Below, piece after piece: positions 1 through 64,000 of a stretch of DNA of 64,000 nt; the stretch's first letter is position 1; every line of letters starts with the position of its first letter. The stretch is from Ancylobacter gelatini. GTDB lineage: Bacteria > Pseudomonadota > Alphaproteobacteria > Rhizobiales > Xanthobacteraceae. Below the pieces are notes generated by a model, which saw only the letters and a program-made list of their open reading frames with translations, was not told the origin of the DNA and searched no databases. The translations under genes were made by a program, and so were the position numbers. The stretch is taken from NCBI RefSeq assembly GCF_022601675.1, contig NZ_JAKVIL010000004.1, positions 310,001-374,000 of the forward strand, read 5' to 3'.

Positions 1-1106
1 ACGAAACCGGGGATCTTGGTCGGGTAAAACTCCAACACCAGCCAGACCGGCAGCACCCAGGCCAGCAGGCAGCGCACCGAGCGCAGCCGTCGTGCCTTCC
101 ACAGGATCGGCAGAGTGAGGGCCGCCAGCGGCGCCGCCGGCCAGAACAGGCCCCAGAACATCAGGAGATAGGCGCCGGGCAGCGCGGTGAAGCCGGGAAA
201 GAACGGCGCCACCCGTCCGATCAGCAGCCTCTCCGCGGTTTCAGCGGCGCTCTCCGTGCCGGTCCAGTGGCGCAGGACGAACCAGTTCGCCACCAGCAGC
301 AGGCAGACCGCGAGGCCATGGAACGGCGCCAGCGGACGCAGCAGCCGGACCGAGCGGTCCGCCGCCGCCAGCGCCACCAGCGGCACGGCGACATAGAGCG
401 GTGCCAGCACCCCCTTGGCCATCAACGCCGCGCACAGGCCGCCCCAGAAGATGGCGGCGAGCTTCACGTCGATCGCGGCCGGCAGCGGCGGGCGTCCGAC
501 ATTTTCCCCGCCGCGGCCGACATAGACGCGGGCGAAGGCTCCCATCATCGCCGCCACCGCCGCCACCAGCACCGCATCCGGCACGGCGAGCCGCGCGGCG
601 ATGCCGATCGCGGCGCTGGAAGCGAGCAGGGTCGCCGCCAGCAGCGCGGCACGGCGGCGCACAAAGGCAAGTGCTGCCCAGAATGTAAGCAGCACGGCAC
701 CGATTCCCGCGGCCAGCGAGGGAAGCCGGTACAAGGCGATGGTGTGAACCGCGCCCTCGCCTGCCACCACCTCGCCGAGCGCGACCACGCCGGCCTGCAG
801 CCAGTAGAAGCCGAACGGCCGGGTATGACGCGCCTCCACCCCGATGCGCGTATCGGTGAGGCTGCCGCCCTCGACCATCTGCCGCGAAATCTGTGCCGTG
901 CGCGCCTCGTCACGGTCGACGACGGGAATCGCGAACAGGCCGGGCAGGAAGGCGATGAGCGAGAGGCCGACAAGGAACAGGCAGGCCCGCAGATTGCTCC
1001 GGGAGCAGGCATCGAACAGCGCCAGAATGCGTTCCGCCGCCCGCAGCCGGCCGGGCGCGGCCAGCGGCGAGCCGGGCTTCTTGTGGGTTCCTGTTCGCGA
1101 GATCAT
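1..1106 (-). CDS. ArnT-like glycosyltransferase family 39 membrane protein (3' truncated)
   Basis: This gene runs off the left edge of the window; 368 codons from an ATG at 1106 are visible. The product is very hydrophobic, with repeated transmembrane segments beginning near residue 41. It carries the periplasmic Asp-Glu signature of GT-C enzymes (VVDRDEARTAQ, residues 62-72). The last visible residues, EFYPTKIPGF, match the Glu...Pro-Thr-Lys-Leu-Pro motif of ArnT and related lipid-linked sugar transferases. Family knowledge indicates transfer of a sugar from a polyprenyl-phosphate carrier to a lipid or protein on the periplasmic face; the acceptor cannot be told. An AAAGGG-like ribosome site precedes the ATG. 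It follows the GGDEF-EAL gene in the same direction after 90 bases. Confidence 0.8.
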   Translation of the reverse strand, partial: MISRTGTHKKPGSPLAAPGRLRAAERILALFDACSRSNLRACLFLVGLSLIAFLPGLFAIPVVDRDEARTAQISRQMVEGGSLTDTRIGVEARHTRPFGFYWLQAGVVALGEVVAGEGAVHTIALYRLPSLAAGIGAVLLTFWAALAFVRRRAALLAATLLASSAAIGIAARLAVPDAVLVAAVAAMMGAFARVYVGRGGENVGRPPLPAAIDVKLAAIFWGGLCAALMAKGVLAPLYVAVPLVALAAADRSVRLLRPLAPFHGLAVCLLLVANWFVLRHWTGTESAAETAERLLIGRVAPFFPGFTALPGAYLLMFWGLFWPAAPLAALTLPILWKARRLRSVRCLLAWVLPVWLVLEFYPTKIPGF

Positions 1107-1196
1107 TGCGGCCGCCCTTTCGAAAGCGGGCGGAACATACCAGATGCGCCGCGCGCGGAAAGCGCGACACGCGCTAATGGAAGCAGCAGGGCTGCG

Positions 1197-3476
1197 CTAT
1201 TCGGCCACCTGCTGGACCGCCGCGCCACCCGTGGCCCGCTCGGCCCTCCAATTACGGATGAAACCGGGCACGCGCACCGCCGGCATGGCCTGAGAGTACA
1301 GATAGCCCTGGCCATGGTCGCAGCCATTCGTACGCAGAAAGGCCGCCTGCGCCTCGTTCTCGACCCCCTCCGCCACGGTCTGAATACCGAGGCTCTGCCC
1401 GAGATTGATCACCGCGCGCACGATCGCGGCGTCGTCAATGTCGTGCTCGATGTCGTGAACGAAGGAGCGGTCGATCTTGATGCGATCGACAGGGAATTGC
1501 TTGAGATGGGTCAGCGAGGCGTAGCCGGTGCCGAAATCGTCGAGATCGATCCGGACCCCGGCAGCGTTCAACGCACGCAGACTCTGGCGCACCACCTCGT
1601 TGCCGCGGCCGAGAAACACTGTCTCGGTGACCTCGACGGTAAGTCGCTCGGGAGGCAGTCCGGCAGCGTCCAGCGCGGAGAGCACGCGCTCGGGCAACTC
1701 GCCGCGCGCGAATTCGGCCGAGCTGACATTGATGGCGACATGGCCGAAATCGCATCCCGCCGCCTGCCATGTGGTCATGTCGCGCATCACGGTGTCCAGC
1801 AGGCGCTCGCCTATCACCAGCGCGAGATACGGATCGTCAAAGGCCTGACCGAAGTCCTTCGGCCCGAGCAGTCCCTTGCGGGGATGGCGCCAGCGCAGCA
1901 GCGCTTCGAACCCGACGATGGCGCCGGTGGAGAACGACACCTTCGGCTGGTAGTAGGGCACGAACTCGCCCTTCTTCAGGGCCAGCCGCACGCGCTCGGC
2001 AAGCTGGATCCGGTTCTCGGTCGCCTGCTGCATGCGCGTGTTGTACTCTACGGCGATACCGCGCCCCGACGATTTCGCGCGATACAGCGCAATGTCGGCG
2101 TTCTTGAGCAGCGTGGACGGATCGGCGCCGTGATCCGGCGAGACCGCAACCCCGATGCTGCTGCGGCAGGACAGTGACGTCCGGCGGTAGACAAACGTCT
2201 TGTTGAGCACCGCCAGCACGCGCTGGGCGACCAGCAGGCCGTCCACCGGGCTCTCTATATGTGACAGCAGCACGATGAATTCGTCGCCGCCCAGCCGGGC
2301 AACGGTGTCGACCTCGCTGACGCTGCGGCTCAACCGACCGGCGGCCTCGATGAGCAGCGCATCGCCGGCATCGTGGCCGAGCGTGTCGTTGACGTCCTTG
2401 AACTGATCGAGGTCGATCAGCAGCACGCCGACATGCTTGCCGCTGCGCTTGGCACGGCGCAGGGCGGCCTCCAGCTTCTCACGCATCAATCCCCGATTGG
2501 GCAGGCCGGTCAGAGCGTCATGATTGGCCATGCGCCACATGCGCTGCTCGGATTCCTTCTGTTCCGTGACATCCTGAAGGATGCCGAAGGCGCGGACCAC
2601 CTTGTCGTCCTCGACCTCCACCTCGCAGGTCTTGCGCACGATGCGGTGCCCGCCCTGCGCGTCGACGAAGGGAAGCTCCACCTCGAAGGGCTCGCGGGTC
2701 CGGATCGCCTGTTCCAGCTTGCGTTGGAACTGGTGCCGCGCCTCGATGGGAAAATGCGAGAACGCCACCTCGGTCGAAGGCTCGCGACCCGGTGTCAGTC
2801 CGTAGATGCGGAACAGCCCGTCCGACCAGGTCAGCCGGTTGGTCGCGATGTCGAACTCCCAACCGCCGACGCGCGCCAGCCTTTCGGTCTGCGCGAGCAG
2901 GGTCTGGCGCCGCCACAATTCCCGGCTCTGCATTTCCAGAAGGCCCTGGCTGGTGCGCCGGTGCTCCAGCTCCCGTTTGGTGCGCCGCGTCGCCTCATGA
3001 AAGCGGAACTGGTCGGTAACGAGCTGGGCCAGGCGGCCGACCACTTCGATCTCGGCCTCGGTGATCTCGCGCGGTTCCCGGTCGAAGATGCAGAGCGAGC
3101 CGATATGGAGCCCGGAGCGCAGCGCGATGGGCACGCCGACATAGAACCGGATATGCGGCTCGCCGGTCACATAGATGTTGTCGCGAAAGCGCGGATCCTT
3201 CGTCGCGTCCGGCACCACGAGAATGTCCGGCGACATGATGGTCCAGGCGCTGAATGAATGCTCGCGCGAGGTCCCCTCGACCTCCCAGCCGGATCTGGCC
3301 TTGAACACCTGCCGCTCGCGATCGACGAGGCCGATGCAGGCATAGGGAACATTCAGCACGATGCGGCCGAGCAGGCACACGCCCTCCAGCGCTGCCGACT
3401 GACCGGAGCCCAGAATCTCGAGGGCATGCAGTTCAGCCAGACGCTCGGCTTCATTCTCCGGTATCGGATATGCCAT
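1197..3476 (-). CDS. GAF-PAS-GGDEF-EAL sensor protein (cyclic-di-GMP turnover)
   Basis: The 759-residue protein has no signal peptide or membrane segment, so it should be cytosolic. Domains in order are GAF (about 20-160), a short coiled linker, PAS (about 200-310), GGDEF (about 315-480) and EAL (about 500-740). The diguanylate cyclase signature is intact (GGDEF at 396-400). The phosphodiesterase residues are also intact: EAL at 524-526, DDFGTG at 646-651, and a KIDRSFV segment. It could therefore make or break cyclic di-GMP. Many such hybrids use one domain for regulation only, and that cannot be settled here. The GAF domain is of the N-terminal type that often senses small ligands. The ATG at 3476 lies just after the urease operon. 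Confidence 0.92.
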   Translation of the reverse strand: MAYPIPENEAERLAELHALEILGSGQSAALEGVCLLGRIVLNVPYACIGLVDRERQVFKARSGWEVEGTSREHSFSAWTIMSPDILVVPDATKDPRFRDNIYVTGEPHIRFYVGVPIALRSGLHIGSLCIFDREPREITEAEIEVVGRLAQLVTDQFRFHEATRRTKRELEHRRTSQGLLEMQSRELWRRQTLLAQTERLARVGGWEFDIATNRLTWSDGLFRIYGLTPGREPSTEVAFSHFPIEARHQFQRKLEQAIRTREPFEVELPFVDAQGGHRIVRKTCEVEVEDDKVVRAFGILQDVTEQKESEQRMWRMANHDALTGLPNRGLMREKLEAALRRAKRSGKHVGVLLIDLDQFKDVNDTLGHDAGDALLIEAAGRLSRSVSEVDTVARLGGDEFIVLLSHIESPVDGLLVAQRVLAVLNKTFVYRRTSLSCRSSIGVAVSPDHGADPSTLLKNADIALYRAKSSGRGIAVEYNTRMQQATENRIQLAERVRLALKKGEFVPYYQPKVSFSTGAIVGFEALLRWRHPRKGLLGPKDFGQAFDDPYLALVIGERLLDTVMRDMTTWQAAGCDFGHVAINVSSAEFARGELPERVLSALDAAGLPPERLTVEVTETVFLGRGNEVVRQSLRALNAAGVRIDLDDFGTGYASLTHLKQFPVDRIKIDRSFVHDIEHDIDDAAIVRAVINLGQSLGIQTVAEGVENEAQAAFLRTNGCDHGQGYLYSQAMPAVRVPGFIRNWRAERATGGAAVQQVAE

Positions 3477-3781
3477 GGGGACCTGCTGAAACCGCTAAAC
3501 GGGCACGCTAGCGCAAAGGGTGCATGTGATGGTGTCGCAAAACTACTAGTATTGCCACATTTCAGCGACGCTATCGTCAAAATAGGTGGGATTCGGCGCC
3601 ACATGCGGGGCGCTTCGGCCCGCCGCCACCATCGGGGCGAGACTGCCGGCCTCGACAATGACGCAAGGCGCCCCGACGACACCCTCCCGCGCCCGCGTCG
3701 GAGCTCCGGCATCCCAGCCTCCAGCGAAGCGCGCACGCGCGGCGGAACTGCATGCGCTCTGCGCACCGCCGTTGCTTCAGA
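3477..3781. other. 305-base gap between ureF and the GGDEF-EAL gene
   Basis: No supported gene lies here. I looked for ureG, which commonly follows ureF, and found no GTPase motif in any frame; the space is also too short for its roughly 200 codons. The part next to the GGDEF-EAL start is AT-richer and could hold its promoter: TTGACG at 3574-3579 on the minus strand is a possible -35 box, but no convincing -10 follows at 16-18 bases. No strong terminator hairpin was seen after ureF. Confidence 0.5.
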
Positions 3782-4528
3782 TCAGCTCAGGAACAGACGC
3801 GTGTACTGGGTTTCGTGCCGCATCGAGGCGATGTCGGAGCGCAGCGCCGCGCCGCCCAGCCGTGCCAGCGGCACGTCCATCGCCGCAAGCGCGACATCGC
3901 TCAGGCTACGCGCGGCGCTGGCGAGCACATGGTTGCCGTCGGCCTGGCCGAGCGGCACCAGCCGCACCGCCGCCGAGACGAGATTGGCACACACGGCGGT
4001 GAGAAAGCCGGTAAGCGTCGAACCGAGCGGCAGGCCGTGAGCCGCCGCGGCCGCGCCGACCGCGACCGGATAGGCATAGCGCCCGCCCCAGGCGGCGCAG
4101 GCGCGTTCCAGCGCGGGGGCCGGCCAGGCGGCGCGGGTGGCGGCGAGGAAGGCGTCGCCCTGGTTCAACGTCTCCATCTGGCGCTCCCGCGAGGGCGCGA
4201 AAGCGGCACCCAGTTCGGCGACCTCAATGAAATCCGCGTCCCGGCCGGACTCCACCGCGCGCCAGGCATGAGCGAGCAGCACCGCATCGGCGAACGGCCC
4301 GCCATGGCGCAGCAGGTCCTCGATCCAGCCACGGAGAGAGGCGGCGTCCTTGATGTCGCCGGTCTCGACCGCCCACTCCAGCCCGTGGGAATAGGCGAAG
4401 GAGCCGACCGGATAGGCCGGCGACAGCCAGACAAGCAGCGGCACGAGGTCTACAGCGCCGGGGAACGCGTCCCGGCCCGTAGCGCCTGCCTCACTTATGG
4501 TCGTGATGGTGGTGATGGCCGTGCCCAT
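3782..4528 (-). CDS. ureF: Urease accessory protein UreF
   Basis: UreF joins UreD(H) and UreG on the apo-urease and helps deliver nickel and carbon dioxide to the active site. The hallmark N-terminal stretch LSPAYPVGSFAYSHGLEW is present, and the C-terminus ends in the usual Tyr-Thr-Arg-Leu-Phe motif. The start is uncertain because the reading frame stays open far into ureE. ATG 4528 gives 248 residues and overlaps the ureE tail by 38 bases; a GTG a few codons before the conserved block is an alternative. The overlap implies translational coupling to ureE. ureG, the usual next gene, is missing. Confidence 0.9.
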   Translation of the reverse strand: MGTAITTITTISEAGATGRDAFPGAVDLVPLLVWLSPAYPVGSFAYSHGLEWAVETGDIKDAASLRGWIEDLLRHGGPFADAVLLAHAWRAVESGRDADFIEVAELGAAFAPSRERQMETLNQGDAFLAATRAAWPAPALERACAAWGGRYAYPVAVGAAAAAHGLPLGSTLTGFLTAVCANLVSAAVRLVPLGQADGNHVLASAARSLSDVALAAMDVPLARLGGAALRSDIASMRHETQYTRLFLS

Positions 4529-5369
4529 GCGGGTGGTCGTGGGAAGGGTCGTGAGGCGCATGATCGTGGTGCGCATGATCATGATGGGCATGATCGTGGC
4601 CGCAGCCGCAGCCCTCGCCATGGGCATGCTCATGCTTGGGTTCGCCGACATGCAGCACATCGCGCACCGGCGCGGCCGCGTGGTCGTCGCTCACATGGTG
4701 ATGACGGTGCTGGCTGTGATGATCATGCCCGCAGCCACAGTTCTCGTCATGCTCATGATGGTCATGCGCGTGATGCGCATGCCCATGATGGCCGTGATCA
4801 TGGTGTGCGTGATCAGGATGCGCGTGATCATGGTGTGCATGTTCATGGCCGTGATCGTGATGGTCGTGACCGCAGCCACAATCCTCGCCATGCTCGTGGT
4901 GTTCATGCCCGTGCGCCTGATGCCCGTGCGCCTCGGCGGCCTCGTAGGCGCCGCCTTCCGGCTCGAAGGAGGCGTCGACCACGTTGACCTGCGCACCCAG
5001 CCCGCGCGCCATTTCTTCCAGCACGGGATCGCGGGCGATGCGGATGCGGTCGGCCAGAAGTTCGGCCGGCACATGGCGATTACCCAGATGCCAGGCGAGG
5101 CGCGCGAGATGATAGGGATCGCGCGCCACGATCTCGGCGACCGGCTCCTCGGCGGCCACCACCGCCACGGTGCGCCCGTCGTCCAGCAGCAGGCCGTCGC
5201 CGTCCTTGAGCCGGGTGGCCTCGGCGAAATCGAGCAGGAACACCACGTCGCCCTCCCCGCGCATCGCAATGCGGCGACGATGGCGGCCGTCATGGGGCAG
5301 CACCACCTTGTCGGCGGCGGCGCTCGTGTCCCAGGTGCCGGCGGGCAGCAGCGTGCGGGCGTGGATCAT
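4491..5369 (-). CDS. ureE: Urease nickel metallochaperone UreE with an extreme His/Cys-rich tail
   Basis: Residues 1-145 are a standard UreE fold, including the metal-binding Leu-Gly-Asn-Arg-His site (H99). Residues 147-292 form a tail with about 61 histidines, many aspartates, and three copies of CGCGHDH at 164-170, 211-217 and 254-260. Family members often end in a short His-rich run that binds several nickel ions; a tail equal in length to the whole chaperone core is exceptional. It probably stores or buffers nickel or zinc. The tail DNA is built of repeated cat/gat triplets and produces long open frames on the other strand that are not genes. It sits 40 bases after ureC and overlaps ureF. 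Confidence 0.95.
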   Translation of the reverse strand: MIHARTLLPAGTWDTSAAADKVVLPHDGRHRRRIAMRGEGDVVFLLDFAEATRLKDGDGLLLDDGRTVAVVAAEEPVAEIVARDPYHLARLAWHLGNRHVPAELLADRIRIARDPVLEEMARGLGAQVNVVDASFEPEGGAYEAAEAHGHQAHGHEHHEHGEDCGCGHDHHDHGHEHAHHDHAHPDHAHHDHGHHGHAHHAHDHHEHDENCGCGHDHHSQHRHHHVSDDHAAAPVRDVLHVGEPKHEHAHGEGCGCGHDHAHHDHAHHDHAPHDPSHDHPHGHGHHHHHDHK

Positions 5370-5409
5370 GGCGGTCTCCTTCGAGCGAAGCTCTGTCTGG
5401 AACCGACAA

Positions 5410-7122
<1,713 letters not shown>

Positions 7123-7180
7123 GGACGCGTATCCGGTCAATCGGGAAGCGGGAGGGCGGAGACGAAACCAGCCGGCGGGG

Positions 7181-7804
7181 TCACAGGCGCCCCATGACCG
7201 CCTGTCGGAAGCCGTAGACCTCCTTCTTGCCGGCAAGGTCCACCAGCATGACCTCGCGCGACTGGCCCGGCTCGAAGCGGACGGCAGTACCGGAGGGAAT
7301 GGCGAGGCGCATGCCGCGCGCCTTCTCGCGGTCGAAAGCGAGGGCGGGGTTGGTCTCGAAGAAATGATAATGGCTGCCGACCTGGATCGGGCGGTCGCCC
7401 GTGTTCGACACGGTGAGCGACAGGAACTCGCGCCCCGCGAGCAGCTCGATCTCGCCGTCCTCGAACAGGATCTCGCCCGGCGCGCCCTCATGTCCCAGCC
7501 CGCCGCGGATCGGCTCATGGACCGTGACCAGCTTGGTGCCGTCCGGGAAGGTCGCTTCCACCTGCACGTCGTGGATCATCTCGGCGACGCCGGGCATCAC
7601 CTGATCGGCCGTGAGCACGGTGGCCCCCAGCGTCATCAGTTCGGCGACGCTCTTGCCGTCGCGCGCGCCTTCCACCACGACATCGGTGATCAGCGCCACG
7701 GCCTCGGGATGGTTCAGCTTCACGCCGCGCTCCAAGCGGCGGCGGGCCACCTGGGCAGCCATGGCGACCAGAAGCTTGTCCTTCTCACGCGGGCTCAGAT
7801 TCAT
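7181..7804 (-). CDS. ureAB: Fused urease gamma-beta subunit (UreA-UreB)
   Basis: The 207-residue product joins two subunits that are usually separate. Residues 1-100 match UreA ([12 protein letters not shown] start, [25 protein letters not shown]). Residues 108-207 match UreB ([30 protein letters not shown], and the VYGF end region). The linker is only a few residues long and there is no stop or internal start between the halves. Gamma-beta fusions are known from Helicobacter and some alphaproteobacteria. The subunit would assemble with UreC in the cytosolic urease. About 150 bases separate it from ureD, with no gene between. Confidence 0.95.
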
Positions 7805-7955
7805 CGGCGTTTCTCCGGCTCACTTCAGGCAATCGGCGGCTAGGTAAGCATGGTTGTCGCGATCACACCACGCACCCGCCCCTCAAATTCAGCGGCTTTC
7901 ACCATCACGCCACATCGCGTGGCGAATTCCGGCGCGCGGGCGGCGCGCTCTTGCA

Positions 7956-8840
7956 TCAGGAATGCCAAATCCGCGGGGGATCCGCCACACCCAGATCGCG
8001 GATGATGCGGCGTATCGCGCGATCGAGCCCCGCCCCGTCACGCGCCAGCAGGCGCACGGCCAGAATGCCGTTCCACGCGCTGGCGCCGGCCTCCAGCCCG
8101 TCGGGCAGGCCGTCTGTCGCCTCTTCCCCGATGCCGAGCGCGGCGCGCACCGGCTGCAGCCGGCTCTCGGCGTCGGGGGCGATCAGGAGAATGGTGGCGA
8201 GCGCCGCCCAGTGCCGCATCACCGCGCCACGTCCCAGCACGGCGGCAAGGTCGCCGGACAGGTCAAGCCCGTCGGCATAGATCAGTCGCCCGTCACGGCG
8301 CACGCGCCAGCTGTCGAACAGGGCGCCTTGGCGGAGCGTCTCGCCGGAGGCGGTGCGCCCGAGTACCAGCGGCTCGACCAGCAGCAGCCGGCCGCTGCCG
8401 GCGACCTCCGCCGTGATGGAGCGCTCGACGCGGGCGCGGTCGAACAGGATGGTGGCCTGCGGCATCCAGTCGAGGCGCGCGCCAGCGCGGACCTCCAGCT
8501 CCACGGCGAGCTGCGTGAGCGCGCCGTCCGAACGGTAGATCTTCTCGGCTGCCTGTGTGGTGAGCACGAGATGGGCGCCGTCGCAGGCGCGGGCCCGGAC
8601 ATGAGAACTATCGCCACCGGCGAAGCCGCCGCCGGTGTTCAGCAGAACGCCTTCCAGCGCCGCGCCGCGCCGGCCGGAGAGCGGGAAGCGCACGCGGCTC
8701 GGCCCCGCCTCCTCCACCGCGCCGCGCACGGTGCGCCCGCCGGCGGCAAGCGCCTCCACGAACAGCCGCCCTTTCGCGCGCAGCTCGACGGGAATGGTCG
8801 AGCGGGGCGAAGCGTCAGACGGCAATTCGGTTGCGTACAT
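7956..8840 (-). CDS. ureD: Urease accessory protein UreD (UreH)
   Basis: UreD is the scaffold that binds apo-urease and recruits UreF and UreG during nickel insertion. The typical block LLNTGGGFAGGD is present, followed by TTQAAEKIYRS. I place the start at ATG 8840 (MYATELPSD) because a GAGG ribosome site lies eight bases before it; this gives 294 residues and a 26-base overlap with the end of urtE. An ATG at 8864 is possible but has no such site. The overlap joins the transporter and enzyme halves of the operon. Confidence 0.93.
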   Translation of the reverse strand: MYATELPSDASPRSTIPVELRAKGRLFVEALAAGGRTVRGAVEEAGPSRVRFPLSGRRGAALEGVLLNTGGGFAGGDSSHVRARACDGAHLVLTTQAAEKIYRSDGALTQLAVELEVRAGARLDWMPQATILFDRARVERSITAEVAGSGRLLLVEPLVLGRTASGETLRQGALFDSWRVRRDGRLIYADGLDLSGDLAAVLGRGAVMRHWAALATILLIAPDAESRLQPVRAALGIGEEATDGLPDGLEAGASAWNGILAVRLLARDGAGLDRAIRRIIRDLGVADPPRIWHS

Positions 8841-9519
8841 CCGGGTCCTCAAGGGCGGCGCCATCGCCCGACATCACCACCGCGCCGCGCTCCATCACGA
8901 TGAAATGGTCCGCGAGCTCCTTGGCGAAGTCGAAATACTGCTCGACCAGCACGATGGCCATATCGCCCTTGCTCCGCAAGTAGCGGATGGCGTTGCCGAT
9001 GTCCTTGATGATCGAGGGCTGGATGCCCTCGGTCGGCTCGTCGAGCACCAGCACCTTCGGGCGCATGGTGAGCGCGCGGCCGATGGCGAGCTGCTGCTGC
9101 TGGCCGCCGGACAGGTCGCCGCCGCGCCGGCGCATCATCGAATCCAGCACCGGAAACAGCGAGAACACGTCATCGGGAATCGAACGGTCGGCGCGCTTGA
9201 GCGGTGCAAAGCCGGTTTCGAGATTTTCCGCCACGGTGAGCAGCGGGAAGATCTCGCGCCCCTGCGGCACGAAGGCGATACCGCGCCGCGCCCGGTCGGC
9301 CGGCGCGAGCCGCGTGATGTCCTCGCCGTTGAAGCGGATGGCGCCGCTGGCGATCGGCTGCTGGCCGACAATGGCGCGCATCAGGCTGGTCTTGCCGACG
9401 CCGTTGCGCCCCAGCACGCAGGTGACCTTGCCCGGCTCGGCGGTAACCGAGACCCCGCGCAAGGCCTGCGCCGCGCCGTAGAAGAGGTTGACGTCCTGAA
9501 CTTCCAGCATGCCGCTCAA
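8815..9519 (-). CDS. urtE: Urea ABC transporter ATP-binding protein UrtE
   Basis: This is one of two ATPases that power the UrtABCDE urea importer at the inner membrane. It is 234 residues long, with Walker A GRNGVGKT at 37-44, the ABC signature LSGGQQQQLAIGRAL, and Walker B VLVLDEPTEG. Its place next to ureD and its LivF-like length identify it as UrtE within the branched-chain amino acid transporter-like family. The start codon overlaps the urtD stop in an ATGA arrangement, and its own end overlaps ureD, so translation is probably coupled. Confidence 0.96.
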   Translation of the reverse strand: MSGMLEVQDVNLFYGAAQALRGVSVTAEPGKVTCVLGRNGVGKTSLMRAIVGQQPIASGAIRFNGEDITRLAPADRARRGIAFVPQGREIFPLLTVAENLETGFAPLKRADRSIPDDVFSLFPVLDSMMRRRGGDLSGGQQQQLAIGRALTMRPKVLVLDEPTEGIQPSIIKDIGNAIRYLRSKGDMAIVLVEQYFDFAKELADHFIVMERGAVVMSGDGAALEDPDVRNRIAV

Positions 9520-10319
9520 CGCCCCAGATAGACTTCGATGACGCGCTCATTGGCGCTCACCTGATCGAGCGTGCCTTCCGCCAGCACGGAACCTTCGTGA
9601 AGGCACATCACCCGCACGCCAAGGTCGCGCACGAAGGTCATGTCGTGCTCGACCACCACCACGGAATGGCCATTGGCGTTGATCTCGCGCAGCAGCTCGG
9701 CGGTCTGCGCGGTCTCGGCGTCGGTCATGCCCGCGACCGGCTCGTCGACCAGCAGGAGCTTGGGGTCCTGCGCCAGCAGCATGCCGATTTCCAGCCACTG
9801 CTTCTGCCCGTGCGAGAGCGCCCCGCCGAGGCGGCCACGATGCTCGGTGAGCTTGATGGTCTCGAAGATTTCGTCGATGCGGTCGCGCTGCTCGGCGGTC
9901 TCCTTGCGGAAGATGTTCGGCAGGGCGGAGCGCTGCCCCTTGAGCGCGAGGCGCAGATTGTCGAGCACGGTGTGGCTCTCGAACACGGTCGGCTTCTGGA
10001 ACTTGCGGCCGATGCCGAGCGTGCAGATCTGCGTCTCGTCGAGCTTGGTGAGATCGACCGTGCCGCCGGCGAAGAACACGTCGCCCCTGTCGGGCCGGGT
10101 CTTGCCGGTGATGCAGTCCATCATCGTGGTCTTGCCGGCACCGTTCGGGCCGATGATGGCGCGCATCTCGCCCGGATCGACCGTGAAAGACAGCGCGTTA
10201 AGCGCGCGAAAGCCGTCAAAGGTGACAGTCACGCCGTCGAGATAGAGCAGCGCCTCGGTCAGGTCCTTCTTGGCGATGGCGTCGACCGGTGCGGGTTCCA
10301 GCGTTTCGGTAGTGCTCAT
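9516..10319 (-). CDS. urtD: Urea ABC transporter ATP-binding protein UrtD
   Basis: This is the second ATPase of the urea importer, LivG-like. Starting at ATG 10319, which has a GGGAGG ribosome site, it is 267 residues. Walker A is GPNGAGKTT (57-65), the signature is LSHGQKQWLEIG, and Walker B is LLLVDEPVAGM. The LSHGQKQWLEI variant is typical of UrtD rather than LivG. The open frame continues upstream into urtC, but the upstream part is just the other frame of that gene. It lies 11 bases after urtC and overlaps urtE by four bases. Confidence 0.96.
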   Translation of the reverse strand: MSTTETLEPAPVDAIAKKDLTEALLYLDGVTVTFDGFRALNALSFTVDPGEMRAIIGPNGAGKTTMMDCITGKTRPDRGDVFFAGGTVDLTKLDETQICTLGIGRKFQKPTVFESHTVLDNLRLALKGQRSALPNIFRKETAEQRDRIDEIFETIKLTEHRGRLGGALSHGQKQWLEIGMLLAQDPKLLLVDEPVAGMTDAETAQTAELLREINANGHSVVVVEHDMTFVRDLGVRVMCLHEGSVLAEGTLDQVSANERVIEVYLGR

Positions 10320-10330
10320 GGTCGCCTCCC

Positions 10331-11485
10331 TCACTCCGCCGGCCGGGGCTCGGCGAGCGGCGGGGCCGCCTCGTCCGGCGGCGGACGGCGCTTCTCCCGC
10401 CACTCATAGAACGTGCCGACGATGCCCTTGGGCAGGAACAGCGTGACCGCGACGAACAGCCCGCCCAGCATGAACAACCAGTAGGGCGCCAGCAGGCCGG
10501 AGGTGAAATAGGTCTTGGCATAGTTCACCAGCACCGCCCCGAGCGCAGCGCCGACCAGCGTGCCACGCCCACCCACAGCCACCCAGACGATGATCTCGAT
10601 CGAATTGGCCGGCGAGAATTCGGAGGGGTTGATGATGCCGACCTGCGGCACGTAGAGCGCGCCGGCAATGCCCGCCAGCATGGCCGAGACCACGAAGGCG
10701 ACCAGCTTGTAGTTCTCCGCCCGGTAGCCGGTGAAGCGCACGCGCGTCTCGGCGTCGCGGATGGCGACCAGCACCTTGCCGAAATGCGAGCGCACCAGGA
10801 AGCGGCACAGCACATAGCCGCCCGCCAGCGCCAGCGCGGACAGCGCGAACAGCGTGGCGCGGGTGCCGTCGGACTGGATATTGAAGCCGAGAATATCCTT
10901 GAAGTCGGTCAGGCCGTTATTGCCGCCGAAGCCCATGTCGTTGCGGAAGAACGCCAGCAGCAGGGCGAAGGTCATGGCCTGGGTGATGATCGACAGGTAC
11001 ACGCCGGTGACGCGCGAGCGGAAGGCGAACCAGCCGAACACCAGCGCCAGCACGCCGGGGGCGAACAGCACCATCAGCGCGGCATAGGGGAACATATCGA
11101 AACCCCACCAGAACCAGGGCAGCTCCTTCCAGTTCAGGAACACCATGAAGTCCGGCAGCACGGGATCGCCATAGACGCCGCGCGTGCCGATCTGGCGCAT
11201 CAGATACATGCCCATCGCGTAGCCGCCGAGCGCGAAGAAGGCGCCATGGCCGAGCGAGAGAATGCCGACATAGCCCCAGATCAGGTCCACCGAGAGCGCC
11301 AGCAGGGCGTAGGTGAGATATTTGCCCAGCAGCGAGACCACATAGGTCGGGATGTAGAACGGCGAATCCGGCGGCAGCAGCAGGTTCAGCGCCGGCACCA
11401 GCACGGCGACGCCGAGCGTGATGGCGAGGAAGATCTGGCCGCTGGTGCCGAGCAGGGCCGGCGGGCGGGTGTCGAGCGTGCTCAT
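10331..11485 (-). CDS. urtC: Urea ABC transporter permease UrtC
   Basis: This 384-residue integral membrane protein is of the LivM type, with about ten hydrophobic segments and the characteristic GYVGILSLGHGAFFALGGY block. It forms the urea channel with UrtB. It is longer than LivM, as UrtC usually is, with an insertion near residues 100-130 and a proline-rich charged C-terminus. Its ATG overlaps the urtB stop (ATGA). Confidence 0.95.
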   Translation of the reverse strand: MSTLDTRPPALLGTSGQIFLAITLGVAVLVPALNLLLPPDSPFYIPTYVVSLLGKYLTYALLALSVDLIWGYVGILSLGHGAFFALGGYAMGMYLMRQIGTRGVYGDPVLPDFMVFLNWKELPWFWWGFDMFPYAALMVLFAPGVLALVFGWFAFRSRVTGVYLSIITQAMTFALLLAFFRNDMGFGGNNGLTDFKDILGFNIQSDGTRATLFALSALALAGGYVLCRFLVRSHFGKVLVAIRDAETRVRFTGYRAENYKLVAFVVSAMLAGIAGALYVPQVGIINPSEFSPANSIEIIVWVAVGGRGTLVGAALGAVLVNYAKTYFTSGLLAPYWLFMLGGLFVAVTLFLPKGIVGTFYEWREKRRPPPDEAAPPLAEPRPAE

Positions 11486-13113
11486 GATTCGATCGCCCTC
11501 CCCTTGAGAGCGAAGAGGCCGCGCGGCCGCTTCTGGATGAACAGAATGACGATGACCAGCAGCGCGATCTTGCCCAGCACGGCGCCGGCATAAGGCTCCA
11601 GCAGCTTGTTGGCGATGCCGAGCGACATGGCGCCGACCAGCGTGCCCCAGAGATTGCCCACGCCGCCGAACACCACGACGAGGAAGCTGTCGATGATGTA
11701 GCTCTGGCCGAGATTGGGCGACACGTTGTCGATCTGGCTGAGCGCCACCCCGGCGATGCCGGCGATGCCGGAGCCGAGGCCGAAGGTCATGGCGTCCACC
11801 CAGTTGGTGCGGATGCCCATCGAGGCCGCCATGCGCCGGTTCTGCGTGACCGCGCGCATTTCCAGCCCGATGCGGGTGAGCCGCAGCACGCCGAGCAGCG
11901 CGACAAAGACGAGGAAGGCGAAGATCACGATCCAGAGCCGGCCATAGGTGATGGCGAGATGGCCGAGGTCGAAGGTGCCGGACATCCAGCTCGGCGCGCC
12001 AACCTCGCGGTTGGTCGGTCCGAACGCGGTGCGGATCGCCTGCTGGATGATCAGCGAGATACCCCAGGTGGCCAGCAGCGTTTCAAGCGCGCGGCCATAG
12101 AGGAAGCGGATCACGGTGCGCTCGATCAGCACCCCGATGAGGCCGGTGAACAGGAAGGCCACGGGAATGGCGATCAGCAGCGAGGCATCGAACAGAGCGG
12201 GGTTATAGGTGCGGATCAGTTCCTGCACCACGAAGGTGGTGTAGGCGCCGAGCATCACCATCTCGCCATGGGCCATGTTGATGACGCCCATCACGCCGAA
12301 GGTGATGGCAAGGCCGATGGCGGCAAGCAGCAGCACCGAACCCAGCGAGACACCGTACCAGACATTCTGTGCGGCGCCCCAGATGGCGAGATTGCGCTCG
12401 ATCCCGGCAATGGCGTCGGCGGCGGCCTGCTTCACCTCGGGGGCCGCGCTGTCGGGCACGCTGCGCAGGATGGCGAGAGCGTCCTGGTTGCCTTCAGCGC
12501 CCACCAGTTCCACGGCGGCGATGCGTTCGGCCGGCGTGATGCCTTCCTTGGCGATGACGATCGAAGCGCGCGCCAGCGTCATGGCGGTCTTCACGCGCGG
12601 GTCGGTTTCCTTGGCGAGCGCGGTCTCCAGCGCCGGGAGCGCCGCCTCGTCGCGGGAGCGGCCGACCGCCTGCGCGGCGTCGAGGCGCTTGGCAGCGTCC
12701 GGGCTCACCAGCGAGAGAGCGCCGTTGGCGGCCTCGATCGCGCGGCGGATGCGGTTGTTGACGCGCACCGGCTTTACCGCCGGGGCGTCCGCCACCGGCT
12801 GGAGCGTCACCGGGTCGAGCAGCGCCCCCGCCGCGTTGCGGATGAAGACCTGTCGGGTCGACGGGCTGAAGACGAGATTGCCGTCGGCGAGTGCGGAGAC
12901 GATGCCGGCGGCGGCGGGACTGCCGCTGAGCGCCAGCTCACCAAGCGCAGCTTCCGTGTTGCCATAATTGTCGGTGGCGATCTGGCCGAGCGGCCCGCTC
13001 AGGTCCTGCGCCTGGGCACGATCCGCGCCCGGCAGGCAGAAGGAGGCAACCGATAGCAGAAAGGCCAGCGCGCAGCAGAAGCTACGAAATCGAGCGATGG
13101 TGGTCATCGTCAT
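11482..13113 (-). CDS. urtB: Urea ABC transporter permease UrtB
   Basis: UrtB is a LivH-type permease with an extra N-terminal periplasmic domain, which is what is seen. A signal peptide (about residues 1-35) precedes a roughly 220-residue soluble region rich in Ala and charged residues, then a membrane half starting near NVWYGVSLGSVLLLAAIGLA. The permease motif GVINMAHGEMVMLGAY is intact. I chose ATG 13113 (MTMTTIARF), giving 543 residues; ATG 13107 is equally possible. The frame is open further upstream but lacks a signal-like start. It is separated from urtA by a 161-base gap with a hairpin. Confidence 0.95.
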   Translation of the reverse strand: MTMTTIARFRSFCCALAFLLSVASFCLPGADRAQAQDLSGPLGQIATDNYGNTEAALGELALSGSPAAAGIVSALADGNLVFSPSTRQVFIRNAAGALLDPVTLQPVADAPAVKPVRVNNRIRRAIEAANGALSLVSPDAAKRLDAAQAVGRSRDEAALPALETALAKETDPRVKTAMTLARASIVIAKEGITPAERIAAVELVGAEGNQDALAILRSVPDSAAPEVKQAAADAIAGIERNLAIWGAAQNVWYGVSLGSVLLLAAIGLAITFGVMGVINMAHGEMVMLGAYTTFVVQELIRTYNPALFDASLLIAIPVAFLFTGLIGVLIERTVIRFLYGRALETLLATWGISLIIQQAIRTAFGPTNREVGAPSWMSGTFDLGHLAITYGRLWIVIFAFLVFVALLGVLRLTRIGLEMRAVTQNRRMAASMGIRTNWVDAMTFGLGSGIAGIAGVALSQIDNVSPNLGQSYIIDSFLVVVFGGVGNLWGTLVGAMSLGIANKLLEPYAGAVLGKIALLVIVILFIQKRPRGLFALKGRAIES

Positions 13114-13208
13114 CCGTCGATGTGGCGCGTGGAAAAGGCCGGAGTCGGTCCGGCGGCGATGAGGAGGCGGACAGCCGCCTTCCCGGCACGCGTCGTCGCG
13201 TGAAGGGG

Positions 13209-13246
13209 AACCGGCCACCTTCGGGACTGCCCGGGGGCGGCCGGTT
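13209..13246. repeat. Inverted repeat between urtA and urtB
   Basis: AACCGGCC at 13209-13216 pairs perfectly with GGCCGGTT at 13239-13246, closing a GC-rich loop that can pair further. It lies about 30 bases after the urtA stop and has no T-run on the minus strand, so it is more likely an mRNA-stabilising or partially attenuating hairpin than a full terminator. Such structures commonly let a binding-protein gene be expressed above the permease genes. Confidence 0.6.
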
Positions 13247-13274
13247 CGATCAAGCGTCAGGCGTCAGCCCGGCA

Positions 13275-14585
13275 TCAGTTGCCGGCGCCGCCGCACTTGC
13301 CGGTCTTCACGTTGAAGTTGCCGCAGTTCATCGGCGAACGCCAATCGGAGATCAGGTCCTTGGAGCCTTCGAGGTGGGGCGACCACTCTTCGGCGACGAT
13401 CAGGCCCGGGGTCTGGGACACGACGTCGAACTGGCCGTCATCCTTGATTTCGCCGATCAGCACCGGCTTGGTGATGTGGTGGTTCGGCATCATCGCCGAG
13501 AAGCCGCCGGTGAGGTTCGGAACGGCCACGCCGATCAGCGCCGGGATCACGACGTCCGGATCGGTGGTGCCGGCCTTCTCGACCGCCTTGACCCACATGT
13601 TGAAGCCGATGACGGTGGCTTCCATCGGGTCGTTGGTCACGCGCTTGTCGTTCTTGATGAACGCGCGCCACTTCTCGATGAACGCCTTGTTCTCCGGCAC
13701 GTCGACCGACTGGAAGTAGTTCCACGCGGCGAGGTGGCCGACCAGCGGCTTGGTGTCGATACCGGCGAGTTCTTCCTCACCCACCGAGAACGCCACGACC
13801 GGGATGTCGGTCGCCTTGATGCCCTGGTTGCCGAGTTCCTTGTAGAACGGGACGTTGGCGTCGCCGTTGATGGTCGACACGACGGCGGTCTTCTTGCCGG
13901 CCGAGCCGAACTTCTTGATGTCGGCGACGATAGTCTGCCAGTCCGAATGACCGAACGGCGTGTAATTGATCATGATGTCCTCGGCGGCGACGCCCTTGGA
14001 CTTCAGGTAGGCTTCGAGAATCTTGTTGGTGGTGCGCGGGTACACGTAGTCGGTACCGGCGAGCACCCAGCGCTTCACGCCTTCGTTTTCCATCAGGTAG
14101 TCGACGGCGGGAATCGCCTGCTGGTTCGGGGCCGCGCCGGTGTAGAACACGTTGCGCTCGCTCTCCTCGCCCTCGTACTGGACCGGATAGAACAGGATGC
14201 CGTTCAGCTCCTTGAACACCGGGAGCACGGACTTGCGGGAGACCGAGGTCCAGCAGCCGAACACGACCGCGACCTTTTCCTTCTCCAGAAGCTCACGCGC
14301 CTTCTCGGCGAAGAGCGGCCAGTTCGACGCGGGGTCGACGACTACGGCCTCAAGCTTCTTGCCGAGCACGCCGCCGGCGTCATTCTGCTCCTTTACCATG
14401 AACAGCACGGTGTCCTTCAGCGTGGTCTCGCTGATGGCCATGGTGCCGGAGAGGGAGTGCAGCACCCCGACCTTGATGGTGTCCTGGGCATTCGCCGGTA
14501 CCGCGGAACCGGCAATCGCCAGCGCGGTCGCGCCCAACAGTGCGCGGCCGGCCACGCGCCGCGCATGGGTGAACAGGTTCGACAT
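13275..14585 (-). CDS. urtA: Urea ABC transporter substrate-binding protein UrtA
   Basis: This is the periplasmic urea receptor of the importer. From ATG 14585, preceded by an AGAAGGGA ribosome site, it is 436 residues with a signal peptide of about 33 residues ending in PANA. The mature N-terminus QDTIKVGVLHSLSGTMAISE and the block VVVDPASNWPLFAEKARELL are typical of UrtA. The C-terminus carries the expected Asn-Cys-Gly and Lys-Cys-Gly pair. It is the first gene of the operon and lies about 50 bases downstream of the predicted sigma-54 transcription start. Confidence 0.97.
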   Translation of the reverse strand: MSNLFTHARRVAGRALLGATALAIAGSAVPANAQDTIKVGVLHSLSGTMAISETTLKDTVLFMVKEQNDAGGVLGKKLEAVVVDPASNWPLFAEKARELLEKEKVAVVFGCWTSVSRKSVLPVFKELNGILFYPVQYEGEESERNVFYTGAAPNQQAIPAVDYLMENEGVKRWVLAGTDYVYPRTTNKILEAYLKSKGVAAEDIMINYTPFGHSDWQTIVADIKKFGSAGKKTAVVSTINGDANVPFYKELGNQGIKATDIPVVAFSVGEEELAGIDTKPLVGHLAAWNYFQSVDVPENKAFIEKWRAFIKNDKRVTNDPMEATVIGFNMWVKAVEKAGTTDPDVVIPALIGVAVPNLTGGFSAMMPNHHITKPVLIGEIKDDGQFDVVSQTPGLIVAEEWSPHLEGSKDLISDWRSPMNCGNFNVKTGKCGGAGN

Positions 14586-14645
14586 TTTATTTCCCTTCTG
14601 GAGTACGCACGCAGGACCCCCGTCCGCGTGCCGAAGGGGGAGGTG

Positions 14646-14661
14646 TGCAACGCCCGTGCCA
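14646..14661 (-). promoter_or_regulatory. Sigma-54 (RpoN) promoter of the urt-ure operon
   Basis: Read on the minus strand this is TGGCAC-GGGCG-TTGCA, an exact match to the -24/-12 consensus TGGCAC-N5-TTGCW with correct spacing. It lies about 60 bases before the urtA ATG. Sigma-54 promoters of urea transport operons are usually activated by NtrC under nitrogen limitation. I did not find a clear NtrC dyad within the 180 bases upstream, so the activator is inferred, not seen. Confidence 0.88.
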
Positions 14662-14839
14662 ACACAGGGAGTCTCGGGCTGGGGCGGCTCGTCACCGCGG
14701 CGCCCCACGACCAAAGAACAATATGCCGAAATTCGCGCCATATGCTCAGAGATTGTACGCTGACGCGGGATCGTCCGGTTTCGGCCGCGATGTTGGCATA
14801 CAAACTAATGCTGCCTGCCTGCGAATGGCGGTTTCTGCC

Positions 14840-15994
14840 TCAAACCTGAACAGCGGCCCGCGCCAGCCGGTCGATCGCGGCGTCCAGCGTGCCGTCCGTT
14901 TTGGCGAAGCAGAAGCGCACCACGCTTTCCACACGGTCCTGCGCATAGAAGGCGGAGACCGGGATCGCCGCCACGCGGTCGCGCTCCACCATCTGCCGGC
15001 ACAAGGCCTCGTCCTTCAGGTTGATGCCCTGCGCGTCGAGATCGACATTGAGGAAGTAGGTGCCGGATGACGGCAGAACCCGCATGCCGATCCGCGTCAG
15101 GCCCGCACTCAGCCGGTCACGCGAGCGCTGCAACCCGGCGCGCATGCCGAGGAACCAGTCGCGCTCCTTGCCTAGCCCATAGGCCACGGCCACCTGCAGC
15201 GCGGGCGGCGTGGTGAAGGTGAGGAACTGGTGGGCCTTGGAGAGCACCTGCATCAGCTCCGGCGCCGCGCAGACGAAGCCGACCTTCCAGCCGGTCATGC
15301 CGAAAATCTTTCCGGCCGAGCCGATCTTCACCGCGCGCTCGCGCATGCCGGGAAGCGCCAGCACGCTGGTGTGCTCAAGCCCATCGAACACGACATGCTC
15401 CCACACCTCGTCGCTGACCAGCACGGCGTCGTGGCGCACGCAGAAGCCCGCCAGCAGTTCCAGTTCCTGCCGGTCGAACACGCGGCCGGTCGGGTTGTGC
15501 GGGTTATTGAACAGCACCAGCTTGGTGCGCGGCGAGAAGGCCTCCGCCAGCGCGGCCTCGGTGATGCGCCAGGCCGGCGGCACGAGGCGCACGAGGCGCG
15601 GAATGCCGCCGGCACGCTGCACCAGCGGCAGATAGGCGTCATAGAGCGGCTGGAACAGCACCACCTCGTCGCCCGGCTCGATCAGCGCCAGCAGCGCGCC
15701 GGCCAACGCCTCGGTCGCGCCGGAGGTCACCATCACCTCGCGCTCGGGATCGAGGTCGAGCCCCTGCCACAGGGCGTAATGGTCGGCCACCGCGCGGCGC
15801 AGCTCCGGCAGCCCCATCATCGGCGGATACTGGTTCCAGCCGTTCAGCACCGCCTCGGCCGCCTTTTCGCGCACGTCGCGCGGGCCGGGATCGTCCGGAA
15901 AACCCTGCCCGAGATTGACCGCCTCATGCTCGCGCGCGAGCCGCGACATGGTTTCAAACACGGTGGTGGGCAACGAGGCGAACAGGCGGTTCAT
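14840..15994 (-). CDS. PLP-dependent class I/II aminotransferase
   Basis: The 384-residue fold-type I aminotransferase shows NLGQGFPD near the N-terminus, NNPHNPTG at 163-170, SDEVWEH, and the PLP lysine K229 in GSAGKIFGMTGWK. This pattern groups it with the kynurenine or methionine aminotransferase (YbdL) type rather than aspartate transaminase. The exact amino acid cannot be told. It is cytosolic and transcribed in the same direction as the urea operon, but it sits upstream of the sigma-54 promoter, so it is a separate unit. The ribosome site before ATG 15994 is weak. Confidence 0.9.
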   Translation of the reverse strand: MNRLFASLPTTVFETMSRLAREHEAVNLGQGFPDDPGPRDVREKAAEAVLNGWNQYPPMMGLPELRRAVADHYALWQGLDLDPEREVMVTSGATEALAGALLALIEPGDEVVLFQPLYDAYLPLVQRAGGIPRLVRLVPPAWRITEAALAEAFSPRTKLVLFNNPHNPTGRVFDRQELELLAGFCVRHDAVLVSDEVWEHVVFDGLEHTSVLALPGMRERAVKIGSAGKIFGMTGWKVGFVCAAPELMQVLSKAHQFLTFTTPPALQVAVAYGLGKERDWFLGMRAGLQRSRDRLSAGLTRIGMRVLPSSGTYFLNVDLDAQGINLKDEALCRQMVERDRVAAIPVSAFYAQDRVESVVRFCFAKTDGTLDAAIDRLARAAVQV

Positions 15995-16077
15995 TTACAG
16001 GAAACCTGAGTATTTAAAATCGAACGACGGTCATAGCCTGTTCTTATCCTCCTGCCCCCGGCAAAAGGAAAGAGCCC

Positions 16078-17184
16078 CTACCCTGCCAGCACCGCGTGAT
16101 TGTCGAAACGCGGCCCGCCCGAGCGCCGCGCGACGACACCGACGCCCTCGCCGTCGGTCGCGATCAGCACCACCTCGCCGAGCCCGCTGGTGGCGAGGAA
16201 CTGGCCCGGCTCTCGCGTCGGCGCGAGGCCGCAGCCGTCGACCAGCGGGATCGAGCCGAGGAAACGCCCATCGGCCTTCCACAGCATCACCCGGTTGCCG
16301 CGCGGGCTGGCGGCGGCGACAAAGGCGCCCGAACGGTCATAGGCGACCGAACCGACATAGGTGCGCAGACCGCGCCATTCCGCGTCCGGCGCGTCGAAGG
16401 CGCGCAGCCTTTCGCCCTCCACCGCATAGACCAGCGGGCGGGCGATCTCATCGGCGATCAAATCCTGCGCGGCGACGACCACCTGCCCCGTCGGCCCGGC
16501 CGCGAGATGGCGCAGCGACAGCGAGGACAGATCGTCCGAAAGCTCGGCCACCGCGCGCAGCCGGCCGGTCTGCGCGTCGAGCAGCGCGATGCTGGCGCCG
16601 GCAACCTCGGCACCGATGGCCTCGGGCGTGTGCGGCTCGATACCGCCATTGGCCACCACCAAAGCGCCGCCCGACGGCAGCATGTCGTGCGGGCCGATGC
16701 CCGAGGACGCCCATTCGGCGACGATGGCAAACCCGGCCTCGACGTCGCGCAGCGAGACGACGCCATCGCCGCCCGGCACCTCGATCTCCACCGCCAGAAA
16801 GCGCTGTCCGCCCTCGATGAAGCGGCCATGGCCGGAGAACACCCGCCCCTCGCCCGGCTCGAAGGTCGCGAGCACCGTGCCGTGCCGGCGGTCGAACAGC
16901 AATGCCGTCGTGCCGGGCCGGCGGGCCACCGCGATCGCGGTGGCCCCGTCCGGGCTCGGCTCCACCCAATGCAGCCGCTGCATGCCGGCGCCGACCTGCG
17001 TCGCGCCGTAATCGGGCGACAGCACGACCGGCGCGAAACCGTCGGCCACGCCGGCGGTCGCCAGCCACTCGACCTCCAGCAGATGGTCCTGCGCGTGGGC
17101 GGTGCCGAACAGCACGCGCGGCGCGCTCGCGAGGCTGCCGACGGCGGCGAGAAGCGAGCGGCGGGAGAGGTCAAAGAGGCCCAT
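16078..17184 (-). CDS. Tat-exported DUF1513 beta-propeller-like protein
   Basis: The start is ATG 17184, preceded by GAGG; a TTG four codons earlier is less likely. The 368-residue product begins with a twin-arginine signal (SRRSLLAA), so it should be exported folded. The rest has repeated short beta-rich segments with Gly-His and Gly-Asn turns, as in DUF1513 proteins. Family members are found next to imelysin genes, but no activity is known to me. Its order last in the iron-related set, 8 bases after the second imelysin, supports a joint role in periplasmic iron handling. Confidence 0.85.
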   Translation of the reverse strand: MGLFDLSRRSLLAAVGSLASAPRVLFGTAHAQDHLLEVEWLATAGVADGFAPVVLSPDYGATQVGAGMQRLHWVEPSPDGATAIAVARRPGTTALLFDRRHGTVLATFEPGEGRVFSGHGRFIEGGQRFLAVEIEVPGGDGVVSLRDVEAGFAIVAEWASSGIGPHDMLPSGGALVVANGGIEPHTPEAIGAEVAGASIALLDAQTGRLRAVAELSDDLSSLSLRHLAAGPTGQVVVAAQDLIADEIARPLVYAVEGERLRAFDAPDAEWRGLRTYVGSVAYDRSGAFVAAASPRGNRVMLWKADGRFLGSIPLVDGCGLAPTREPGQFLATSGLGEVVLIATDGEGVGVVARRSGGPRFDNHAVLAG

Positions 17185-17192
17185 GACCCGCC

Positions 17193-18317
17193 TCAATCGC
17201 CATCGAGCGCGTTGAAGCCCAGCGGCACGCCGAGGCCGGAGGCCAGCGGATCGGCGACCTTGGCCTGCGCGGCCTTGAAGGTCGCGGCCGCGCTCTCCAG
17301 CGCCTTGCGGCCCTGCGGTGTGGTGGCGGCCGTGCCAATATCATCGGGCAGAGCTTGCGCGGCCTTGGCCGCAGCGTCGGTGGCGGCTGCAATCACGGCC
17401 TGCCCCTTGGCGTCGATGCCCTTGGCCAGCAGCAAAGCGAGGTCGTCGGCGCTGGTGATCATTGCGGCGATGGTCGCCTTCGACAGGCCGCTGCGCCGCC
17501 GGTCCGCGATCAGCGGCCTGGCCTCGTCGGGCGACTTGCCGAGCACCGCCAGCAGCCGCTGGTCCACGACGCGCTGATAGGCACCGGCAAGGTCGGTCAC
17601 GATCTGGCTGAGCAGCGCGGACGGATCGGGGAAGAACACCGGGTCGCTCTTTCCGGCGAGAAGTTGGGCCAGCAGGCCGCTCGTGCGATCGCCCCAGCCT
17701 TGCCGGATCTCGCCCGCCATGGTGTCGAGATTGCCGGCGACCGCGAGACCGATCCCGCAGCGCCGTGTCGCTTCCGGCCCGGCGAGCAGCGCGTCGGCCG
17801 CGCCTTCTTCATAAAGCAGGCGCTCCAGTGCCGGCAGGCCCTGCGCGGCGGCGCTGAGCCGCCCGAAACGCTCCGGCTGCAGCCGTTCGTCGGTCGGGTC
17901 GGCGATCAGTTCGGCCAGCGAGCGACCGATGGCGTTGCGCCGCTCGGGGAACAGGTTGAAACGATCCGGGCGGAGCGACAGCGTGACCGGGCCGAAGGTG
18001 ATGAACTCGACCGAGGCCCAGGCATTCGACGTCGCCGCGAACCGCTGCTTCAGCTCTGCCAGCCCGGCGGCGGAAGGGCCGGCGCAGAAGCGGGCCCAAG
18101 CGTCCTTCTGCGCGGTGGTCGCGGCATGGAGCGCGTCATAGCGCGGCAGCAGCCATTGCTCGACCACCTCAGGGGCGGCGATCGGCGCGGCGTGGGCCCG
18201 GACGCTGAAAAACTGCGCCACCAGCGTGGCCGCCGTAGCGACCGCCGGCACGCCCAGCGCGGTCTGCCCGATCTGCGAGGCGAGCGCCAGAGCCATGGCG
18301 AGGGGGGAGCGGGACAT
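17193..18317 (-). CDS. Imelysin-family periplasmic protein (second paralogue)
   Basis: From ATG 18317 (GAGG site) the protein has 374 residues and a Sec signal ending near residue 43. The imelysin repeat fold of helices is recognisable from blocks such as SNAWASVEFITFGPV and GLPALERLLYE. The latter replaces the GxHxxE metal motif, since the histidine is absent here, so metal binding may differ from the first imelysin. A longer ATG at 18347 overlaps the upstream gene and lacks a ribosome site. It lies 13 bases after the di-heme gene and 8 bases before the DUF1513 start. Confidence 0.87.
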   Translation of the reverse strand: MSRSPLAMALALASQIGQTALGVPAVATAATLVAQFFSVRAHAAPIAAPEVVEQWLLPRYDALHAATTAQKDAWARFCAGPSAAGLAELKQRFAATSNAWASVEFITFGPVTLSLRPDRFNLFPERRNAIGRSLAELIADPTDERLQPERFGRLSAAAQGLPALERLLYEEGAADALLAGPEATRRCGIGLAVAGNLDTMAGEIRQGWGDRTSGLLAQLLAGKSDPVFFPDPSALLSQIVTDLAGAYQRVVDQRLLAVLGKSPDEARPLIADRRRSGLSKATIAAMITSADDLALLLAKGIDAKGQAVIAAATDAAAKAAQALPDDIGTAATTPQGRKALESAAATFKAAQAKVADPLASGLGVPLGFNALDGD

Positions 18318-18330
18318 GATCGGCCTCGGA

Positions 18331-19680
18331 TCAGAGGGAAGAAACATAGTCGAGCAGGGCGCGGCGCTGGCGCGCGCTCAACTCGTCAAAACGGTCACGG
18401 GCGCGGGCGGCCTCGCCGCCGTGCCACCTCACCGCCTGCGCGACATCGGCCGCCCGGCCATCATGCAGCAGGCCGGCGCCGCGCGCGAGGCCGCGCGACA
18501 GGCCCGCCAGTGGCGCGGTGCGCCATTCGCCCGCGCCCGCCCCCGGCACGCCGACCGGATCGGCGAGGCCCTCGCCCATGTCGTGCAGCAGCACATCCGT
18601 GAACAGCGCCACTGTTCCGCCGTCGCGCAATTGCAGTTCCGGACGATGACAGGTGGCGCAACCGGTGGAAGCGAACAGCCGGGCGCCATGCGCGTCAGCC
18701 TCGGTCGAAGGCAGCTTCAACCCGGCGAGATAGGCAACGATGCGCTGGACGATGGCGTCGCCTATTTCCGGCGCGCCCTCGGCGTCGCGGCCATGGGGCG
18801 CGTTGCGGCAGCCCGTCTGCGCCTCGCTACAGTCGCCCCAGGGCTCCGGGCGCTCGGGGGTGGAAAGGCCAAGGTCGAGCGAAAAGGCTTCGGCGGTCTG
18901 GCTCGCCAGCGTGGCATGGCTCGCCTTCCAGCCGAAACGACCGATGGCCGAGCCGCCTTCGGCATGGTCCAGCCGCCGCGCACGGCCCCGCACGCCGTCG
19001 CCGTCGCGGTCATCCGGGTCCTCCAGCGCGAGGATCGTGGCGTCGTCCACCTGCTCCAGCAGGCCACGTCCGCGCAACTCCGGGGCGGCACGCAGCGAGA
19101 TGAAGGTGGCGGGGTCCAGCGGCCCATATCCGGCATTCTCGATGCGCGGCACGCGGCGTCCCTGCTCGACGGCGACCGCGATCTCGCCTTCCGCCGGCAC
19201 GCCGGGCAGAGTCATGGTTTCCATCCGACGGCCATAGACCGGATCGGCCGCGCCATCCTCCCGGATCAGCGACAGCACCAGACCAAGCCCTTCCGGCCGG
19301 CCGGCCTCGTCCAGCGCCGTGGCCCCGCGCCCGGCACCCGCCGGGTGGCAGGCCGAGCAGGAGCGGGCGTCGAACAGCGGGCCGAGCCCATCATTGGCGC
19401 GGGTGGAACTGGGCGCGGGCACCCAGGGCCGTTCAAACAGGGCCTTGCCGATCGCGCGGTCGAGCCCGGCCTCCCCGGCCTGGGCGGGCGGCGCGAGAAC
19501 GGCGAGACCCGACAGGACGCCGCCCGCGAGCGCGAGCCATGCCAGGCCTCTCCGCCACAGGGGGAAGCCGGCCGCGCGGCTTCCGGGCAAGGGCGAGCGC
19601 GGCGTGGCAGGCCGGCGCGACCTCGCCCCGCCCCCTCGAGGAGAGGAAGTATGCCACGCGATCGGGTCGGAGGGCGCCAT
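18331..19680 (-). CDS. Di-heme cytochrome, DUF1111 (thiol oxidoreductase-like) family
   Basis: The 449-residue protein has two c-type heme sites, CSACH at 108-112 and CATCH at 341-345, and a hydrophobic export segment at about 45-65 ending in AQA. This arrangement fits the DUF1111 di-heme family, related to MauG and cytochrome c peroxidases. It should be periplasmic. Its ATG at 19680 overlaps the stop of the multicopper oxidase (TGATG), implying coupled translation. The basic stretch before the membrane segment is unusually long, so a later start is possible. A role as electron acceptor or peroxidase in iron oxidation is inference. Confidence 0.88.
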   Translation of the reverse strand: MAPSDPIAWHTSSPRGGGARSRRPATPRSPLPGSRAAGFPLWRRGLAWLALAGGVLSGLAVLAPPAQAGEAGLDRAIGKALFERPWVPAPSSTRANDGLGPLFDARSCSACHPAGAGRGATALDEAGRPEGLGLVLSLIREDGAADPVYGRRMETMTLPGVPAEGEIAVAVEQGRRVPRIENAGYGPLDPATFISLRAAPELRGRGLLEQVDDATILALEDPDDRDGDGVRGRARRLDHAEGGSAIGRFGWKASHATLASQTAEAFSLDLGLSTPERPEPWGDCSEAQTGCRNAPHGRDAEGAPEIGDAIVQRIVAYLAGLKLPSTEADAHGARLFASTGCATCHRPELQLRDGGTVALFTDVLLHDMGEGLADPVGVPGAGAGEWRTAPLAGLSRGLARGAGLLHDGRAADVAQAVRWHGGEAARARDRFDELSARQRRALLDYVSSL

Positions 19681-21131
19681 CACACCACCCGGAAATAGCC
19701 CATCATCCCGGTCTCCATATGCTCCAGGATGTGGCAGTGGAACACCCAGTCCCCCGGCGCGGCGACGAAGGCGATCTCCACCGCCTCCCCCGGCTGCACC
19801 AGCACGGTGTCCGCCAGATGACGCGGCAGCCGGTCGAGACTGGAGGAGAGCACCTCGAAGGCATGGCCGTGGAGGTGGACGGGATGCGGAAAGCGCGTTT
19901 CGTTCTTGATCTCGACGCGGTAGCTGGCATCGGCCCTCATGGTCGCGAGCGGCGGCGGCACGCTGCGGCGCTCACCGGTGGGCCAGCTATCCTGATTGAT
20001 GCCCCAATAGGTGGTGGAGCCAACGCACAGGCTGTCGAGCAGGGCCTTCGCCAGCGGATCGTCCGGGGGGAGACTGAGTTCCTTCACCGCGCTGTCGGTC
20101 GCCTGCTGCAGCGTGAAGGAATGGCGTGTCGCCTTTTTGAGGTCGGCGCGCGGAATGGCGGCCTTGGGCAGGGCATAGGCCGGCTTGCCGCGCTTCACCC
20201 GGCCCTGCGCGGTGAGCGTGGCGAAGCTGTAGATGTCGGCGGCGCGATAATCGCCGATCGTCACTGTGGAGCCATCCGCCGGCATGCGCAAAGCGAGGTC
20301 TATGCGCTGGGCCGGACCCATGCGCCAGACGCCATCCGGCAGCGAATCCAGGCTCACGGGCGGCAAGGCATGGCCGTCGACCGCGATCAGCATCGCCTCC
20401 GCGCCCTCGACGCCGATATCCATGATGCGGGTCGAATCGACGTTCAGGATGCGCAGCCGCACATCTCCACCCGCCGGGGCCGACAATTCGAGCGCGGCCA
20501 CGCCGTTCACCGAGCGCGTGGCGCCGAAGGTGCCGGCCTTCGAGGCGCCGTCCGGCTCGGACAGATCGAGGAAGCTGCCGTCCTGCGCGAGGCGCCAGTC
20601 CTTCAGCGACAGCACATGCTCGGCGTCGAATGTGGGATCGCGCGGGTCCTCGACGACCAGCACGCCGACCAGCCCGCGCCCGGCCTGCCCGGTCTCGTCG
20701 CAATGGGGATGGAAGAAGAAGGTGCCGGGATCGTCCAGCGGGATGCGGTAGACGAAGCGACCGCCGGGCTGAATCAGCGGCTGGGTGATGGTCGGCACGC
20801 CATCATATTCGTTCGGCATGCGGATGCCGTGGAAATGCACGGTCGAGCCCTCATCGAGCCCGTTCTCGAAGGTGGCCTCAAGCCGCGTGCCGCGCGGCAG
20901 GCGCAATTCCTGAAAAGGGATTCCGTCATAGGCATAAATGCGCGTGGCGGGTCGGTCGGCGCCGAGCAGGCGGAAATCCATCTCGCCGGAGGCCAGCGTC
21001 AGAGTCTTCGTCGGCACGAAGGCGGCCGGCGTGCGGGCGACACTGACACGCGAAGGGGCCAGTGCCGCCCCCGCGCCCAGTGCCGCCGCGCCAAGAAAGG
21101 CGCGGCGCGAGAGTGTCGCGCCGCCGCTCAT
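19680..21131 (-). CDS. Tat-exported multicopper oxidase
   Basis: The 483-residue protein starts with a twin-arginine signal (LSRRAFLGAA). All four copper-binding histidine motifs are present: HFHG (99-102), HPHC (141-144), HPVHLHGH (416-423) and HCHILEHMETGMM (465-477), the last holding the type 1 copper Cys and Met ligands. The second motif is His-Pro-His rather than the more usual His-Ser-His. The family includes CueO, laccases and bacterial ferroxidases. Its location between an imelysin and a di-heme protein suggests ferrous iron or cuprous copper as substrate, which is inference. Confidence 0.92.
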   Translation of the reverse strand: MSGGATLSRRAFLGAAALGAGAALAPSRVSVARTPAAFVPTKTLTLASGEMDFRLLGADRPATRIYAYDGIPFQELRLPRGTRLEATFENGLDEGSTVHFHGIRMPNEYDGVPTITQPLIQPGGRFVYRIPLDDPGTFFFHPHCDETGQAGRGLVGVLVVEDPRDPTFDAEHVLSLKDWRLAQDGSFLDLSEPDGASKAGTFGATRSVNGVAALELSAPAGGDVRLRILNVDSTRIMDIGVEGAEAMLIAVDGHALPPVSLDSLPDGVWRMGPAQRIDLALRMPADGSTVTIGDYRAADIYSFATLTAQGRVKRGKPAYALPKAAIPRADLKKATRHSFTLQQATDSAVKELSLPPDDPLAKALLDSLCVGSTTYWGINQDSWPTGERRSVPPPLATMRADASYRVEIKNETRFPHPVHLHGHAFEVLSSSLDRLPRHLADTVLVQPGEAVEIAFVAAPGDWVFHCHILEHMETGMMGYFRVV

Positions 21132-21141
21132 CGCTGCGGGC

Positions 21142-22428
21142 TCACTGGCCGACCTTGGAAGGATCGTCCAGGCTGTCGGAGCCTTCGACCTTGATCTTCA
21201 GCTTGAGCGCGGAGACCACGCCCTCGATGGCGCGGGTCTGGGCAACGAGGGAATCGACGCCCTTCTGCACCAGCGCGTTGCCCTCGACATTGCCTTCGCC
21301 GATCTGCTGGTCATAGGCCTGCTTGCCGCTGTCGGCCTCGTCCTTGATCGCCTTGAGCGCGGCCAGCGCGGCGTCGATCTTGGCTTCCGCCTCGTCATTC
21401 GCCTTGGGCGCCAGAGCGGCGGCATAGGCGGCGATGGACGGCCCCTCGACCACCGACCCGTCGACGCGGGTGTACGTGCCGCGATAGATGGAGGCGATGC
21501 CCAGCTCGTCATAATAATGCGAGTTGTGGGTGTTGTCGGAGAAGCAGTCATGCTCCTCCTCGGGGTCGTGCAGGATCAGACCGAGCTTCATGCGCTCGCC
21601 CGCCAGTTCGCCATAGGAGAGCGAGCCGAGGCCGGTGAGGATGGTGCCGAGCGCGGCCTTGCCCTTCTGGTCCAGCACCGCCTTGCGGGCCTTGCCCTTC
21701 GGCCCCCACCACTTGGTCATGTCGGTGAGGTCGGTCACCAGCAGGTCGGTCGCGGCCTTGAGATAGGCGGCGCGGCGCTCGCAGTTGCCGCCGGTGCAGT
21801 TCGAGGTCGAGTAATCGGTCGCGGGGCGCTTGCCGGCGCCCGGTCCGGTGCCGTTCAGGTCCTGACCCCAGAGCAGGAATTCAATGGCGTGATAGCCAAT
21901 GGCGACATTGGATTCGACGCCGCCCGCCTCCTGAAGGCTGTCCAGCAGCTTCGGGGTGATCTTGGTGGTGTCGATGGTTTTCTTGCCGACGCGCACCTTG
22001 GTATTGGCGATGATGTTCGCGGTATAGAGGGGGTTCTCGTCCGACGTATCGCCATAGCTCTTGTCGACGTAATCGATGAGGCCTTCGTCGAGCGGCCAGG
22101 CGTTCACGCGGCCTTCCCAGTCATCGACGATGGCATTGCCGAAGCGGAAGCCCTCGGTCTGCTGGTAGGGCACGCGGGCGGCCTTCCAGGCGGCCTTGGC
22201 GGTGCCGAGATTGGCCTCGGTGGGTTCGGCGATGAAGGCGTTGACCGCAGTCTGGAGCGCCTTGGCGGTCGTCAGGCTGTCGCCATACATCGCCTCGGCG
22301 ATATTGGCGTAGGTGACGGCAATGTCCTTGGGCTTCGGCGCGGTATCGGCATGCGCCGGGGCGGCGGCGACCGCGCCCAGCGCGAGGGCCGCGAGCAGCG
22401 GCGCGGCGAATGTCATTCGGGCTCGCAT
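21142..22428 (-). CDS. Imelysin-family iron-regulated protein (IrpA-like)
   Basis: From ATG 22428, with a strong GGAGGAGA ribosome site, the product is 428 residues with a Sec signal ending in AHA near residue 27. The imelysin metal motif is intact as GYHAIEFLLWG (178-188). Blocks such as VDDWEGRVNAWPLDEGLIDY and a C-x4-C pair (SNCTGGNCE) are typical of IrpA-type proteins. These are periplasmic or surface proteins linked to iron acquisition and related to the EfeO domain. It is the first gene of a five-gene operon and lies downstream of an AT-rich promoter with a TTTAGAA-type operator. Confidence 0.92.
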   Translation of the reverse strand: MRARMTFAAPLLAALALGAVAAAPAHADTAPKPKDIAVTYANIAEAMYGDSLTTAKALQTAVNAFIAEPTEANLGTAKAAWKAARVPYQQTEGFRFGNAIVDDWEGRVNAWPLDEGLIDYVDKSYGDTSDENPLYTANIIANTKVRVGKKTIDTTKITPKLLDSLQEAGGVESNVAIGYHAIEFLLWGQDLNGTGPGAGKRPATDYSTSNCTGGNCERRAAYLKAATDLLVTDLTDMTKWWGPKGKARKAVLDQKGKAALGTILTGLGSLSYGELAGERMKLGLILHDPEEEHDCFSDNTHNSHYYDELGIASIYRGTYTRVDGSVVEGPSIAAYAAALAPKANDEAEAKIDAALAALKAIKDEADSGKQAYDQQIGEGNVEGNALVQKGVDSLVAQTRAIEGVVSALKLKIKVEGSDSLDDPSKVGQ

Positions 22429-22513
22429 GGATGTCTCCTCCGGGCGCCTCCGCGGCACCCCCTAGCGAAGCATTCCTACGCCACGGAACGAAACACCTGC
22501 AAGTCTTCGATCT

Positions 22514-22595
22514 TACTTTAGAATGTTTATACAGTGAATGCTACGCTGCGTCATGTCGGCTATTGATCAGCATCAAGGCGAATACTTTAGGATGT
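22514..22595. repeat. Two TACTTTAG(A/G)ATGT direct repeats upstream of the imelysin operon
   Basis: A 13-base motif occurs at 22514-22526 and again at 22583-22595 with one mismatch, 69 bases apart start to start, in a short AT-rich island of an otherwise GC-rich sequence. The first copy overlaps the predicted -10 box; the second lies beyond the -35 box near the stop of the small gene. The core TTTAGAA resembles the half-site of the alphaproteobacterial Irr (ICE) box. Confidence 0.5.
22526..22554 (-). promoter_or_regulatory. Sigma-70 type promoter of the imelysin operon
   Basis: On the minus strand ATGACG (22554-22549) and TATAAA (22531-22526) are separated by exactly 17 bases and lie about 100 bases before the imelysin ATG. 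The TTTAGAA motif at 22518-22524 adjoins the downstream edge of the -10 box, a position suited to repression. The promoter is a consensus match by eye only. Confidence 0.55.
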
Positions 22596-22604
22596 GGGCC
22601 GGGT

Positions 22605-22892
22605 TCACGAAGCAGGATTCGCCAGCGTGGCCAGCGCCTCTTGCAGATCCTCGTCCGTTACGCTGGCGAGCGGGCGCAGCACCTTGGCGGCCTCGGTCTT
22701 GCGGCCGGGACGCATCACCAGCACCACCGTCTCGGCACCGCCGCAGGCCGGATCGCCGCAGGCGATTTCAGTGATCGACAAGGTGGTTTCCTCGCCGACG
22801 CCGAGAATCTCCCGGGCTTTCCGCGCAAGCTCGCGCGCCGCATCGGGCGCCGCCTCGCTGCCCTGCCCCCGGCGAAAGAATAGCCGTGCCAT
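22605..22892 (-). CDS. Small conserved hypothetical protein
   Basis: The 95-residue soluble protein starts MARLFFRRGQG and has no signal or membrane segment. Its central part (ITEIACGDPACGGAETVV) has two cysteines five residues apart in a Cys-Gly-Asp-Pro-Ala-Cys motif, followed by basic residues and a helical C-terminus. I recognise similar sequences as conserved unknowns in alphaproteobacteria, but no function is known to me. The gene is followed by the imelysin operon promoter and may be a single-gene unit. Confidence 0.7.
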   Translation of the reverse strand: MARLFFRRGQGSEAAPDAARELARKAREILGVGEETTLSITEIACGDPACGGAETVVLVMRPGRKTEAAKVLRPLASVTDEDLQEALATLANPAS

Positions 22893-23238
22893 ACTTCAAT
22901 CCTCGTTCGCGCCGCGTGGACCTCGTTCGCGCCGCGCGGGCCGCTTCGTGCAGCAGCTAAGCGCGCGGCGCGTCCGGCGCAAGCCGCCACGACGGCGGGC
23001 AGATTTATCCAAGTAAATTCAAACCGCCTTCTTTAGAACTATAATAACAATTAAAGATAGGCATTGTGATACTGAGCGTGACGGAGTATTCATCTTCACG
23101 AAGTTGATGACCACGGCGAAATCCGGGCGTCATCGACTGCCTGACAGGTTCGCGAGACCGTTTTCCCGGCTGGTCTCGTGATCCCGCGCGGGACGGCGGC
23201 ACGCGCTCCCTCAGCCGTCGTCCCGCGCTTTCAGGCCC
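22893..23238. other. 346-base gap with an AT-rich island
   Basis: No gene is supported here. Near its left end is a tandem duplication: CCTCGTTCGCGCCGCG at 22901-22916 is repeated at 22921-22936. The section 23000-23110 is strikingly AT-rich and contains TTTAGAA (23032-23038) followed by ATAATAA, which could be the promoter and an iron-box half-site for the small gene at 22892. An open frame at 23005-23202 has no recognisable features. Confidence 0.5.
22901..22940. repeat. Tandem 20-base duplication
   Basis: Two adjacent 20-base units share their first 16 bases (CCTCGTTCGCGCCGCG) and differ only in the last four. They lie 8 bases upstream of the small gene start at 22892. The repeat looks like a recent slippage duplication, and no function is evident. 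Confidence 0.7.
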
Positions 23239-24531
23239 TCAGTCGGCATCGCCCGCGTGCCACGGCCCGGTCCATGGCGTCGGCTCCGCTAGCCCGAGAT
23301 GGCGCAGCGCGCCACATGCCGCCGCATAGCCGGTGGCGAAACAGCCCTGAAGCAGATAGCCGCCGGTCGGCGCCTCCCAATCAAGCATTTCGCCGGCTAT
23401 GAACTGGCCTGACCGTGCGGTCAGCATCAAGTCCGGCCCCAGCGCGGAGCGGGCAACGCCGCCGGCCGACGAAATGGCGCGTTCCAGCCCGGCGAGCCCT
23501 TCGACCGCAAGAGGCACCGCCTTGATCCGCATGGCCAGCGCCTTCGGCTCGGAGGGCAGGTCCAGGCCGGCCTCGCGCAGCAGCGAAGCCGCGGCGGGCG
23601 AGAGCGCGGCGGCCTTGCGCAGCCGGTTGGCCATGGATTCGCCTTTTCGCGTCGCCGCGAGCCGGGCCACGAGTTCCGCCTCGCCCAGATCGGGGCGCAG
23701 GTCGACGGTGAGCCGTGCGGCACCGTCCCACTCCGCCTCCTCGCGCAGCCGGGCGGAGAGCTCGTAGACCGCGCCGCCCTCCAGCCCCGCTTCGGTAATC
23801 ATCGCCTCGCCGCGCGCACGCACGCCGCCGGCCGTCAGCGCGATGCGCTTGAGCGGCTGGCCGGCATGGCGGGCGCGGAAAAAGTCGCTCCAGACAATGC
23901 GCGCGCCGCTATTGGACGGGCGCAGCGGGGCCACGCTCACGCCGGCTTCGCGGAACGGCGCGACCCAGCTTCCATCACCGCCGAGCCGCGGCCAGCTCGC
24001 CCCACCCAGCGCGAAAATCGCGGCGTCGGCCGCAACCACATGCTCGCCCTGCGGGGTCGAGAAACGCAGCGCACCCTCCGGCGTCCAGCCGCGCCAGTCG
24101 TGCCGCGTTTCCAGCGTCACGCCGAGTTCGCCGAGCCGGCCAAGCCAGGTGCGCAGAAGCGGGGAGGCCTTGAAGCTTTTGGGAAACACCCGGCCGCTGG
24201 TGCCGATGAAGGTCGCCTCGCCGAGCCGCTCAGCCAGCGCGCGCAGTCGCGCCGGCGGATAGACGTCGAGCATCGGTGCCAGCCAGTCGCGCGCGGCGCC
24301 ATAGCGGGCGAGGAAGCTCTCGCGCGGTTCCGAATGCGTGAGGTTCAGCCCGCCCCGACCGGCGATGAGGAACTTGCGCGCGGGCGAGGCCATGCGCTCA
24401 TACAGGCTCACCCGGCAACCGGCCTCGGCGAGCACCTGCGCGGCGATGAGGCCGGCAGGGCCGGCGCCGACAATGGCGACCGACGGGCCGGTGGAAGCGA
24501 AAGTCGAGTCGTCTCCGGTGCTTGCGGTCAC
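23239..24531 (-). CDS. NAD(P)/FAD-dependent oxidoreductase of the HI0933/TIGR03862 flavoprotein type
   Basis: The 430-residue protein has an N-terminal Rossmann FAD motif (VGAGPAG, 21-27), the family block ARKFLIAGRGGLNLTHSE, and a C-terminal FAD-contact region LQGCFATGYAAACGA. These match the BaiN/HI0933-like flavoproteins, more exactly the TIGR03862 subgroup. Substrate and role are unknown. It probably starts at GTG 24531, since no ATG lies before the nucleotide-binding motif; an AGGATG precedes the GTG. It follows recJ by about 95 bases in the same direction. Confidence 0.9.
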   Translation of the reverse strand: MTASTGDDSTFASTGPSVAIVGAGPAGLIAAQVLAEAGCRVSLYERMASPARKFLIAGRGGLNLTHSEPRESFLARYGAARDWLAPMLDVYPPARLRALAERLGEATFIGTSGRVFPKSFKASPLLRTWLGRLGELGVTLETRHDWRGWTPEGALRFSTPQGEHVVAADAAIFALGGASWPRLGGDGSWVAPFREAGVSVAPLRPSNSGARIVWSDFFRARHAGQPLKRIALTAGGVRARGEAMITEAGLEGGAVYELSARLREEAEWDGAARLTVDLRPDLGEAELVARLAATRKGESMANRLRKAAALSPAAASLLREAGLDLPSEPKALAMRIKAVPLAVEGLAGLERAISSAGGVARSALGPDLMLTARSGQFIAGEMLDWEAPTGGYLLQGCFATGYAAACGALRHLGLAEPTPWTGPWHAGDAD

Positions 24532-24625
24532 GGCTTCACATCCTGATTCCGGGCGGTCTCGATTTGAGGCGGCGATTCAACGCGCCGCCATACTGATTCA
24601 GCTGTGGCGCACATGTGGTTGATGC

Positions 24626-26446
24626 TCAAGCCTGATCCGGGTCGGCGACGTCGCTGATGCGCAGGCTGGCCTGCGAGCGGCCCTGCCAGCTGTCGATGTC
24701 GAGCGTACCGGCCACATGCATCTGCCGGCCCCGCGCGTCCAGCAGCGCCTGCCCGAGCGGGGCGTTGGCGGCGCGGAAGGCGACGGCGTTGAGCGTCGCG
24801 CCGTCCGAGCCGCGCAGTCGCACCCGCACCTGATCGGCGCTTCCGGTTTCCGCGAACACGATGCGATGGGCGGGAAAGGCGAACACCGGCTGCGGGTTTC
24901 CCGCGCCATAAGGGCCGGCGCGCTCCACCATCTCGATCAGTTCCGGCGTCGCCCCGCCGGCCGACAGCGCGCCGTCGATCGCCAGTTCGTCCACCGCGCG
25001 GGCGACATCCACCGCACTGGAGAGCACCTCCTCCAGATAGGCGCGCAGATCACCCAGCCGCTCGCGCTCAATGGTCAGTCCCGCCGCCATGGCGTGGCCG
25101 CCGCCCTTCACCAGCAGGCCGCGCTCCACCGCGCCGCGCACGGCGCGCCCGACATCGACGCCGGGGATGGAGCGCGCCGAGCCCGCTCCCGTGGTGCCGG
25201 TGAAGGCGATGGCGAAGGCCGGGCGGCCGAACTTCTCCTTCAGCCGCGCCGCCACCAGCCCGACCACGCCGGGATGCCAGCCCTGCCCGCTGGAGAGGAT
25301 CACCGCCCCCTCCCCCGACAGCCCAAGCGCGGCGTCTGCCTCAGCCTCGGCCTGCGCCACGATGGCGCGTTCCACCTGCTGGCGCTCGGCATTGAGCCGG
25401 TCGAGTTCCACCGCCAGCGCAGCCGCCTCGATCGGGTCCTGGCACAGCAGCAGCCGGGCCCCGAGCGCGGCATCGCCGATGCGGCCGCCGGCATTGATGC
25501 GCGGGCCGAGCAGGAAGCCGAGATGCCACGCCTTGGGCGGGCCGGAAAGCCGGGCCGCGTCCATCAGCGCGGTCAGCCCCGGTCGCTGGCGCTTGCGGAG
25601 CTGGATCAGCCCCTTGGTGACATAGGCGCGGTTCAGGCCGATCAACGGCACCACGTCCGCCACCGTGCCGAGCGCCACCATGTCGAGCGCGGCAAGGAGG
25701 TCGGGTTCCGGGCGCGAGGGGTTCCACCAGCCGCGCCGGCGCAGCTCGCGCACCAGACCGACCGCGACGACGAACACCAGCCCCACCGCGCAAAGGTGGC
25801 CAAGGCCTGAGAGATCGTCCGCCCGGTTCGGGTTCACCAGCGCCGCGACCTGCGGCAGCTCTTCGCCGGTCTGGTGATGGTCGATCACCACCACGTCGAG
25901 CCCGATCTCATGAGCGCGGGCAAAGGGCTCGAAGCTGGCGGTGCCGCAATCCACCGTCACCAGCAGCGTCGCGCCATTGGCGGCCAGCGCCTCGATGGCG
26001 GGGATGTTCGGGCCATAGCCCTCGAATATGCGGTCCGGGATATGGAAGGCGGGATCCAGCCCCCCGGCGCGCAGCACCTCCACCAGCAGCGCGGTCGACG
26101 TCGCGCCGTCGACATCATAGTCGCCGAACACCGCCACCTGTTCGCCCGTCACCACCGCGTCGGCGAGCCGGGCGACGCAAGGCTCCATGTCGGTGAGCGT
26201 ATCGGGATCGGGCAGCAGGCGCTTGATGGTCGGGTCGAGCCAGGCCTCCACCTCGTCTATGCCGACGCCACGCCCGGCAAGCACGCGCGCCAGCAACTCC
26301 GGCACACCATGGCGCTGGACGATGGCCATGGTCGCCTGCGCGCCGCGCACGTCGAGGCGCTCGCGCCAGAACCGGCCGATCACCGAACGGGCGACGCCGA
26401 GAAACGGCCGGGGTGCCGGGGCGGCGGTGGGAAGAACGAGACTCAT
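24626..26446 (-). CDS. recJ: Single-stranded-DNA-specific exonuclease RecJ
   Basis: RecJ degrades single-stranded DNA 5' to 3' in recombination and mismatch repair. The 606-residue protein has the DHH-family motifs: DYDVDG (109-114), VTVDCGT, DHHQT (190-194), and the DHHA1 motif GGGHAMAAG. The C-terminal OB-fold region ends in a nucleic-acid binding segment. Length and motifs are normal. In many Rhizobiales recJ directly follows glpX, but here about 5.2 kb of other genes lie between. Confidence 0.96.
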   Translation of the reverse strand: MSLVLPTAAPAPRPFLGVARSVIGRFWRERLDVRGAQATMAIVQRHGVPELLARVLAGRGVGIDEVEAWLDPTIKRLLPDPDTLTDMEPCVARLADAVVTGEQVAVFGDYDVDGATSTALLVEVLRAGGLDPAFHIPDRIFEGYGPNIPAIEALAANGATLLVTVDCGTASFEPFARAHEIGLDVVVIDHHQTGEELPQVAALVNPNRADDLSGLGHLCAVGLVFVVAVGLVRELRRRGWWNPSRPEPDLLAALDMVALGTVADVVPLIGLNRAYVTKGLIQLRKRQRPGLTALMDAARLSGPPKAWHLGFLLGPRINAGGRIGDAALGARLLLCQDPIEAAALAVELDRLNAERQQVERAIVAQAEAEADAALGLSGEGAVILSSGQGWHPGVVGLVAARLKEKFGRPAFAIAFTGTTGAGSARSIPGVDVGRAVRGAVERGLLVKGGGHAMAAGLTIERERLGDLRAYLEEVLSSAVDVARAVDELAIDGALSAGGATPELIEMVERAGPYGAGNPQPVFAFPAHRIVFAETGSADQVRVRLRGSDGATLNAVAFRAANAPLGQALLDARGRQMHVAGTLDIDSWQGRSQASLRISDVADPDQA

Positions 26447-26531
26447 GGGGAGAGATAAGCCTTAAGCCCGCCCCCGCGTCGAGCCCGGCGGCAGGAGATG
26501 CCGGCACATTCCGCGCCCGGAGGCCGGGGAG

Positions 26532-26549
26532 ACGTCATTCAGCGGTCAT
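26532..26549 (+). promoter_or_regulatory. Possible Pho box upstream of the phytase-like gene
   Basis: ACGTCAT-TCAG-CGGTCAT has two 7-base repeats spaced 11 bases apart, matching the PhoB consensus CTGTCAT-N4-CTGTCAT at 11 of 14 positions. It lies about 85 bases before the phytase-like start. PhoB control would suit a phosphatase-type product. The match is moderate and no clear -10 box follows. Confidence 0.4.
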
Positions 26550-26632
26550 CGAAACGTAGCGCAACGGACACGGGTGACGGTCAGGAAAGCCGCGTCGACC
26601 GCCCGGTCGATCGTCGACAAGGAGAACCGCTC

Positions 26633-27996
26633 ATGTCTCGCACCCGCCTGCTCGCCAGCGCCGCGCTCGCGCTGATCGCTCTCAGCACCGGCGCGATTGC
26701 CGACCAGACCTTTCCGGCGACGCTCGCCGGCCATGCCGTGCTGCCCGCGGCCAGCTTCATCGAGATGCCGGCCGACGCGCCCGAGGACCTGAAGACCTGA
26801 AGACCTCCGGCAAGTTCACCACCGGCACCCGCGTCGAGGCGATCGGCTCGGTGATGGGCAAGTCCGCCGGGCGCCCCACGGGCGTGGCGCTGCCGTTCAA
26901 GGGCCAGCCGCGCCAGGGCCATTCCGGGATCAAGACCATGCCGGACGGCTCGTTCTGGATCATCACGGATAACGGCATGGGCTCGAAGGCCAACAGCCCG
27001 GATTCGGCGCTCTACCTCAACCGCTACGCCATCGACTGGAAGACCGGCAGCTTCACCCCGCTGGAGACCGTGTTCCTTACCGATCCCGACAGGAAGGTGC
27101 CGTTCCGCATCGTTCATGAAGGCACGGAAAAGCGCTATCTCACCGGCGCGGATTTCGACCTCGAGAGCTTCCAGATCATCGACGGGAACTTCTGGATCGG
27201 CGAGGAATTCGGCCCCTATCTGATCAAGGCCGACATGAGCGGCAAGGTGCTCGGCATGTTCGAGACCGTCGCCGGGGAGATGCCGGTGCGCTCGCCCGAT
27301 CATTATGCCGTCGCCTCGGCCGGCGCGCCGAACGCCCCCGCCAGCTTCAATGCCCGCCGTTCCAAGGGGTATGAGGGCATGGCCGCCTCCAAGGACGGCA
27401 GGTTCCTCTACGCGCTGCTGGAGGGCCCGCTCTGGGACGCCGACAAGAAGGATTGGCAGAAGACCGCCGACGGGCGCGAATTCCTGCCCATCCTCGAATT
27501 CGACGTGGCCGCGCAGAAATGGACCGGCCGCATGTGGCAGTACGTGCTGGAGCGGAACGGCCTTGCCATCGGCGATTTCAACATGATCGACGCCACCACC
27601 GGCCTGATCATCGAGCGCGACAATGGTGAAGGCACCGCCGACAAGGCGTGCGCCGCGGGCACCAAGGGGCCGGACTGCTTCCACGACCTCGCGAAGTTCA
27701 AGCGCGTCTACAAGATCGAGATGACCGACGCCAATGCCGGCGGCCCGGTGCGCAAGATCGGCCATATCGACCTGATGAAGATCGCCGATCCCGACAAGCT
27801 GGCCCGTAAGCCGCTCAATGACGGCGTGCTCACCTTCCCGTTCTTCACCATCGAGAATGTCGATGTGGTCGACGCCACCCATATCTTGGTCGGCAACGAC
27901 AACAACCTGCCGTTCTCGTCCTCGCGCGATCCGGCGAAGGCGGACGACAACGAGATGGTGCTGCTGGAAGTCGGCGATTTCCTGAAGGCGAAGTGA
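26633..27996 (+). pseudogene. Esterase-like phytase-domain exported protein, frameshifted by an 8-base duplication
   Basis: An ATG at 26633 with an AAGGAG ribosome site starts a Sec signal peptide (MSRTRLLASAALALIALS) but ends at a TGA at 26798-26800 after 55 codons. The rest of the protein continues in another frame to 27996. At the break CTGAAGAC is present twice in tandem (26789-26804). Removing one copy restores an uninterrupted 451-codon frame reading EDLKTSGKF. The body shows blocks typical of the phytase-like esterase domain (IITDNGMGSKANS, FWIGEEFGPYLIK, SKGYEGMAAS, NDNNLPFSSSRDP). As written, the exported protein is not made; re-initiation at ATG 26854 would give a product without a signal. 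A mutation, slippage switching or an assembly error are all possible. Confidence 0.88.
26789..26804 (+). repeat. Tandem 8-base duplication CTGAAGAC x2
   Basis: Two perfect copies of an 8-base unit lie in a 21-base period-8 tract (26786-26806). Since 8 is not a multiple of 3, one copy more or less switches the reading frame of the phytase-like gene. The downstream frame is recovered exactly by deleting one unit. Confidence 0.9.
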
Positions 27997-28015
27997 GGCC
28001 TCAACCGATGCACAA

Positions 28016-28041
28016 GCTCCCCGGGCGCGCGTCCGGGGAGC
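28016..28041. terminator. Hairpin between convergent genes
   Basis: GCTCCCCGG at 28016-28024 pairs perfectly with CCGGGGAGC at 28033-28041 across an 8-base loop. It lies between the 3' ends of the phytase-like gene and the DMT transporter gene. There is no T-run, so termination may be weak or Rho-assisted. Confidence 0.55.
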
Positions 28042-28050
28042 CCCGCGGTC

Positions 28051-28920
28051 TCAGGCGGTGTCGGGCAATGTCGGCGCGGTCACGGGCCGGCGCAGGATCA
28101 AGGCGACGCCGACCAGCATCACCAGTGCCCCGGCGATTTTCACCGGCGAGGGCGCATCGCCGAGCAGCACGATGCCCAGCAGCACCGTCAGCAGCGGGTT
28201 GAGCATCGAGAACGGCACCACTGAATTGATCGGGTAGCGCTGCAGCAGCCAGTACCAGATCCCATAGGCGACGATCGACGAGGCGATCGCGCTGTAGATC
28301 ACCGCGATCCAGCCCCAGGGACTGGCGTAATTCGCGGTGAACCAGCGCTCGCCCTCCAGCAGCCAGGAGGCCGTGAGCACCTGCGGCACCGCGAACAGCG
28401 ACGACCAGCCCATCATCGTCATGGGCGAGATGCCGGGAATCGACTTGATGATGAGATTGGTCACCGCCCAGGCCGTGGCGCTGATCATCAGCAGCGCGAA
28501 AGGCAGCGGCGACGGCATGGTCGGCCCGACCGCCAGCACCGCGATTCCCGCGACCGAGACCGCGAGCCCCAGCAGCCGCATCGGCCCCAGCCGCTCCTTG
28601 AGCACGAAGCAGGCGAGAACGGTGGCGATCGGCGCGCCGAGCTGGATGAGGATCGCGCTCGTGCCCGCCTCCGCACGCTCCAGCGCGAGGAACAGCACGC
28701 CGAAATGCAGGGTGCCGAAGGTGACGGACACCAGCACCACGCCTTTCCACTGGTCGCGCCGGATGCGGGTGAACGGCACCAAAAGCGCCGCCACCAGCGT
28801 GAAGCGCAGCGCGCTCATCAGGATCGGCGGGATATCCGCGACCCCGAGCTTGATGACGATCACGTTGAGCGCCCAGAACAGGACGACCAGCAAGGCGAGA
28901 AGCTTGAACCGGAAAGGCAT
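28051..28920 (-). CDS. EamA-family (DMT superfamily) transporter
   Basis: From ATG 28920 (MPFRFKLLALLVVLFWALN) the 289-residue product has ten hydrophobic segments in two repeated halves, each with the EamA pattern (FWALNVIVIKLGV, then TAWAVTNLIIKSI). This family exports amino acids and other metabolites; the substrate cannot be deduced. The frame is open further upstream but without membrane-protein character. It is divergent from tartrate dehydrogenase across a 394-base gap. The ribosome site is weak. Confidence 0.88.
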   Translation of the reverse strand: MPFRFKLLALLVVLFWALNVIVIKLGVADIPPILMSALRFTLVAALLVPFTRIRRDQWKGVVLVSVTFGTLHFGVLFLALERAEAGTSAILIQLGAPIATVLACFVLKERLGPMRLLGLAVSVAGIAVLAVGPTMPSPLPFALLMISATAWAVTNLIIKSIPGISPMTMMGWSSLFAVPQVLTASWLLEGERWFTANYASPWGWIAVIYSAIASSIVAYGIWYWLLQRYPINSVVPFSMLNPLLTVLLGIVLLGDAPSPVKIAGALVMLVGVALILRRPVTAPTLPDTA

Positions 28921-29314
28921 GTCGGACCGCAAGGAAAGGCCCCGCCGCCGGAAGCGGTGGACGGGCCGGGAAGACTGTCGGGGAAGACGTCCTCCGCCGA
29001 ATAGACCCGATCCCCGTCCCTGCATAGGACGATCATCCCCCGCGCGGTGCGCCGCGGCTGTGCCGTGGCGGCGACGACACGGCGCACCGAGGTGCAGGGG
29101 CACGATATCCTGGCTGGTAAAGGGCGCGAAAAGCGGGAGCCACCCTGCGACGTAGAAGTTGCGGGACATAGCGCAGCCGTCTCTTGCGGCTCGTGGATGA
29201 CATCGCGACGGTTGACCGCGTGAAGAGCCGCCTTGCCGATGCCGGCGCGCGGCTGGAAAGTGGGTCGGCCGCCCTGCGTGACGCGCAGGCTGGACACCAA
29301 TGAGGAGACGACAC
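28921..29314. other. 394-base divergent intergenic region
   Basis: It separates the DMT transporter and tartrate dehydrogenase genes. I see no supported gene. It contains a perfect inverted repeat (29045-29089, listed separately) and an isolated TTGACC near 29212 without a matching -10 box. A regulator site for one or both genes is likely, but the regulator is not in the window. Confidence 0.45.
29045..29089. repeat. Perfect 10-base inverted repeat in a divergent promoter region
   Basis: CGGTGCGCCG at 29045-29054 and CGGCGCACCG at 29080-29089 are exact reverse complements 25 bases apart. The spacing of 35 bases centre to centre suits an operator pair on one DNA face or an mRNA hairpin. Confidence 0.6.
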
Positions 29315-30388
29315 ATGCGCACGTACCGCATTGCGGTGATCCCCGGCGACGGCATTGGCAACGAGGTGGTGCCGGAAGGCCAGAAGGTGCTGGAGGCGGC
29401 CGCCCGGCGCGCGGGGTTCGCTCTGGAGTGGCAGCATTACGACTGGTCGTGCGAGCGCTTCGCCAAGACCGGATCGATGATGCCCGCCGACGGGCTCGAC
29501 CAGATCCGTCACACGGATGCGATCTATCTCGGCGCCGTCGGCTTTCCCGGTGTGCCGGACCATGTGTCGCTGTGGGGCCTGCTGATCCCGATCCGCCGCA
29601 GCTTCCACCAGTACATCAACCTGCGCCCGGTGAAGCTGCTCAAGGGCGTGGAGAGCCCGCTCAAGGGCCGCGAGGCCGGCGACATCGATTTCTATGTCGT
29701 GCGCGAGAACAATGAGGGCGAATATTCATCCATCGGCGGCCGGCTGTTCGAGGGTGCGCCGGAAGAATTGGTGATGCAGCAGTCCATCTTCACCCGCCGC
29801 GGCTGCGACCGCGTGATGCGCTACGCCTTCGAGCTGGCCGGCACGCGCAAGAAGCACGTCACCTCCGCCACCAAGTCGAATGGCATCAGCCACACCATGC
29901 CCTATTGGGATGAGCGCTTCGCCGCCATGGCGGCGCAATATCCCGACTTCCGGACCGACCATTTCCACATCGATATCCTGACCGCGCATTTCGTGCGCAA
30001 TCCGGATTGGTTCGACGTGGTGGTCGGCTCCAACCTGTTCGGCGACATCCTCTCCGATCTTGGTCCGGCCATTGTCGGCTCGATCGGCATCGCGCCGGGA
30101 GGCAACATCAATCCCGAGCGGGATTATCCGTCGATGTTCGAGCCCGTGCACGGCTCGGCGCCGGATATTGCCGGCAAGGGGCTGGCGAATCCGATCGGCC
30201 AGATCTGGTCCGGCGCGATGATGCTGCGCCACCTCGGCGAGGAGAAAGCCGCGCTCGCCATCGAGGAGGTCATCGAGGAGGTGCTGGCCGAGCGCATCTG
30301 CCTCACCCGCGACCTCGGCGGCACCGCCTCGACGACGGAAGCCGGCGACGCCATCGCCGCCGCCGTGGCTGGACGCGACATCGGGTAG
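29315..30388 (+). CDS. Tartrate dehydrogenase/decarboxylase-type enzyme
   Basis: The 357-residue protein belongs to the isocitrate/isopropylmalate dehydrogenase superfamily (GDGIGNEVVPEG at the N-terminus, FEPVHGSAPDIAGKG near the C-terminus). Blocks such as LGAVGFPGVPDHVSLWGLLI and SFHQYINLRPVKLLKGVESPL are those of tartrate dehydrogenases (TtuC) rather than LeuB. Expected activity is NAD-dependent oxidation of tartrate or D-malate with a divalent metal. I chose ATG 29315 because GAGGAG sits nine bases before it; the ATG at 29300 lacks a site. A terminator follows at 30404. Confidence 0.92.
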   Translation: MRTYRIAVIPGDGIGNEVVPEGQKVLEAAARRAGFALEWQHYDWSCERFAKTGSMMPADGLDQIRHTDAIYLGAVGFPGVPDHVSLWGLLIPIRRSFHQYINLRPVKLLKGVESPLKGREAGDIDFYVVRENNEGEYSSIGGRLFEGAPEELVMQQSIFTRRGCDRVMRYAFELAGTRKKHVTSATKSNGISHTMPYWDERFAAMAAQYPDFRTDHFHIDILTAHFVRNPDWFDVVVGSNLFGDILSDLGPAIVGSIGIAPGGNINPERDYPSMFEPVHGSAPDIAGKGLANPIGQIWSGAMMLRHLGEEKAALAIEEVIEEVLAERICLTRDLGGTASTTEAGDAIAAAVAGRDIG

Positions 30389-30403
30389 TCGACCATCAAG
30401 GCG

Positions 30404-30435
30404 AGGCGCGGGACGGTCGCACGCCCCGCGCCTTT
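30404..30435 (+). terminator. Terminator-like hairpin after tartrate dehydrogenase
   Basis: AGGCGCGGG at 30404-30412 pairs perfectly with CCCGCGCCT at 30425-30433, followed by a short T-run (TTT at 30433-30435). It lies 16 bases after the stop codon. Confidence 0.7.
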
Positions 30436-30485
30436 GCTGGCGCATGGGGACGCTGAGGGGCGTTTTCTTTTTCGATCGCTGTTCT

Positions 30486-31187
30486 ATGGTGCGCGCCATG
30501 CACGATCTCTCGCTCCTCGGCCGCCTCGCCTTCCGCCACACGCCCCCCACCAAGCCCGCCTTGCCGCCCGGCCGGCACGATCTCGGCCTGTTCGAGACAC
30601 GCGACTATGCGCTGGTCGTGCCCGAGGGTATCGACCCGGCGCGGCCGACGCCGTTCGTCACGCTGTTTCATGGCGGGGGCGGCAGCGCAGAGAAGATCAT
30701 GCCGATCCTGCGCCGGCATGCCGAAGAGCGCGGCTTTCTGCTGCTGGTGCCGCAATCGCTGCTGCCGACCTGGGACATCGTGATCGCCGGCAACGGTCCG
30801 GACCGCGAGCGGCTCGACATCGGCCTCGCCGAGGTCGCCTCGCGCTTCACGCTCGACCCCGCCCGCTTCGCCTTTGCCGGCCATTCCGACGGCGGCAGCT
30901 ATTCGCTGTCCACCGGGCTCAGCAACGGACACGTCGTCACCCATATCCTCGCCTTCTCCGCCGGGTTCATGACCGTGCTGGCGCAGGAGGGCTCGCCCAA
31001 GGTGTTCATCGCCCACGGGCAGAACGACACCCAGACCCCGATCGCGACCGCCGGCCGCTCCCACGCCGCCAAACTGCGCGCGGCGGGCTATGAGCTCACC
31101 TATGTCGAGCACCCCGGCCCGCACGCCTCGCAGCCGGCGATGGTGCAACTCGGCGTCGATTACTTCCTGAGCCATCCCGGGCTCTGA
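30486..31187 (+). CDS. Alpha/beta hydrolase (PHB depolymerase/phospholipase-carboxylesterase-like)
   Basis: The product, 233 residues from ATG 30486, has the serine hydrolase core: HGGGGSAEK oxyanion region, GHSDGGSYS nucleophile elbow, an Asp in HGQNDTQTPI, and a His in HPGPHAS. The layout resembles small polyhydroxybutyrate depolymerase or carboxylesterase proteins. No signal peptide is present, so it should be cytosolic. Start choice is uncertain: ATGs at 30444 and 30498 are also in frame and none has a strong ribosome site. It lies between two good terminators, so it is its own unit. Confidence 0.85.
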   Translation: MVRAMHDLSLLGRLAFRHTPPTKPALPPGRHDLGLFETRDYALVVPEGIDPARPTPFVTLFHGGGGSAEKIMPILRRHAEERGFLLLVPQSLLPTWDIVIAGNGPDRERLDIGLAEVASRFTLDPARFAFAGHSDGGSYSLSTGLSNGHVVTHILAFSAGFMTVLAQEGSPKVFIAHGQNDTQTPIATAGRSHAAKLRAAGYELTYVEHPGPHASQPAMVQLGVDYFLSHPGL

Positions 31188-31200
31188 CCGCGGCAAACAA

Positions 31201-31226
31201 AAAGGCCGGCGCGATGGCCGGCCTTT
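31201..31226. terminator. Bidirectional intrinsic terminator
   Basis: AAAGGCCGGC at 31201-31210 pairs perfectly with GCCGGCCTTT at 31217-31226 across a six-base loop. An A-run before it and T-run in its right arm allow termination on both strands, fitting its position between the convergent esterase and orf113 genes. Confidence 0.88.
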
Positions 31227-31266
31227 CGTTGGTGCAGAGACGCGCGCCGAAGCGCGCAAAGACGTC

Positions 31267-31608
31267 TCAGCTCAGCGGCTTGACGCCCTTGGCGATCTCG
31301 GCCACGTCCGCGTCGATCTTGGCGAGGGTCGAGGCGAACGCCTCCGGGCTGTCCTTCAGCGCCTTCTTGATGTCCGACGCCCAGGTCGGGTGGCGCAGGG
31401 TGAAGGTGGTGGTGGCCGACGAGCCATACTTCTTCGACAGGTACATGTTGACCTTGAACGGCACCGGCTCGGAAGCCATGTAGCTGGTGGTCGGGTGCTC
31501 GGCGACGAAGCTCTTATAGGCTTCGGCGACCTCGCCGTACTTGCCGGCTTCGATCAGGGCGGTGTTGCTCTCGATCAGCGCGACGAGGGCGGCATCTCCG
31601 GTGAACAT
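31267..31608 (-). CDS. Small hypothetical protein at the end of the hom-glpX operon
   Basis: The 113-residue soluble protein starts MFTGDAALVALIESN with an AGGAAAGA ribosome site. It is helical at both ends with a conserved-looking middle (KVNMYLSKKYGSSATTTF) and has no cysteine, signal or membrane segment. I do not recognise the family. It lies 50 bases after glpX in the same direction and before a strong terminator, so it is the last gene of the operon. Confidence 0.7.
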   Translation of the reverse strand: MFTGDAALVALIESNTALIEAGKYGEVAEAYKSFVAEHPTTSYMASEPVPFKVNMYLSKKYGSSATTTFTLRHPTWASDIKKALKDSPEAFASTLAKIDADVAEIAKGVKPLS

Positions 31609-31658
31609 GGCGTCTTTCCTTCCCGTGGGTTGAGCGGCGAAACGGCCGAGGGCGCGCC

Positions 31659-32654
31659 TCAGCCGAGGTGGAACTTCGACAGGTCGCGGTGCTCGGCCTC
31701 GATCCAGCGTACCGTCCCGGTCGCCGAGCGCATGACGACGGTGTGGGTCTTCACCACGCCCTTCTCGTACTTCACGCCCTTCAGCAGGTTGCCGGTGGTC
31801 ACGCCGGTGGCGGAGAACAGGCAGTCGCCGCGCACCATGTCATGGATGGTGTAGATCTTCTTGGGGTCGGAGACGCCCATCTTCTTGGCGCGCTCGCGCT
31901 TCTCCTCGGTGTCGAGGATGAGGCGGGTGTACATCTCGCCGCCAATGCAGCGCAGCGCCGCCGCAGCCAGCACGCCCTCGGGCGCGCCACCGGTACCCAT
32001 ATAGATGTCGATGCCGGTCTCGTCGGGGTTGGCGGTGTGGATCACGCCGGCCACGTCGCCGTCCGTGATGAGCTGCACCGAGGCGCCGGTCTTGCGTACC
32101 GCCTCGATAATGGCGGCATGGCGGGGGCGATCGAGGATCAGCGCGGAAATCTCGTGCGGCTTCACGCCCTTCGCCTTGGCGAGGGAGTGGATGTTGTCCG
32201 CCGGCGAGCCGTCGATGTCGATGGTGCCCTTCGGGTAGCCGGGACCGATCGCGATCTTGTCCATGTAGACGTCGGGCGCATAGAGCATGGTGCCGCCCTC
32301 GGCCATCGCCATGGTGGCGATCGAGCCGGGCATGTTCTTGGCGCAGAGCGTGGTGCCCTCCAGCGGATCGACGGCGATGTCGACGGCCGGACCCTTGCCG
32401 CTGCCGAGTTCCTCGCCGATGAACAGCATCGGGGCCTCGTCGCGCTCGCCTTCGCCGATCACGATGCGGCCGGCGATCGGCAGCCGGTTCAGCTCGCGGC
32501 GCATGGCGTCCACCGCCGCCTTGTCCGCCGCCTTTTCATCGCCGCGCCCGCGCAGCGCCGCCGATGCCACCGCCGCGCGTTCCGTCACGCGCACCAGCTC
32601 AAGCGTCAGAATGCGCTCCAGCAACTGATCGGGTTTGACCGTAATTTCCGCCAT
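31659..32654 (-). CDS. glpX: Class II fructose-1,6-bisphosphatase GlpX
   Basis: GlpX removes the 1-phosphate from fructose-1,6-bisphosphate in gluconeogenesis and, in autotrophs, the Calvin cycle. From ATG 32654 it is 331 residues. The metal-binding blocks GEGERDEAPML and DPLEGTTLCA are intact, as is the substrate region GGAPEGVLAAAAL. The gene lies 11 bases after hom, an order common in Rhizobiales. Confidence 0.96.
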   Translation of the reverse strand: MAEITVKPDQLLERILTLELVRVTERAAVASAALRGRGDEKAADKAAVDAMRRELNRLPIAGRIVIGEGERDEAPMLFIGEELGSGKGPAVDIAVDPLEGTTLCAKNMPGSIATMAMAEGGTMLYAPDVYMDKIAIGPGYPKGTIDIDGSPADNIHSLAKAKGVKPHEISALILDRPRHAAIIEAVRKTGASVQLITDGDVAGVIHTANPDETGIDIYMGTGGAPEGVLAAAALRCIGGEMYTRLILDTEEKRERAKKMGVSDPKKIYTIHDMVRGDCLFSATGVTTGNLLKGVKYEKGVVKTHTVVMRSATGTVRWIEAEHRDLSKFHLG

Positions 32655-32665
32655 CGTCCCTGCCC

Positions 32666-33985
32666 TCAATCCTTCTCGATACGTATAACCTGCGGGGGCG
32701 AGGCGATCACACCATCGATCTCGATGGCGGCGATCGCACGGCGCACCGCGTCTTCCGTCGTCGCATAGGTGATCAACACCACCGGCGCGGGGTCTTCCGC
32801 GCTGTCGGCCCGATCCCCGCCATGCGGCCGGCCACGCCGGTGCTGCATTATGGACTCAAGAGAAATATTCTGCTCGGCCATATGGCGGGCAATCGCTGCC
32901 GCCGTTCCGGGCCGATCGACCGCGGCGAGACGGATATAATACCCACCTTCATGACGCTGGATTGCGGGCTTGCCCGCCGGCCGCAAATTGACCGCCGGCC
33001 AGCCGAAAACCGCGCGAGGCCGCGCCGTCGCAAGGTCGCACAGGTCGCCAACCACGGCGGACGCCGTGGCGTCGCCGCCCGCGCCGGGGCCGACCAGCGT
33101 CAGCGCAACCGCGTCGCCGTCCACCGCCACCGCATTGGTGACGCCGGAGACCTGCGCGATTGGCCAATGTTTAGGCACCATGGTCGGGTGAACCCGCAGT
33201 TCCACCGCCTCGCCGGAACGCGCGGCGACGCCCAAAAGCTTGATTCGATAGCCGAGTTCGTCGGCGGCATCGAGATCGGCAAGGGTGATGGAGCGGATGC
33301 CCTCGACATGGATCGCCTCGGGGTCCGGCTGCACGCCAAAGGCGAGGCTGGCCAGCAGCGCGAGCTTGTGAGCGGTGTCGAAGCCGTCGACGTCGAAGGT
33401 CGGGTCAGCCTCGGCATAGCCGAGCTGCTGAGCCTGGTCGAGGCAGCTCTCGAAGGAGAGGCCCTCATCCTTCATGCGGGTGAGGATGTAGTTGCAGGTG
33501 CCGTTGAGAATGCCCGAAACCCGCTCGACGCGGTTACCGAGCAGCGCCTCGCGCAGCGTTTTGACAATCGGAATGCCACCGGCCACCGCTGCCTCGAAGG
33601 CGATGCCGACGCCCTTCGCCTCCGCCGCGCGGGCCAGCGCGACGCCGTGATGGGCGAGCAACGCCTTGTTGGCGGTGGCGACGTCATGGCCGGCCTCGAT
33701 AGCGGCCTCGACAGCCGCCTTCGCGATGCCGTCCGAGCCGCCGATCAGCTCGACGAAGACGTCGATGTCAGGATCGCGGGCAAGGGCGAGCGCATCGTCG
33801 AACCAGCGCACGCCGGAAAGGTCGCAGTCGCGATTGCGGTTACGGTCGCGTGCGCTGACCGCCACCACCTCGACCTTGCGGCCGGTGCGCGTGGCGATGT
33901 CATCCTTGCGGCGGGCCAGCATACGCACGACACCCGCACCGACCGTACCGAGGCCGGCGATGCCAATTCTGAGCGGCGGCGCCAT
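32666..33985 (-). CDS. hom: Homoserine dehydrogenase
   Basis: The enzyme reduces aspartate semialdehyde to homoserine on the path to threonine and methionine. From ATG 33985 it has 439 residues: an N-terminal NAD(P) fold (GLGTVGAGV, 11-19), the catalytic domain with NGTCNYIL, and a C-terminal ACT domain starting near residue 350 that usually confers threonine feedback. An upstream GTG at 34024 is in frame but gives an unlikely extension. The ribosome site is weak. The upstream neighbour is the AlaC-type aminotransferase. Confidence 0.96.
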   Translation of the reverse strand: MAPPLRIGIAGLGTVGAGVVRMLARRKDDIATRTGRKVEVVAVSARDRNRNRDCDLSGVRWFDDALALARDPDIDVFVELIGGSDGIAKAAVEAAIEAGHDVATANKALLAHHGVALARAAEAKGVGIAFEAAVAGGIPIVKTLREALLGNRVERVSGILNGTCNYILTRMKDEGLSFESCLDQAQQLGYAEADPTFDVDGFDTAHKLALLASLAFGVQPDPEAIHVEGIRSITLADLDAADELGYRIKLLGVAARSGEAVELRVHPTMVPKHWPIAQVSGVTNAVAVDGDAVALTLVGPGAGGDATASAVVGDLCDLATARPRAVFGWPAVNLRPAGKPAIQRHEGGYYIRLAAVDRPGTAAAIARHMAEQNISLESIMQHRRGRPHGGDRADSAEDPAPVVLITYATTEDAVRRAIAAIEIDGVIASPPQVIRIEKD

Positions 33986-34048
33986 GAGTAATGTCCGAAC
34001 ACAACAGAAAGCAGGAAACGGCACGGGCCCGGACGCAGATCCGAGCCG

Positions 34049-35266
34049 TCAGCGTACCGCGGCGAGAGGGACGACGTTGTGCAATGTTTCGGCGCCGGTT
34101 TCAAGGAAGCGCCGGACACTGCGCGCCGCCTGCCGGATCCGCTGCTCGTTCTCCACAAGCGCGATACGCACATATTCGTCGCCATGCTCGCCGAAGCCAA
34201 CGCCCGGCGCCACCGCGACATCCGCCTTCTCGATCAGCAGCTTGGCGAATTCCACGCTGCCAAGCGCGCGGAACTTCTCCGGGATCGGCACCCAGGCGAA
34301 CATCGAGGCGCTCGGCGAGGGAATGTCCCAGCCGGCCTTGCCGAAACTGTCGATCAGCACGTCGCGGCGCTTCTTGTAGACCCCGCGCATCTCGGCGATG
34401 CAGTCCTGCGGGCCGTTCAGCGCCGCGGCGGCCGCAACCTGGATCGGGGTATAGGCGCCGTAGTCGAGATAGGACTTCACCCGCGCCAGTGCGGCGATCA
34501 GGCGCTCATTTCCGACCGCGAAGCCCATGCGCCAGCCGGCCATGGAGAAGGTCTTCGACATCGAGGTGAACTCGACGGTGACATCCATCGCGCCCGGCAC
34601 CTGCAGCACGGAGGGCGGCGGGTTGTCGTCGAAATACACTTCGGAATAGGCGAGGTCGGACAGCACGATCAGGTCGTGCTTCTTCGCGAAGGCCACAACA
34701 TCGCGGTAGAAATCGAGATCGGCGACGCACGCGGTCGGGTTGGATGGGTAGCACAACACCAGCGCCAGCGGCGAGGGAATCGAATGCACCACCGCGCGCT
34801 CCAGCGCGTGGAAGAACTCGGGGCCGGGCTCGCAGGGCACGGAGCGGATCGCCGCGCCCGCCATCAGGAAGCCGAAAGCGTGGATCGGGTAGGACGGGTT
34901 CGGCACCAGGATCACGTCGCCGGGCGCGGTGATCGCCTGCGCCATGTTGGCGAAGCCTTCCTTCGAGCCGAGCGTCGCCACGACCTGCGTGTCGGGGTTC
35001 AGCTTCACGCCGAAGCGGCGCTCATAATAGGCCGCCTGCGCGCGGCGCAGGCCGGGAATACCCTTGGACGCCGAATAGCGATCGGTGTGGGGCTTGCCGA
35101 TGGTGTCCTTGAGCTTCTCGATGACGTGCACGGGGGCATCCAGATCGGGATTGCCCATGCCGAGGTCCACGATGTCGGCGCCGGCGTTTCGGGCGGCGGC
35201 CTTCACGCGGTTGACCTGCTCGAACACATAAGGCGGCAGCCGGCGGATACGGTGGAAATCGGTCAT
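34049..35266 (-). CDS. AlaC/LL-DAP aminotransferase-like class I aminotransferase
   Basis: The 405-residue PLP enzyme starts MTDFHRIRRLPPYVFEQVN, has the CYPSNPTA motif instead of the usual NNPHNPTG, and the PLP lysine K238 in SMSKTFSMAGWRMGF. In Rhizobiales such proteins precede hom and are annotated as LL-diaminopimelate or alanine aminotransferases; sequence similarity to E. coli AlaC (YfdZ) is recognised from memory. The true amino donor is unresolved. It leads the hom-glpX operon, with a 63-base gap to hom. Confidence 0.9.
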   Translation of the reverse strand: MTDFHRIRRLPPYVFEQVNRVKAAARNAGADIVDLGMGNPDLDAPVHVIEKLKDTIGKPHTDRYSASKGIPGLRRAQAAYYERRFGVKLNPDTQVVATLGSKEGFANMAQAITAPGDVILVPNPSYPIHAFGFLMAGAAIRSVPCEPGPEFFHALERAVVHSIPSPLALVLCYPSNPTACVADLDFYRDVVAFAKKHDLIVLSDLAYSEVYFDDNPPPSVLQVPGAMDVTVEFTSMSKTFSMAGWRMGFAVGNERLIAALARVKSYLDYGAYTPIQVAAAAALNGPQDCIAEMRGVYKKRRDVLIDSFGKAGWDIPSPSASMFAWVPIPEKFRALGSVEFAKLLIEKADVAVAPGVGFGEHGDEYVRIALVENEQRIRQAARSVRRFLETGAETLHNVVPLAAVR

Positions 35267-35403
35267 CGGTCTCAAGCTCCAAGCCGCCTCTTTTCCTCAC
35301 GAGGTCGGCGCATCGGGCGCTTCATATCATTGTTCGCGCGCCCGCACAGCGAGGGATCTCAGTCTAAAGTGGCAGCAGCGTGGCCCTGCGGTATTATGCG
35401 GCG

Positions 35404-35793
35404 CTACTGCCCAGCGCTGCCGTCATCCGGCTCGCTGTCCTGCTCGATCTCCTTGAGCAGTTGCTGCTCGCGCTGTGTGGCGAGGGTTTCGAGGTCGGTC
35501 TGCATCTTCGAGCGCGCGGCGGCGTCCATCACCGGGCGATCGCCGATCTGCGCGGGCGCGCCGAAGGTGGGATAGGCGGGCTTGGGGGCGTTGGGATCGG
35601 TCGTGGTCTTGCCCTCCTCCGGCCATCGGGTCACGTCCGGCAGCAGCGAATCGGCAACACCGGCGCAGCCGCCGAGCACAAGGCTGGCGGCCAGCAGTGC
35701 CGCCGCCGGCAGCACGCGCGGGTGCGTCTGAAGGCGGATCAAAGGGCGCGTCCAAGCGTCGCGCGCCGGTTCCAGGTCGCCATGTCTCGCCAC
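35404..35793 (-). CDS. Small lipoprotein
   Basis: The 129-residue product starts at GTG 35793, preceded by GGAAGGACGG. A hydrophobic stretch ends in the lipobox LVLGGC (Cys at about residue 43), so the mature protein should be lipid-anchored. The rest is polar and proline-rich ([22 protein letters not shown]) with a helical charged end. It resembles conserved Rhizobiales lipoproteins of unknown role. It is divergent from phaC with about 120 bases between the starts. Confidence 0.75.
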
Positions 35794-35868
35794 GTCCGTC
35801 CTTCCACACTTGGCTCGTGCAGGATGCCGGAACGGGAGAAAGGCTCGCTACTCCCGAACGGCACGTCT

Positions 35869-35916
35869 ATGATGCCTTCACCTATGAACGCACGCACCCT
35901 TGGGGACAAGCGTTGA
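35869..35916 (+). other. Possible 15-codon leader ORF overlapping the phaC start
   Basis: ATG at 35869 (also 35872 and 35884) opens a short frame ending at TGA 35914-35916. The stop overlaps the proposed phaC start as TTGA, the arrangement expected for translational coupling. The peptide is too short to judge and may be chance. Confidence 0.3.
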
Positions 35917-38531
35917 GTGACCGAGACCCGACACGGCAGACCGTCCGGCGCGCCGCCAAAGTCAGCAAGAGCCCCGACCCGCGCGTTGCCGGCCTCCCCG
36001 CCAACGCACCGCAGGAAACCGGCAGGAACACGGCGAGCGTCGCGCCCTCCCCCGAATCATCGGCCACATCGGCCACGTCATCGGCGAAATCGGCCAAGCC
36101 TTCGGTGAAGCCGGCAAGATCGTCGGTGAAGCCGGCGCGTCCGGCCGCCAAGGCGGATGCTCCCCCGACAGTTGCTGCGGCCAAGGCCGTCGCAGCCAAG
36201 ACCGTCGTCGCCAAGACCGCCGTCGCTCCTGCGAAGATGGCCGCCGAACCGGCCTCCGCTCCGCCATCGCGCACCCGAGGGCGCAAGCTCGCCCCGGTCG
36301 ACGCGGCCCGGCCTGCCGCCAGCAAGGTGTCCGCGGCCCGCATCGCCGCCGCCAAGCAAGCTCTGGCCAAGGCCAAGGCCGCGCTGCCCCATGAACCGGA
36401 GCGGCCGGCCGGTCCGCGCGCGGCGAAGGTGAAGGCGAAGGCAGGCTCCGAGATGCCCGCCGCTCCCGCGCCGGCAACGCCCGAGACGGCGAAACCGAAG
36501 ACCGCGAAATCGAAGACGGCCTCCACCAAGCCCGCCGCCCGTAGATCCGCCGCCGGCTCTGCCGGTGTCAGCACGGCGGCCGCCAAGCCTGCTCCCGTCA
36601 AGCCCGCTGCCGCGCCTCCGGCCTCCGCCATGCCGAAGGCGCCCTCCCCCGAAATGCTTGTGGCGCCGGCACCCAGGCAAGCCCCCTCCCCGGCGGTAGC
36701 CGCGCCCGCCGCGAAATCCGCTCCCGAGCCTCAGGAAACTCCCTCGCCGATTTCGATCGATTTCGAGGCCTTCGCCGGCAATCTCGCCCGGATGATCGAG
36801 GAGGGCGGCAAGGCCATGGCGGCCTATCTGCGCCCGCGCGAGGACGGCACCATCAAGGACGATGTGGCCGAGGACATCGCCGACGTCATGAAGACGCTCG
36901 GCAATGTCGCGGAATACTGGATGATCGACCCGCAGCGCGCGGTGGAAGCGCAGTCGCGCCTGATCGGCGGCTATCTCTCGCTGTGGTCCTCGACCCTCAA
37001 GCGGCTCGGAGGGGAGGAAACGGCTCCCGTCGTCGCCCCACCGGCCCGCGATGCCCGCTTTACCGATCCGGAATGGAGCAACAATCCGTTCTTCGACACG
37101 CTGAAGCAGACCTATCTGCTGACCGCCAACTGGGCGGAAAAGATGGTCGACGAGGCCGAGATCGACCCGCACACCAAGCACAAGGCGGAATTCTATGTCC
37201 GCCAGATCGCAGGCGCGGTCTCACCCTCCAATTTCGTGCTCACCAATCCCGAGCTGCTGCGCACCACGCTTGCCTCCAATGGCGACAATCTGGTGCGCGG
37301 CATGAAGATGCTGGCCGAGGATATCGAAGCCGGCGGCGGTGAGCTGAAGATCCGCCAGTCCGACCATTCCAAGTTCAAGGTCGGCGAGAACCTCGCCACC
37401 ACGCCGGGCAAGGTGATCTTCCAGAACGAGCTGATGCAGCTCATCCAGTACTCGCCCACCACCGAGCAGGTGCTGCGCACGCCGGTGGTGATCGTGCCGC
37501 CCTGGATCAACAAATATTACGTGCTCGACCTCAACGCCGAGAAATCCTTCGTCCGCTGGGCGGTGGCGCAGGGGCTGACGGTGTTCATCGTCTCCTGGGT
37601 GAACCCCGACGCCTCTCTCGCCACCAAGGGCTTCGGCGACTACATGCATGACGGCGTGCTCCAGGCGATCGAGGTCGCCCGCAAGGCGGCCGATGTCGAC
37701 GAGGTGCACACGGTCGGCTATTGCGTCGGCGGCACCATGCTTTCGATGACGCTGGCCTGGCTCGCCGCCGGCAAGCCGGGCGGCATCGCCGAGGCCGGCA
37801 TCCGCTCGGCGAGCTTCCTCACCACCCAGGTCGACTTCACCTATGCCGGCGACCTGAAGGTGTTCATCGACGAGGACCAGATCTCCAGCCTGGAACGCCG
37901 CATGCTGGAATCCGGCGTGATGGAGGGCGGCAAGATGGCCCGCGCCTTCAACATGCTGCGCGCCAATGATCTCATCTGGCCTTATGTGGTGAATAATTAC
38001 CTCAAGGGGCAGGCGCCGTTCCCGTTCGATATCCTGTACTGGAACTCGGACTCCACGCGGCTGCCGGCGGCGAACCACTCGTTCTATTTACGCAATTGCT
38101 ACCTCGACAACCTGTTCGCCAAGGGCGCACTGAGGCTGGAAGGGCGCCAGCTCGACCTCTCGAAGGTCGCGCTGCCGATCTATTCCATCGCCACGCGCGA
38201 GGATCACATCGCGCCCGCGCAATCGGTGTTCCTCGGCATGCAGCTCTTCGGGGCGCAGAGCCGTTTCGTGCTGGCGGGCTCGGGCCACATCGCCGGCGTG
38301 GTCAATCCACCGTCGCGCGGCAAGTACCAGTACTGGACCGGCGAGACGCCAAGCGGAAAGCTGGAGGACTGGCTCGACAAGGCGCAGATACACCCCGGCT
38401 CCTGGTGGCCGGACTGGATGGGCTGGATCGAGGCGCAGGACGGCGCACGCGTGCCCGCCCGCATTCCCGGCGACGGGGCGTTCCCGGCGCTGGAGGACGC
38501 GCCGGGCAGCTATGTGAAGGTGAACGCGTGA
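35913..38531 (+). CDS. phaC: Class I poly(3-hydroxyalkanoate) synthase with a long Ala/Lys/Pro-rich N-terminal extension
   Basis: PhaC polymerises hydroxyacyl-CoA into storage granules. The synthase core (about 280-872) has the lipase-like box GYCVGG with nucleophile C604, Asp764 in ATREDHI and His792 in GSGHIAG, with spacing as in R. eutropha PhaC. Residues 20-275 are a low-complexity Ala, Lys and Pro extension with KPA, AKA and AAK repeats, like histone H1 or the tail of PhaF phasins. This is far longer than the family's usual N-terminus (total 872 against about 590). No ATG precedes the core extension; TTG 35913 (reading [10 protein letters not shown]) is the best start, preceded by GGGGAC. 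GTG 35817 is possible. Its stop overlaps the next gene. Confidence 0.92.
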
Positions 38532-39322
38532 GCGGCGGCGCCATATGCGCCTGGCTCGCCGTACCGGCGGTGCTGCTGAGCCTGGCCGCGGCGCCGGCCA
38601 GTGCCGCCAGCTTCGACTGCGCCCGGGCGCGACTGTCCGACGAGAAGGCGGTCTGCGCCGACCCCACCCTCTCCGCCCTCGATAGCGAGATGGGCGGGCT
38701 GTGGTTCGCCTATGAGCGCATCCCGCTGCTGATGGGCGGAAGCGCCGACCGCCGAGACGAAGCCCACGCCTTCCTGAGCGAGCGCGGGCGCTGCGCCGGC
38801 GACATTGCCTGCCTGACCCGCGCCTATCAGACGCGCATCACCGCCCTGCGCAAGAATCTCGGCGGCGCGCTCGACGCGCTGACCCGGCAGGCCAACTCCG
38901 ACGGCGCCCCGGCGCCGCAGCCGGTGATCGATCAGGCGAGCGCCTATCTCCAGCAGTGCCGCAGCCTCGGCGGCACGCCCAAGGGCAGCCAGTGGCCGTT
39001 CATGATGAGCGCGGATCTCGACCGCGACGGCCAGCCCGATTATGTGCTGAACACGCAGAACCTTTCCTGCGAAGGCGCGGCCACCGCCTATTGCGCCAAT
39101 GACGGCTGCGATGTCGCCGTCAGCCTGTCCACGGCCGGCTACCGGCCGGAGGGGCTGCGCGGCAGCGACCCGGTACTGGCCCAGAGCGCCAAAACCACGG
39201 CGCTCGAACTCTGGGTCGACCGTTTCCAATGTCCCGACGCCGCGCCGGAGGCGGCATGCTGGGGCACCTGGAAATGGGACGGCGGCAAGCTGAAGGCGAG
39301 CTACGCGGTGCGGGCGCGGTAG
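38528..39322 (+). CDS. Exported LprI/DUF1311-type protein
   Basis: GTG 38528 overlaps the phaC stop (GTGA), so translation is probably coupled. The 264-residue protein has a Sec signal ending in ASAAS near residue 27, then the LprI-like N-terminal domain ([20 protein letters not shown]) with paired cysteines. LprI-type domains are found in lysozyme inhibitors and other envelope proteins. The C-terminal half ([13 protein letters not shown]) looks like a calcium-binding EF-hand-like loop and carries further cysteine pairs. A role in the envelope or with secreted hydrolases is inferred; coupling to PHA synthase is unexplained. Confidence 0.82.
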
Positions 39323-39347
39323 CCGGCACCACCTGAGGGGTGCCGGC
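39322..39347. terminator. Hairpin between convergent genes
   Basis: GCCGGCACC at 39322-39330 pairs perfectly with GGTGCCGGC at 39339-39347 across eight bases, beginning at the stop codon of the LprI-type gene and just before the end of the carbonic anhydrase gene. No T-run follows. Confidence 0.5.
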
Positions 39348-39358
39348 GCTGACCGCGG

Positions 39359-40066
39359 TCAGGCGAGGAAGTCGACCACGCCGGTCTTGAGATCGTAGAC
39401 GCCCCCAGCGAGGCGAACCTTGCCGGCCTTCCTGGCATCGGACACCAGCGTGCTGCCAGTGGCGACGGAACGGAGCACGAACTCGACATTGGAGCGGATT
39501 GCGTTGGTGACGAGGTCGCCGGACATGGTCTGCGCCTTCAGCACCGCCGGCAGGATCGGCTCCACCATCGCGGAGATGGCGCCGGGGAACTCGGCCTTTT
39601 CCGTCACCATCTTCACGCCGGCCTGGACGGCGCCGCAGCTGCTGTGACCCAGCACGAGCACCAGTGGCGCGCCCAATACCGCGACTCCGTATTCGATCGA
39701 GCCGAGCGCGGACTGGTCGACTGTGTTGCCCGCGACGCGGACGACGAAGAGCTGGCCGAGGCTGGCGTCAAACAGATGCTCGGGCGGCGTGCGCGAATCC
39801 GAGCACGCCACCACCACCGCGAACGGCGCCTGCCCGGCCGCGAGCGCGGAAATGCGCTCCGCCCCGCCGACCGGCACGCACGCGCCGCCCTTCACGAAGG
39901 CCTCGTTGCCGGATTTCAGGCGGGCGAGCGCCTCGTCCCCGCCGAGTGTCGTCTTGGCCTCGGGCTCCGCCGCGAAAGCCGTTGGGATGCCGACGCCGGC
40001 GGCAAGGCAGCCACAGGCGAGGGTCCGAAACAGGTTGCGACGGGACAGCATTTCGGAAGCAGGCAT
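39359..40066 (-). CDS. Tat-exported beta-class carbonic anhydrase
   Basis: The 235-residue protein has a twin-arginine signal (LSRRNLFRT) with a hydrophobic segment ending in AFA near residue 32, so it should act in the periplasm. Zinc ligands and the catalytic dyad of beta carbonic anhydrases are intact: C88, D90 and R92 in CSDSRT, and H141 and C144 in GHSSCGA. It interconverts carbon dioxide and bicarbonate. A ribosome site GGGGGAGA precedes ATG 40066. Periplasmic beta enzymes exist in several Proteobacteria but are less common than cytosolic ones. Confidence 0.93.
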   Translation of the reverse strand: MPASEMLSRRNLFRTLACGCLAAGVGIPTAFAAEPEAKTTLGGDEALARLKSGNEAFVKGGACVPVGGAERISALAAGQAPFAVVVACSDSRTPPEHLFDASLGQLFVVRVAGNTVDQSALGSIEYGVAVLGAPLVLVLGHSSCGAVQAGVKMVTEKAEFPGAISAMVEPILPAVLKAQTMSGDLVTNAIRSNVEFVLRSVATGSTLVSDARKAGKVRLAGGVYDLKTGVVDFLA

Positions 40067-40168
40067 GGCGTATTCTCCCCCTTTTCATTGTGTTTGAGGG
40101 GGAACTTTCGGCATTATGGTACAGTGGGTCAACCGTGCCTGACCCCGCCTCTCCGGCAGGGCCGCGCC

Positions 40169-41224
40169 TTACGGGAACATGGCCACCTGTTCCAGCCCCA
40201 GCGTCTCGGGGAAGCCGAGCAGCAGGTTCATGTTCTGCACCGCCTGGCCGGAAGCGCCCTTCACCAGATTGTCGAGCGTCGAGATGATGATCACCCGGTC
40301 CGGCTGGCGATCCGCCACCACGCCGAGGAAGGTCATGTTCGAGCCCTTCACGAAGCGCGACTGCGGCACCTGGCCGAGCGGGAGCACATGCACGAACGGC
40401 TCGGCCTTGTAGAAGTCCGCCAGCACGCGATGCACGCCCTCCGCCCCGATGCCCGGGCCGGTCTTTACATAGATGGTCGCGTAGATGCCGCGGCTCATCG
40501 GAATGAGATGCGGCGTGAAGCTCGGCACGATGGAGCGGCCGGCGGACCTGGAATATTCCTGATCCAGCTCCGCCATATGCCGGTGGCCGCCGACGCCGTA
40601 GGCGTGCATGCCGTCGGTGACCTCGGTGTAGAGCAGGTTCTCCTTGGCCGCGCGCCCGGCGCCGGTCACGCCGCTCTTGGCATCGATCACGATATGGTCC
40701 GGCTCGATGGCGCCGGCCTCGATCAGCGGCACCACGGGCAGGATGGCGGTCGTGGTGTAGCAGCCGGGATTGGCGACGAGGCGCGCCTTGCGGATATCGG
40801 CGCGATAGAGCTCGACAATGCCGTAGACCGCCTCCTGCTGCAGTTCCAGCGCCTGATGCGGATGGCCATACCATTCCTCATAGGCGCCGGGATCGCGCAG
40901 CCGGAAATCGGCCGAAAGATCGACCATCCTGATGTGCGGCGCGGCCTCGAAGACCTTCTTGATCACCTGCTGCGTGGTGCCGTGCGGCAGCGCGCAGAAA
41001 GCGAGGTCAACCTTCGTCCAGTCCACCTCATCGATGGTGGTGAGCACGGGCAGGCTCAGCGGCGCGAATTGCGGAAACACGTCGGCCATGCTCTGGCCGG
41101 CCTTGCGGTCGGCGGTGAGCGCGACGATTTCCACGCGCGGATGACGGACCAGAAGGCGCACCAGCTCAGCGCCGGTGTAGCCCGAAGCCCCGAGTATCGC
41201 GATCCGCGCCCTGCTTTCCGTCAT
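40169..41224 (-). CDS. argC: N-acetyl-gamma-glutamyl-phosphate reductase ArgC
   Basis: ArgC catalyses the NADPH-dependent third step of arginine synthesis. From ATG 41224 (GAGGAGACG site) it has 351 residues with the NADP motif ILGASGYTGAE (10-20) and the catalytic cysteine C155 in NPGCYTT. The length is that of the long type 1 enzyme. It is followed by the carbonic anhydrase gene after about 100 bases and is divergent from a small unknown gene. Confidence 0.96.
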   Translation of the reverse strand: MTESRARIAILGASGYTGAELVRLLVRHPRVEIVALTADRKAGQSMADVFPQFAPLSLPVLTTIDEVDWTKVDLAFCALPHGTTQQVIKKVFEAAPHIRMVDLSADFRLRDPGAYEEWYGHPHQALELQQEAVYGIVELYRADIRKARLVANPGCYTTTAILPVVPLIEAGAIEPDHIVIDAKSGVTGAGRAAKENLLYTEVTDGMHAYGVGGHRHMAELDQEYSRSAGRSIVPSFTPHLIPMSRGIYATIYVKTGPGIGAEGVHRVLADFYKAEPFVHVLPLGQVPQSRFVKGSNMTFLGVVADRQPDRVIIISTLDNLVKGASGQAVQNMNLLLGFPETLGLEQVAMFP

Positions 41225-41277
41225 CTCACCGTCTCCTCGACATCCCGCGCGCGTCCGGCAGCGGGAAACGCGCATCT

Positions 41278-41292
41278 ACACCCGATGGGTGT
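41278..41292. repeat. Short palindrome in the argC/orf94 intergenic region
   Basis: ACACCC-GAT-GGGTGT is a perfect 6-3-6 inverted repeat, 54 bases upstream of argC. It could be an operator for a dimeric regulator; which one is unknown. Confidence 0.4.
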
Positions 41293-41470
41293 CGGACGGA
41301 AGACGGCGCGCCGCATGTCACCTCCTCGTTTGCCGGGGCTGTTTGGCGCACGGCGGCCTCGCCAGCGCGGCGCGGGCGGGAGCCATGCGGCAGGGCGCCT
41401 TGCTGCATGGCGCATAAAGGCCGATATAGAACGCTGGTGCCGGCTCACGGCTGCCGACAGGAAGCCGCGA

Positions 41471-41755
41471 ATGATGACACCTAATGCCTTTCTTACCCTG
41501 GGCGTGCGCATGGCGCGGCTGGGCATCGACTCGCAGATCGTGGTTGCCGAACGCCTGTCGCGCTTTGCCCGTGGTGATCTTGATTCCGGGGTGGAAGCGA
41601 TGCGCATGATCACCGAGAAGGCGCTGGCGCTCGCCGAGGTCAATGCCCGGATCGCGACCTCCGCCGCCGCCGGGCGGCTGGAGCATGCCGGTCCGGAAAT
41701 CGTTGCCATGTATGGCCGCAAGGTGCGGGCGAACCGGCGCCGCCTGAAGGGTTAG
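41471..41755 (+). CDS. Small conserved Rhizobiales protein, helical
   Basis: ATG 41471 or 41474, both after AGGAAG, gives a 94-residue basic protein. The sequence MTPNAFLTLGVRMARLG followed by long Ala/Glu-rich helices is reminiscent of phasin-like or granule-associated small proteins, but I cannot assign a family. It has no signal. It sits divergent from argC and 124 bases before parE. Confidence 0.65.
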   Translation: MMTPNAFLTLGVRMARLGIDSQIVVAERLSRFARGDLDSGVEAMRMITEKALALAEVNARIATSAAAGRLEHAGPEIVAMYGRKVRANRRRLKG

Positions 41756-41879
41756 CCCAGATGGCCGGGCGCCGGCGGGGTGATGCGTTCACGACCTGTT
41801 CCCCGCGAAGAAGTGGCCTGCCATACTATTGCCTGATCGAATCAGTCCACCGCCAAGCAGTCGCGAGCTTTCCTCTGCA

Positions 41880-43931
41880 ATGTCGAATTCCGACGATCTG
41901 TTCGCCTCCGTGCCCCCGCCCGCCCCGCGCCCGGCGCCCGCAAGGGCCGAGCGGAGCCCCGCGCGGGCACCCGTCGCGGGAGGGTCGGCGGAAGCCGCCT
42001 ATACGGCGGCCGACATCGAGGTGCTGGAAGGGCTGGAGCCGGTGCGGCGCCGGCCCGGCATGTATATTGGCGGCACCGACGAGAAGGCGCTGCATCACCT
42101 CTTCGCCGAGGTGATCGACAATTCCATGGACGAGGCGGTCGCCGGCCATGCCAGCTTCATCGAGGTGGAACTGACCGCGGACGGCTTCCTCGCCGTCACC
42201 GATAACGGGCGCGGCATCCCGATCGAGAACCACCCGAAATATCCCGGCAAGTCGGCGCTGGAGGTCATCCTGACCACGCTGCATGCCGGCGGCAAGTTCG
42301 ACAGCAAGGTCTACGAGACTTCGGGCGGCCTGCACGGTGTCGGCGTCTCGGTGGTGAACGCGCTCTCCGACCTCTTGGAGGTCGAGGTTGCGCGCGGGCA
42401 GGTACTGTACCGCCAGACCTATTCGCGCGGCGTGCCGCAGGGCCCGATCGCGGAAGTCGGCCGGGTGCAGAACCGGCGCGGCACCCGCGTGCTCTTCCAT
42501 CCCGACCCGCAGATCTTCGGCGCCGACGCCCGCTTCAAGCCCGCGCGCGTGTTCAAGATGGCGCGCTCCAAGGCTTATCTGTTCGGCGGCGTTGAAATCC
42601 GCTGGAACTGCGATCCGTCGCTGGTGGCGGGCACCGATGTGCCGGAAAAGGCCACCTTCCGCTTTCCGGGCGGCCTCAAGGACTATCTCGCCGCCGATAT
42701 CGCCGGCCATACGCTGGTGCATGGCGATATATTTGCCGGCAAAACATCCCGCCCCGGCGGCCATGGTTCCGCGGAATGGGCGGTGGCGTGGCTGGGCGAT
42801 GCCGACGGCTCGGTCGCTTCCTACTGCAACACCATTCCCACGGCTGAAGGCGGCACGCATGAGGCGGGGTTCCGCGCGGTGCTGCTCAAGGGCCTGCGCG
42901 ACCATGCCGAGCGCACCGGCAACGCCAAGCGCGCCGCGATCATCACCGGCGACGACGTGATGGCCGGCTGCGCGGCCATGCTCTCGGTGTTCGTGCGCGA
43001 GCCGGAATTCCAGGGCCAGACCAAGGAGAAGCTCGCCACGGCCGAGGCCGCGCGCATCGTCGAAGCCGCGATCCGCGACCCGTTCGACCATTGGCTGGCC
43101 GGCAACCCCGTGCAGGCCGGACGGCTGCTCGACTGGGTGATCGAGCGCGCGGACGAGCGCCTGCGCCGCCGGCAGGAGAAGGAAGTCTCGCGCAAGAGCG
43201 CGGTGCGCAAGCTGCGCCTGCCGGGCAAGCTGGCGGACTGCTCCAACAATTCCGCAGCCGGCTCCGAACTTTTCATCGTGGAGGGCGATTCGGCCGGCGG
43301 CTCCGCCAAGCAGGCGCGTGAGCGCCAGAGTCAGGCCGTGCTGCCGCTGCGTGGCAAGATTCTCAACGTTGCCAACGCCACCCGCGACAAGCTCGCGCAG
43401 AACCAGCAGCTCGCCGACCTTTTGCAGGCGCTGGGCTGCGGGTCCGGCGCCCATTACCGTGACGAGGATCTGCGCTATGAGCGCGTGATCATCATGACCG
43501 ACGCCGATGTCGACGGCGCGCATATCGCCTCGCTGCTGGTCACCTTCTTCTACCGACAGATGCCGAAGCTCATCGAGAACGGCCACCTGTTCCTCGCCGT
43601 GCCCCCGCTCTACCGCATCACGCAGGGGGCCAAGACGCTGTACGCTCGCGACGAGGCGCATCGCGACCAGATTCTGGCAAAGGAATTCTCCGGTCGCGGC
43701 AAGGTGGATATCGGCCGCTTCAAGGGCCTCGGCGAGATGATGCCGGCGCAGCTCAAGGAAACCACGATGAACCCGAAGACGCGCACGCTGCTGCGCGTCA
43801 CCGTCGCGGACGCCGAGCGCTCGGCCACGGCCGACACGGTGGAGCGGCTGATGGGCAACAAGCCGGAGAGCCGCTTCGCCTTCATCTCCGAACGCGCCGC
43901 CTTTGCGAGCGACGAACTGCTGGACATCTGA
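41880..43931 (+). CDS. parE: DNA topoisomerase IV subunit B
   Basis: ParE supplies the ATPase and TOPRIM parts of topoisomerase IV, which unlinks daughter chromosomes. From ATG 41880 it has 683 residues: a Pro/Ala-rich N-terminal tail (10-40), a GHKL ATPase domain (AEVIDNSMDEA with E77, GRGIP), a transducer, and the TOPRIM motifs EGDSAGGSA and DADVDGAHI. The short C-terminus, lacking the extra insert of gyrase B, favours ParE over GyrB. A TTG upstream at 41829 is less likely. It is convergent with the LysE gene. Confidence 0.93.
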   Translation: MSNSDDLFASVPPPAPRPAPARAERSPARAPVAGGSAEAAYTAADIEVLEGLEPVRRRPGMYIGGTDEKALHHLFAEVIDNSMDEAVAGHASFIEVELTADGFLAVTDNGRGIPIENHPKYPGKSALEVILTTLHAGGKFDSKVYETSGGLHGVGVSVVNALSDLLEVEVARGQVLYRQTYSRGVPQGPIAEVGRVQNRRGTRVLFHPDPQIFGADARFKPARVFKMARSKAYLFGGVEIRWNCDPSLVAGTDVPEKATFRFPGGLKDYLAADIAGHTLVHGDIFAGKTSRPGGHGSAEWAVAWLGDADGSVASYCNTIPTAEGGTHEAGFRAVLLKGLRDHAERTGNAKRAAIITGDDVMAGCAAMLSVFVREPEFQGQTKEKLATAEAARIVEAAIRDPFDHWLAGNPVQAGRLLDWVIERADERLRRRQEKEVSRKSAVRKLRLPGKLADCSNNSAAGSELFIVEGDSAGGSAKQARERQSQAVLPLRGKILNVANATRDKLAQNQQLADLLQALGCGSGAHYRDEDLRYERVIIMTDADVDGAHIASLLVTFFYRQMPKLIENGHLFLAVPPLYRITQGAKTLYARDEAHRDQILAKEFSGRGKVDIGRFKGLGEMMPAQLKETTMNPKTRTLLRVTVADAERSATADTVERLMGNKPESRFAFISERAAFASDELLDI

Positions 43932-43946
43932 GCGGCCGGCTCACCG

Positions 43947-44576
43947 TTACCGCCGCTCGAAGGCGATCCGCGCCGCCAGCATCAGGAAAATCCCGCCGGT
44001 CGCGACCTGGAACGCCCGGGCGATCCGCGCCCGGCTCATCAGCCAGCCGCCGATGCGGCCGGCGAACAGGCCGACAGCGACGTTCACCACCGTTCCGCCG
44101 ATGTTGAACACCAGCCCGAGCAGCAAGAACTGCAGGAAGGTCGAGCCGCGCGCGGGATCGACGAACTGCGGCAGGAAGGCGAGGATGAACACCGCGACCT
44201 TGGGGTTGAGAACATTGACCACCACCGCCTCCCGGAAGGCGCGCCACGGCGTGCTGCGCCGCGCGCCCTCCGCCGACAGCTTCGGCGCCGGCGAGCGAAA
44301 CGCCTGCACGGCAAGCCACACGAGATAGGCGACGCCGGCCCAGCGAATCGCCTCGAAGGCGCCGGGATGGGTGGCGAGCAACGCCGCCAGCCCCAGCGCG
44401 GCGGCCAGCGTGTGCACCATGCCCCCGGCCGCGATGCCGAAGCTCGCCGCCACCCCCGCGCGCGGGCCAGATTTCATGCCCTGCCCGAGACAGAACAGCA
44501 TGTCATTACCCGGCGTCAGGTTGAGCGCCAGCGCGGCGGGAATGAAGACCAGAAACGTCTCGGCCGGAACGATCAT
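43947..44576 (-). CDS. LysE/RhtB-family exporter
   Basis: From ATG 44576 the 209-residue protein has about six hydrophobic segments and the LysE-family blocks TPGNDMLFCLGQGM and NVLNPKVAVFILAFLPQF. Such proteins export amino acids such as homoserine, threonine or lysine from the cytosol; the substrate is unknown. It ends 16 bases from the end of parE. Confidence 0.9.
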   Translation of the reverse strand: MIVPAETFLVFIPAALALNLTPGNDMLFCLGQGMKSGPRAGVAASFGIAAGGMVHTLAAALGLAALLATHPGAFEAIRWAGVAYLVWLAVQAFRSPAPKLSAEGARRSTPWRAFREAVVVNVLNPKVAVFILAFLPQFVDPARGSTFLQFLLLGLVFNIGGTVVNVAVGLFAGRIGGWLMSRARIARAFQVATGGIFLMLAARIAFERR

Positions 44577-44736
44577 GGATTTGCCCTTGCCATCATTGCG
44601 AGGGGGTTGGTGCCCGCAGTGGGGCACGGCAACAAGCGGCTAGTGATGAAACATCAGCGTTCAATCCCCAGCGTTTGGATATGGCGACTGCCCGCGCAGC
44701 CGTTAATCCCTGCACAGTCCGCCAACGACCCGCCGA

Positions 44737-45105
44737 CTACTCCCCAGGTATCTCAATGGTGGGCCCCAGTACGAGATCGTCTGGCGTGTAGCGCTCGATC
44801 CGACCGGGGAGATAATAGATGTCGGACACTCGATCATGCTCGGCTACGGTCCACTCGGTGTTGCCCGCCTTTCGGACCCACAAGAAGGACGTCGCAGCCT
44901 CCCCGCTTTGCCGCTTCTCTCTGACGTCGGGCGTGATCCCGTTGACCAGCATGTCGGAAATGCGAGCCGCCACCGTGTCGGGAATCGGCTTGCCGCCCGT
45001 CGCCCATCGACGAGCCGTGCGAACATCGACCCCAAGCAGCTTCGCCAACGCCGCGGGCGAGAGGTTGAGTTTTGCGAGAGCTGCCTGAAGTTCGGCGAAG
45101 GTCAT
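44737..45105 (-). CDS. Helix-turn-helix (XRE-like) protein with a C-terminal extension
   Basis: From ATG 45105 the product has 122 residues. Residues 1-50 form an XRE-type helix-turn-helix (AALAKLNLSPAALAKLLGVDVRTARRWATGG), followed by an Ile-Pro-Asp-Thr turn and a C-terminal domain rich in Trp and charged residues that I do not recognise. The start overlaps the stop of the YtoQ-like gene (ATGA), so the two are co-translated. Local DNA is less GC-rich than the flanks, hinting at acquisition, though this was judged only by eye. Confidence 0.8.
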   Translation of the reverse strand: MTFAELQAALAKLNLSPAALAKLLGVDVRTARRWATGGKPIPDTVAARISDMLVNGITPDVREKRQSGEAATSFLWVRKAGNTEWTVAEHDRVSDIYYLPGRIERYTPDDLVLGPTIEIPGE

Positions 45106-45548
45106 GGCAGCACACCTGTCAGCACATAGCGCAGGATCTGCACGACCTGCTCTGGTCGCTCGGCGACCGCGAGAGCTGCAGCATCGACCTCTTTCAGCGC
45201 ATGCTGGTGTTCGGGCCCATGAAGTATGATCAGCGACTTGCCCAGGCCGGCTGCCATGCCGGCATCGAAGGCGGCGTTCCATTGCTTGTACTTCTCGCCG
45301 AACCGAACGACCACGACGTCCGCCTGCTCGATCCCACGGCGTGTTCGAATGGCATTGATCTGTGCGCCCTTGCGATCGTGCCAGAACTTGTTCGGCTCCG
45401 CACCGAGTATAGCGACGCCGCAATCATCACTCGCCGCGTGATCGGTGACGGGACCGTGGAAGGCGACGTCGAGATCCTTCGCGCCATCGATGATCTGCTC
45501 GCGCCAGTCGGTGTGGATCTCGCCGGACAGGTAAACTTGCAGCGTCAT
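45102..45548 (-). CDS. YtoQ-family protein (nucleoside 2-deoxyribosyltransferase-like)
   Basis: From ATG 45548 (GAGAGG site) the 148-residue protein begins TLQVYLSGEIHTDWREQI, the hallmark of YtoQ proteins, which share the nucleoside 2-deoxyribosyltransferase-like Rossmann fold. The GAEPNKFWHDRKGA and EKYKQWNAAFDAGMAAGLGK stretches complete the family pattern. Related folds sense or cut nucleotide derivatives in several bacterial signalling systems; no function is known to me for YtoQ. It forms a two-gene unit with the HTH gene downstream. Confidence 0.85.
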   Translation of the reverse strand: MTLQVYLSGEIHTDWREQIIDGAKDLDVAFHGPVTDHAASDDCGVAILGAEPNKFWHDRKGAQINAIRTRRGIEQADVVVVRFGEKYKQWNAAFDAGMAAGLGKSLIILHGPEHQHALKEVDAAALAVAERPEQVVQILRYVLTGVLP

Positions 45549-45625
45549 GACATGCCTCTCGCACTGTGCGTTGGCCCGGGATGTAGCAAACCGAGCCGCC
45601 TTTGACACCCGCCTGAGCCTAACCC

Positions 45626-46111
45626 TTACACGGCTGGCGGTGCTTCGGGCTGCGGGTCCACCGCGACGATCTTCATGGTGCCGGCGGGCAACTCCACCTC
45701 GTCGCCGACCCATTTGCCAAGCAGCGCGCGAGAGACCGGGGCATTCCAGCCGATGCGCCCGAGCTTCGGATCGGCCTCGTCCTCACCGACGATGCGGAAG
45801 CGCCGCTGCCGGCCCTCGTCATCCTCCAGCGTCGCCGCCATGCCGAGGGCAATGCGCTCCTCGCCCGGAACCGGCTCGACGAGTTCGGCGCTGGCGCGAC
45901 GCTGCATCCAGTAGCGCAGGTCGCGCGCGGCGAACGCGGCGGCATCGAGGTCGCCGCCGGCCTGGGCACCGGACCGCGCCTCGCGCAGCCGCGCGATTTC
46001 AGCGTCGATCAGCGCGAGGCCGCGCCGCGTCACGAGGTTGCGACCCGCGCTCACCGGCCGTTCGGGCGGCGCCTCGGGCCCGCCATCTTCCTTCACGAAA
46101 GCCCGGCTCAT
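45626..46111 (-). CDS. GreA/GreB-family transcription factor
   Basis: From ATG 46111 the 161-residue protein has a helical N-terminal coiled-coil region (about 35-95) and a C-terminal FKBP-like domain (RIGWNAPVSRALLGKWVGDEVEL and a beta end). These match GreA/GreB-type or Rnk-like factors that bind in the RNA polymerase secondary channel to rescue backtracked complexes. It is shorter and more divergent than standard GreA. It is divergent from the DEAD-box helicase gene, 231 bases between starts. Confidence 0.85.
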   Translation of the reverse strand: MSRAFVKEDGGPEAPPERPVSAGRNLVTRRGLALIDAEIARLREARSGAQAGGDLDAAAFAARDLRYWMQRRASAELVEPVPGEERIALGMAATLEDDEGRQRRFRIVGEDEADPKLGRIGWNAPVSRALLGKWVGDEVELPAGTMKIVAVDPQPEAPPAV

Positions 46112-46195
46112 GCTACGGGATGTCCTTCCGCCGTCCTCATTGTCGCAGCCCGCGCACCAAACCGGCACGCAAACTCTTGACAGCCGCGAAATCCG

Positions 46196-46223
46196 TTGAC
46201 TTTCGGGGCTTTGTCCCTATGTT
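46196..46223 (+). promoter_or_regulatory. Promoter of the DEAD-box helicase gene
   Basis: TTGACT (46196-46201) and TATGTT (46218-46223) lie 16 bases apart, in the CTTGAC/CTAT-like form common in alphaproteobacteria. A start near 46230 would give a leader of about 110 bases before ATG 46342, typical of cold-inducible RNA helicase genes. Confidence 0.5.
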
Positions 46224-46341
46224 GCAACGCGTCGTCTTAACCTATCCGAACGATGCGCCCCGCGCGAAGACGATGCAGCCCGTCCCCGGTTACGGCTCGA
46301 GGGATCCGGTGAGCGGTGCGCTGCCGCAGAATTGATCCTAG

Positions 46342-47997
46342 ATGCCTTTTAACGAATTGGGCCTGAGCGACAAGGTGCTCGCGGCTGTCGAGGCCACCGG
46401 CTATACCGAGCCGACGCCGATCCAGGCGCAGGCGATCCCGCATGTGCTCGCGCGCCGCGACGTTCTGGGCCTCGCCCAGACCGGCACCGGCAAGACCGCC
46501 GCCTTCACGCTGCCCATGCTGACCCTGCTCGAACAGGGCCGCGCCCGCGCCCGCATGCCGCGCACGCTCATCCTTGAGCCGACGCGCGAGCTGGCCGCGC
46601 AGGTGGAGGAAAACTTCACCCGCTATGGCAAGAACCACAAGCTGAACGTCGCGCTGCTGATCGGCGGCGTCTCCTTCGGCGACCAGGACGCCAAGCTGGT
46701 GCGCGGTGTCGATGTGCTGATCGCCACCCCCGGCCGCCTGCTCGATCATGTCGAGCGCGGGCGCCTGCTGCTCTCCGGCATCGAGATCCTCGTCATCGAC
46801 GAAGCCGACCGCATGCTGGACATGGGCTTCATCCCGGACATCGAGCGGGTCTGCAAGCTGGTGCCGTTCACCCGCCAGACGCTGTTCTTCTCCGCGACCA
46901 TGCCGCCGGAAATCCAGCGCCTCGTCGCGCAGTTCCTGTCGAATCCGGTTCAGGTCGAGGCGTCCCGCCCCTCCTCCACCGGCGAGAACATCACCCAGCT
47001 TCTGGTGGCCACCGGCCGCGAGGATTACGAGAAGCGCGAGAAGCTGCGCGAACTCATCGACAGCGCGGAAAACCTGCAGAACGGCATCATCTTCTGCAAC
47101 CGCAAGAGCGAGGTTGCGGTCGTCCATAAATCGCTGCTGCGCCATGGCTACAAGGCGGTGTGTTTGCACGGCGACATGGATCAGCGCTCGCGCATGCAGG
47201 CGCTGGACGCCTTCCGCAATGGCGACGCCACGCTGCTGGTTGCCTCCGACGTCGCCGCGCGCGGTCTCGATATTCCGGCGGTCAGCCACGTCTTCAACTA
47301 TGACGCGCCCCACCATGCCGAGGATTACGTCCACCGCATCGGCCGCACCGGCCGGGCCGGCCGCTCCGGCGCCGCGTTCACCCTCGTCACCCATGCCGAC
47401 GTCAAGTCGCTGGCGGCCATCGAGAAGCTGATTGGCAAATCGGTCGAGTGGAAGGACGGCGTGGAACTCGGCGAGGCACCGCCGCGCGAGGCTCGCTCCA
47501 GCCGCGCCCGTCCCGGCAGTTCGCGCGGGGGTGAGGCCCGCTCCTCCGAGCGTGGCTCTTCCGAGCACAGCTCCGGCGAGCGCGAGCGCAAGGGCGCCCG
47601 TCCCGCGCGTCGTCGCGACGGCACCGAGCGTCCGGCGGCTCCCGCCGAGATCGAGGCGGCCGCCCCGGAACTGGTTCAGGACATCGAGCCCGCCGCCAAG
47701 CCGGCCCGCCGCAGCCGCCGCCCCGCCAAGGAAGCCGCTCCCGTCGAGGACGTCGCCAGCGCGGCCGTGCGCGAGCCCCGCGCCGAGCGTGCCCCGCACA
47801 CGGCGTCCAAGGATGGATCGACCAGGCAGGCGCCGAAGAGTGGTGCCAAGGCGAGTCCGGCCCCGAGCCGTTCGCCGGTAACGCCGATCACGCCGCGCCG
47901 TAACGAGGATCGTCCGTCGTCACGTCACGACGAGCCGGCTGATACCTCACACCTGCCGGCCTTCCTGCTGCGCCCGGTGCGCATCAAGGCGGGCTGA
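46342..47997 (+). CDS. DEAD-box RNA helicase (RhlE-type)
   Basis: The 551-residue protein unwinds RNA. The helicase core (1-380) shows all motifs: the Q motif PTPIQAQAIP, Walker A AQTGTGKT, VIDEADRM, FSATMP, ASDVAARGLDIP and HRIGRTGRAG. The C-terminal 170 residues are disordered, rich in Arg, Ser, Ala and Glu, and likely bind RNA or partners. The core is closest to RhlE among E. coli helicases, from memory. A likely promoter with a roughly 110-base leader precedes it, and a strong terminator follows. Confidence 0.94.
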   Translation: MPFNELGLSDKVLAAVEATGYTEPTPIQAQAIPHVLARRDVLGLAQTGTGKTAAFTLPMLTLLEQGRARARMPRTLILEPTRELAAQVEENFTRYGKNHKLNVALLIGGVSFGDQDAKLVRGVDVLIATPGRLLDHVERGRLLLSGIEILVIDEADRMLDMGFIPDIERVCKLVPFTRQTLFFSATMPPEIQRLVAQFLSNPVQVEASRPSSTGENITQLLVATGREDYEKREKLRELIDSAENLQNGIIFCNRKSEVAVVHKSLLRHGYKAVCLHGDMDQRSRMQALDAFRNGDATLLVASDVAARGLDIPAVSHVFNYDAPHHAEDYVHRIGRTGRAGRSGAAFTLVTHADVKSLAAIEKLIGKSVEWKDGVELGEAPPREARSSRARPGSSRGGEARSSERGSSEHSSGERERKGARPARRRDGTERPAAPAEIEAAAPELVQDIEPAAKPARRSRRPAKEAAPVEDVASAAVREPRAERAPHTASKDGSTRQAPKSGAKASPAPSRSPVTPITPRRNEDRPSSRHDEPADTSHLPAFLLRPVRIKAG

Positions 47998-48010
47998 GGC
48001 ACAAGCCTCC

Positions 48011-48037
48011 GGCCCGCGATGTCGCGCGGGCCTTTTT
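48011..48037 (+). terminator. Rho-independent terminator of the helicase gene
   Basis: GGCCCGCG (48011-48018) pairs with CGCGGGCC (48025-48032) across six bases, followed by TTTTT (48033-48037), 14 bases after the stop codon. Confidence 0.92.
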
Positions 48038-48067
48038 CCAGCGTTTACAGCGGCCGGAAATCGCGGC

Positions 48068-48901
48068 TCACGGCGCTTTCGGCTGCGCGCGGGCCGCTTT
48101 GCGCCTCAGTTGCGCGGGAAACGCGGCCTCGCCATTCTCGGCCGGCGGCGCGGCGCGCAGAAGCGAGCGCACATGCGTGGTGAGCGCGGTCTTGATCGCG
48201 CCGGCATCGCTGGCTGACGCCCAGCCCGACAACGAGACCTCCACGCGGTCGAATGCCATACGCGTAATGGCCGCGGACGGTCCCGGCTGCGTCTTCACGC
48301 GCGGATCGTTTTCGAGAAAGCTCCTGGCCTGCGCCAGCAAGCCCTCCACATCGACATCCGGCTTTACTTCGACCACCAGATCGAACCGGCGCAGATCATA
48401 GGCCGACTTGTTGATGATGGGTGCGCCCCACACACGGCCATTGGGCATGAGCACCTGGACATTGTCGCCCGAGGCGATCTCGGTGGTGAACAAGGTGAGT
48501 CCCTTCACCGTGCCGGCCTGGCCGCCGACCTCCACCGCATCGCCGACGCGGAACGGACGGAACAGCAGCAGCATGACGCCCGCGGCGAGATTGGCCAGCG
48601 TGCCCTGAAGCGCAAGGCCGATGGCCAGCGAGGTCGCGCCCAGCACGGCGATGATGCTGGTGGTCTGGATGCCGAACCGCTGAAGCACGGCGACGCCGAC
48701 GAACACCAGTACGCCATAGCGGCACAGATTGGCGAGGAAGCCGGCCACGGTGGGATCGACCCGATGGGTCGCGGCCAGAGCCCGCAACACCATGCGCTCA
48801 AGCACGCTGGCGATCCACCACCCGATGAGCAGCAGGCCGAGCGCGTAGACCACGTTCAGCCCATACAGAACAAAGAGATTGCCGAGTTCCTCGAAATTCA
48901 T
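48068..48901 (-). CDS. MscS-family mechanosensitive ion channel
   Basis: The product (277 residues from ATG 48901, which has a GGAG site; ATG 48916 is possible) has three membrane helices, the third being the pore helix GLALQGTLANLAAGVMLLLFRPFRVGDAV. The soluble beta domain and alpha/beta C-terminus follow. It resembles the small single-domain MscS that releases solutes on osmotic downshift. It is convergent with the helicase gene; the helicase terminator lies between. Confidence 0.92.
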   Translation of the reverse strand: MNFEELGNLFVLYGLNVVYALGLLLIGWWIASVLERMVLRALAATHRVDPTVAGFLANLCRYGVLVFVGVAVLQRFGIQTTSIIAVLGATSLAIGLALQGTLANLAAGVMLLLFRPFRVGDAVEVGGQAGTVKGLTLFTTEIASGDNVQVLMPNGRVWGAPIINKSAYDLRRFDLVVEVKPDVDVEGLLAQARSFLENDPRVKTQPGPSAAITRMAFDRVEVSLSGWASASDAGAIKTALTTHVRSLLRAAPPAENGEAAFPAQLRRKAARAQPKAP

Positions 48902-48954
48902 GCCGTGCTCCGTCATCGCTTATCTGACGGGTAACGGCTGAGACCGGCAGGGGT

Positions 48955-49323
48955 TCACTCGCCGCGGGGATTGCCCGGACGTCCGCGCCGGCGCGGGACG
49001 GTACGCGCGACGGCAGCCGCCCGCGCGACCGAAAGAGCGCGCGCGGCGAGACTGGCAAGTTCGTCGCCGTCATCCAGCGCACTCTCGGGCAGCGACCAGA
49101 AACCCATGGTCACCGGCTTGCCCTGCTTTTCATAGGTGAAGGCATGTCCGCCTGCTTCGCGCAGGCTCTGCGCCAAAGCGGGATCGGCTTTCAGATAAAT
49201 CTGGCCGTCGACGCAGATCGCAATCATCAGCCCGTCGGCATAGATGCCGCTGCCGCCGAACATGGCGCGCACGCGGACGGGACCGAAGGCGGCAAAGGCA
49301 TCCTCGATCGCTGCCGCGTCCAT
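48955..49323 (-). CDS. TfoX N-terminal domain protein
   Basis: The 122-residue protein carries the TfoX/Sxy N-terminal fold (FGPVRVRAMFGGSGIYADGLMIAI) and a C-terminal Arg/Pro-rich tail. Full-length TfoX activates competence genes in gamma-proteobacteria; single-domain proteins like this are widespread and of unknown function. It ends the suf cluster, 10 bases after sufA. Confidence 0.88.
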   Translation of the reverse strand: MDAAAIEDAFAAFGPVRVRAMFGGSGIYADGLMIAICVDGQIYLKADPALAQSLREAGGHAFTYEKQGKPVTMGFWSLPESALDDGDELASLAARALSVARAAAVARTVPRRRGRPGNPRGE

Positions 49324-49333
49324 CGGAGGAGCC

Positions 49334-49720
49334 TCAGGCGCGCGGCTCGAAGCCCTCGGTGCGCACCGGGGTGATGGCCACGGATTCGCCGCAGCCGCAG
49401 GCCGAGGTCTGGTTCGGGTTGTTGAACACGAACTGCGCGGACATCTTGTCAGCCTTGAAGTCCATCTCGGTGCCGAGCAGGTACATGATCGCCTTGGGGT
49501 CGATCAGCACCTTCACGCCCTTGTCCTCGACCACCTCATCGAAGCGGCCGGCGGCCTCGGCGAATTCCATCGTGTATTCCATGCCGGCGCAGCCGCCATT
49601 CTTCACGCCAACGCGCAGGCCCACCACCGGCTTTTCAGAGCGGGCGATGATGGAGCGCACGCGCTCGGCGGCGGCGTCGGTGAGCCGCATGACGGGTGGA
49701 CGGGAGCGGGGAAGGGCCAT
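49334..49720 (-). CDS. sufA: Iron-sulfur cluster carrier SufA (A-type)
   Basis: A-type carriers accept clusters from SufBCD and pass them to client proteins. The three cluster cysteines are present: NGGCAGM and the C-terminal ACGCG. I set the start at ATG 49720 (128 residues) because the GGAG ribosome site sits nine bases before it; the ATG at 49729 has the site touching the codon. It lies about 140 bases after the VOC gene, with a hairpin in the gap. Confidence 0.92.
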   Translation of the reverse strand: MALPRSRPPVMRLTDAAAERVRSIIARSEKPVVGLRVGVKNGGCAGMEYTMEFAEAAGRFDEVVEDKGVKVLIDPKAIMYLLGTEMDFKADKMSAQFVFNNPNQTSACGCGESVAITPVRTEGFEPRA

Positions 49721-49740
49721 GTCGTTCATCTCCTAATCGA

Positions 49741-49759
49741 CGCCGGTTCAAGGCCGGCG
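49741..49759. repeat. REP-like hairpin before sufA
   Basis: CGCCGG-TTCAAGG-CCGGCG is a perfect six-base stem with a seven-base loop. The same loop, TTCAAGG, occurs in the hairpin before sufB (55769-55787). Confidence 0.6.
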
Positions 49760-49856
49760 GATCGGTACGCTCAAGATGGGGTATCCGCGTGGCGCAGGCA
49801 AGGGCACAGGCGTCGGGACTGCCCCGCTCCCTCGTCAATGCGCAGCCTGGCCGTCA

Positions 49857-50276
49857 TCAATAGTTCGGCCACAGCCCCGGCGTCGCGAGTTCCACCAGAT
49901 GCCCGTCCGGGTCGCGGAAATAGAGGCTGACGCCCCCGCCCCTCCAGTCGACCCGACCCTCGATCTCGACCCCGGTGGCGCCGAGATGCGCCACCCATGC
50001 CTCAAGCGCCTCGGCGGGAATCGCCAGCGCGTAGTGCAACGGGCCGTGGCCGTCATGGGGCGGGATGGTGCCTTCCGCCATAGTCACCGGTTCCAGCGTC
50101 GCCCCGCGCAGGAACAGCAGCAGCACGCTGCCGGGACCGGCATTATAGGCCGCAATTCGGTCATCGGCGATCATCGGCTTCAGGCCGAGCACGTCCTCAT
50201 AGAAGGCCCGGGCACGGGGGAGATCGTCGACATAGAGCCCGGTCTCCACCACGCCGGAGATCGGCGGCGCGGACAT
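49857..50276 (-). CDS. VOC-superfamily (glyoxalase/bleomycin-resistance) protein
   Basis: The 139-residue protein has two beta-alpha-beta-beta-beta modules with the metal-ligand-type His and Glu pattern (VVETGLYVDDLPRARAFYEDVLG, DPDGHLVELATPG). The family binds small ligands or performs metal-dependent chemistry on them. The substrate is unknown. It sits inside the suf cluster between sufT and sufA, 7 bases after sufT, so it is co-transcribed, but a role in cluster assembly is not known. Confidence 0.85.
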   Translation of the reverse strand: MSAPPISGVVETGLYVDDLPRARAFYEDVLGLKPMIADDRIAAYNAGPGSVLLLFLRGATLEPVTMAEGTIPPHDGHGPLHYALAIPAEALEAWVAHLGATGVEIEGRVDWRGGGVSLYFRDPDGHLVELATPGLWPNY

Positions 50277-50283
50277 GCGCGAC

Positions 50284-50658
50284 CTACCAGAGGTTCAGCG
50301 TCAGCCGCGCCTCTTCCGACATCCGGCCCTGATCCCAGGGCGGATCGAAGGTGAGGTTGACGTTGACGCCGGCGACGCCACCGACGCTTGCCACCGCGCC
50401 TTCCACCATGCCGGGAAGCTCGGCGGCGGAGGGGCAGTTCGGCGTGGTCAGCGTCATCTCGACGGCTACCTGGCGATCGTCGGTGATGTCGACCTTGTAG
50501 ATCAGGCCGAGTTCATAGATGTCGACCGGGATTTCCGGGTCGTAGACGGACTTCAGCGCCGCGACGATCTCGTCGGTCAGGCGCTCAAGCTCGTCGGCCG
50601 GAATCGACGAGTCGATGGACGGCACATTCGGGCCGTCAGATGCAGCGGTCTCGCTCAT
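50284..50658 (-). CDS. sufT: SUF-system protein SufT (DUF59/MIP18 domain)
   Basis: This 124-residue protein has an acidic N-terminal tail and the DUF59 domain with VYDPEIPVDIYELGLIY and TTPNCP (conserved Cys). DUF59 proteins assist maturation of iron-sulfur proteins. Its start overlaps the sufS stop (ATGA), consistent with coupled translation. Confidence 0.93.
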   Translation of the reverse strand: MSETAASDGPNVPSIDSSIPADELERLTDEIVAALKSVYDPEIPVDIYELGLIYKVDITDDRQVAVEMTLTTPNCPSAAELPGMVEGAVASVGGVAGVNVNLTFDPPWDQGRMSEEARLTLNLW

Positions 50659-51911
50659 GCGAACAGATCCTGAGCCTTGATGAGGGCGTCGGCGAGAATG
50701 TCGACCTCCTCATGCGTGTTGTAGAGCGCGAACGACGCCCGGCACGTCGCCGTTACACCATATCGCCCCAGAAGCGGCATTGCGCAATGGGTGCCGGCGC
50801 GGACGGCGACGCCGGCGCGGTCGATGATGGTGGCGATGTCGTGGGGATGGGCGCCCTCGATGTCGAAGGCGAAGATCGCGCCCTTGCCCGGCGCATCGCC
50901 ATAGATGCGCAGCGAGTTGATCCGGGTCAGCCGCTCGCGGGCATAGGCGGCGAGCGAGGCTTCATGCGCGGCGATCCGTTCACGGCCGAGGCTTTCCATG
51001 TAGACCAGCGCCTCGCCGAGCCCGATCGCCTGAACGATCGGCGGCGTGCCGGCCTCGAAACGGTGGGGCGGCTCGCCATAGGTGACGCCCTCCTCGGTGA
51101 CGGTGCGGATCATCTCGCCGCCGCCCTCGAAAGGCGGCAGCTTGTCCAGCAGCGCGCGCTTGCCGTAGAGCACGCCGATGCCGGTCGGTCCGTAGAGCTT
51201 GTGGCCGGTGATGCCGTAGAAGTCGACATCCAGATCCTGCACGTCGACCGGCATGTGCACGGCGGCCTGCGCGCCGTCGACCACCACCACCGCGCCGACC
51301 TCATGGGCGAGGCGGGCGATCTCCTTGATCGGCGTCACCGTGCCCAGCACGTTCGACATGTGGGTGATGGCGACGATCCTGGTACGCTCGGTGAGCAGCG
51401 CCTTGAAGGCGTCGAGGTCGAAGGCCCCGTCTTCCGTCACCGGCGCCCATTTGATCACCGCGCCCTTGCGCTCGCGCAGGTAGTTCCACGGCACGATGTT
51501 GGAGTGGTGCTCCATGATGGAGAGCACGATCTCGTCGCCCTCGACGATCGACTGGCCGAGCGAGGAGGCCACGAGGTTCAGCGCGCCGGTGACGGAGCGG
51601 GTGAAGATCACCTCCTCCAGCGACGGCGCGTTGAGGAAGGCGCGCACGCGCTCGCGGGCCTGCTCATAGGCTTCCGTCATCGCATTGGCGAGGAAGTGCA
51701 GGCCGCGATGGACGTTGGCGTATTCGTTCTCATAGGCGTAGCGCATGCGGTCCAGCACCTGGACCGGCTTCTGCGCGGAGGCGCCATTGTCGAGATAAAC
51801 CAGCTTCTTGCCGTAGACCTGCTTCGACAGGATCGGAAAGTCCTGCCGCACCAGGTCCACATCATAGCGGTCGCCGGAAACGGCGGGGTGGAACGTGACA
51901 GGCTCACTCAT
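50655..51911 (-). CDS. sufS: Cysteine desulfurase SufS
   Basis: SufS takes sulfur from cysteine for cluster building. From ATG 51911 (GGAGG site) it has 418 residues. The PLP lysine lies in ITGHKLYGPTG, and the active-site cysteine is in RAGTHCAMPLL, the SufS-type (group II) motif that lacks the long loop of IscS. A second, NifS-type desulfurase heads the same cluster. It is separated from sufD by a REP-like element. Confidence 0.96.
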   Translation of the reverse strand: MSEPVTFHPAVSGDRYDVDLVRQDFPILSKQVYGKKLVYLDNGASAQKPVQVLDRMRYAYENEYANVHRGLHFLANAMTEAYEQARERVRAFLNAPSLEEVIFTRSVTGALNLVASSLGQSIVEGDEIVLSIMEHHSNIVPWNYLRERKGAVIKWAPVTEDGAFDLDAFKALLTERTRIVAITHMSNVLGTVTPIKEIARLAHEVGAVVVVDGAQAAVHMPVDVQDLDVDFYGITGHKLYGPTGIGVLYGKRALLDKLPPFEGGGEMIRTVTEEGVTYGEPPHRFEAGTPPIVQAIGLGEALVYMESLGRERIAAHEASLAAYARERLTRINSLRIYGDAPGKGAIFAFDIEGAHPHDIATIIDRAGVAVRAGTHCAMPLLGRYGVTATCRASFALYNTHEEVDILADALIKAQDLFA

Positions 51912-51930
51912 CGAGTGCCCCTCCAAAGGG

Positions 51931-52037
51931 CGTCATCCCGGCCGTCGCGACGCGCAGAGCCGGGATCGCGGGCCGATAATGGCCCCCATTCCTTGAGAGC
52001 GATCCCGGATCGCGGCGGTGCCGCGTCCGGGATGACG
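51931..52037. repeat. Double REP-like element between sufD and sufS
   Basis: CGTCATCCCGG (51931-51941) is the exact inverse of CCGGGATGACG (52027-52037), and an inner pair, CCGGGATCGC (51960-51969) and GCGATCCCGG (51999-52008), is nested within. Each half can also fold on its own (ATCCCGG with CCGGGAT), so this looks like two REP units in opposite orientation. Such elements usually slow mRNA decay or limit transcription into the next gene. Confidence 0.7.
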
Positions 52038-52047
52038 ACATCGGGTA

Positions 52048-53364
52048 TCAGCCCCGCGCCCTGAGCCAGCCTTCGGCCCGCTCGACCAGCGCCTCGCGCA
52101 GCACGTCGTTCTCGACGAGTTCGATGGCCTCGCCGACGAAGGCCTGCACCAGAAGGCTTTGCGCCTCCTTGAGCGGAATGCCGCGGGCGCGCAGGTAGAA
52201 CAGCAGGTCCTCGTCGATCGCGCCGCAGGTGGCACCATGGCCGCAGGCGACGTCGTCGGCGAAGATTTCCAGCTCCGGCTTGTTGTCCATCTCGGCATCG
52301 TCACCGAGCAGCAGCGCGCGGCTCATCATCCGCCCGTCGGTCTTCTGGGCGGCCTGGCGGACCACGATCTTGCCCTGGAACACCGCGCGGGAATTGTCAT
52401 CCAGCACGTGCTTGAAAAGCTCCCGGCTCTCGCAGCCCGGCACGGTGTGATCGACGAACAGCGTGGAATCCACATGCTGCCGGTCCTTCACCAGCACCGC
52501 GCCGTTGAAGGCGACATGGCTGTCGGCGCCCGAGAGCGTCGCGTAAAGCGAGGTGCGGGCGACCGCCGCGCCACTCGAGAAGCCGAAGGTGTGAAGCTGC
52601 GCCTTGCGGCCGACATCGAACAGCAGCGTGGCAAGGTGGATCGCCGCGGCGCCCTCCTCCTGAAGTCGCACCACGTCGAGATGGGCCTCGTCGCCGACCA
52701 CGAACTCGGTCGCCACATTCGCCTGATAGGCGAGGCCCTCCGGCCCTTCGAAGCTCTCGGCATAGGTGAAGTGCGCGCCAGCGCCGACGATCACCAGCGA
52801 GCGGGCGAAGCTCGCCGCCGCGATATCCCCGGCGAAGACATGCGCGACATGGACCGGGCGCTCGATCTGCGCGCCCGGCGCGACCGTGATGACGAGGCCA
52901 TCGCTCGCCAGCGCCGTGTTCAGCGCCAGCGCCGCGTCGTAGCGCGCGGGCACGATGCCGCCGAGCTGGCCGAGAACCGCATCCCCGCTCGCAAGCGCGT
53001 CGGCGAGGGTGGCGATGGACAGCCCCTCCTCCAGGCCGTCGAGGTCGGACAGTTCCCGCACCACCGCGCCATTGGCGACGACGATGCGGCGCAGGTCCGC
53101 GCCGTTCAGCAGCCGCGCGCCGGCATCCGCGCGCGCCACGGTGGCGGGCGACGCCAGCGGCACCGCCTCGCGCATCAGGTTGCGCAGGTCGGTGTACTTC
53201 CATTCCTCGACGCGCCGGTGCGGCAGGCCATTCTCGACGAAGGCGCGGGCGCTGGCGCGGCGCAGATCGGCGAGTCGGCCGCCGCCGGTCTCGGGCAGGG
53301 AGCCGAGCGCGCTCACCAGCGCCTGCTCGGCCGGGGTCCTTATCGGACGGATATCAGCGTTCAT
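52048..53364 (-). CDS. sufD: SufBCD scaffold subunit SufD
   Basis: SufD is a paralogue of SufB and forms the SufBC2D scaffold. From ATG 53364 it is 438 residues. The N-terminus (EEWKYTDLRNL) and the beta-helical core are typical; the C-terminal blocks CGHGATCG and ARGIPLKEAQSLL match SufD, including the conserved His in CGHGAT. It lies 10 bases after sufC. Confidence 0.95.
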   Translation of the reverse strand: MNADIRPIRTPAEQALVSALGSLPETGGGRLADLRRASARAFVENGLPHRRVEEWKYTDLRNLMREAVPLASPATVARADAGARLLNGADLRRIVVANGAVVRELSDLDGLEEGLSIATLADALASGDAVLGQLGGIVPARYDAALALNTALASDGLVITVAPGAQIERPVHVAHVFAGDIAAASFARSLVIVGAGAHFTYAESFEGPEGLAYQANVATEFVVGDEAHLDVVRLQEEGAAAIHLATLLFDVGRKAQLHTFGFSSGAAVARTSLYATLSGADSHVAFNGAVLVKDRQHVDSTLFVDHTVPGCESRELFKHVLDDNSRAVFQGKIVVRQAAQKTDGRMMSRALLLGDDAEMDNKPELEIFADDVACGHGATCGAIDEDLLFYLRARGIPLKEAQSLLVQAFVGEAIELVENDVLREALVERAEGWLRARG

Positions 53365-53374
53365 CTCAGCCACC

Positions 53375-54139
53375 TCACGCCGCGTCCTGCTGGTACTCGG
53401 CATAGCCGTTGGCTTCGAGCTCCAGCGCAAGCTCCTTGCCGCCGGAGCGCACGATGCGGCCCTTGTTCATGACATGCACGAAGTCCGGGACGATGTGGTT
53501 GAGCAGGCGCTGATAATGGGTGATCACGATCATGCCGCGATCGGGCGAGCGCAGGGCGTTCACGCCTTCCGACACCACCTTGAGCGCGTCGATGTCGAGG
53601 CCGGAATCGGTCTCGTCGAGGATGCAGATCTTCGGCTCCAGAATGGCCATCTGGAGGATTTCCATCCGCTTCTTCTCGCCGCCCGAGAAGCCGACATTCA
53701 CGCCGCGCTTGAGCATGTCCGGGTTGATGCCGAGCGCGCCGGACTTGGCCTTCACCAGCCGCAGGAAGTCCGGGGTGGAGATTTCCGCCTCGCCGCGCTT
53801 CTTGCGCTGGGCGTTCAGCGCCGCGCGCAGGAAGGTCATGGTGGCGACGCCGGGCACCTCGATCGGGTACTGGAAGGCGAGGAACACGCCCTTGGCGGCG
53901 CGCTCGTCGATTTCCATCTCCAGCAGGTCCTCGCCGTCGAGCGTCACCGAGCCGTCGGTGACCTCATAGTCCTCCTTGCCGGCGAGGATGTAGGACAGCG
54001 TCGACTTGCCGGAGCCGTTCGGCCCCATGATGGCGTGTACCTCGCCGGGGTTCACCTTCAGCGAGAGGCCCTTGAGGATTTCCTTGCCCTCGTCGCCGTC
54101 GATCTTGGCGTGGAGGTTGTCGATTTCGAGCATGGCCAT
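53375..54139 (-). CDS. sufC: Fe-S assembly ATPase SufC
   Basis: SufC is the ATPase of the SufBCD scaffold. From ATG 54139 it has 254 residues with Walker A GPNGSGKST, the family-specific signature FSGGEKKRMEILQ and Walker B CILDETDSGLDID. It is soluble, unlike transporter ATPases. A REP-like hairpin lies between it and sufB. Confidence 0.97.
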   Translation of the reverse strand: MAMLEIDNLHAKIDGDEGKEILKGLSLKVNPGEVHAIMGPNGSGKSTLSYILAGKEDYEVTDGSVTLDGEDLLEMEIDERAAKGVFLAFQYPIEVPGVATMTFLRAALNAQRKKRGEAEISTPDFLRLVKAKSGALGINPDMLKRGVNVGFSGGEKKRMEILQMAILEPKICILDETDSGLDIDALKVVSEGVNALRSPDRGMIVITHYQRLLNHIVPDFVHVMNKGRIVRSGGKELALELEANGYAEYQQDAA

Positions 54140-54233
54140 GTCATTCGTTCCGTTGTCTGGAACCCGATCCGTGCGTGGCCGGCTACGTCCGGTCCTGACG
54201 AATGCGAGGGTTCGGCATCTTCCGAAGGGCGTC

Positions 54234-54257
54234 ATGCCCGGACTTCAAGCCGGGCAT
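54234..54257. repeat. REP-like hairpin between sufB and sufC
   Basis: ATGCCCGG (54234-54241) pairs perfectly with CCGGGCAT (54250-54257) around ACTTCAAG. It resembles the element at 51931-52037 (both start GGGCGTCAT). Confidence 0.7.
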
Positions 54258-54274
54258 TCGCGTCGTGTCGGGTC

Positions 54275-55750
<1,476 letters not shown>

Positions 55751-55768
55751 CGTCTCTCTCCTCTCCCA

Positions 55769-55787
55769 CGCGGGTTCAAGGCCCGCG
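55769..55787. repeat. Hairpin between the desulfurase gene and sufB
   Basis: CGCGGG-TTCAAGG-CCCGCG has a perfect six-base stem and the TTCAAGG loop also present at 49741-49759. Confidence 0.55.
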
Positions 55788-55850
55788 GGTCAGGTCAACA
55801 AGTCCTCGACACGGGACACCGCACGGGCGGCGCCCGGATTGTTTTCGTCC

Positions 55851-57020
55851 CTATGCGGCGCGCGAGCGACGCAGGAGACCCGGCATCACCCGGCGGAACA
55901 CGCCAAGCGCCCGGTCGACATCCTCTTCCCCGCTCGACCAGCCGAACGACAGGCGGAAGGCCGAGCGCGCGATGCGCTCAGGCACCCCCATGGCGGACAG
56001 CACATGAGAGGGGCCGACCTTGCCCGACGAACAGGCCGCGCCGGCGCTCACCGCCAGCCCCGCCAGATCAAGCGCAATCACCATGGTCTCCGCCGGCACG
56101 CCGGGCAGGGACAGGCTCGAGGTGTTCGGCAGCCGGTCGACGTCGCCGACCAGCAGGACAAGCTCGGGAAACTCGCACCTTAGAGCGCTTTCAAGCCGAT
56201 CGCGCAAGGCAGCGATACGTATTTGTTCTGATTCTAAACTAGCTGCGGCAACCTGCGCCGCCGCCCCGAAAGCCGCGATCGCCGGCACGTTCTCGCTACC
56301 CGCGCGCAGCCCGCGCTCCTGCCCGCCACCGCCGATCAGCGCAGCCGGGCGAAGCTCCTCGTCCACCAGCACCAGAGCACCCGCCCCGGGGGCGCCGCCG
56401 ATCTTGTGCGCGGACACCGACAACAGGTCTACGCCGAGCGCGCGCGCATCCACGCTGATGCGACCGGCGGCCTGCACCGCGTCGCTATGCACCAGCGCGC
56501 CATGGCCATGCGCCCGGCGCGCGGCTTCCGCCACAGGCTGCACCACGCCGGTCTCGTTATTGGCCAGCATGATCGACACCAACGCCCGCCTGCCAGCAGC
56601 GGAATGGCGCCCCAGCGCCGCCTCCAGTTCGTCGAGGTCCAGCCGCCCGCGGGCGTCGACGGGAAGCACCTCCACCCGGTCGGGCGCAAAACGATGGCCG
56701 CGCAGCGCGGCGGAGTGCTCCACCGCGCTCACCAGCAGCACATCAAGCACCTGGTCCTCGCCCCCGCGCTGATAGTGCGGCGTCAAAGCCAGCGCATCGG
56801 CCTCCGTGCCGCTGGAGGTGAACACCACCCCGCGCGGCCCCGCCCCGACCAGAGCGGCGACACGAGCGCGCGCGACGTCGATCTCGCTGCGCGCACCGCG
56901 ACCCTCGCCATGGATCGACGAGGGATTGCCGGTCGCGGCAAAGATTTCGACAACCGCCCGCACCGCCTCGGGGCGAACCGGCGACGTTGCATTGTGATCG
57001 AGATAGACGCGTTCGTTCAT
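55851..57020 (-). CDS. NifS/IscS-type cysteine desulfurase heading the suf cluster
   Basis: From ATG 57020 it has 389 residues. The N-terminus VYLDHNATSPVRPEAV, the PLP lysine in SVSAHKIGGAPGAG and the catalytic cysteine in SAGAACSSGKVG place it in group I (NifS/IscS). It differs from SufS at 50655, so the cluster has two desulfurases of different groups, an arrangement also found in Rhizobiales suf operons. As first gene it lies just after the intergenic region with the ICE-like palindrome. Confidence 0.93.
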   Translation of the reverse strand: MNERVYLDHNATSPVRPEAVRAVVEIFAATGNPSSIHGEGRGARSEIDVARARVAALVGAGPRGVVFTSSGTEADALALTPHYQRGGEDQVLDVLLVSAVEHSAALRGHRFAPDRVEVLPVDARGRLDLDELEAALGRHSAAGRRALVSIMLANNETGVVQPVAEAARRAHGHGALVHSDAVQAAGRISVDARALGVDLLSVSAHKIGGAPGAGALVLVDEELRPAALIGGGGQERGLRAGSENVPAIAAFGAAAQVAAASLESEQIRIAALRDRLESALRCEFPELVLLVGDVDRLPNTSSLSLPGVPAETMVIALDLAGLAVSAGAACSSGKVGPSHVLSAMGVPERIARSAFRLSFGWSSGEEDVDRALGVFRRVMPGLLRRSRAA

Positions 57021-57358
57021 GTCATCCACGGGCTCGAAATCCGGCCGGCCCACCTAAATGGGAAAAGCCTCGCTGAAGGGGCCGGCCTTTCGGAATGCTT
57101 GCAAAAAAGGGCCATCTCCTTCATAGCTTGGCCAACTCTTCTGCTGCCGGAATATATCGTGTCGCACAATTGAATCTGCAACCGATGCAATCCAGCGTAG
57201 AATATTAGAATTATTCTAATAAGTTAAGGTCCCTACCCTGTGTCGTCAAGGCGCCGGCGGTAATCAGGAGCCCGGAGGGGACGAGCGCGGATCATCCGCT
57301 CGCTGTTTCCAAAGGACCACGATCCGGCCCGCGCCGCACCCCCAAGGTCACGAACTTC
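57021..57358. other. 338-base divergent promoter region of the suf cluster
   Basis: No gene is seen. The middle part (57160-57240) is AT-rich, with a 19-base palindrome (listed separately) and a TATATT box at about 57150-57155 on the minus strand that could be a -10 for the suf operon (TTGCAG lies 19 bases before it). The right part, toward the hydrolase gene, is GC-rich and holds its leader. Confidence 0.5.
57203..57221. promoter_or_regulatory. ICE-like (Irr) palindrome upstream of the suf cluster
   Basis: TATTAGAAT-T-ATTCTAATA is a perfect 9-1-9 inverted repeat. It contains the TTAGAA/TTCTAA halves of the iron control element bound by Irr in Rhizobiales. Irr and RirA are known to regulate suf operons in that group. 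The site is about 180 bases before the first suf gene and 140 before the hydrolase, so it could act on both. Which regulator binds is inferred. Confidence 0.7.
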
Positions 57359-58027
57359 ATGCCTGAGGTCATTTTTACCGGTGAGAAGGGGCGGCTCGAA
57401 GGCCGCTACCAGCCGGCCAAGACGCGCCGCGCGCCGATCGCCATCATCCTGCACCCGCACCCCCAGTTCGGCGGCACGATGAACAACCCGGTCGTCTACA
57501 ACCTCTATTACCAGTTCGTGAACCGGGGTTTCTCGACTCTGCGCTTCAACTTCCGTGGCGTCGGCCGCTCGCAGGGCTCGTTCGACCATGGACAGGGCGA
57601 ACTGGCGGACGCCGCCGCCGCGCTGGACTGGGCGCAGTCGATCAACCCGGACGCGCGTGCCTGCTGGATCGCCGGCTTCTCCTTCGGCGCCTGGATCGGC
57701 ATGCAGTTGCTGATGCGCCGCCCCGAGGTGGAGGGCTTCATCTCCATCGCCGCGCCGGCGAACCTGTATGACTTCTCGTTCCTCGCCCCCTGCCCGTCAT
57801 CCGGCCTGTTCGTGCATGGCGACAAGGATGCGGTGGTGCCGTTCTCCGCCGTCACCGGCCTCGTCGAGAAGCTGAAGACGCAGAAGGGCATCGTGATCGA
57901 CCAGCAGACCGTCCCCGGCGCCAACCACTTCTTCGATGGCAAGACCGAGGACCTGATGGAAGTGATCGGCGGCTATCTCGACAAGCGCCTGCCCGGCACC
58001 GCGATCAAGAAGATCACCGCGGCCTGA
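57359..58027 (+). CDS. Alpha/beta hydrolase
   Basis: The 222-residue serine hydrolase has HPHPQFGGTMNN (oxyanion region), the nucleophile motif GFSFGAWIG, an Asp in VHGDKDAVVP and a catalytic His in PGANHFFDG. Homologues in Rhizobiales lie divergent from or beside the suf cluster. Substrate is unknown. The ribosome site (AAGGTCACG) before ATG 57359 is moderate. A strong bidirectional terminator follows. Confidence 0.88.
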   Translation: MPEVIFTGEKGRLEGRYQPAKTRRAPIAIILHPHPQFGGTMNNPVVYNLYYQFVNRGFSTLRFNFRGVGRSQGSFDHGQGELADAAAALDWAQSINPDARACWIAGFSFGAWIGMQLLMRRPEVEGFISIAAPANLYDFSFLAPCPSSGLFVHGDKDAVVPFSAVTGLVEKLKTQKGIVIDQQTVPGANHFFDGKTEDLMEVIGGYLDKRLPGTAIKKITAA

Positions 58028-58064
58028 GGGTTCGACCACGGCCTTGCGCCTGCCACCACATACG

Positions 58065-58096
58065 AAAAGCCCGGCGCTCATCACGCCGGGCTTTTT
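58065..58096. terminator. Bidirectional intrinsic terminator
   Basis: AAAAGCCCGGCG (58065-58076) pairs perfectly with CGCCGGGCTTTT (58084-58095), seven-base loop, with an extra T at 58096. The A-run on the left and T-run on the right serve both the hydrolase gene and the convergent small gene. Confidence 0.93.
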
Positions 58097-58118
58097 GCTA
58101 TGCGGGGGTGGCGCGACC

Positions 58119-58505
58119 TCAGTTGAGGACGAGACGGACCGGGCTGCTGACCGTGAGACGATCGCCATGGCGGGCGATCTCGACCACACTTTCGGCGGTC
58201 TCAACCGCACCGGGAACCGAGAAGCTCACGGCCTGCTCGGGCTGCAGCGTAGCCGCGACGCGGATCGGCGCGCCGCCGGCGACGCTCAGCGTGGCGACGA
58301 CATGGTAGCCGTCCTCTTCCGAGGTGTAATAGGCCACGCCGTTGACGTAGCCGATATTGATGATCTGCGCCGCTTCGGGGCGAAGGCCTGACGCCTTCTC
58401 GTCCGCCCGCGCGGGAGCGAGCAGCGCGATGGCGAGAAGGGCGGCGATCAGGCCGAGCGGGATGAGGTCGCTCACAAGCTCAAGCGGGCGAAAAGACGTG
58501 CGCAT
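58119..58505 (-). CDS. Small exported hypothetical protein
   Basis: The 128-residue protein has an N-terminal hydrophobic helix (LIPLGLIAALLAIALLA) ending in ARA near residue 34, a probable Sec signal. The mature part is short and beta-rich, with no cysteine. I do not recognise a family. It starts at ATG 58505; a dyad-rich region lies upstream. Confidence 0.7.
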   Translation of the reverse strand: MRTSFRPLELVSDLIPLGLIAALLAIALLAPARADEKASGLRPEAAQIINIGYVNGVAYYTSEEDGYHVVATLSVAGGAPIRVAATLQPEQAVSFSVPGAVETAESVVEIARHGDRLTVSSPVRLVLN

Positions 58506-58597
58506 CTAAGGCTCCACAAGGTTCTGTCCAGGCGTGTTGATTGGGAAGCTGCCTGCCTGGCGAGCCGGACTTCCGGGAGCCCTCAAGATAAGCGAAA

Positions 58598-58698
58598 AAT
58601 GGTGCAGCGCATCATTCATGTATGCATTGCACCATTGCATTTCAGGAATATTGGGGCGACTTGTCGCAATATTCAGTTTTTCTGAATCATCGATTCAG
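58598..58698. repeat. Cluster of three inverted repeats between anmK and the small exported gene
   Basis: AATGGTGCA (58598-58606) and TGCACCATT (58628-58636) are exact inverses. GAATATT (58646-58652) with AATATTC (58668-58674) plus inner GCGAC/GTCGC (58656-58660 and 58663-58667) form a second hairpin. CTGAATC (58682-58688) and GATTCAG (58692-58698) form a third, six bases from the anmK stop. On the minus strand the third is followed by AAAAA, not T, so none is a plain terminator for anmK. Confidence 0.65.
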
Positions 58699-58703
58699 AT
58701 GAA

Positions 58704-59864
58704 TTATGCCGATCCCGATACTGGCCGTTCGTTTCCGACGATCACCCCGCCGGTCATCGGCTCCGGCACCCCGGTGGTGCCGGGAAAGCTCAGCGGCAGA
58801 CCCCGCAGGCTGCGCACCGCGAGGAAGGCGAAGGCCTGCGCTTCCATATCGTCGGACGACCAGCCGACCTCATCGGCGGTCTCGGTTTTGATGCCGGTGC
58901 GCTCGCCCAGCATGCGCAGTAGCGTCAGGTTATGCGCACCGCCGCCCGCAGCGATCATCCGTTCCGGCCGTGCCGGCAGGAAGCGCAGCACGGCCCCGAC
59001 ACAGGCGGCGGTAAGCGCGCTCAGCGTCGCCGCGCCATCCGCCGTGCTCATGCCGGCAAGGCCGCCGTGCTCCTCGACCCAGCCACGGAAATCGTTGCGA
59101 TCGAGCGACTTCGGCGGCGAGCGGTGAAAGAACGGGTGCCCGAGCAGCCGTTCGATCGCCGCCTCGTCCACCTTCCCGGCTTTGGCGATGGCGCCGTCCT
59201 CGTCGAAAGGCAGGCCGGTGCGGGATTTAACGAAGTCGTCGACCAGCGCATTGGCCGGCCCGGTATCGCAGGCGATGGGATCGCGCATGCCGTCGATGTA
59301 AGAAATGTTGGCAACACCCCCGAGATTGAGCACCAGCAGCGGCTGGGCCGGTCCGAGACCACGCGCCAGCGCCCGATGATAGACCGGCACCAGCGGTGCA
59401 CCTTGTCCGCCGGCGGCGACATCGGCGGCGCGCATGTCGTAGACCAGCGTCGTCTTGTCGGTCGTCAGTCCTCGCGCCGCCCGCGCCAGTGCCGGACCGT
59501 CGCCGATCTGCACGGTCAGCGCGATTTCCGGCCGGTGCAGCACGGTCTGGCCGTGATAGCCGATCACGTCAACGTCGCGATAGGCTGGGAACTCTTTGAG
59601 AAAACTGGCCAGCGCCTGGGCATGGCGCTCGGTCGAGAGCCGCTCGGCGCGCGCCAGAATGCCCGGCCGCGCGTTCCGATCGGTCACCTCCCGCGCATCG
59701 GCAATCGCGCGGAACAGCAATTCCCGCGTTTCGGAAGCGTAGACATAGGTCCGCCCCGGCCCGAACAGGCGAATGTCCTCGCCGTCCGTCTCGATCAGCG
59801 CGACATCCACTCCGTCCAGCGACGTGCCGCTCATCAGGCCGATGGCTTTATGGAAGGCCGACAT
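58704..59864 (-). CDS. anmK: Anhydro-N-acetylmuramic acid kinase
   Basis: AnmK phosphorylates and opens 1,6-anhydro-MurNAc during recycling of cell-wall fragments. From ATG 59864 (GAGGAACG site) it has 386 residues. The N-terminus GLMSGTSLDGVDVALIE and the phosphate-binding block LNLGGVANISYI are diagnostic; length is normal. It is divergent from tyrS with about 85 bases between starts, so the promoters may overlap. Confidence 0.95.
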   Translation of the reverse strand: MSAFHKAIGLMSGTSLDGVDVALIETDGEDIRLFGPGRTYVYASETRELLFRAIADAREVTDRNARPGILARAERLSTERHAQALASFLKEFPAYRDVDVIGYHGQTVLHRPEIALTVQIGDGPALARAARGLTTDKTTLVYDMRAADVAAGGQGAPLVPVYHRALARGLGPAQPLLVLNLGGVANISYIDGMRDPIACDTGPANALVDDFVKSRTGLPFDEDGAIAKAGKVDEAAIERLLGHPFFHRSPPKSLDRNDFRGWVEEHGGLAGMSTADGAATLSALTAACVGAVLRFLPARPERMIAAGGGAHNLTLLRMLGERTGIKTETADEVGWSSDDMEAQAFAFLAVRSLRGLPLSFPGTTGVPEPMTGGVIVGNERPVSGSA

Positions 59865-59950
59865 CTGCGTTCCTCGGGGTGCTTTCGCTGCGTGAAACTG
59901 GTACATCACCGGCCCGCTCCTAAGATCGCGTTGATGATACCGGGCCCGTC

Positions 59951-61210
59951 ATGACCAAGTTCCGTTCCGACTTCCTCCGCACCATGCATGAGCGTGGCTT
60001 CGTTCATCAGCTTTCCGATGAATCCGGCCTCGACGACCTGCTCGCCAAGGAAAGCGTGACGGCCTATATCGGCTTCGATCCGACCGCGCCCTCTCTGCAT
60101 GCCGGCGGGCTGATCCAGATCATGATGCTGCACTGGCTGCAGGCGACCGGCCACCAGCCGGTCTCGCTGATGGGCGGCGGCACCGGCATGGTCGGCGATC
60201 CTTCCTTCAAGGAAGAGGCGCGCAAGCTGATGACGGTGGAGACCATCGAGGACAACATCGCCTCGATCAAGCGGGTCTTCGCGAACTATCTCGACTACAG
60301 CAGCGGCCCCAAGGGCGGCGCGCTGATGATCAACAATGCCGAATGGCTGCGCGAGCTGAACTATCTCGAATTCCTGCGCGATGTCGGCCGCCACTTCTCG
60401 GTCAACCGCATGCTGTCCTTCGACAGCGTGAAGACGCGGCTCGAGCGCGAGCAGTCGCTGTCCTTCCTCGAATTCAACTACATGATCCTGCAGGCCTACG
60501 ACTTCGTGGAGCTGTCGAAGCGCTACGATGTGCGGCTGCAGATGGGCGGCTCCGACCAGTGGGGCAACATCGTCAACGGCATCGACCTCGGCCACCGCAT
60601 GGGGACAAAGCAGCTCTATGCCCTGACCTCGCCGCTGCTCACCACCTCCTCCGGCGCCAAGATGGGCAAGTCGGTGAACGGGGCGGTGTGGCTGAACGCC
60701 GACATGCTCGGCCCCTACGAGTTCTGGCAGTACTGGCGCAACACCGAGGACGCCGACGTCGCGCGCTTCCTCAAGCTCTACACCACGCTGCCGATGGACG
60801 AGATCGCCCGGCTTTCGGCGCTGGCCGGCTCGGAGATCAACGAGGTCAAGAAGATCCTCGCCACCGAGATCACCGCCATGCTGCATGGCCGCGCCGCGGC
60901 GGAGGCGGCGGCGGAGACCGCACGCAAAACCTTCGAGGAAGGCGGCGTCGCCGCCGACCTGCCGAGCGTCGAGGTGCCGGCGGGCGAACTTGAGGCCGGG
61001 ATCGGCGTACTGGCCGCCTTCGCGGAGAAGGCCGGATTGGTCGCCTCCAATGGCGAGGCACGCCGGCAGGTGAAGAGCGGCGGGCTCAAGGTGAACGATG
61101 CCACCGTCACCGACGACAAGGCCGTTCTGACCCCGCGCGACCTGACGCCGGAAGGCGTGATCAAGCTGTCCTTCGGCAAGAAGAAGCACGTGCTGCTGAA
61201 GCCGGTCTGA
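59951..61210 (+). CDS. tyrS: Tyrosyl-tRNA synthetase
   Basis: This class I synthetase charges tRNA-Tyr. The 419-residue protein has the HIGH-like HAGG motif (50-53), GGSDQWGN (199-206), the KMSKS motif as KMGKS (237-241), and a C-terminal S4 RNA-binding domain (about 350-415). These match bacterial TyrS. The start ATG 59951 lies 85 bases from the anmK start on the other strand. Confidence 0.97.
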
Positions 61211-61352
61211 GGACCGGCGCGCACGGAACGCGCGGCCTCACGGCGGCCACGCCGGGACGAGGCCGGCACGTTTGAGGCTTGAGGGGGCGACCGCGGGAAC
61301 GCGTCGCCACCCGCCCGCGCAGCGCCCGAAGGGCGGCCGCCGCCCTTGCAAC

Positions 61353-64000
61353 CTAGCGCGGCGGGATCAGAGCCGGCGGGCTTGGGTCCGGGGCCTGACG
61401 GTATTCGAAGATCTTGCGCAGGAAGCCCGGCGCCACGGCGGAGATCGGATTCATGCGCAGGGTCGGCCCGGCCATCGGCCCGACGATCTCGTAGGTCACG
61501 CCGACCAGCCCTTCATTGGGACCGCCGCCGAGGAAGAAGCCGAGCACCGGCAGCTTGCTGAACAGGTTGTTCAGCCCGTAGGCCGGGACATAAGTGCCCT
61601 GCACCGACATCCGGTCATTGGCGAAATCAAGCGTGCCGTCAAAGGTCGAGCCGATCTGCGGCCCCCAGATCGCGCCCTCGCGGATATTGAGCTGCTCGGC
61701 CGAGCGCTGGAACGTGACCTGCAGCTTGTTGAACGCCACCGCCGAGCCCGGCTGGAGCGAGCCGTCGCGCCCGGCCGAAGGCGCCGCCGCGATCAGACGA
61801 TCGAGACCGGGTTCGCCCCGGATCACGAAATCGCGCATGTTGACGACGCCGCTCTGCGGCGAGCCGTCGCCGGTCGGCGCATCGACATCGATCCACAGAT
61901 CGCCGCTATAGATGCGCGCATAGAGATTGATGAAGCGCAGCAGTGCGCCGGCATCGGAGGTAGCGACCCGCAGGCGCGGCTTGCCATTGCCGCCGGGGGT
62001 CAGTGTCCCCACGACCTTGCCGTCGCGGCCGACCAGCGCCGAAAGATCGAAGGCGCGCAGATTGCCGTCGCGGCGCGACATCTTGAGCGCGGCCTGGCGC
62101 ATCGCCTCGCCATTGTTACCGGCCACCACGCCAAGTTCGACATCAAGATCGATGTCGAGCGGCTTCTCGTCCTTGCGGCCGGCGATCGGCGCCTCCAGCA
62201 GGTTCTTGAGATAGGACCGCGCCTCGATCACCTCGCCGCGCACCACGACGTTCATCACGCCGGAGGCCGCGGAGACCTTCACGCTGGCCTTGTCGCCATC
62301 CGACAGTGCGAAGGTCGGCAAATTGGCGCTGACCAGTGAGGCCTTGGAATCGAGCTCCACGGTGCCGCGAATATTGACGCCGCTGCCGGTGACCACGAGG
62401 TCGTCGAGCCGGGTGCCGGTGGCGGTCACGGTGGCGCGCGCGGTCAGCCGCGCGGGCTTGCCGGCCGGCTTCGACCAGCCCGGCACCAGCTCGGCGAGCC
62501 GGGCGGCGGTCAGGTCGAGGTCGACATCGGCGGTCTTGCCCTTGGACGTAATCGCGCCGGTAAGCTTCACCCCGACCACGCCGGAGAGGCCCGCCAGATC
62601 GAGGTTGAGCTTGTTGCGCGCAGCATCGTCCAGCTTGGCCTCGACCACGAACGTTGCGTCGTTGTCGGAGGTGTTGCGCGTGTACTCAAAGCTCGCCGGC
62701 GCGCCGCCGAACTTGCCCTGCCCGCGCAGCACCGTCGCCGCCGGGGTGACGAAGGCCCGCACCGTGGCGTCGTCGAGGCGCTGGCCCAAGAACACCTTGT
62801 CAGCGCTGAAATCGGTGAGGTCGGCCTCAAAGGAGTAATCGATGTCGCCGGCGGTTATGTTGTCGGACAGCGTGACATTGATCTGCGCCACGCCCTTGAT
62901 CGCGCCGCGCACCAGATTATGGTCGAACTGGTCGCCGGCCGGACCGCGCAGCGGTGGCATCGAGGCGAGTTCGAGCGCGGCGGCGGCGGGGCCGTCGACG
63001 CCGATCTTGAGCTTGGCCGTGGGGCGTGCCGGCGCGGTGTCGGGAACGTCGAACACGCTCTCGGGCAGGTTTATCCGCCGCCCATCCGGCGTGTCCATCG
63101 CCGCATTGCTGGCGACGACATGCGCGGTGCGGCCGGTGATCTGAACAGCCACATCGGCGCCCTGGATCAGCGGAAGCTTCGGCACCGGCCGGAACACGCC
63201 ATTGCTGCCGGCAATGTTGATGGTGAGCTGATCGCCTTCCAGCGGCCGGTCCTTGTTGCCGATCGAGGTGAGCGGCGCATGGACGTTGATTTCCGCCTTG
63301 GTCACGTCGCCCGAGATGAAATGGTCATAGACCCAGCGGCGCACCGGCGGGGCGGCCACCACCGGCCAGAGCCGCAGCAGCGAGGTCGCCGTCATCGGCG
63401 TCGCGGCAAGCTTGAGGCCCAGGAAGGGCTCCGCAGCACCAAGGTCGAGTTCGGTACTCAGGTTGATCCCGCCCTGTGGGCCCTTGAGCACCGCGTTGTC
63501 GACGGTCAGGCGCTGGGCGCGCGGGTCGAAGCGGACATCAAGCGAGATGTCGTCGAGCACCAGCGGCGGCACATTCTCGGCATGGGGCCCGCCGCCGGTG
63601 AAGCGGGCATCGGCCTTGGTGACGTGCAGCGTCCAGTCGCCATCCGCCGTGTCGGGCGCATCGATGATGGCGGCCAGGTCAAGGTCGAACGGCCCGGCGT
63701 GGATCGCGAGCGGGCTCAGCGTCAGCTCGCGACGCCTCGGATCGACGCTGAAATCGACCGAGACCTCGTCGATGATCATGCGCCCATCCGCATCCGCGCC
63801 GACCTGAAACTCTCCCGCACCAGCCACCAGCCGGCCCTGTGTCGCGAGCAGCACGCCCTGCGCGTCGATCGCGGACTTGACCTGGAACGACAGCGGCGAG
63901 GTGGCGATCATGGCGGCATCGGCCTTGCCGGCGGCGATCATCAGGTCGCGCGGGGCCAGATCGCGCACCTCGAAGCCGAGGGCCCGCCGGCCATTGGCCA
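61353..64000 (-). CDS. AsmA/YhdP-like (DUF3971) protein, 5' end outside the window
   Basis: The frame is open to the right edge, with 882 codons visible; the GTG at 63968 is inside the gene. The protein is built of many beta-rich repeats of 15-25 residues with alternating hydrophobic and Asp/Gly-rich parts, as in AsmA-like lipid-transport bridges. The C-terminal block (LPVLGFFLGGGPNEGLVGVT) and a closing Pro-rich tail are like those of YhdP proteins. These large inner-membrane-anchored proteins move phospholipid to the outer membrane. It is convergent with tyrS, 142 bases between stops. Confidence 0.85.
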   Translation of the reverse strand, partial: ANGRRALGFEVRDLAPRDLMIAAGKADAAMIATSPLSFQVKSAIDAQGVLLATQGRLVAGAGEFQVGADADGRMIIDEVSVDFSVDPRRRELTLSPLAIHAGPFDLDLAAIIDAPDTADGDWTLHVTKADARFTGGGPHAENVPPLVLDDISLDVRFDPRAQRLTVDNAVLKGPQGGINLSTELDLGAAEPFLGLKLAATPMTATSLLRLWPVVAAPPVRRWVYDHFISGDVTKAEINVHAPLTSIGNKDRPLEGDQLTINIAGSNGVFRPVPKLPLIQGADVAVQITGRTAHVVASNAAMDTPDGRRINLPESVFDVPDTAPARPTAKLKIGVDGPAAAALELASMPPLRGPAGDQFDHNLVRGAIKGVAQINVTLSDNITAGDIDYSFEADLTDFSADKVFLGQRLDDATVRAFVTPAATVLRGQGKFGGAPASFEYTRNTSDNDATFVVEAKLDDAARNKLNLDLAGLSGVVGVKLTGAITSKGKTADVDLDLTAARLAELVPGWSKPAGKPARLTARATVTATGTRLDDLVVTGSGVNIRGTVELDSKASLVSANLPTFALSDGDKASVKVSAASGVMNVVVRGEVIEARSYLKNLLEAPIAGRKDEKPLDIDLDVELGVVAGNNGEAMRQAALKMSRRDGNLRAFDLSALVGRDGKVVGTLTPGGNGKPRLRVATSDAGALLRFINLYARIYSGDLWIDVDAPTGDGSPQSGVVNMRDFVIRGEPGLDRLIAAAPSAGRDGSLQPGSAVAFNKLQVTFQRSAEQLNIREGAIWGPQIGSTFDGTLDFANDRMSVQGTYVPAYGLNNLFSKLPVLGFFLGGGPNEGLVGVTYEIVGPMAGPTLRMNPISAVAPGFLRKIFEYRQAPDPSPPALIPPR

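Follow-up and report, generated by a model that had tools for sequence, protein, structure and literature searches.

Relation to described imelysin operons

The imelysin operon PA4370-PA4373 of Pseudomonas aeruginosa provides the nearest described comparison for the locus studied here. It is Fur-regulated and places an imelysin in one neighbourhood with a DUF1111 gene (Xu 2011, PMC3143127), a neighbourhood that a sequence-only reading of our locus had named as known. The same source defines the IPPA type as an imelysin without the motif histidine.

On the minus strand of the window (the whole 64,000-nucleotide stretch of Ancylobacter gelatini DNA that was analysed), five genes run from 22428 to 16078, and their coordinates agree with that reading. 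They encode, in order, an ICMP-type imelysin, a Tat-type multicopper oxidase (MCO), a di-haem DHOR/DUF1111 protein, an IPPA-type imelysin and a DUF1513 protein:

21142..22428, minus strand, imelysin 1, ICMP family (ATG at 22428, stop at 21142)
19680..21131, minus strand, MCO, three-domain, with a twin-arginine N-terminus
18331..19683, minus strand, DHOR (DUF1111), start at GTG 19683 or ATG 19680
17193..18347, minus strand, imelysin 2, IPPA/PA4372-type
16078..17196, minus strand, DUF1513 protein, start at TTG 17196 or ATG 17184, with a twin-arginine N-terminus

With the longest starts taken, a 10-base gap is followed by overlaps of 4, 17 and 4 bases. None of the five proteins matched a transporter family in Pfam and the operon contains no known permease, in agreement with the claim of a five-gene set without one. 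The further claim that all five products are exported is supported for the MCO and the DUF1513 protein, which carry the twin-arginine pattern; for imelysin 1, imelysin 2 and DHOR export is probable, as their N-termini appear Sec-like when judged by reading. Across the 79 complete MCO-plus operons, the twin-arginine pattern was found in 77 MCOs and 74 DUF1513 proteins, and the same loose pattern in 20 first imelysins, 34 second imelysins and 22 DHORs. A promoter/terminator scan and k-mer counts yielded nothing informative.

PA4370-PA4373 shares with the Ancylobacter operon an ICMP-type imelysin with a GxHxxE motif, a DUF1111 protein, a second imelysin with GxxxxE and a fourth gene, whereas regulation differs: Fur in Pseudomonas, a predicted Irr-type site in Ancylobacter. 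The Ancylobacter operon also differs in that its first imelysin shows no lipobox by reading and in that an MCO lies between this imelysin and the DUF1111 gene. The fourth Pseudomonas gene, PA4373, presumably encodes a DUF1513 protein. Because of the MCO placed between imelysin 1 and DHOR, the locus is a variant of the PA4370-PA4373 type and not a plain member. The operon type is known; for the alphaproteobacterial subtype with an MCO inside, no description was found in the open-access literature among the matches listed, as the sequence-only reading had supposed.

Our preferred reading, to which we give a rough probability of 0.45, is that the locus is a PA4370-PA4373-type operon for iron handling, iron-regulated and with all its products exported, in which the MCO is retained beside the di-haem protein and may oxidise Fe(II).

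Conservation and phylogeny of the operon

The MCO does not accompany the other four genes in this strain only, the outcome that would have refuted the sequence-only reading: one scan of a genome collection gave 80 best-matching loci, selected by MCO similarity, and 67 of them have the five genes in order. Genera among the 80 include Ancylobacter, Xanthobacter, Microvirga, Azospirillum and Kaistia, and an Azospirillum oryzae plasmid has an identically annotated five-gene order. The MCO slot always lies between imelysin 1 and DHOR, directly before DHOR in all 79 complete operons. The conserved five-gene order is neither chance nor a quirk of the strain.

Comparing neighbourhoods across loci, we rejected three candidate members of the operon: the flanking aminotransferase gene, the flanking FAD gene and a small reading frame near 22893. 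Apart from a single weak aminotransferase match elsewhere, the two flanking genes of the window adjoin the operon in no loci other than the 13 of the Ancylobacter group and one duplicate of these. Nine Azospirillum loci have a different aminotransferase gene upstream of the operon.

DUF1513 was present in 96 of the 199 genomes of an order sample, 15 with an MCO beside it and 81 without, where the MCO/DUF1513 adjacency counts (15/199; 3/299) are manual tallies of the positions listed and some cases may be lost at the ends of draft contigs. Since 81 of the 96 DUF1513 genomes have no adjacent MCO, the core of the operon works without it, a point against the preferred reading.

Over 75 loci, pairwise distances for the MCO and for the other four genes are correlated at r 0.84-0.89, in line with the preferred reading; in deep pairs, which count against it, r drops to 0.18-0.47. 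Sporadic insertion of the MCO was rejected by a tree of imelysin 1, DHOR and DUF1513, built with FastTree from 101 rows (104 minus three duplicates). The labels of the 76 MCO-plus and 25 MCO-minus rows required two changes, compared with a mean of 22.4 after shuffling, with the MCO-plus rows picked by MCO similarity and the MCO-minus rows all taken from one order. On a single branch lay 24 of the 25 MCO-minus rows, with a support of 100 that is not a bootstrap value and with a long-branch warning for L160 and for L099 with L111. Judged from this tree, MCO-plus and MCO-minus operons are separate old lineages. Neither this clade structure nor the upstream Irr-type site described below was part of the sequence-only reading.

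A bfd and/or bfr gene follows imelysin 1 in four of 28 MCO-minus loci (L133, L140, L151 and L153), of which L153 is without DHOR. The MCO-plus locus L064 likewise has bfd and/or bfr in this position. These neighbours speak for an iron role of the operon.

Imelysins, DHOR and the DUF1513 protein

PF09375 was the sole Pfam match of both imelysins (7.6e-83 for imelysin 1, 4.5e-34 for imelysin 2). Imelysin 1 matched the ICMP structure 7xrx at 7e-119 and carries the GxHxxE motif as GYHAIE, a motif found in 79/79 MCO-plus operons. The motif histidine is missing from imelysin 2 (GLPALE), and GxHxxE occurs in this protein in 0/79. DHOR matched PF06537 (8.8e-45) and has two CxxCH motifs, while the fifth protein matched PF07433 (DUF1513; 2.5e-78). 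Sequence searches of DHOR and DUF1513 against solved structures gave nothing useful.

Structure models have pLDDT values of 88.2 for DHOR and 91.1 for DUF1513. The predicted DHOR fold resembles MauG, a hydrazine synthase chain and bacterial cytochrome c peroxidases (Z 13-14), the model matching 5c2v_C at Z 14.0 and MauG at 13.7. DUF1513 is a predicted beta-propeller whose model best matches a 7-bladed designed propeller (Z 30.7) and also 5c2v_B (Z 28.5), but propellers are common and many unrelated proteins match it at similar or higher Z. Identity in these comparisons is low. We take chains B and C of 5c2v to be the beta and gamma subunits of hydrazine synthase. In a bolder version, DHOR, DUF1513 and the MCO would come together in a single redox assembly outside the cytoplasm, with a MauG-like di-haem protein sitting on a beta-propeller in a hydrazine synthase-like arrangement wired to the MCO, and O2 would oxidise imelysin-held iron. 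We consider such an assembly improbable; if it existed, a haem-copper ferroxidase complex would stand in place of a dedicated permease and feed shared ferric importers.

The multicopper oxidase

Pfam recognised three Cu-oxidase domains in the MCO, and the copper ligands (ten His and the Cys) are complete in 78/78 aligned operon MCOs, that of the window included. In this, and in being tied to iron, the three-domain protein is like the oxidase of the yeast Fet3p-Ftr1p pair. It differs in that there is no FTR1 here and no acidic iron-site pattern at the one position compared: an aspartate at the CueO D439 column, four residues before the type-1 histidine, occurs in 0/78 aligned operon MCOs, a point against the preferred reading. 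The acidic iron-site residues of Fet3p presumably lie near the type-1 copper, and the column compared is that of CueO. Ferroxidase activity of the MCO is plausible.

A cuprous oxidase of the CueO/CopA kind, hitch-hiking in an iron operon and serving copper tolerance, would also be a Tat-type three-domain MCO, and the protein does give partial matches to the NCBIfam copper_res_A and CueO models. Both scores are far under the cut-offs, however (157 bits vs 478.95 and 108.5 bits vs 525), and the Met-rich insert is lacking, with 0-2 Met in the aligned stretch of the 78 operon MCOs compared with 14 in CueO. Moreover, no copper gene is found among the five and the regulatory sites are iron-type. We therefore disfavour copper tolerance as very unlikely.

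The position of the MCO directly before DHOR would also suit an O2-consuming partner of the di-haem cytochrome, with electron transfer between DHOR and MCO and with free iron not being the MCO's own substrate. The predicted resemblance of DHOR to MauG and di-haem peroxidases is consistent with this. So are same-clade MCOs outside the operon, which adjoin a two-CxxCH cytochrome c in five of 14 distinct genomes (L107, L119, L122, L170 and L173; the scores of L031 and L174 agree with those of L119 and L122, of which they were taken to be copies), compared with 0/11 more distant MCO loci, nine of which were read with flanks of about 1.5 kb only. Yet nine of the 14 same-clade genomes have no such neighbour, and adjacency of an MCO and a cytochrome does not equal electron transfer. 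We regard this alternative as somewhat unlikely, though the strongest of those considered.

Cys144 and Cys369 are invariant in the MCO. They were rejected as an operon marker, since both also occur in 27 of 28 MCOs whose loci lack the full operon (4/4 with imelysin 1, 8/8 solo named and 15/16 others; a few are copies of the same genome).

Predicted iron regulation

Two candidate sites for an iron regulator lie upstream of imelysin 1, found with what we take to be the ICE consensus:

22517..22533, minus strand, predicted ICE-like (Irr box) site, TGTATAAACATTCTAAA, 12 of 14 specified bases with two mismatches
23032..23048, minus strand, second, weaker ICE-like site further upstream, three mismatches

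The first sits 88 bases upstream of imelysin 1; the second tentatively belongs to the operator region. The whole genome contains seven matches with at most two mismatches, that of the operon included, and a reversed-pattern control gave 0; at up to three mismatches, the window contains three matches where 0.05 were expected. Of the other six genomic sites, three lie within 1 kb, at bfd, bfr and an ABC binding protein gene; the remaining three are at exbB, suf and formate dehydrogenase gamma. An irr gene is present (225.1 bits vs a cut-off of 150). The predicted Irr-type site is a likely iron-regulator site, and the iron role that had been proposed for the operon is better supported by it.

Upstream sequences vary among relatives. 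In support of iron regulation, 12/12 Azospirillum loci have a Fur-like box, and GAAYAATTC palindromes occur in 9/9 loci of the Xanthobacter/Aquabacter/Azorhizobium group; the shuffles used order-1 Markov resampling, and the loci include related species, which are not independent. Against it, the ICE of the window is imperfect, the Ancylobacter-group loci L044, L045, L047 and L051 have an ICE score of just 8-9 of 14, and the palindrome GAANNNTTC was absent from the 300 bases upstream in 53 of 79 MCO-plus operons.

Depending on the direction of regulation, the operon might instead serve iron detoxification: derepressed at plentiful iron, when Irr is removed, it would oxidise excess Fe(II) and sequester it outside the cytoplasm. 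In keeping with such a role, bfr and suf of this genome have ICE sites too, but so does the uptake gene exbB, and the boxes of Azospirillum are Fur-like. We assume that irpA of R. sphaeroides encodes an imelysin of the same type. Irr is stated to be a repressor under iron depletion (PMC3413700), which favours detoxification, whereas iron limitation induces irpA, a neighbour of bfd by locus tag, and does so more strongly with oxygen (PMC4176601, PMC3413700), and Fur regulation of the Pseudomonas operon (PMC3143127) likewise argues against it. On balance, detoxification seems unlikely.

Ferrous permeases and the proposed role

The sequence-only reading had drawn a parallel with EfeUOB, which is weak. 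EfeUOB and EfeUOB-M resemble the operon in having an M75 imelysin domain and an exported haem protein, and in the iron theme. In contrast to EfeUOB, the operon is without the FTR1 permease (EfeU) and without a cupredoxin-M75 fusion (EfeO), its MCO being a separate three-domain protein. Its haem protein DHOR is a c-type di-haem protein rather than a DyP-type EfeB, and at E 0.01 Pfam gave no DyP-family match for any of the five proteins. Neither FTR1 nor FeoB_C had a match in the genome itself, which is 99.83% complete, so a partnership of the EfeU or Fet3-Ftr1 kind fails here.

Under the preferred reading, that of an exported iron-handling operon with an Fe(II)-oxidising MCO, the MCO would oxidise Fe(II) with O2 under iron limitation, directly or via the di-haem DHOR. 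The imelysins would bind Fe(III) and hand it over to a ferric importer encoded elsewhere, for example an ABC or TonB system, and DUF1513 may serve as a partner subunit or scaffold. With shared ferric importers to feed, the operon would not need its own permease. Imelysin/DUF1111/DUF1513 operons are widespread, and a lineage with a fixed O2-using copper oxidase offers a handle on their biochemical job: the MCO-plus lineage predicts that Fe(II) is oxidised aerobically outside the cytoplasm and then taken up through ferric importers encoded elsewhere. Among the carriers of the MCO-plus operon are named strains of Ancylobacter, Xanthobacter and Azospirillum.

In the order sample, 11 of the 15 MCO-plus genomes have neither FTR1 nor FeoB_C. 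FeoB_C was found in 0/15 MCO-plus genomes, 12/81 MCO-minus genomes and 18/103 genomes without DUF1513. Absence of FeoB as an account of the MCO was rejected, the difference between MCO-plus genomes and the rest being not significant (Fisher p 0.13). FTR1 was not rarer in MCO-plus genomes (4/15); it was rarer in DUF1513 genomes (11/96 vs 32/103, p 0.0009, uncorrected for phylogeny).

A known operon type extended by a multicopper oxidase

The operon spans 22428-16078 on the minus strand. Gene calls bear out the tightly packed five-gene module of the sequence-only reading, with a single 10-base gap and overlaps of 4, 17 and 4 bases (longest starts).

Genes of the operon, in order
Gene 1, minus: imelysin 1; PF09375, motif GYHAIE, ICMP-like (PDB 7xrx, 7e-119)
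Gene 2, minus: multicopper oxidase (MCO); three Cu-oxidase domains, twin-arginine N-terminus
Gene 3, minus: DHOR (DUF1111); PF06537, di-haem, CSACH and CATCH
Gene 4, minus: imelysin 2; PF09375, motif GLPALE
Gene 5, minus: DUF1513; PF07433, twin-arginine N-terminus

Four of the five genes match the type of PA4370-PA4373, which excerpts of Xu 2011 (PMC3143127) present as Fur-regulated and as containing ICMP, a DUF1111 protein and a further imelysin, so the neighbourhood that the sequence-only reading names from Pseudomonas is indeed a known one. Imelysin 2, with its GLPALE motif, corresponds to the IPPA/PA4372 type with a lost histidine defined in the same excerpts. These also equate DUF1111 with EfeB, a loose likeness because EfeB is a DyP peroxidase in the abstract of PMC3577903. 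The five-gene operon is thus a known operon type plus an MCO, and the inclusion of the MCO is what appears to be new. That this combination is not known to have been described agrees with our open-access full-text queries, which returned no operon description among the matches listed. No paper on the five-gene operon was recognised in the excerpts that name imelysin and multicopper oxidase, and one that names both (PMC9174327) concerns other matters as far as its excerpts go. No open-access full text was found that paired imelysin with DUF1513 or contained DUF1513 by name.

The predicted structure of DUF1513 is a beta-propeller (pLDDT 91.1) that superposes on a seven-bladed designed propeller (Z 30.7, 2.4 A, 277 residues). 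For the DHOR model (pLDDT 88.2), hydrazine synthase chain C (Z 14.0, 4.0 A, 220 residues), MauG (Z 13.7, 3.4 A, 227 residues) and other di-haem peroxidases tie as matches, and the best Foldseek E-value is a weak 3.3e-4. Genes at 11482-14741 (minus) read by eye as a urea-type ABC transporter permease and binding protein (UrtB, UrtA).

Conservation and history of the MCO in the operon

A genome collection was scanned with an alignment built from 16 operon MCOs, and 552 relatives were confirmed. Among the best 80 of these, 67 loci carry all five genes in order, and the MCO is not specific to this strain. These comprise 65 plain operons, one with a doubled imelysin 2 (L116) and one with the MCO in two frames (L120). 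In four further loci of the 80 imelysin 1 adjoins the MCO; two reach contig ends (L062, L066) and two do not show the remaining genes (L077, L079). The other nine have only the MCO, once in two pieces. Five-gene carriers include Ancylobacter, Xanthobacter, Aquabacter, Azorhizobium, Microvirga, Methylopila, Kaistia, Hyphomicrobium, Azospirillum and Dongia; the annotation of an Azospirillum oryzae plasmid lists exactly the same five products. In Xanthobacter agilis (L120, 8986-10474) and a Rhodospirillales MAG (L112, 2187-3632) the MCO is spread across two frames, through decay or sequencing error.

In a sample of 199 Rhizobiales genomes, DUF1513 is present in 96 and is adjoined by the MCO in 15, positions being compared by hand and draft contig ends possibly hiding some. 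Across 299 Pseudomonadota genomes, DUF1513 exceeds the cut-off in 55 and adjoins an MCO in three (G000, G077, G205), all Alphaproteobacteria. All five genes are complete in the 12 MCO-plus Rhizobiales genomes fetched, and the other four stand in order in 23 of the 28 (of 81) MCO-minus genomes fetched, but not in five. Two MCO-minus operons (L145, L148) are broken into divergent halves.

Every one of the 79 complete MCO-plus operons has its MCO between imelysin 1 and DHOR. Twin-arginine N-termini are kept in 77/79 MCOs and 74/79 DUF1513 proteins, by a loose pattern that also matches 20-34/79 of each of the other three proteins. A tree of imelysin 1, DHOR and DUF1513 sets MCO-plus and MCO-minus operons apart with two changes, one an apparent MCO loss (L141), and MCO distances correlate with those of the other operon genes (r 0.84-0.89 over 75 loci; deep pairs 0.18-0.47). 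From these sequence comparisons, the MCO appears to be long established in one operon subtype and inherited along with its other genes.

Other genes also occupy the position after imelysin 1. Bfd and/or bfr follow it in four of 28 fetched loci without MCO (L133, L140, L151 and L153, the last with no DHOR found) and in one of 79 MCO-plus operons, that of Aestuariivirga (L064, 6467-13784), where bfd and bfr are inserted before the MCO. Porin OprB fills this slot ahead of DHOR in L134 (2759-4639), and the slot gene of L135 (5557-6852) reads as a porin with no Pfam match; both are MCO-minus. When iron is limiting, Rhodobacter sphaeroides induces irpA (RSP_1548) and bfd (RSP_1547), and does so more strongly with oxygen (excerpts of PMC4176601); the irpA response also appears in excerpts of PMC3413700.

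Predicted iron-regulator sites upstream of the operon

Sites for the regulator Irr were sought with the ICE consensus, TTTAGAANNNTTCTAAA. Allowing up to two mismatches, this consensus occurs at seven places in the 4.31 Mb genome; the reversed control gave none.

ICE-like sites in the genome
22517-22533: 88 bases upstream of imelysin 1
57204-57220: near-perfect (ATTAGAATTATTCTAAT), 150 bases upstream of cysteine desulfurase (55851-57053)
Three within 1 kb: bfd, bacterioferritin (TIGR00754, 217.8 bits), SBP_bac_6-type ABC binding protein
exbB (TIGR02797, 313.7 bits): at the 5' end of its reading frame
5' end of the formate dehydrogenase gamma frame

The cysteine desulfurase gene is followed by genes reading by eye as sufB, C, D and S, and its site serves as a check on the motif. 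The genome encodes irr (NF045678, 225.1 bits; cut-off 150), next to a gene reading as fabA. Excerpts of PMC3413700 describe ICE as the Irr site and Irr as a repressor when iron is depleted in the species they cover, while a paper cited there (Rudolph 2006) reportedly speaks in its title of positive and negative control, so Irr may act in either direction at this operon.

Other operons carry palindromes of their own. GAAYAATTC precedes all nine loci of the Xanthobacter/Aquabacter/Azorhizobium group, and Fur-like GAATGATTC (GAACGATTC in one) all 12 Azospirillum loci. Among MCO-plus operons, GAANNNTTC lies upstream in 26/79 (resampled mean 6.2, largest 14) and GAA[TC]NATTC in 21/79 (0.8, largest 4), while 53/79 upstream regions lack such a palindrome. 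For MCO-minus operons, GAANNNTTC was found in 6/25 (2.0, largest 6), and two in which bfd or bfd-bfr takes the slot match ICE at 14/14 (L151) and 13/14 bases (L140). We put the probability that the operon belongs to the iron regulon at roughly three in four.

A 95-aa reading frame (MARLFFRRG..., 22606-22893, minus) lies between the upstream site and a second, weaker ICE-like site (23032-23048, minus), and is kept in 13 Ancylobacter-group loci.

Possible function of the MCO and proposed link to ferric import

All 78 aligned MCOs, that of the window included, keep the His and Cys copper ligands. A role in copper tolerance is disfavoured: CueO has a Met-rich segment with 14 Met, whereas the aligned operon MCOs have 0-2, and the window MCO scores far under the CopA and CueO family cut-offs. 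A direct ferroxidase role is a candidate that we hold tentatively, at somewhat below even odds; at the position aligned with CueO D439, none of the 78 has an aspartate. Cys144 and Cys369 do not vary across the MCO clade, inside and outside the operon. A di-haem cytochrome c adjoins stand-alone MCOs of this clade in five of 14 distinct genomes (L107, 8062-8967; L119, 10286-11239; L122, 4874-6424; L170; L173), a hint that electron transfer from haem to copper may be common to them.

The observation of the sequence-only reading is confirmed and its interpretation partly supported. The parallel to EfeUOB is the weak part: the genome has no match to FTR1 or FeoB_C, and neither occurs in 11 of the 15 MCO-plus Rhizobiales genomes; therefore an EfeU-like pairing fails as a general rule. 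As a coherent alternative, the operon would feed ferric importers encoded elsewhere. In the same genome, exbB and the ABC binding protein gene carry ICE-type sites like the operon's, and iron is a putative cargo of that binding protein. FTR1 is rarer in Rhizobiales genomes with DUF1513 (11/96) than in those without (32/103), as raw counts that ignore phylogeny.
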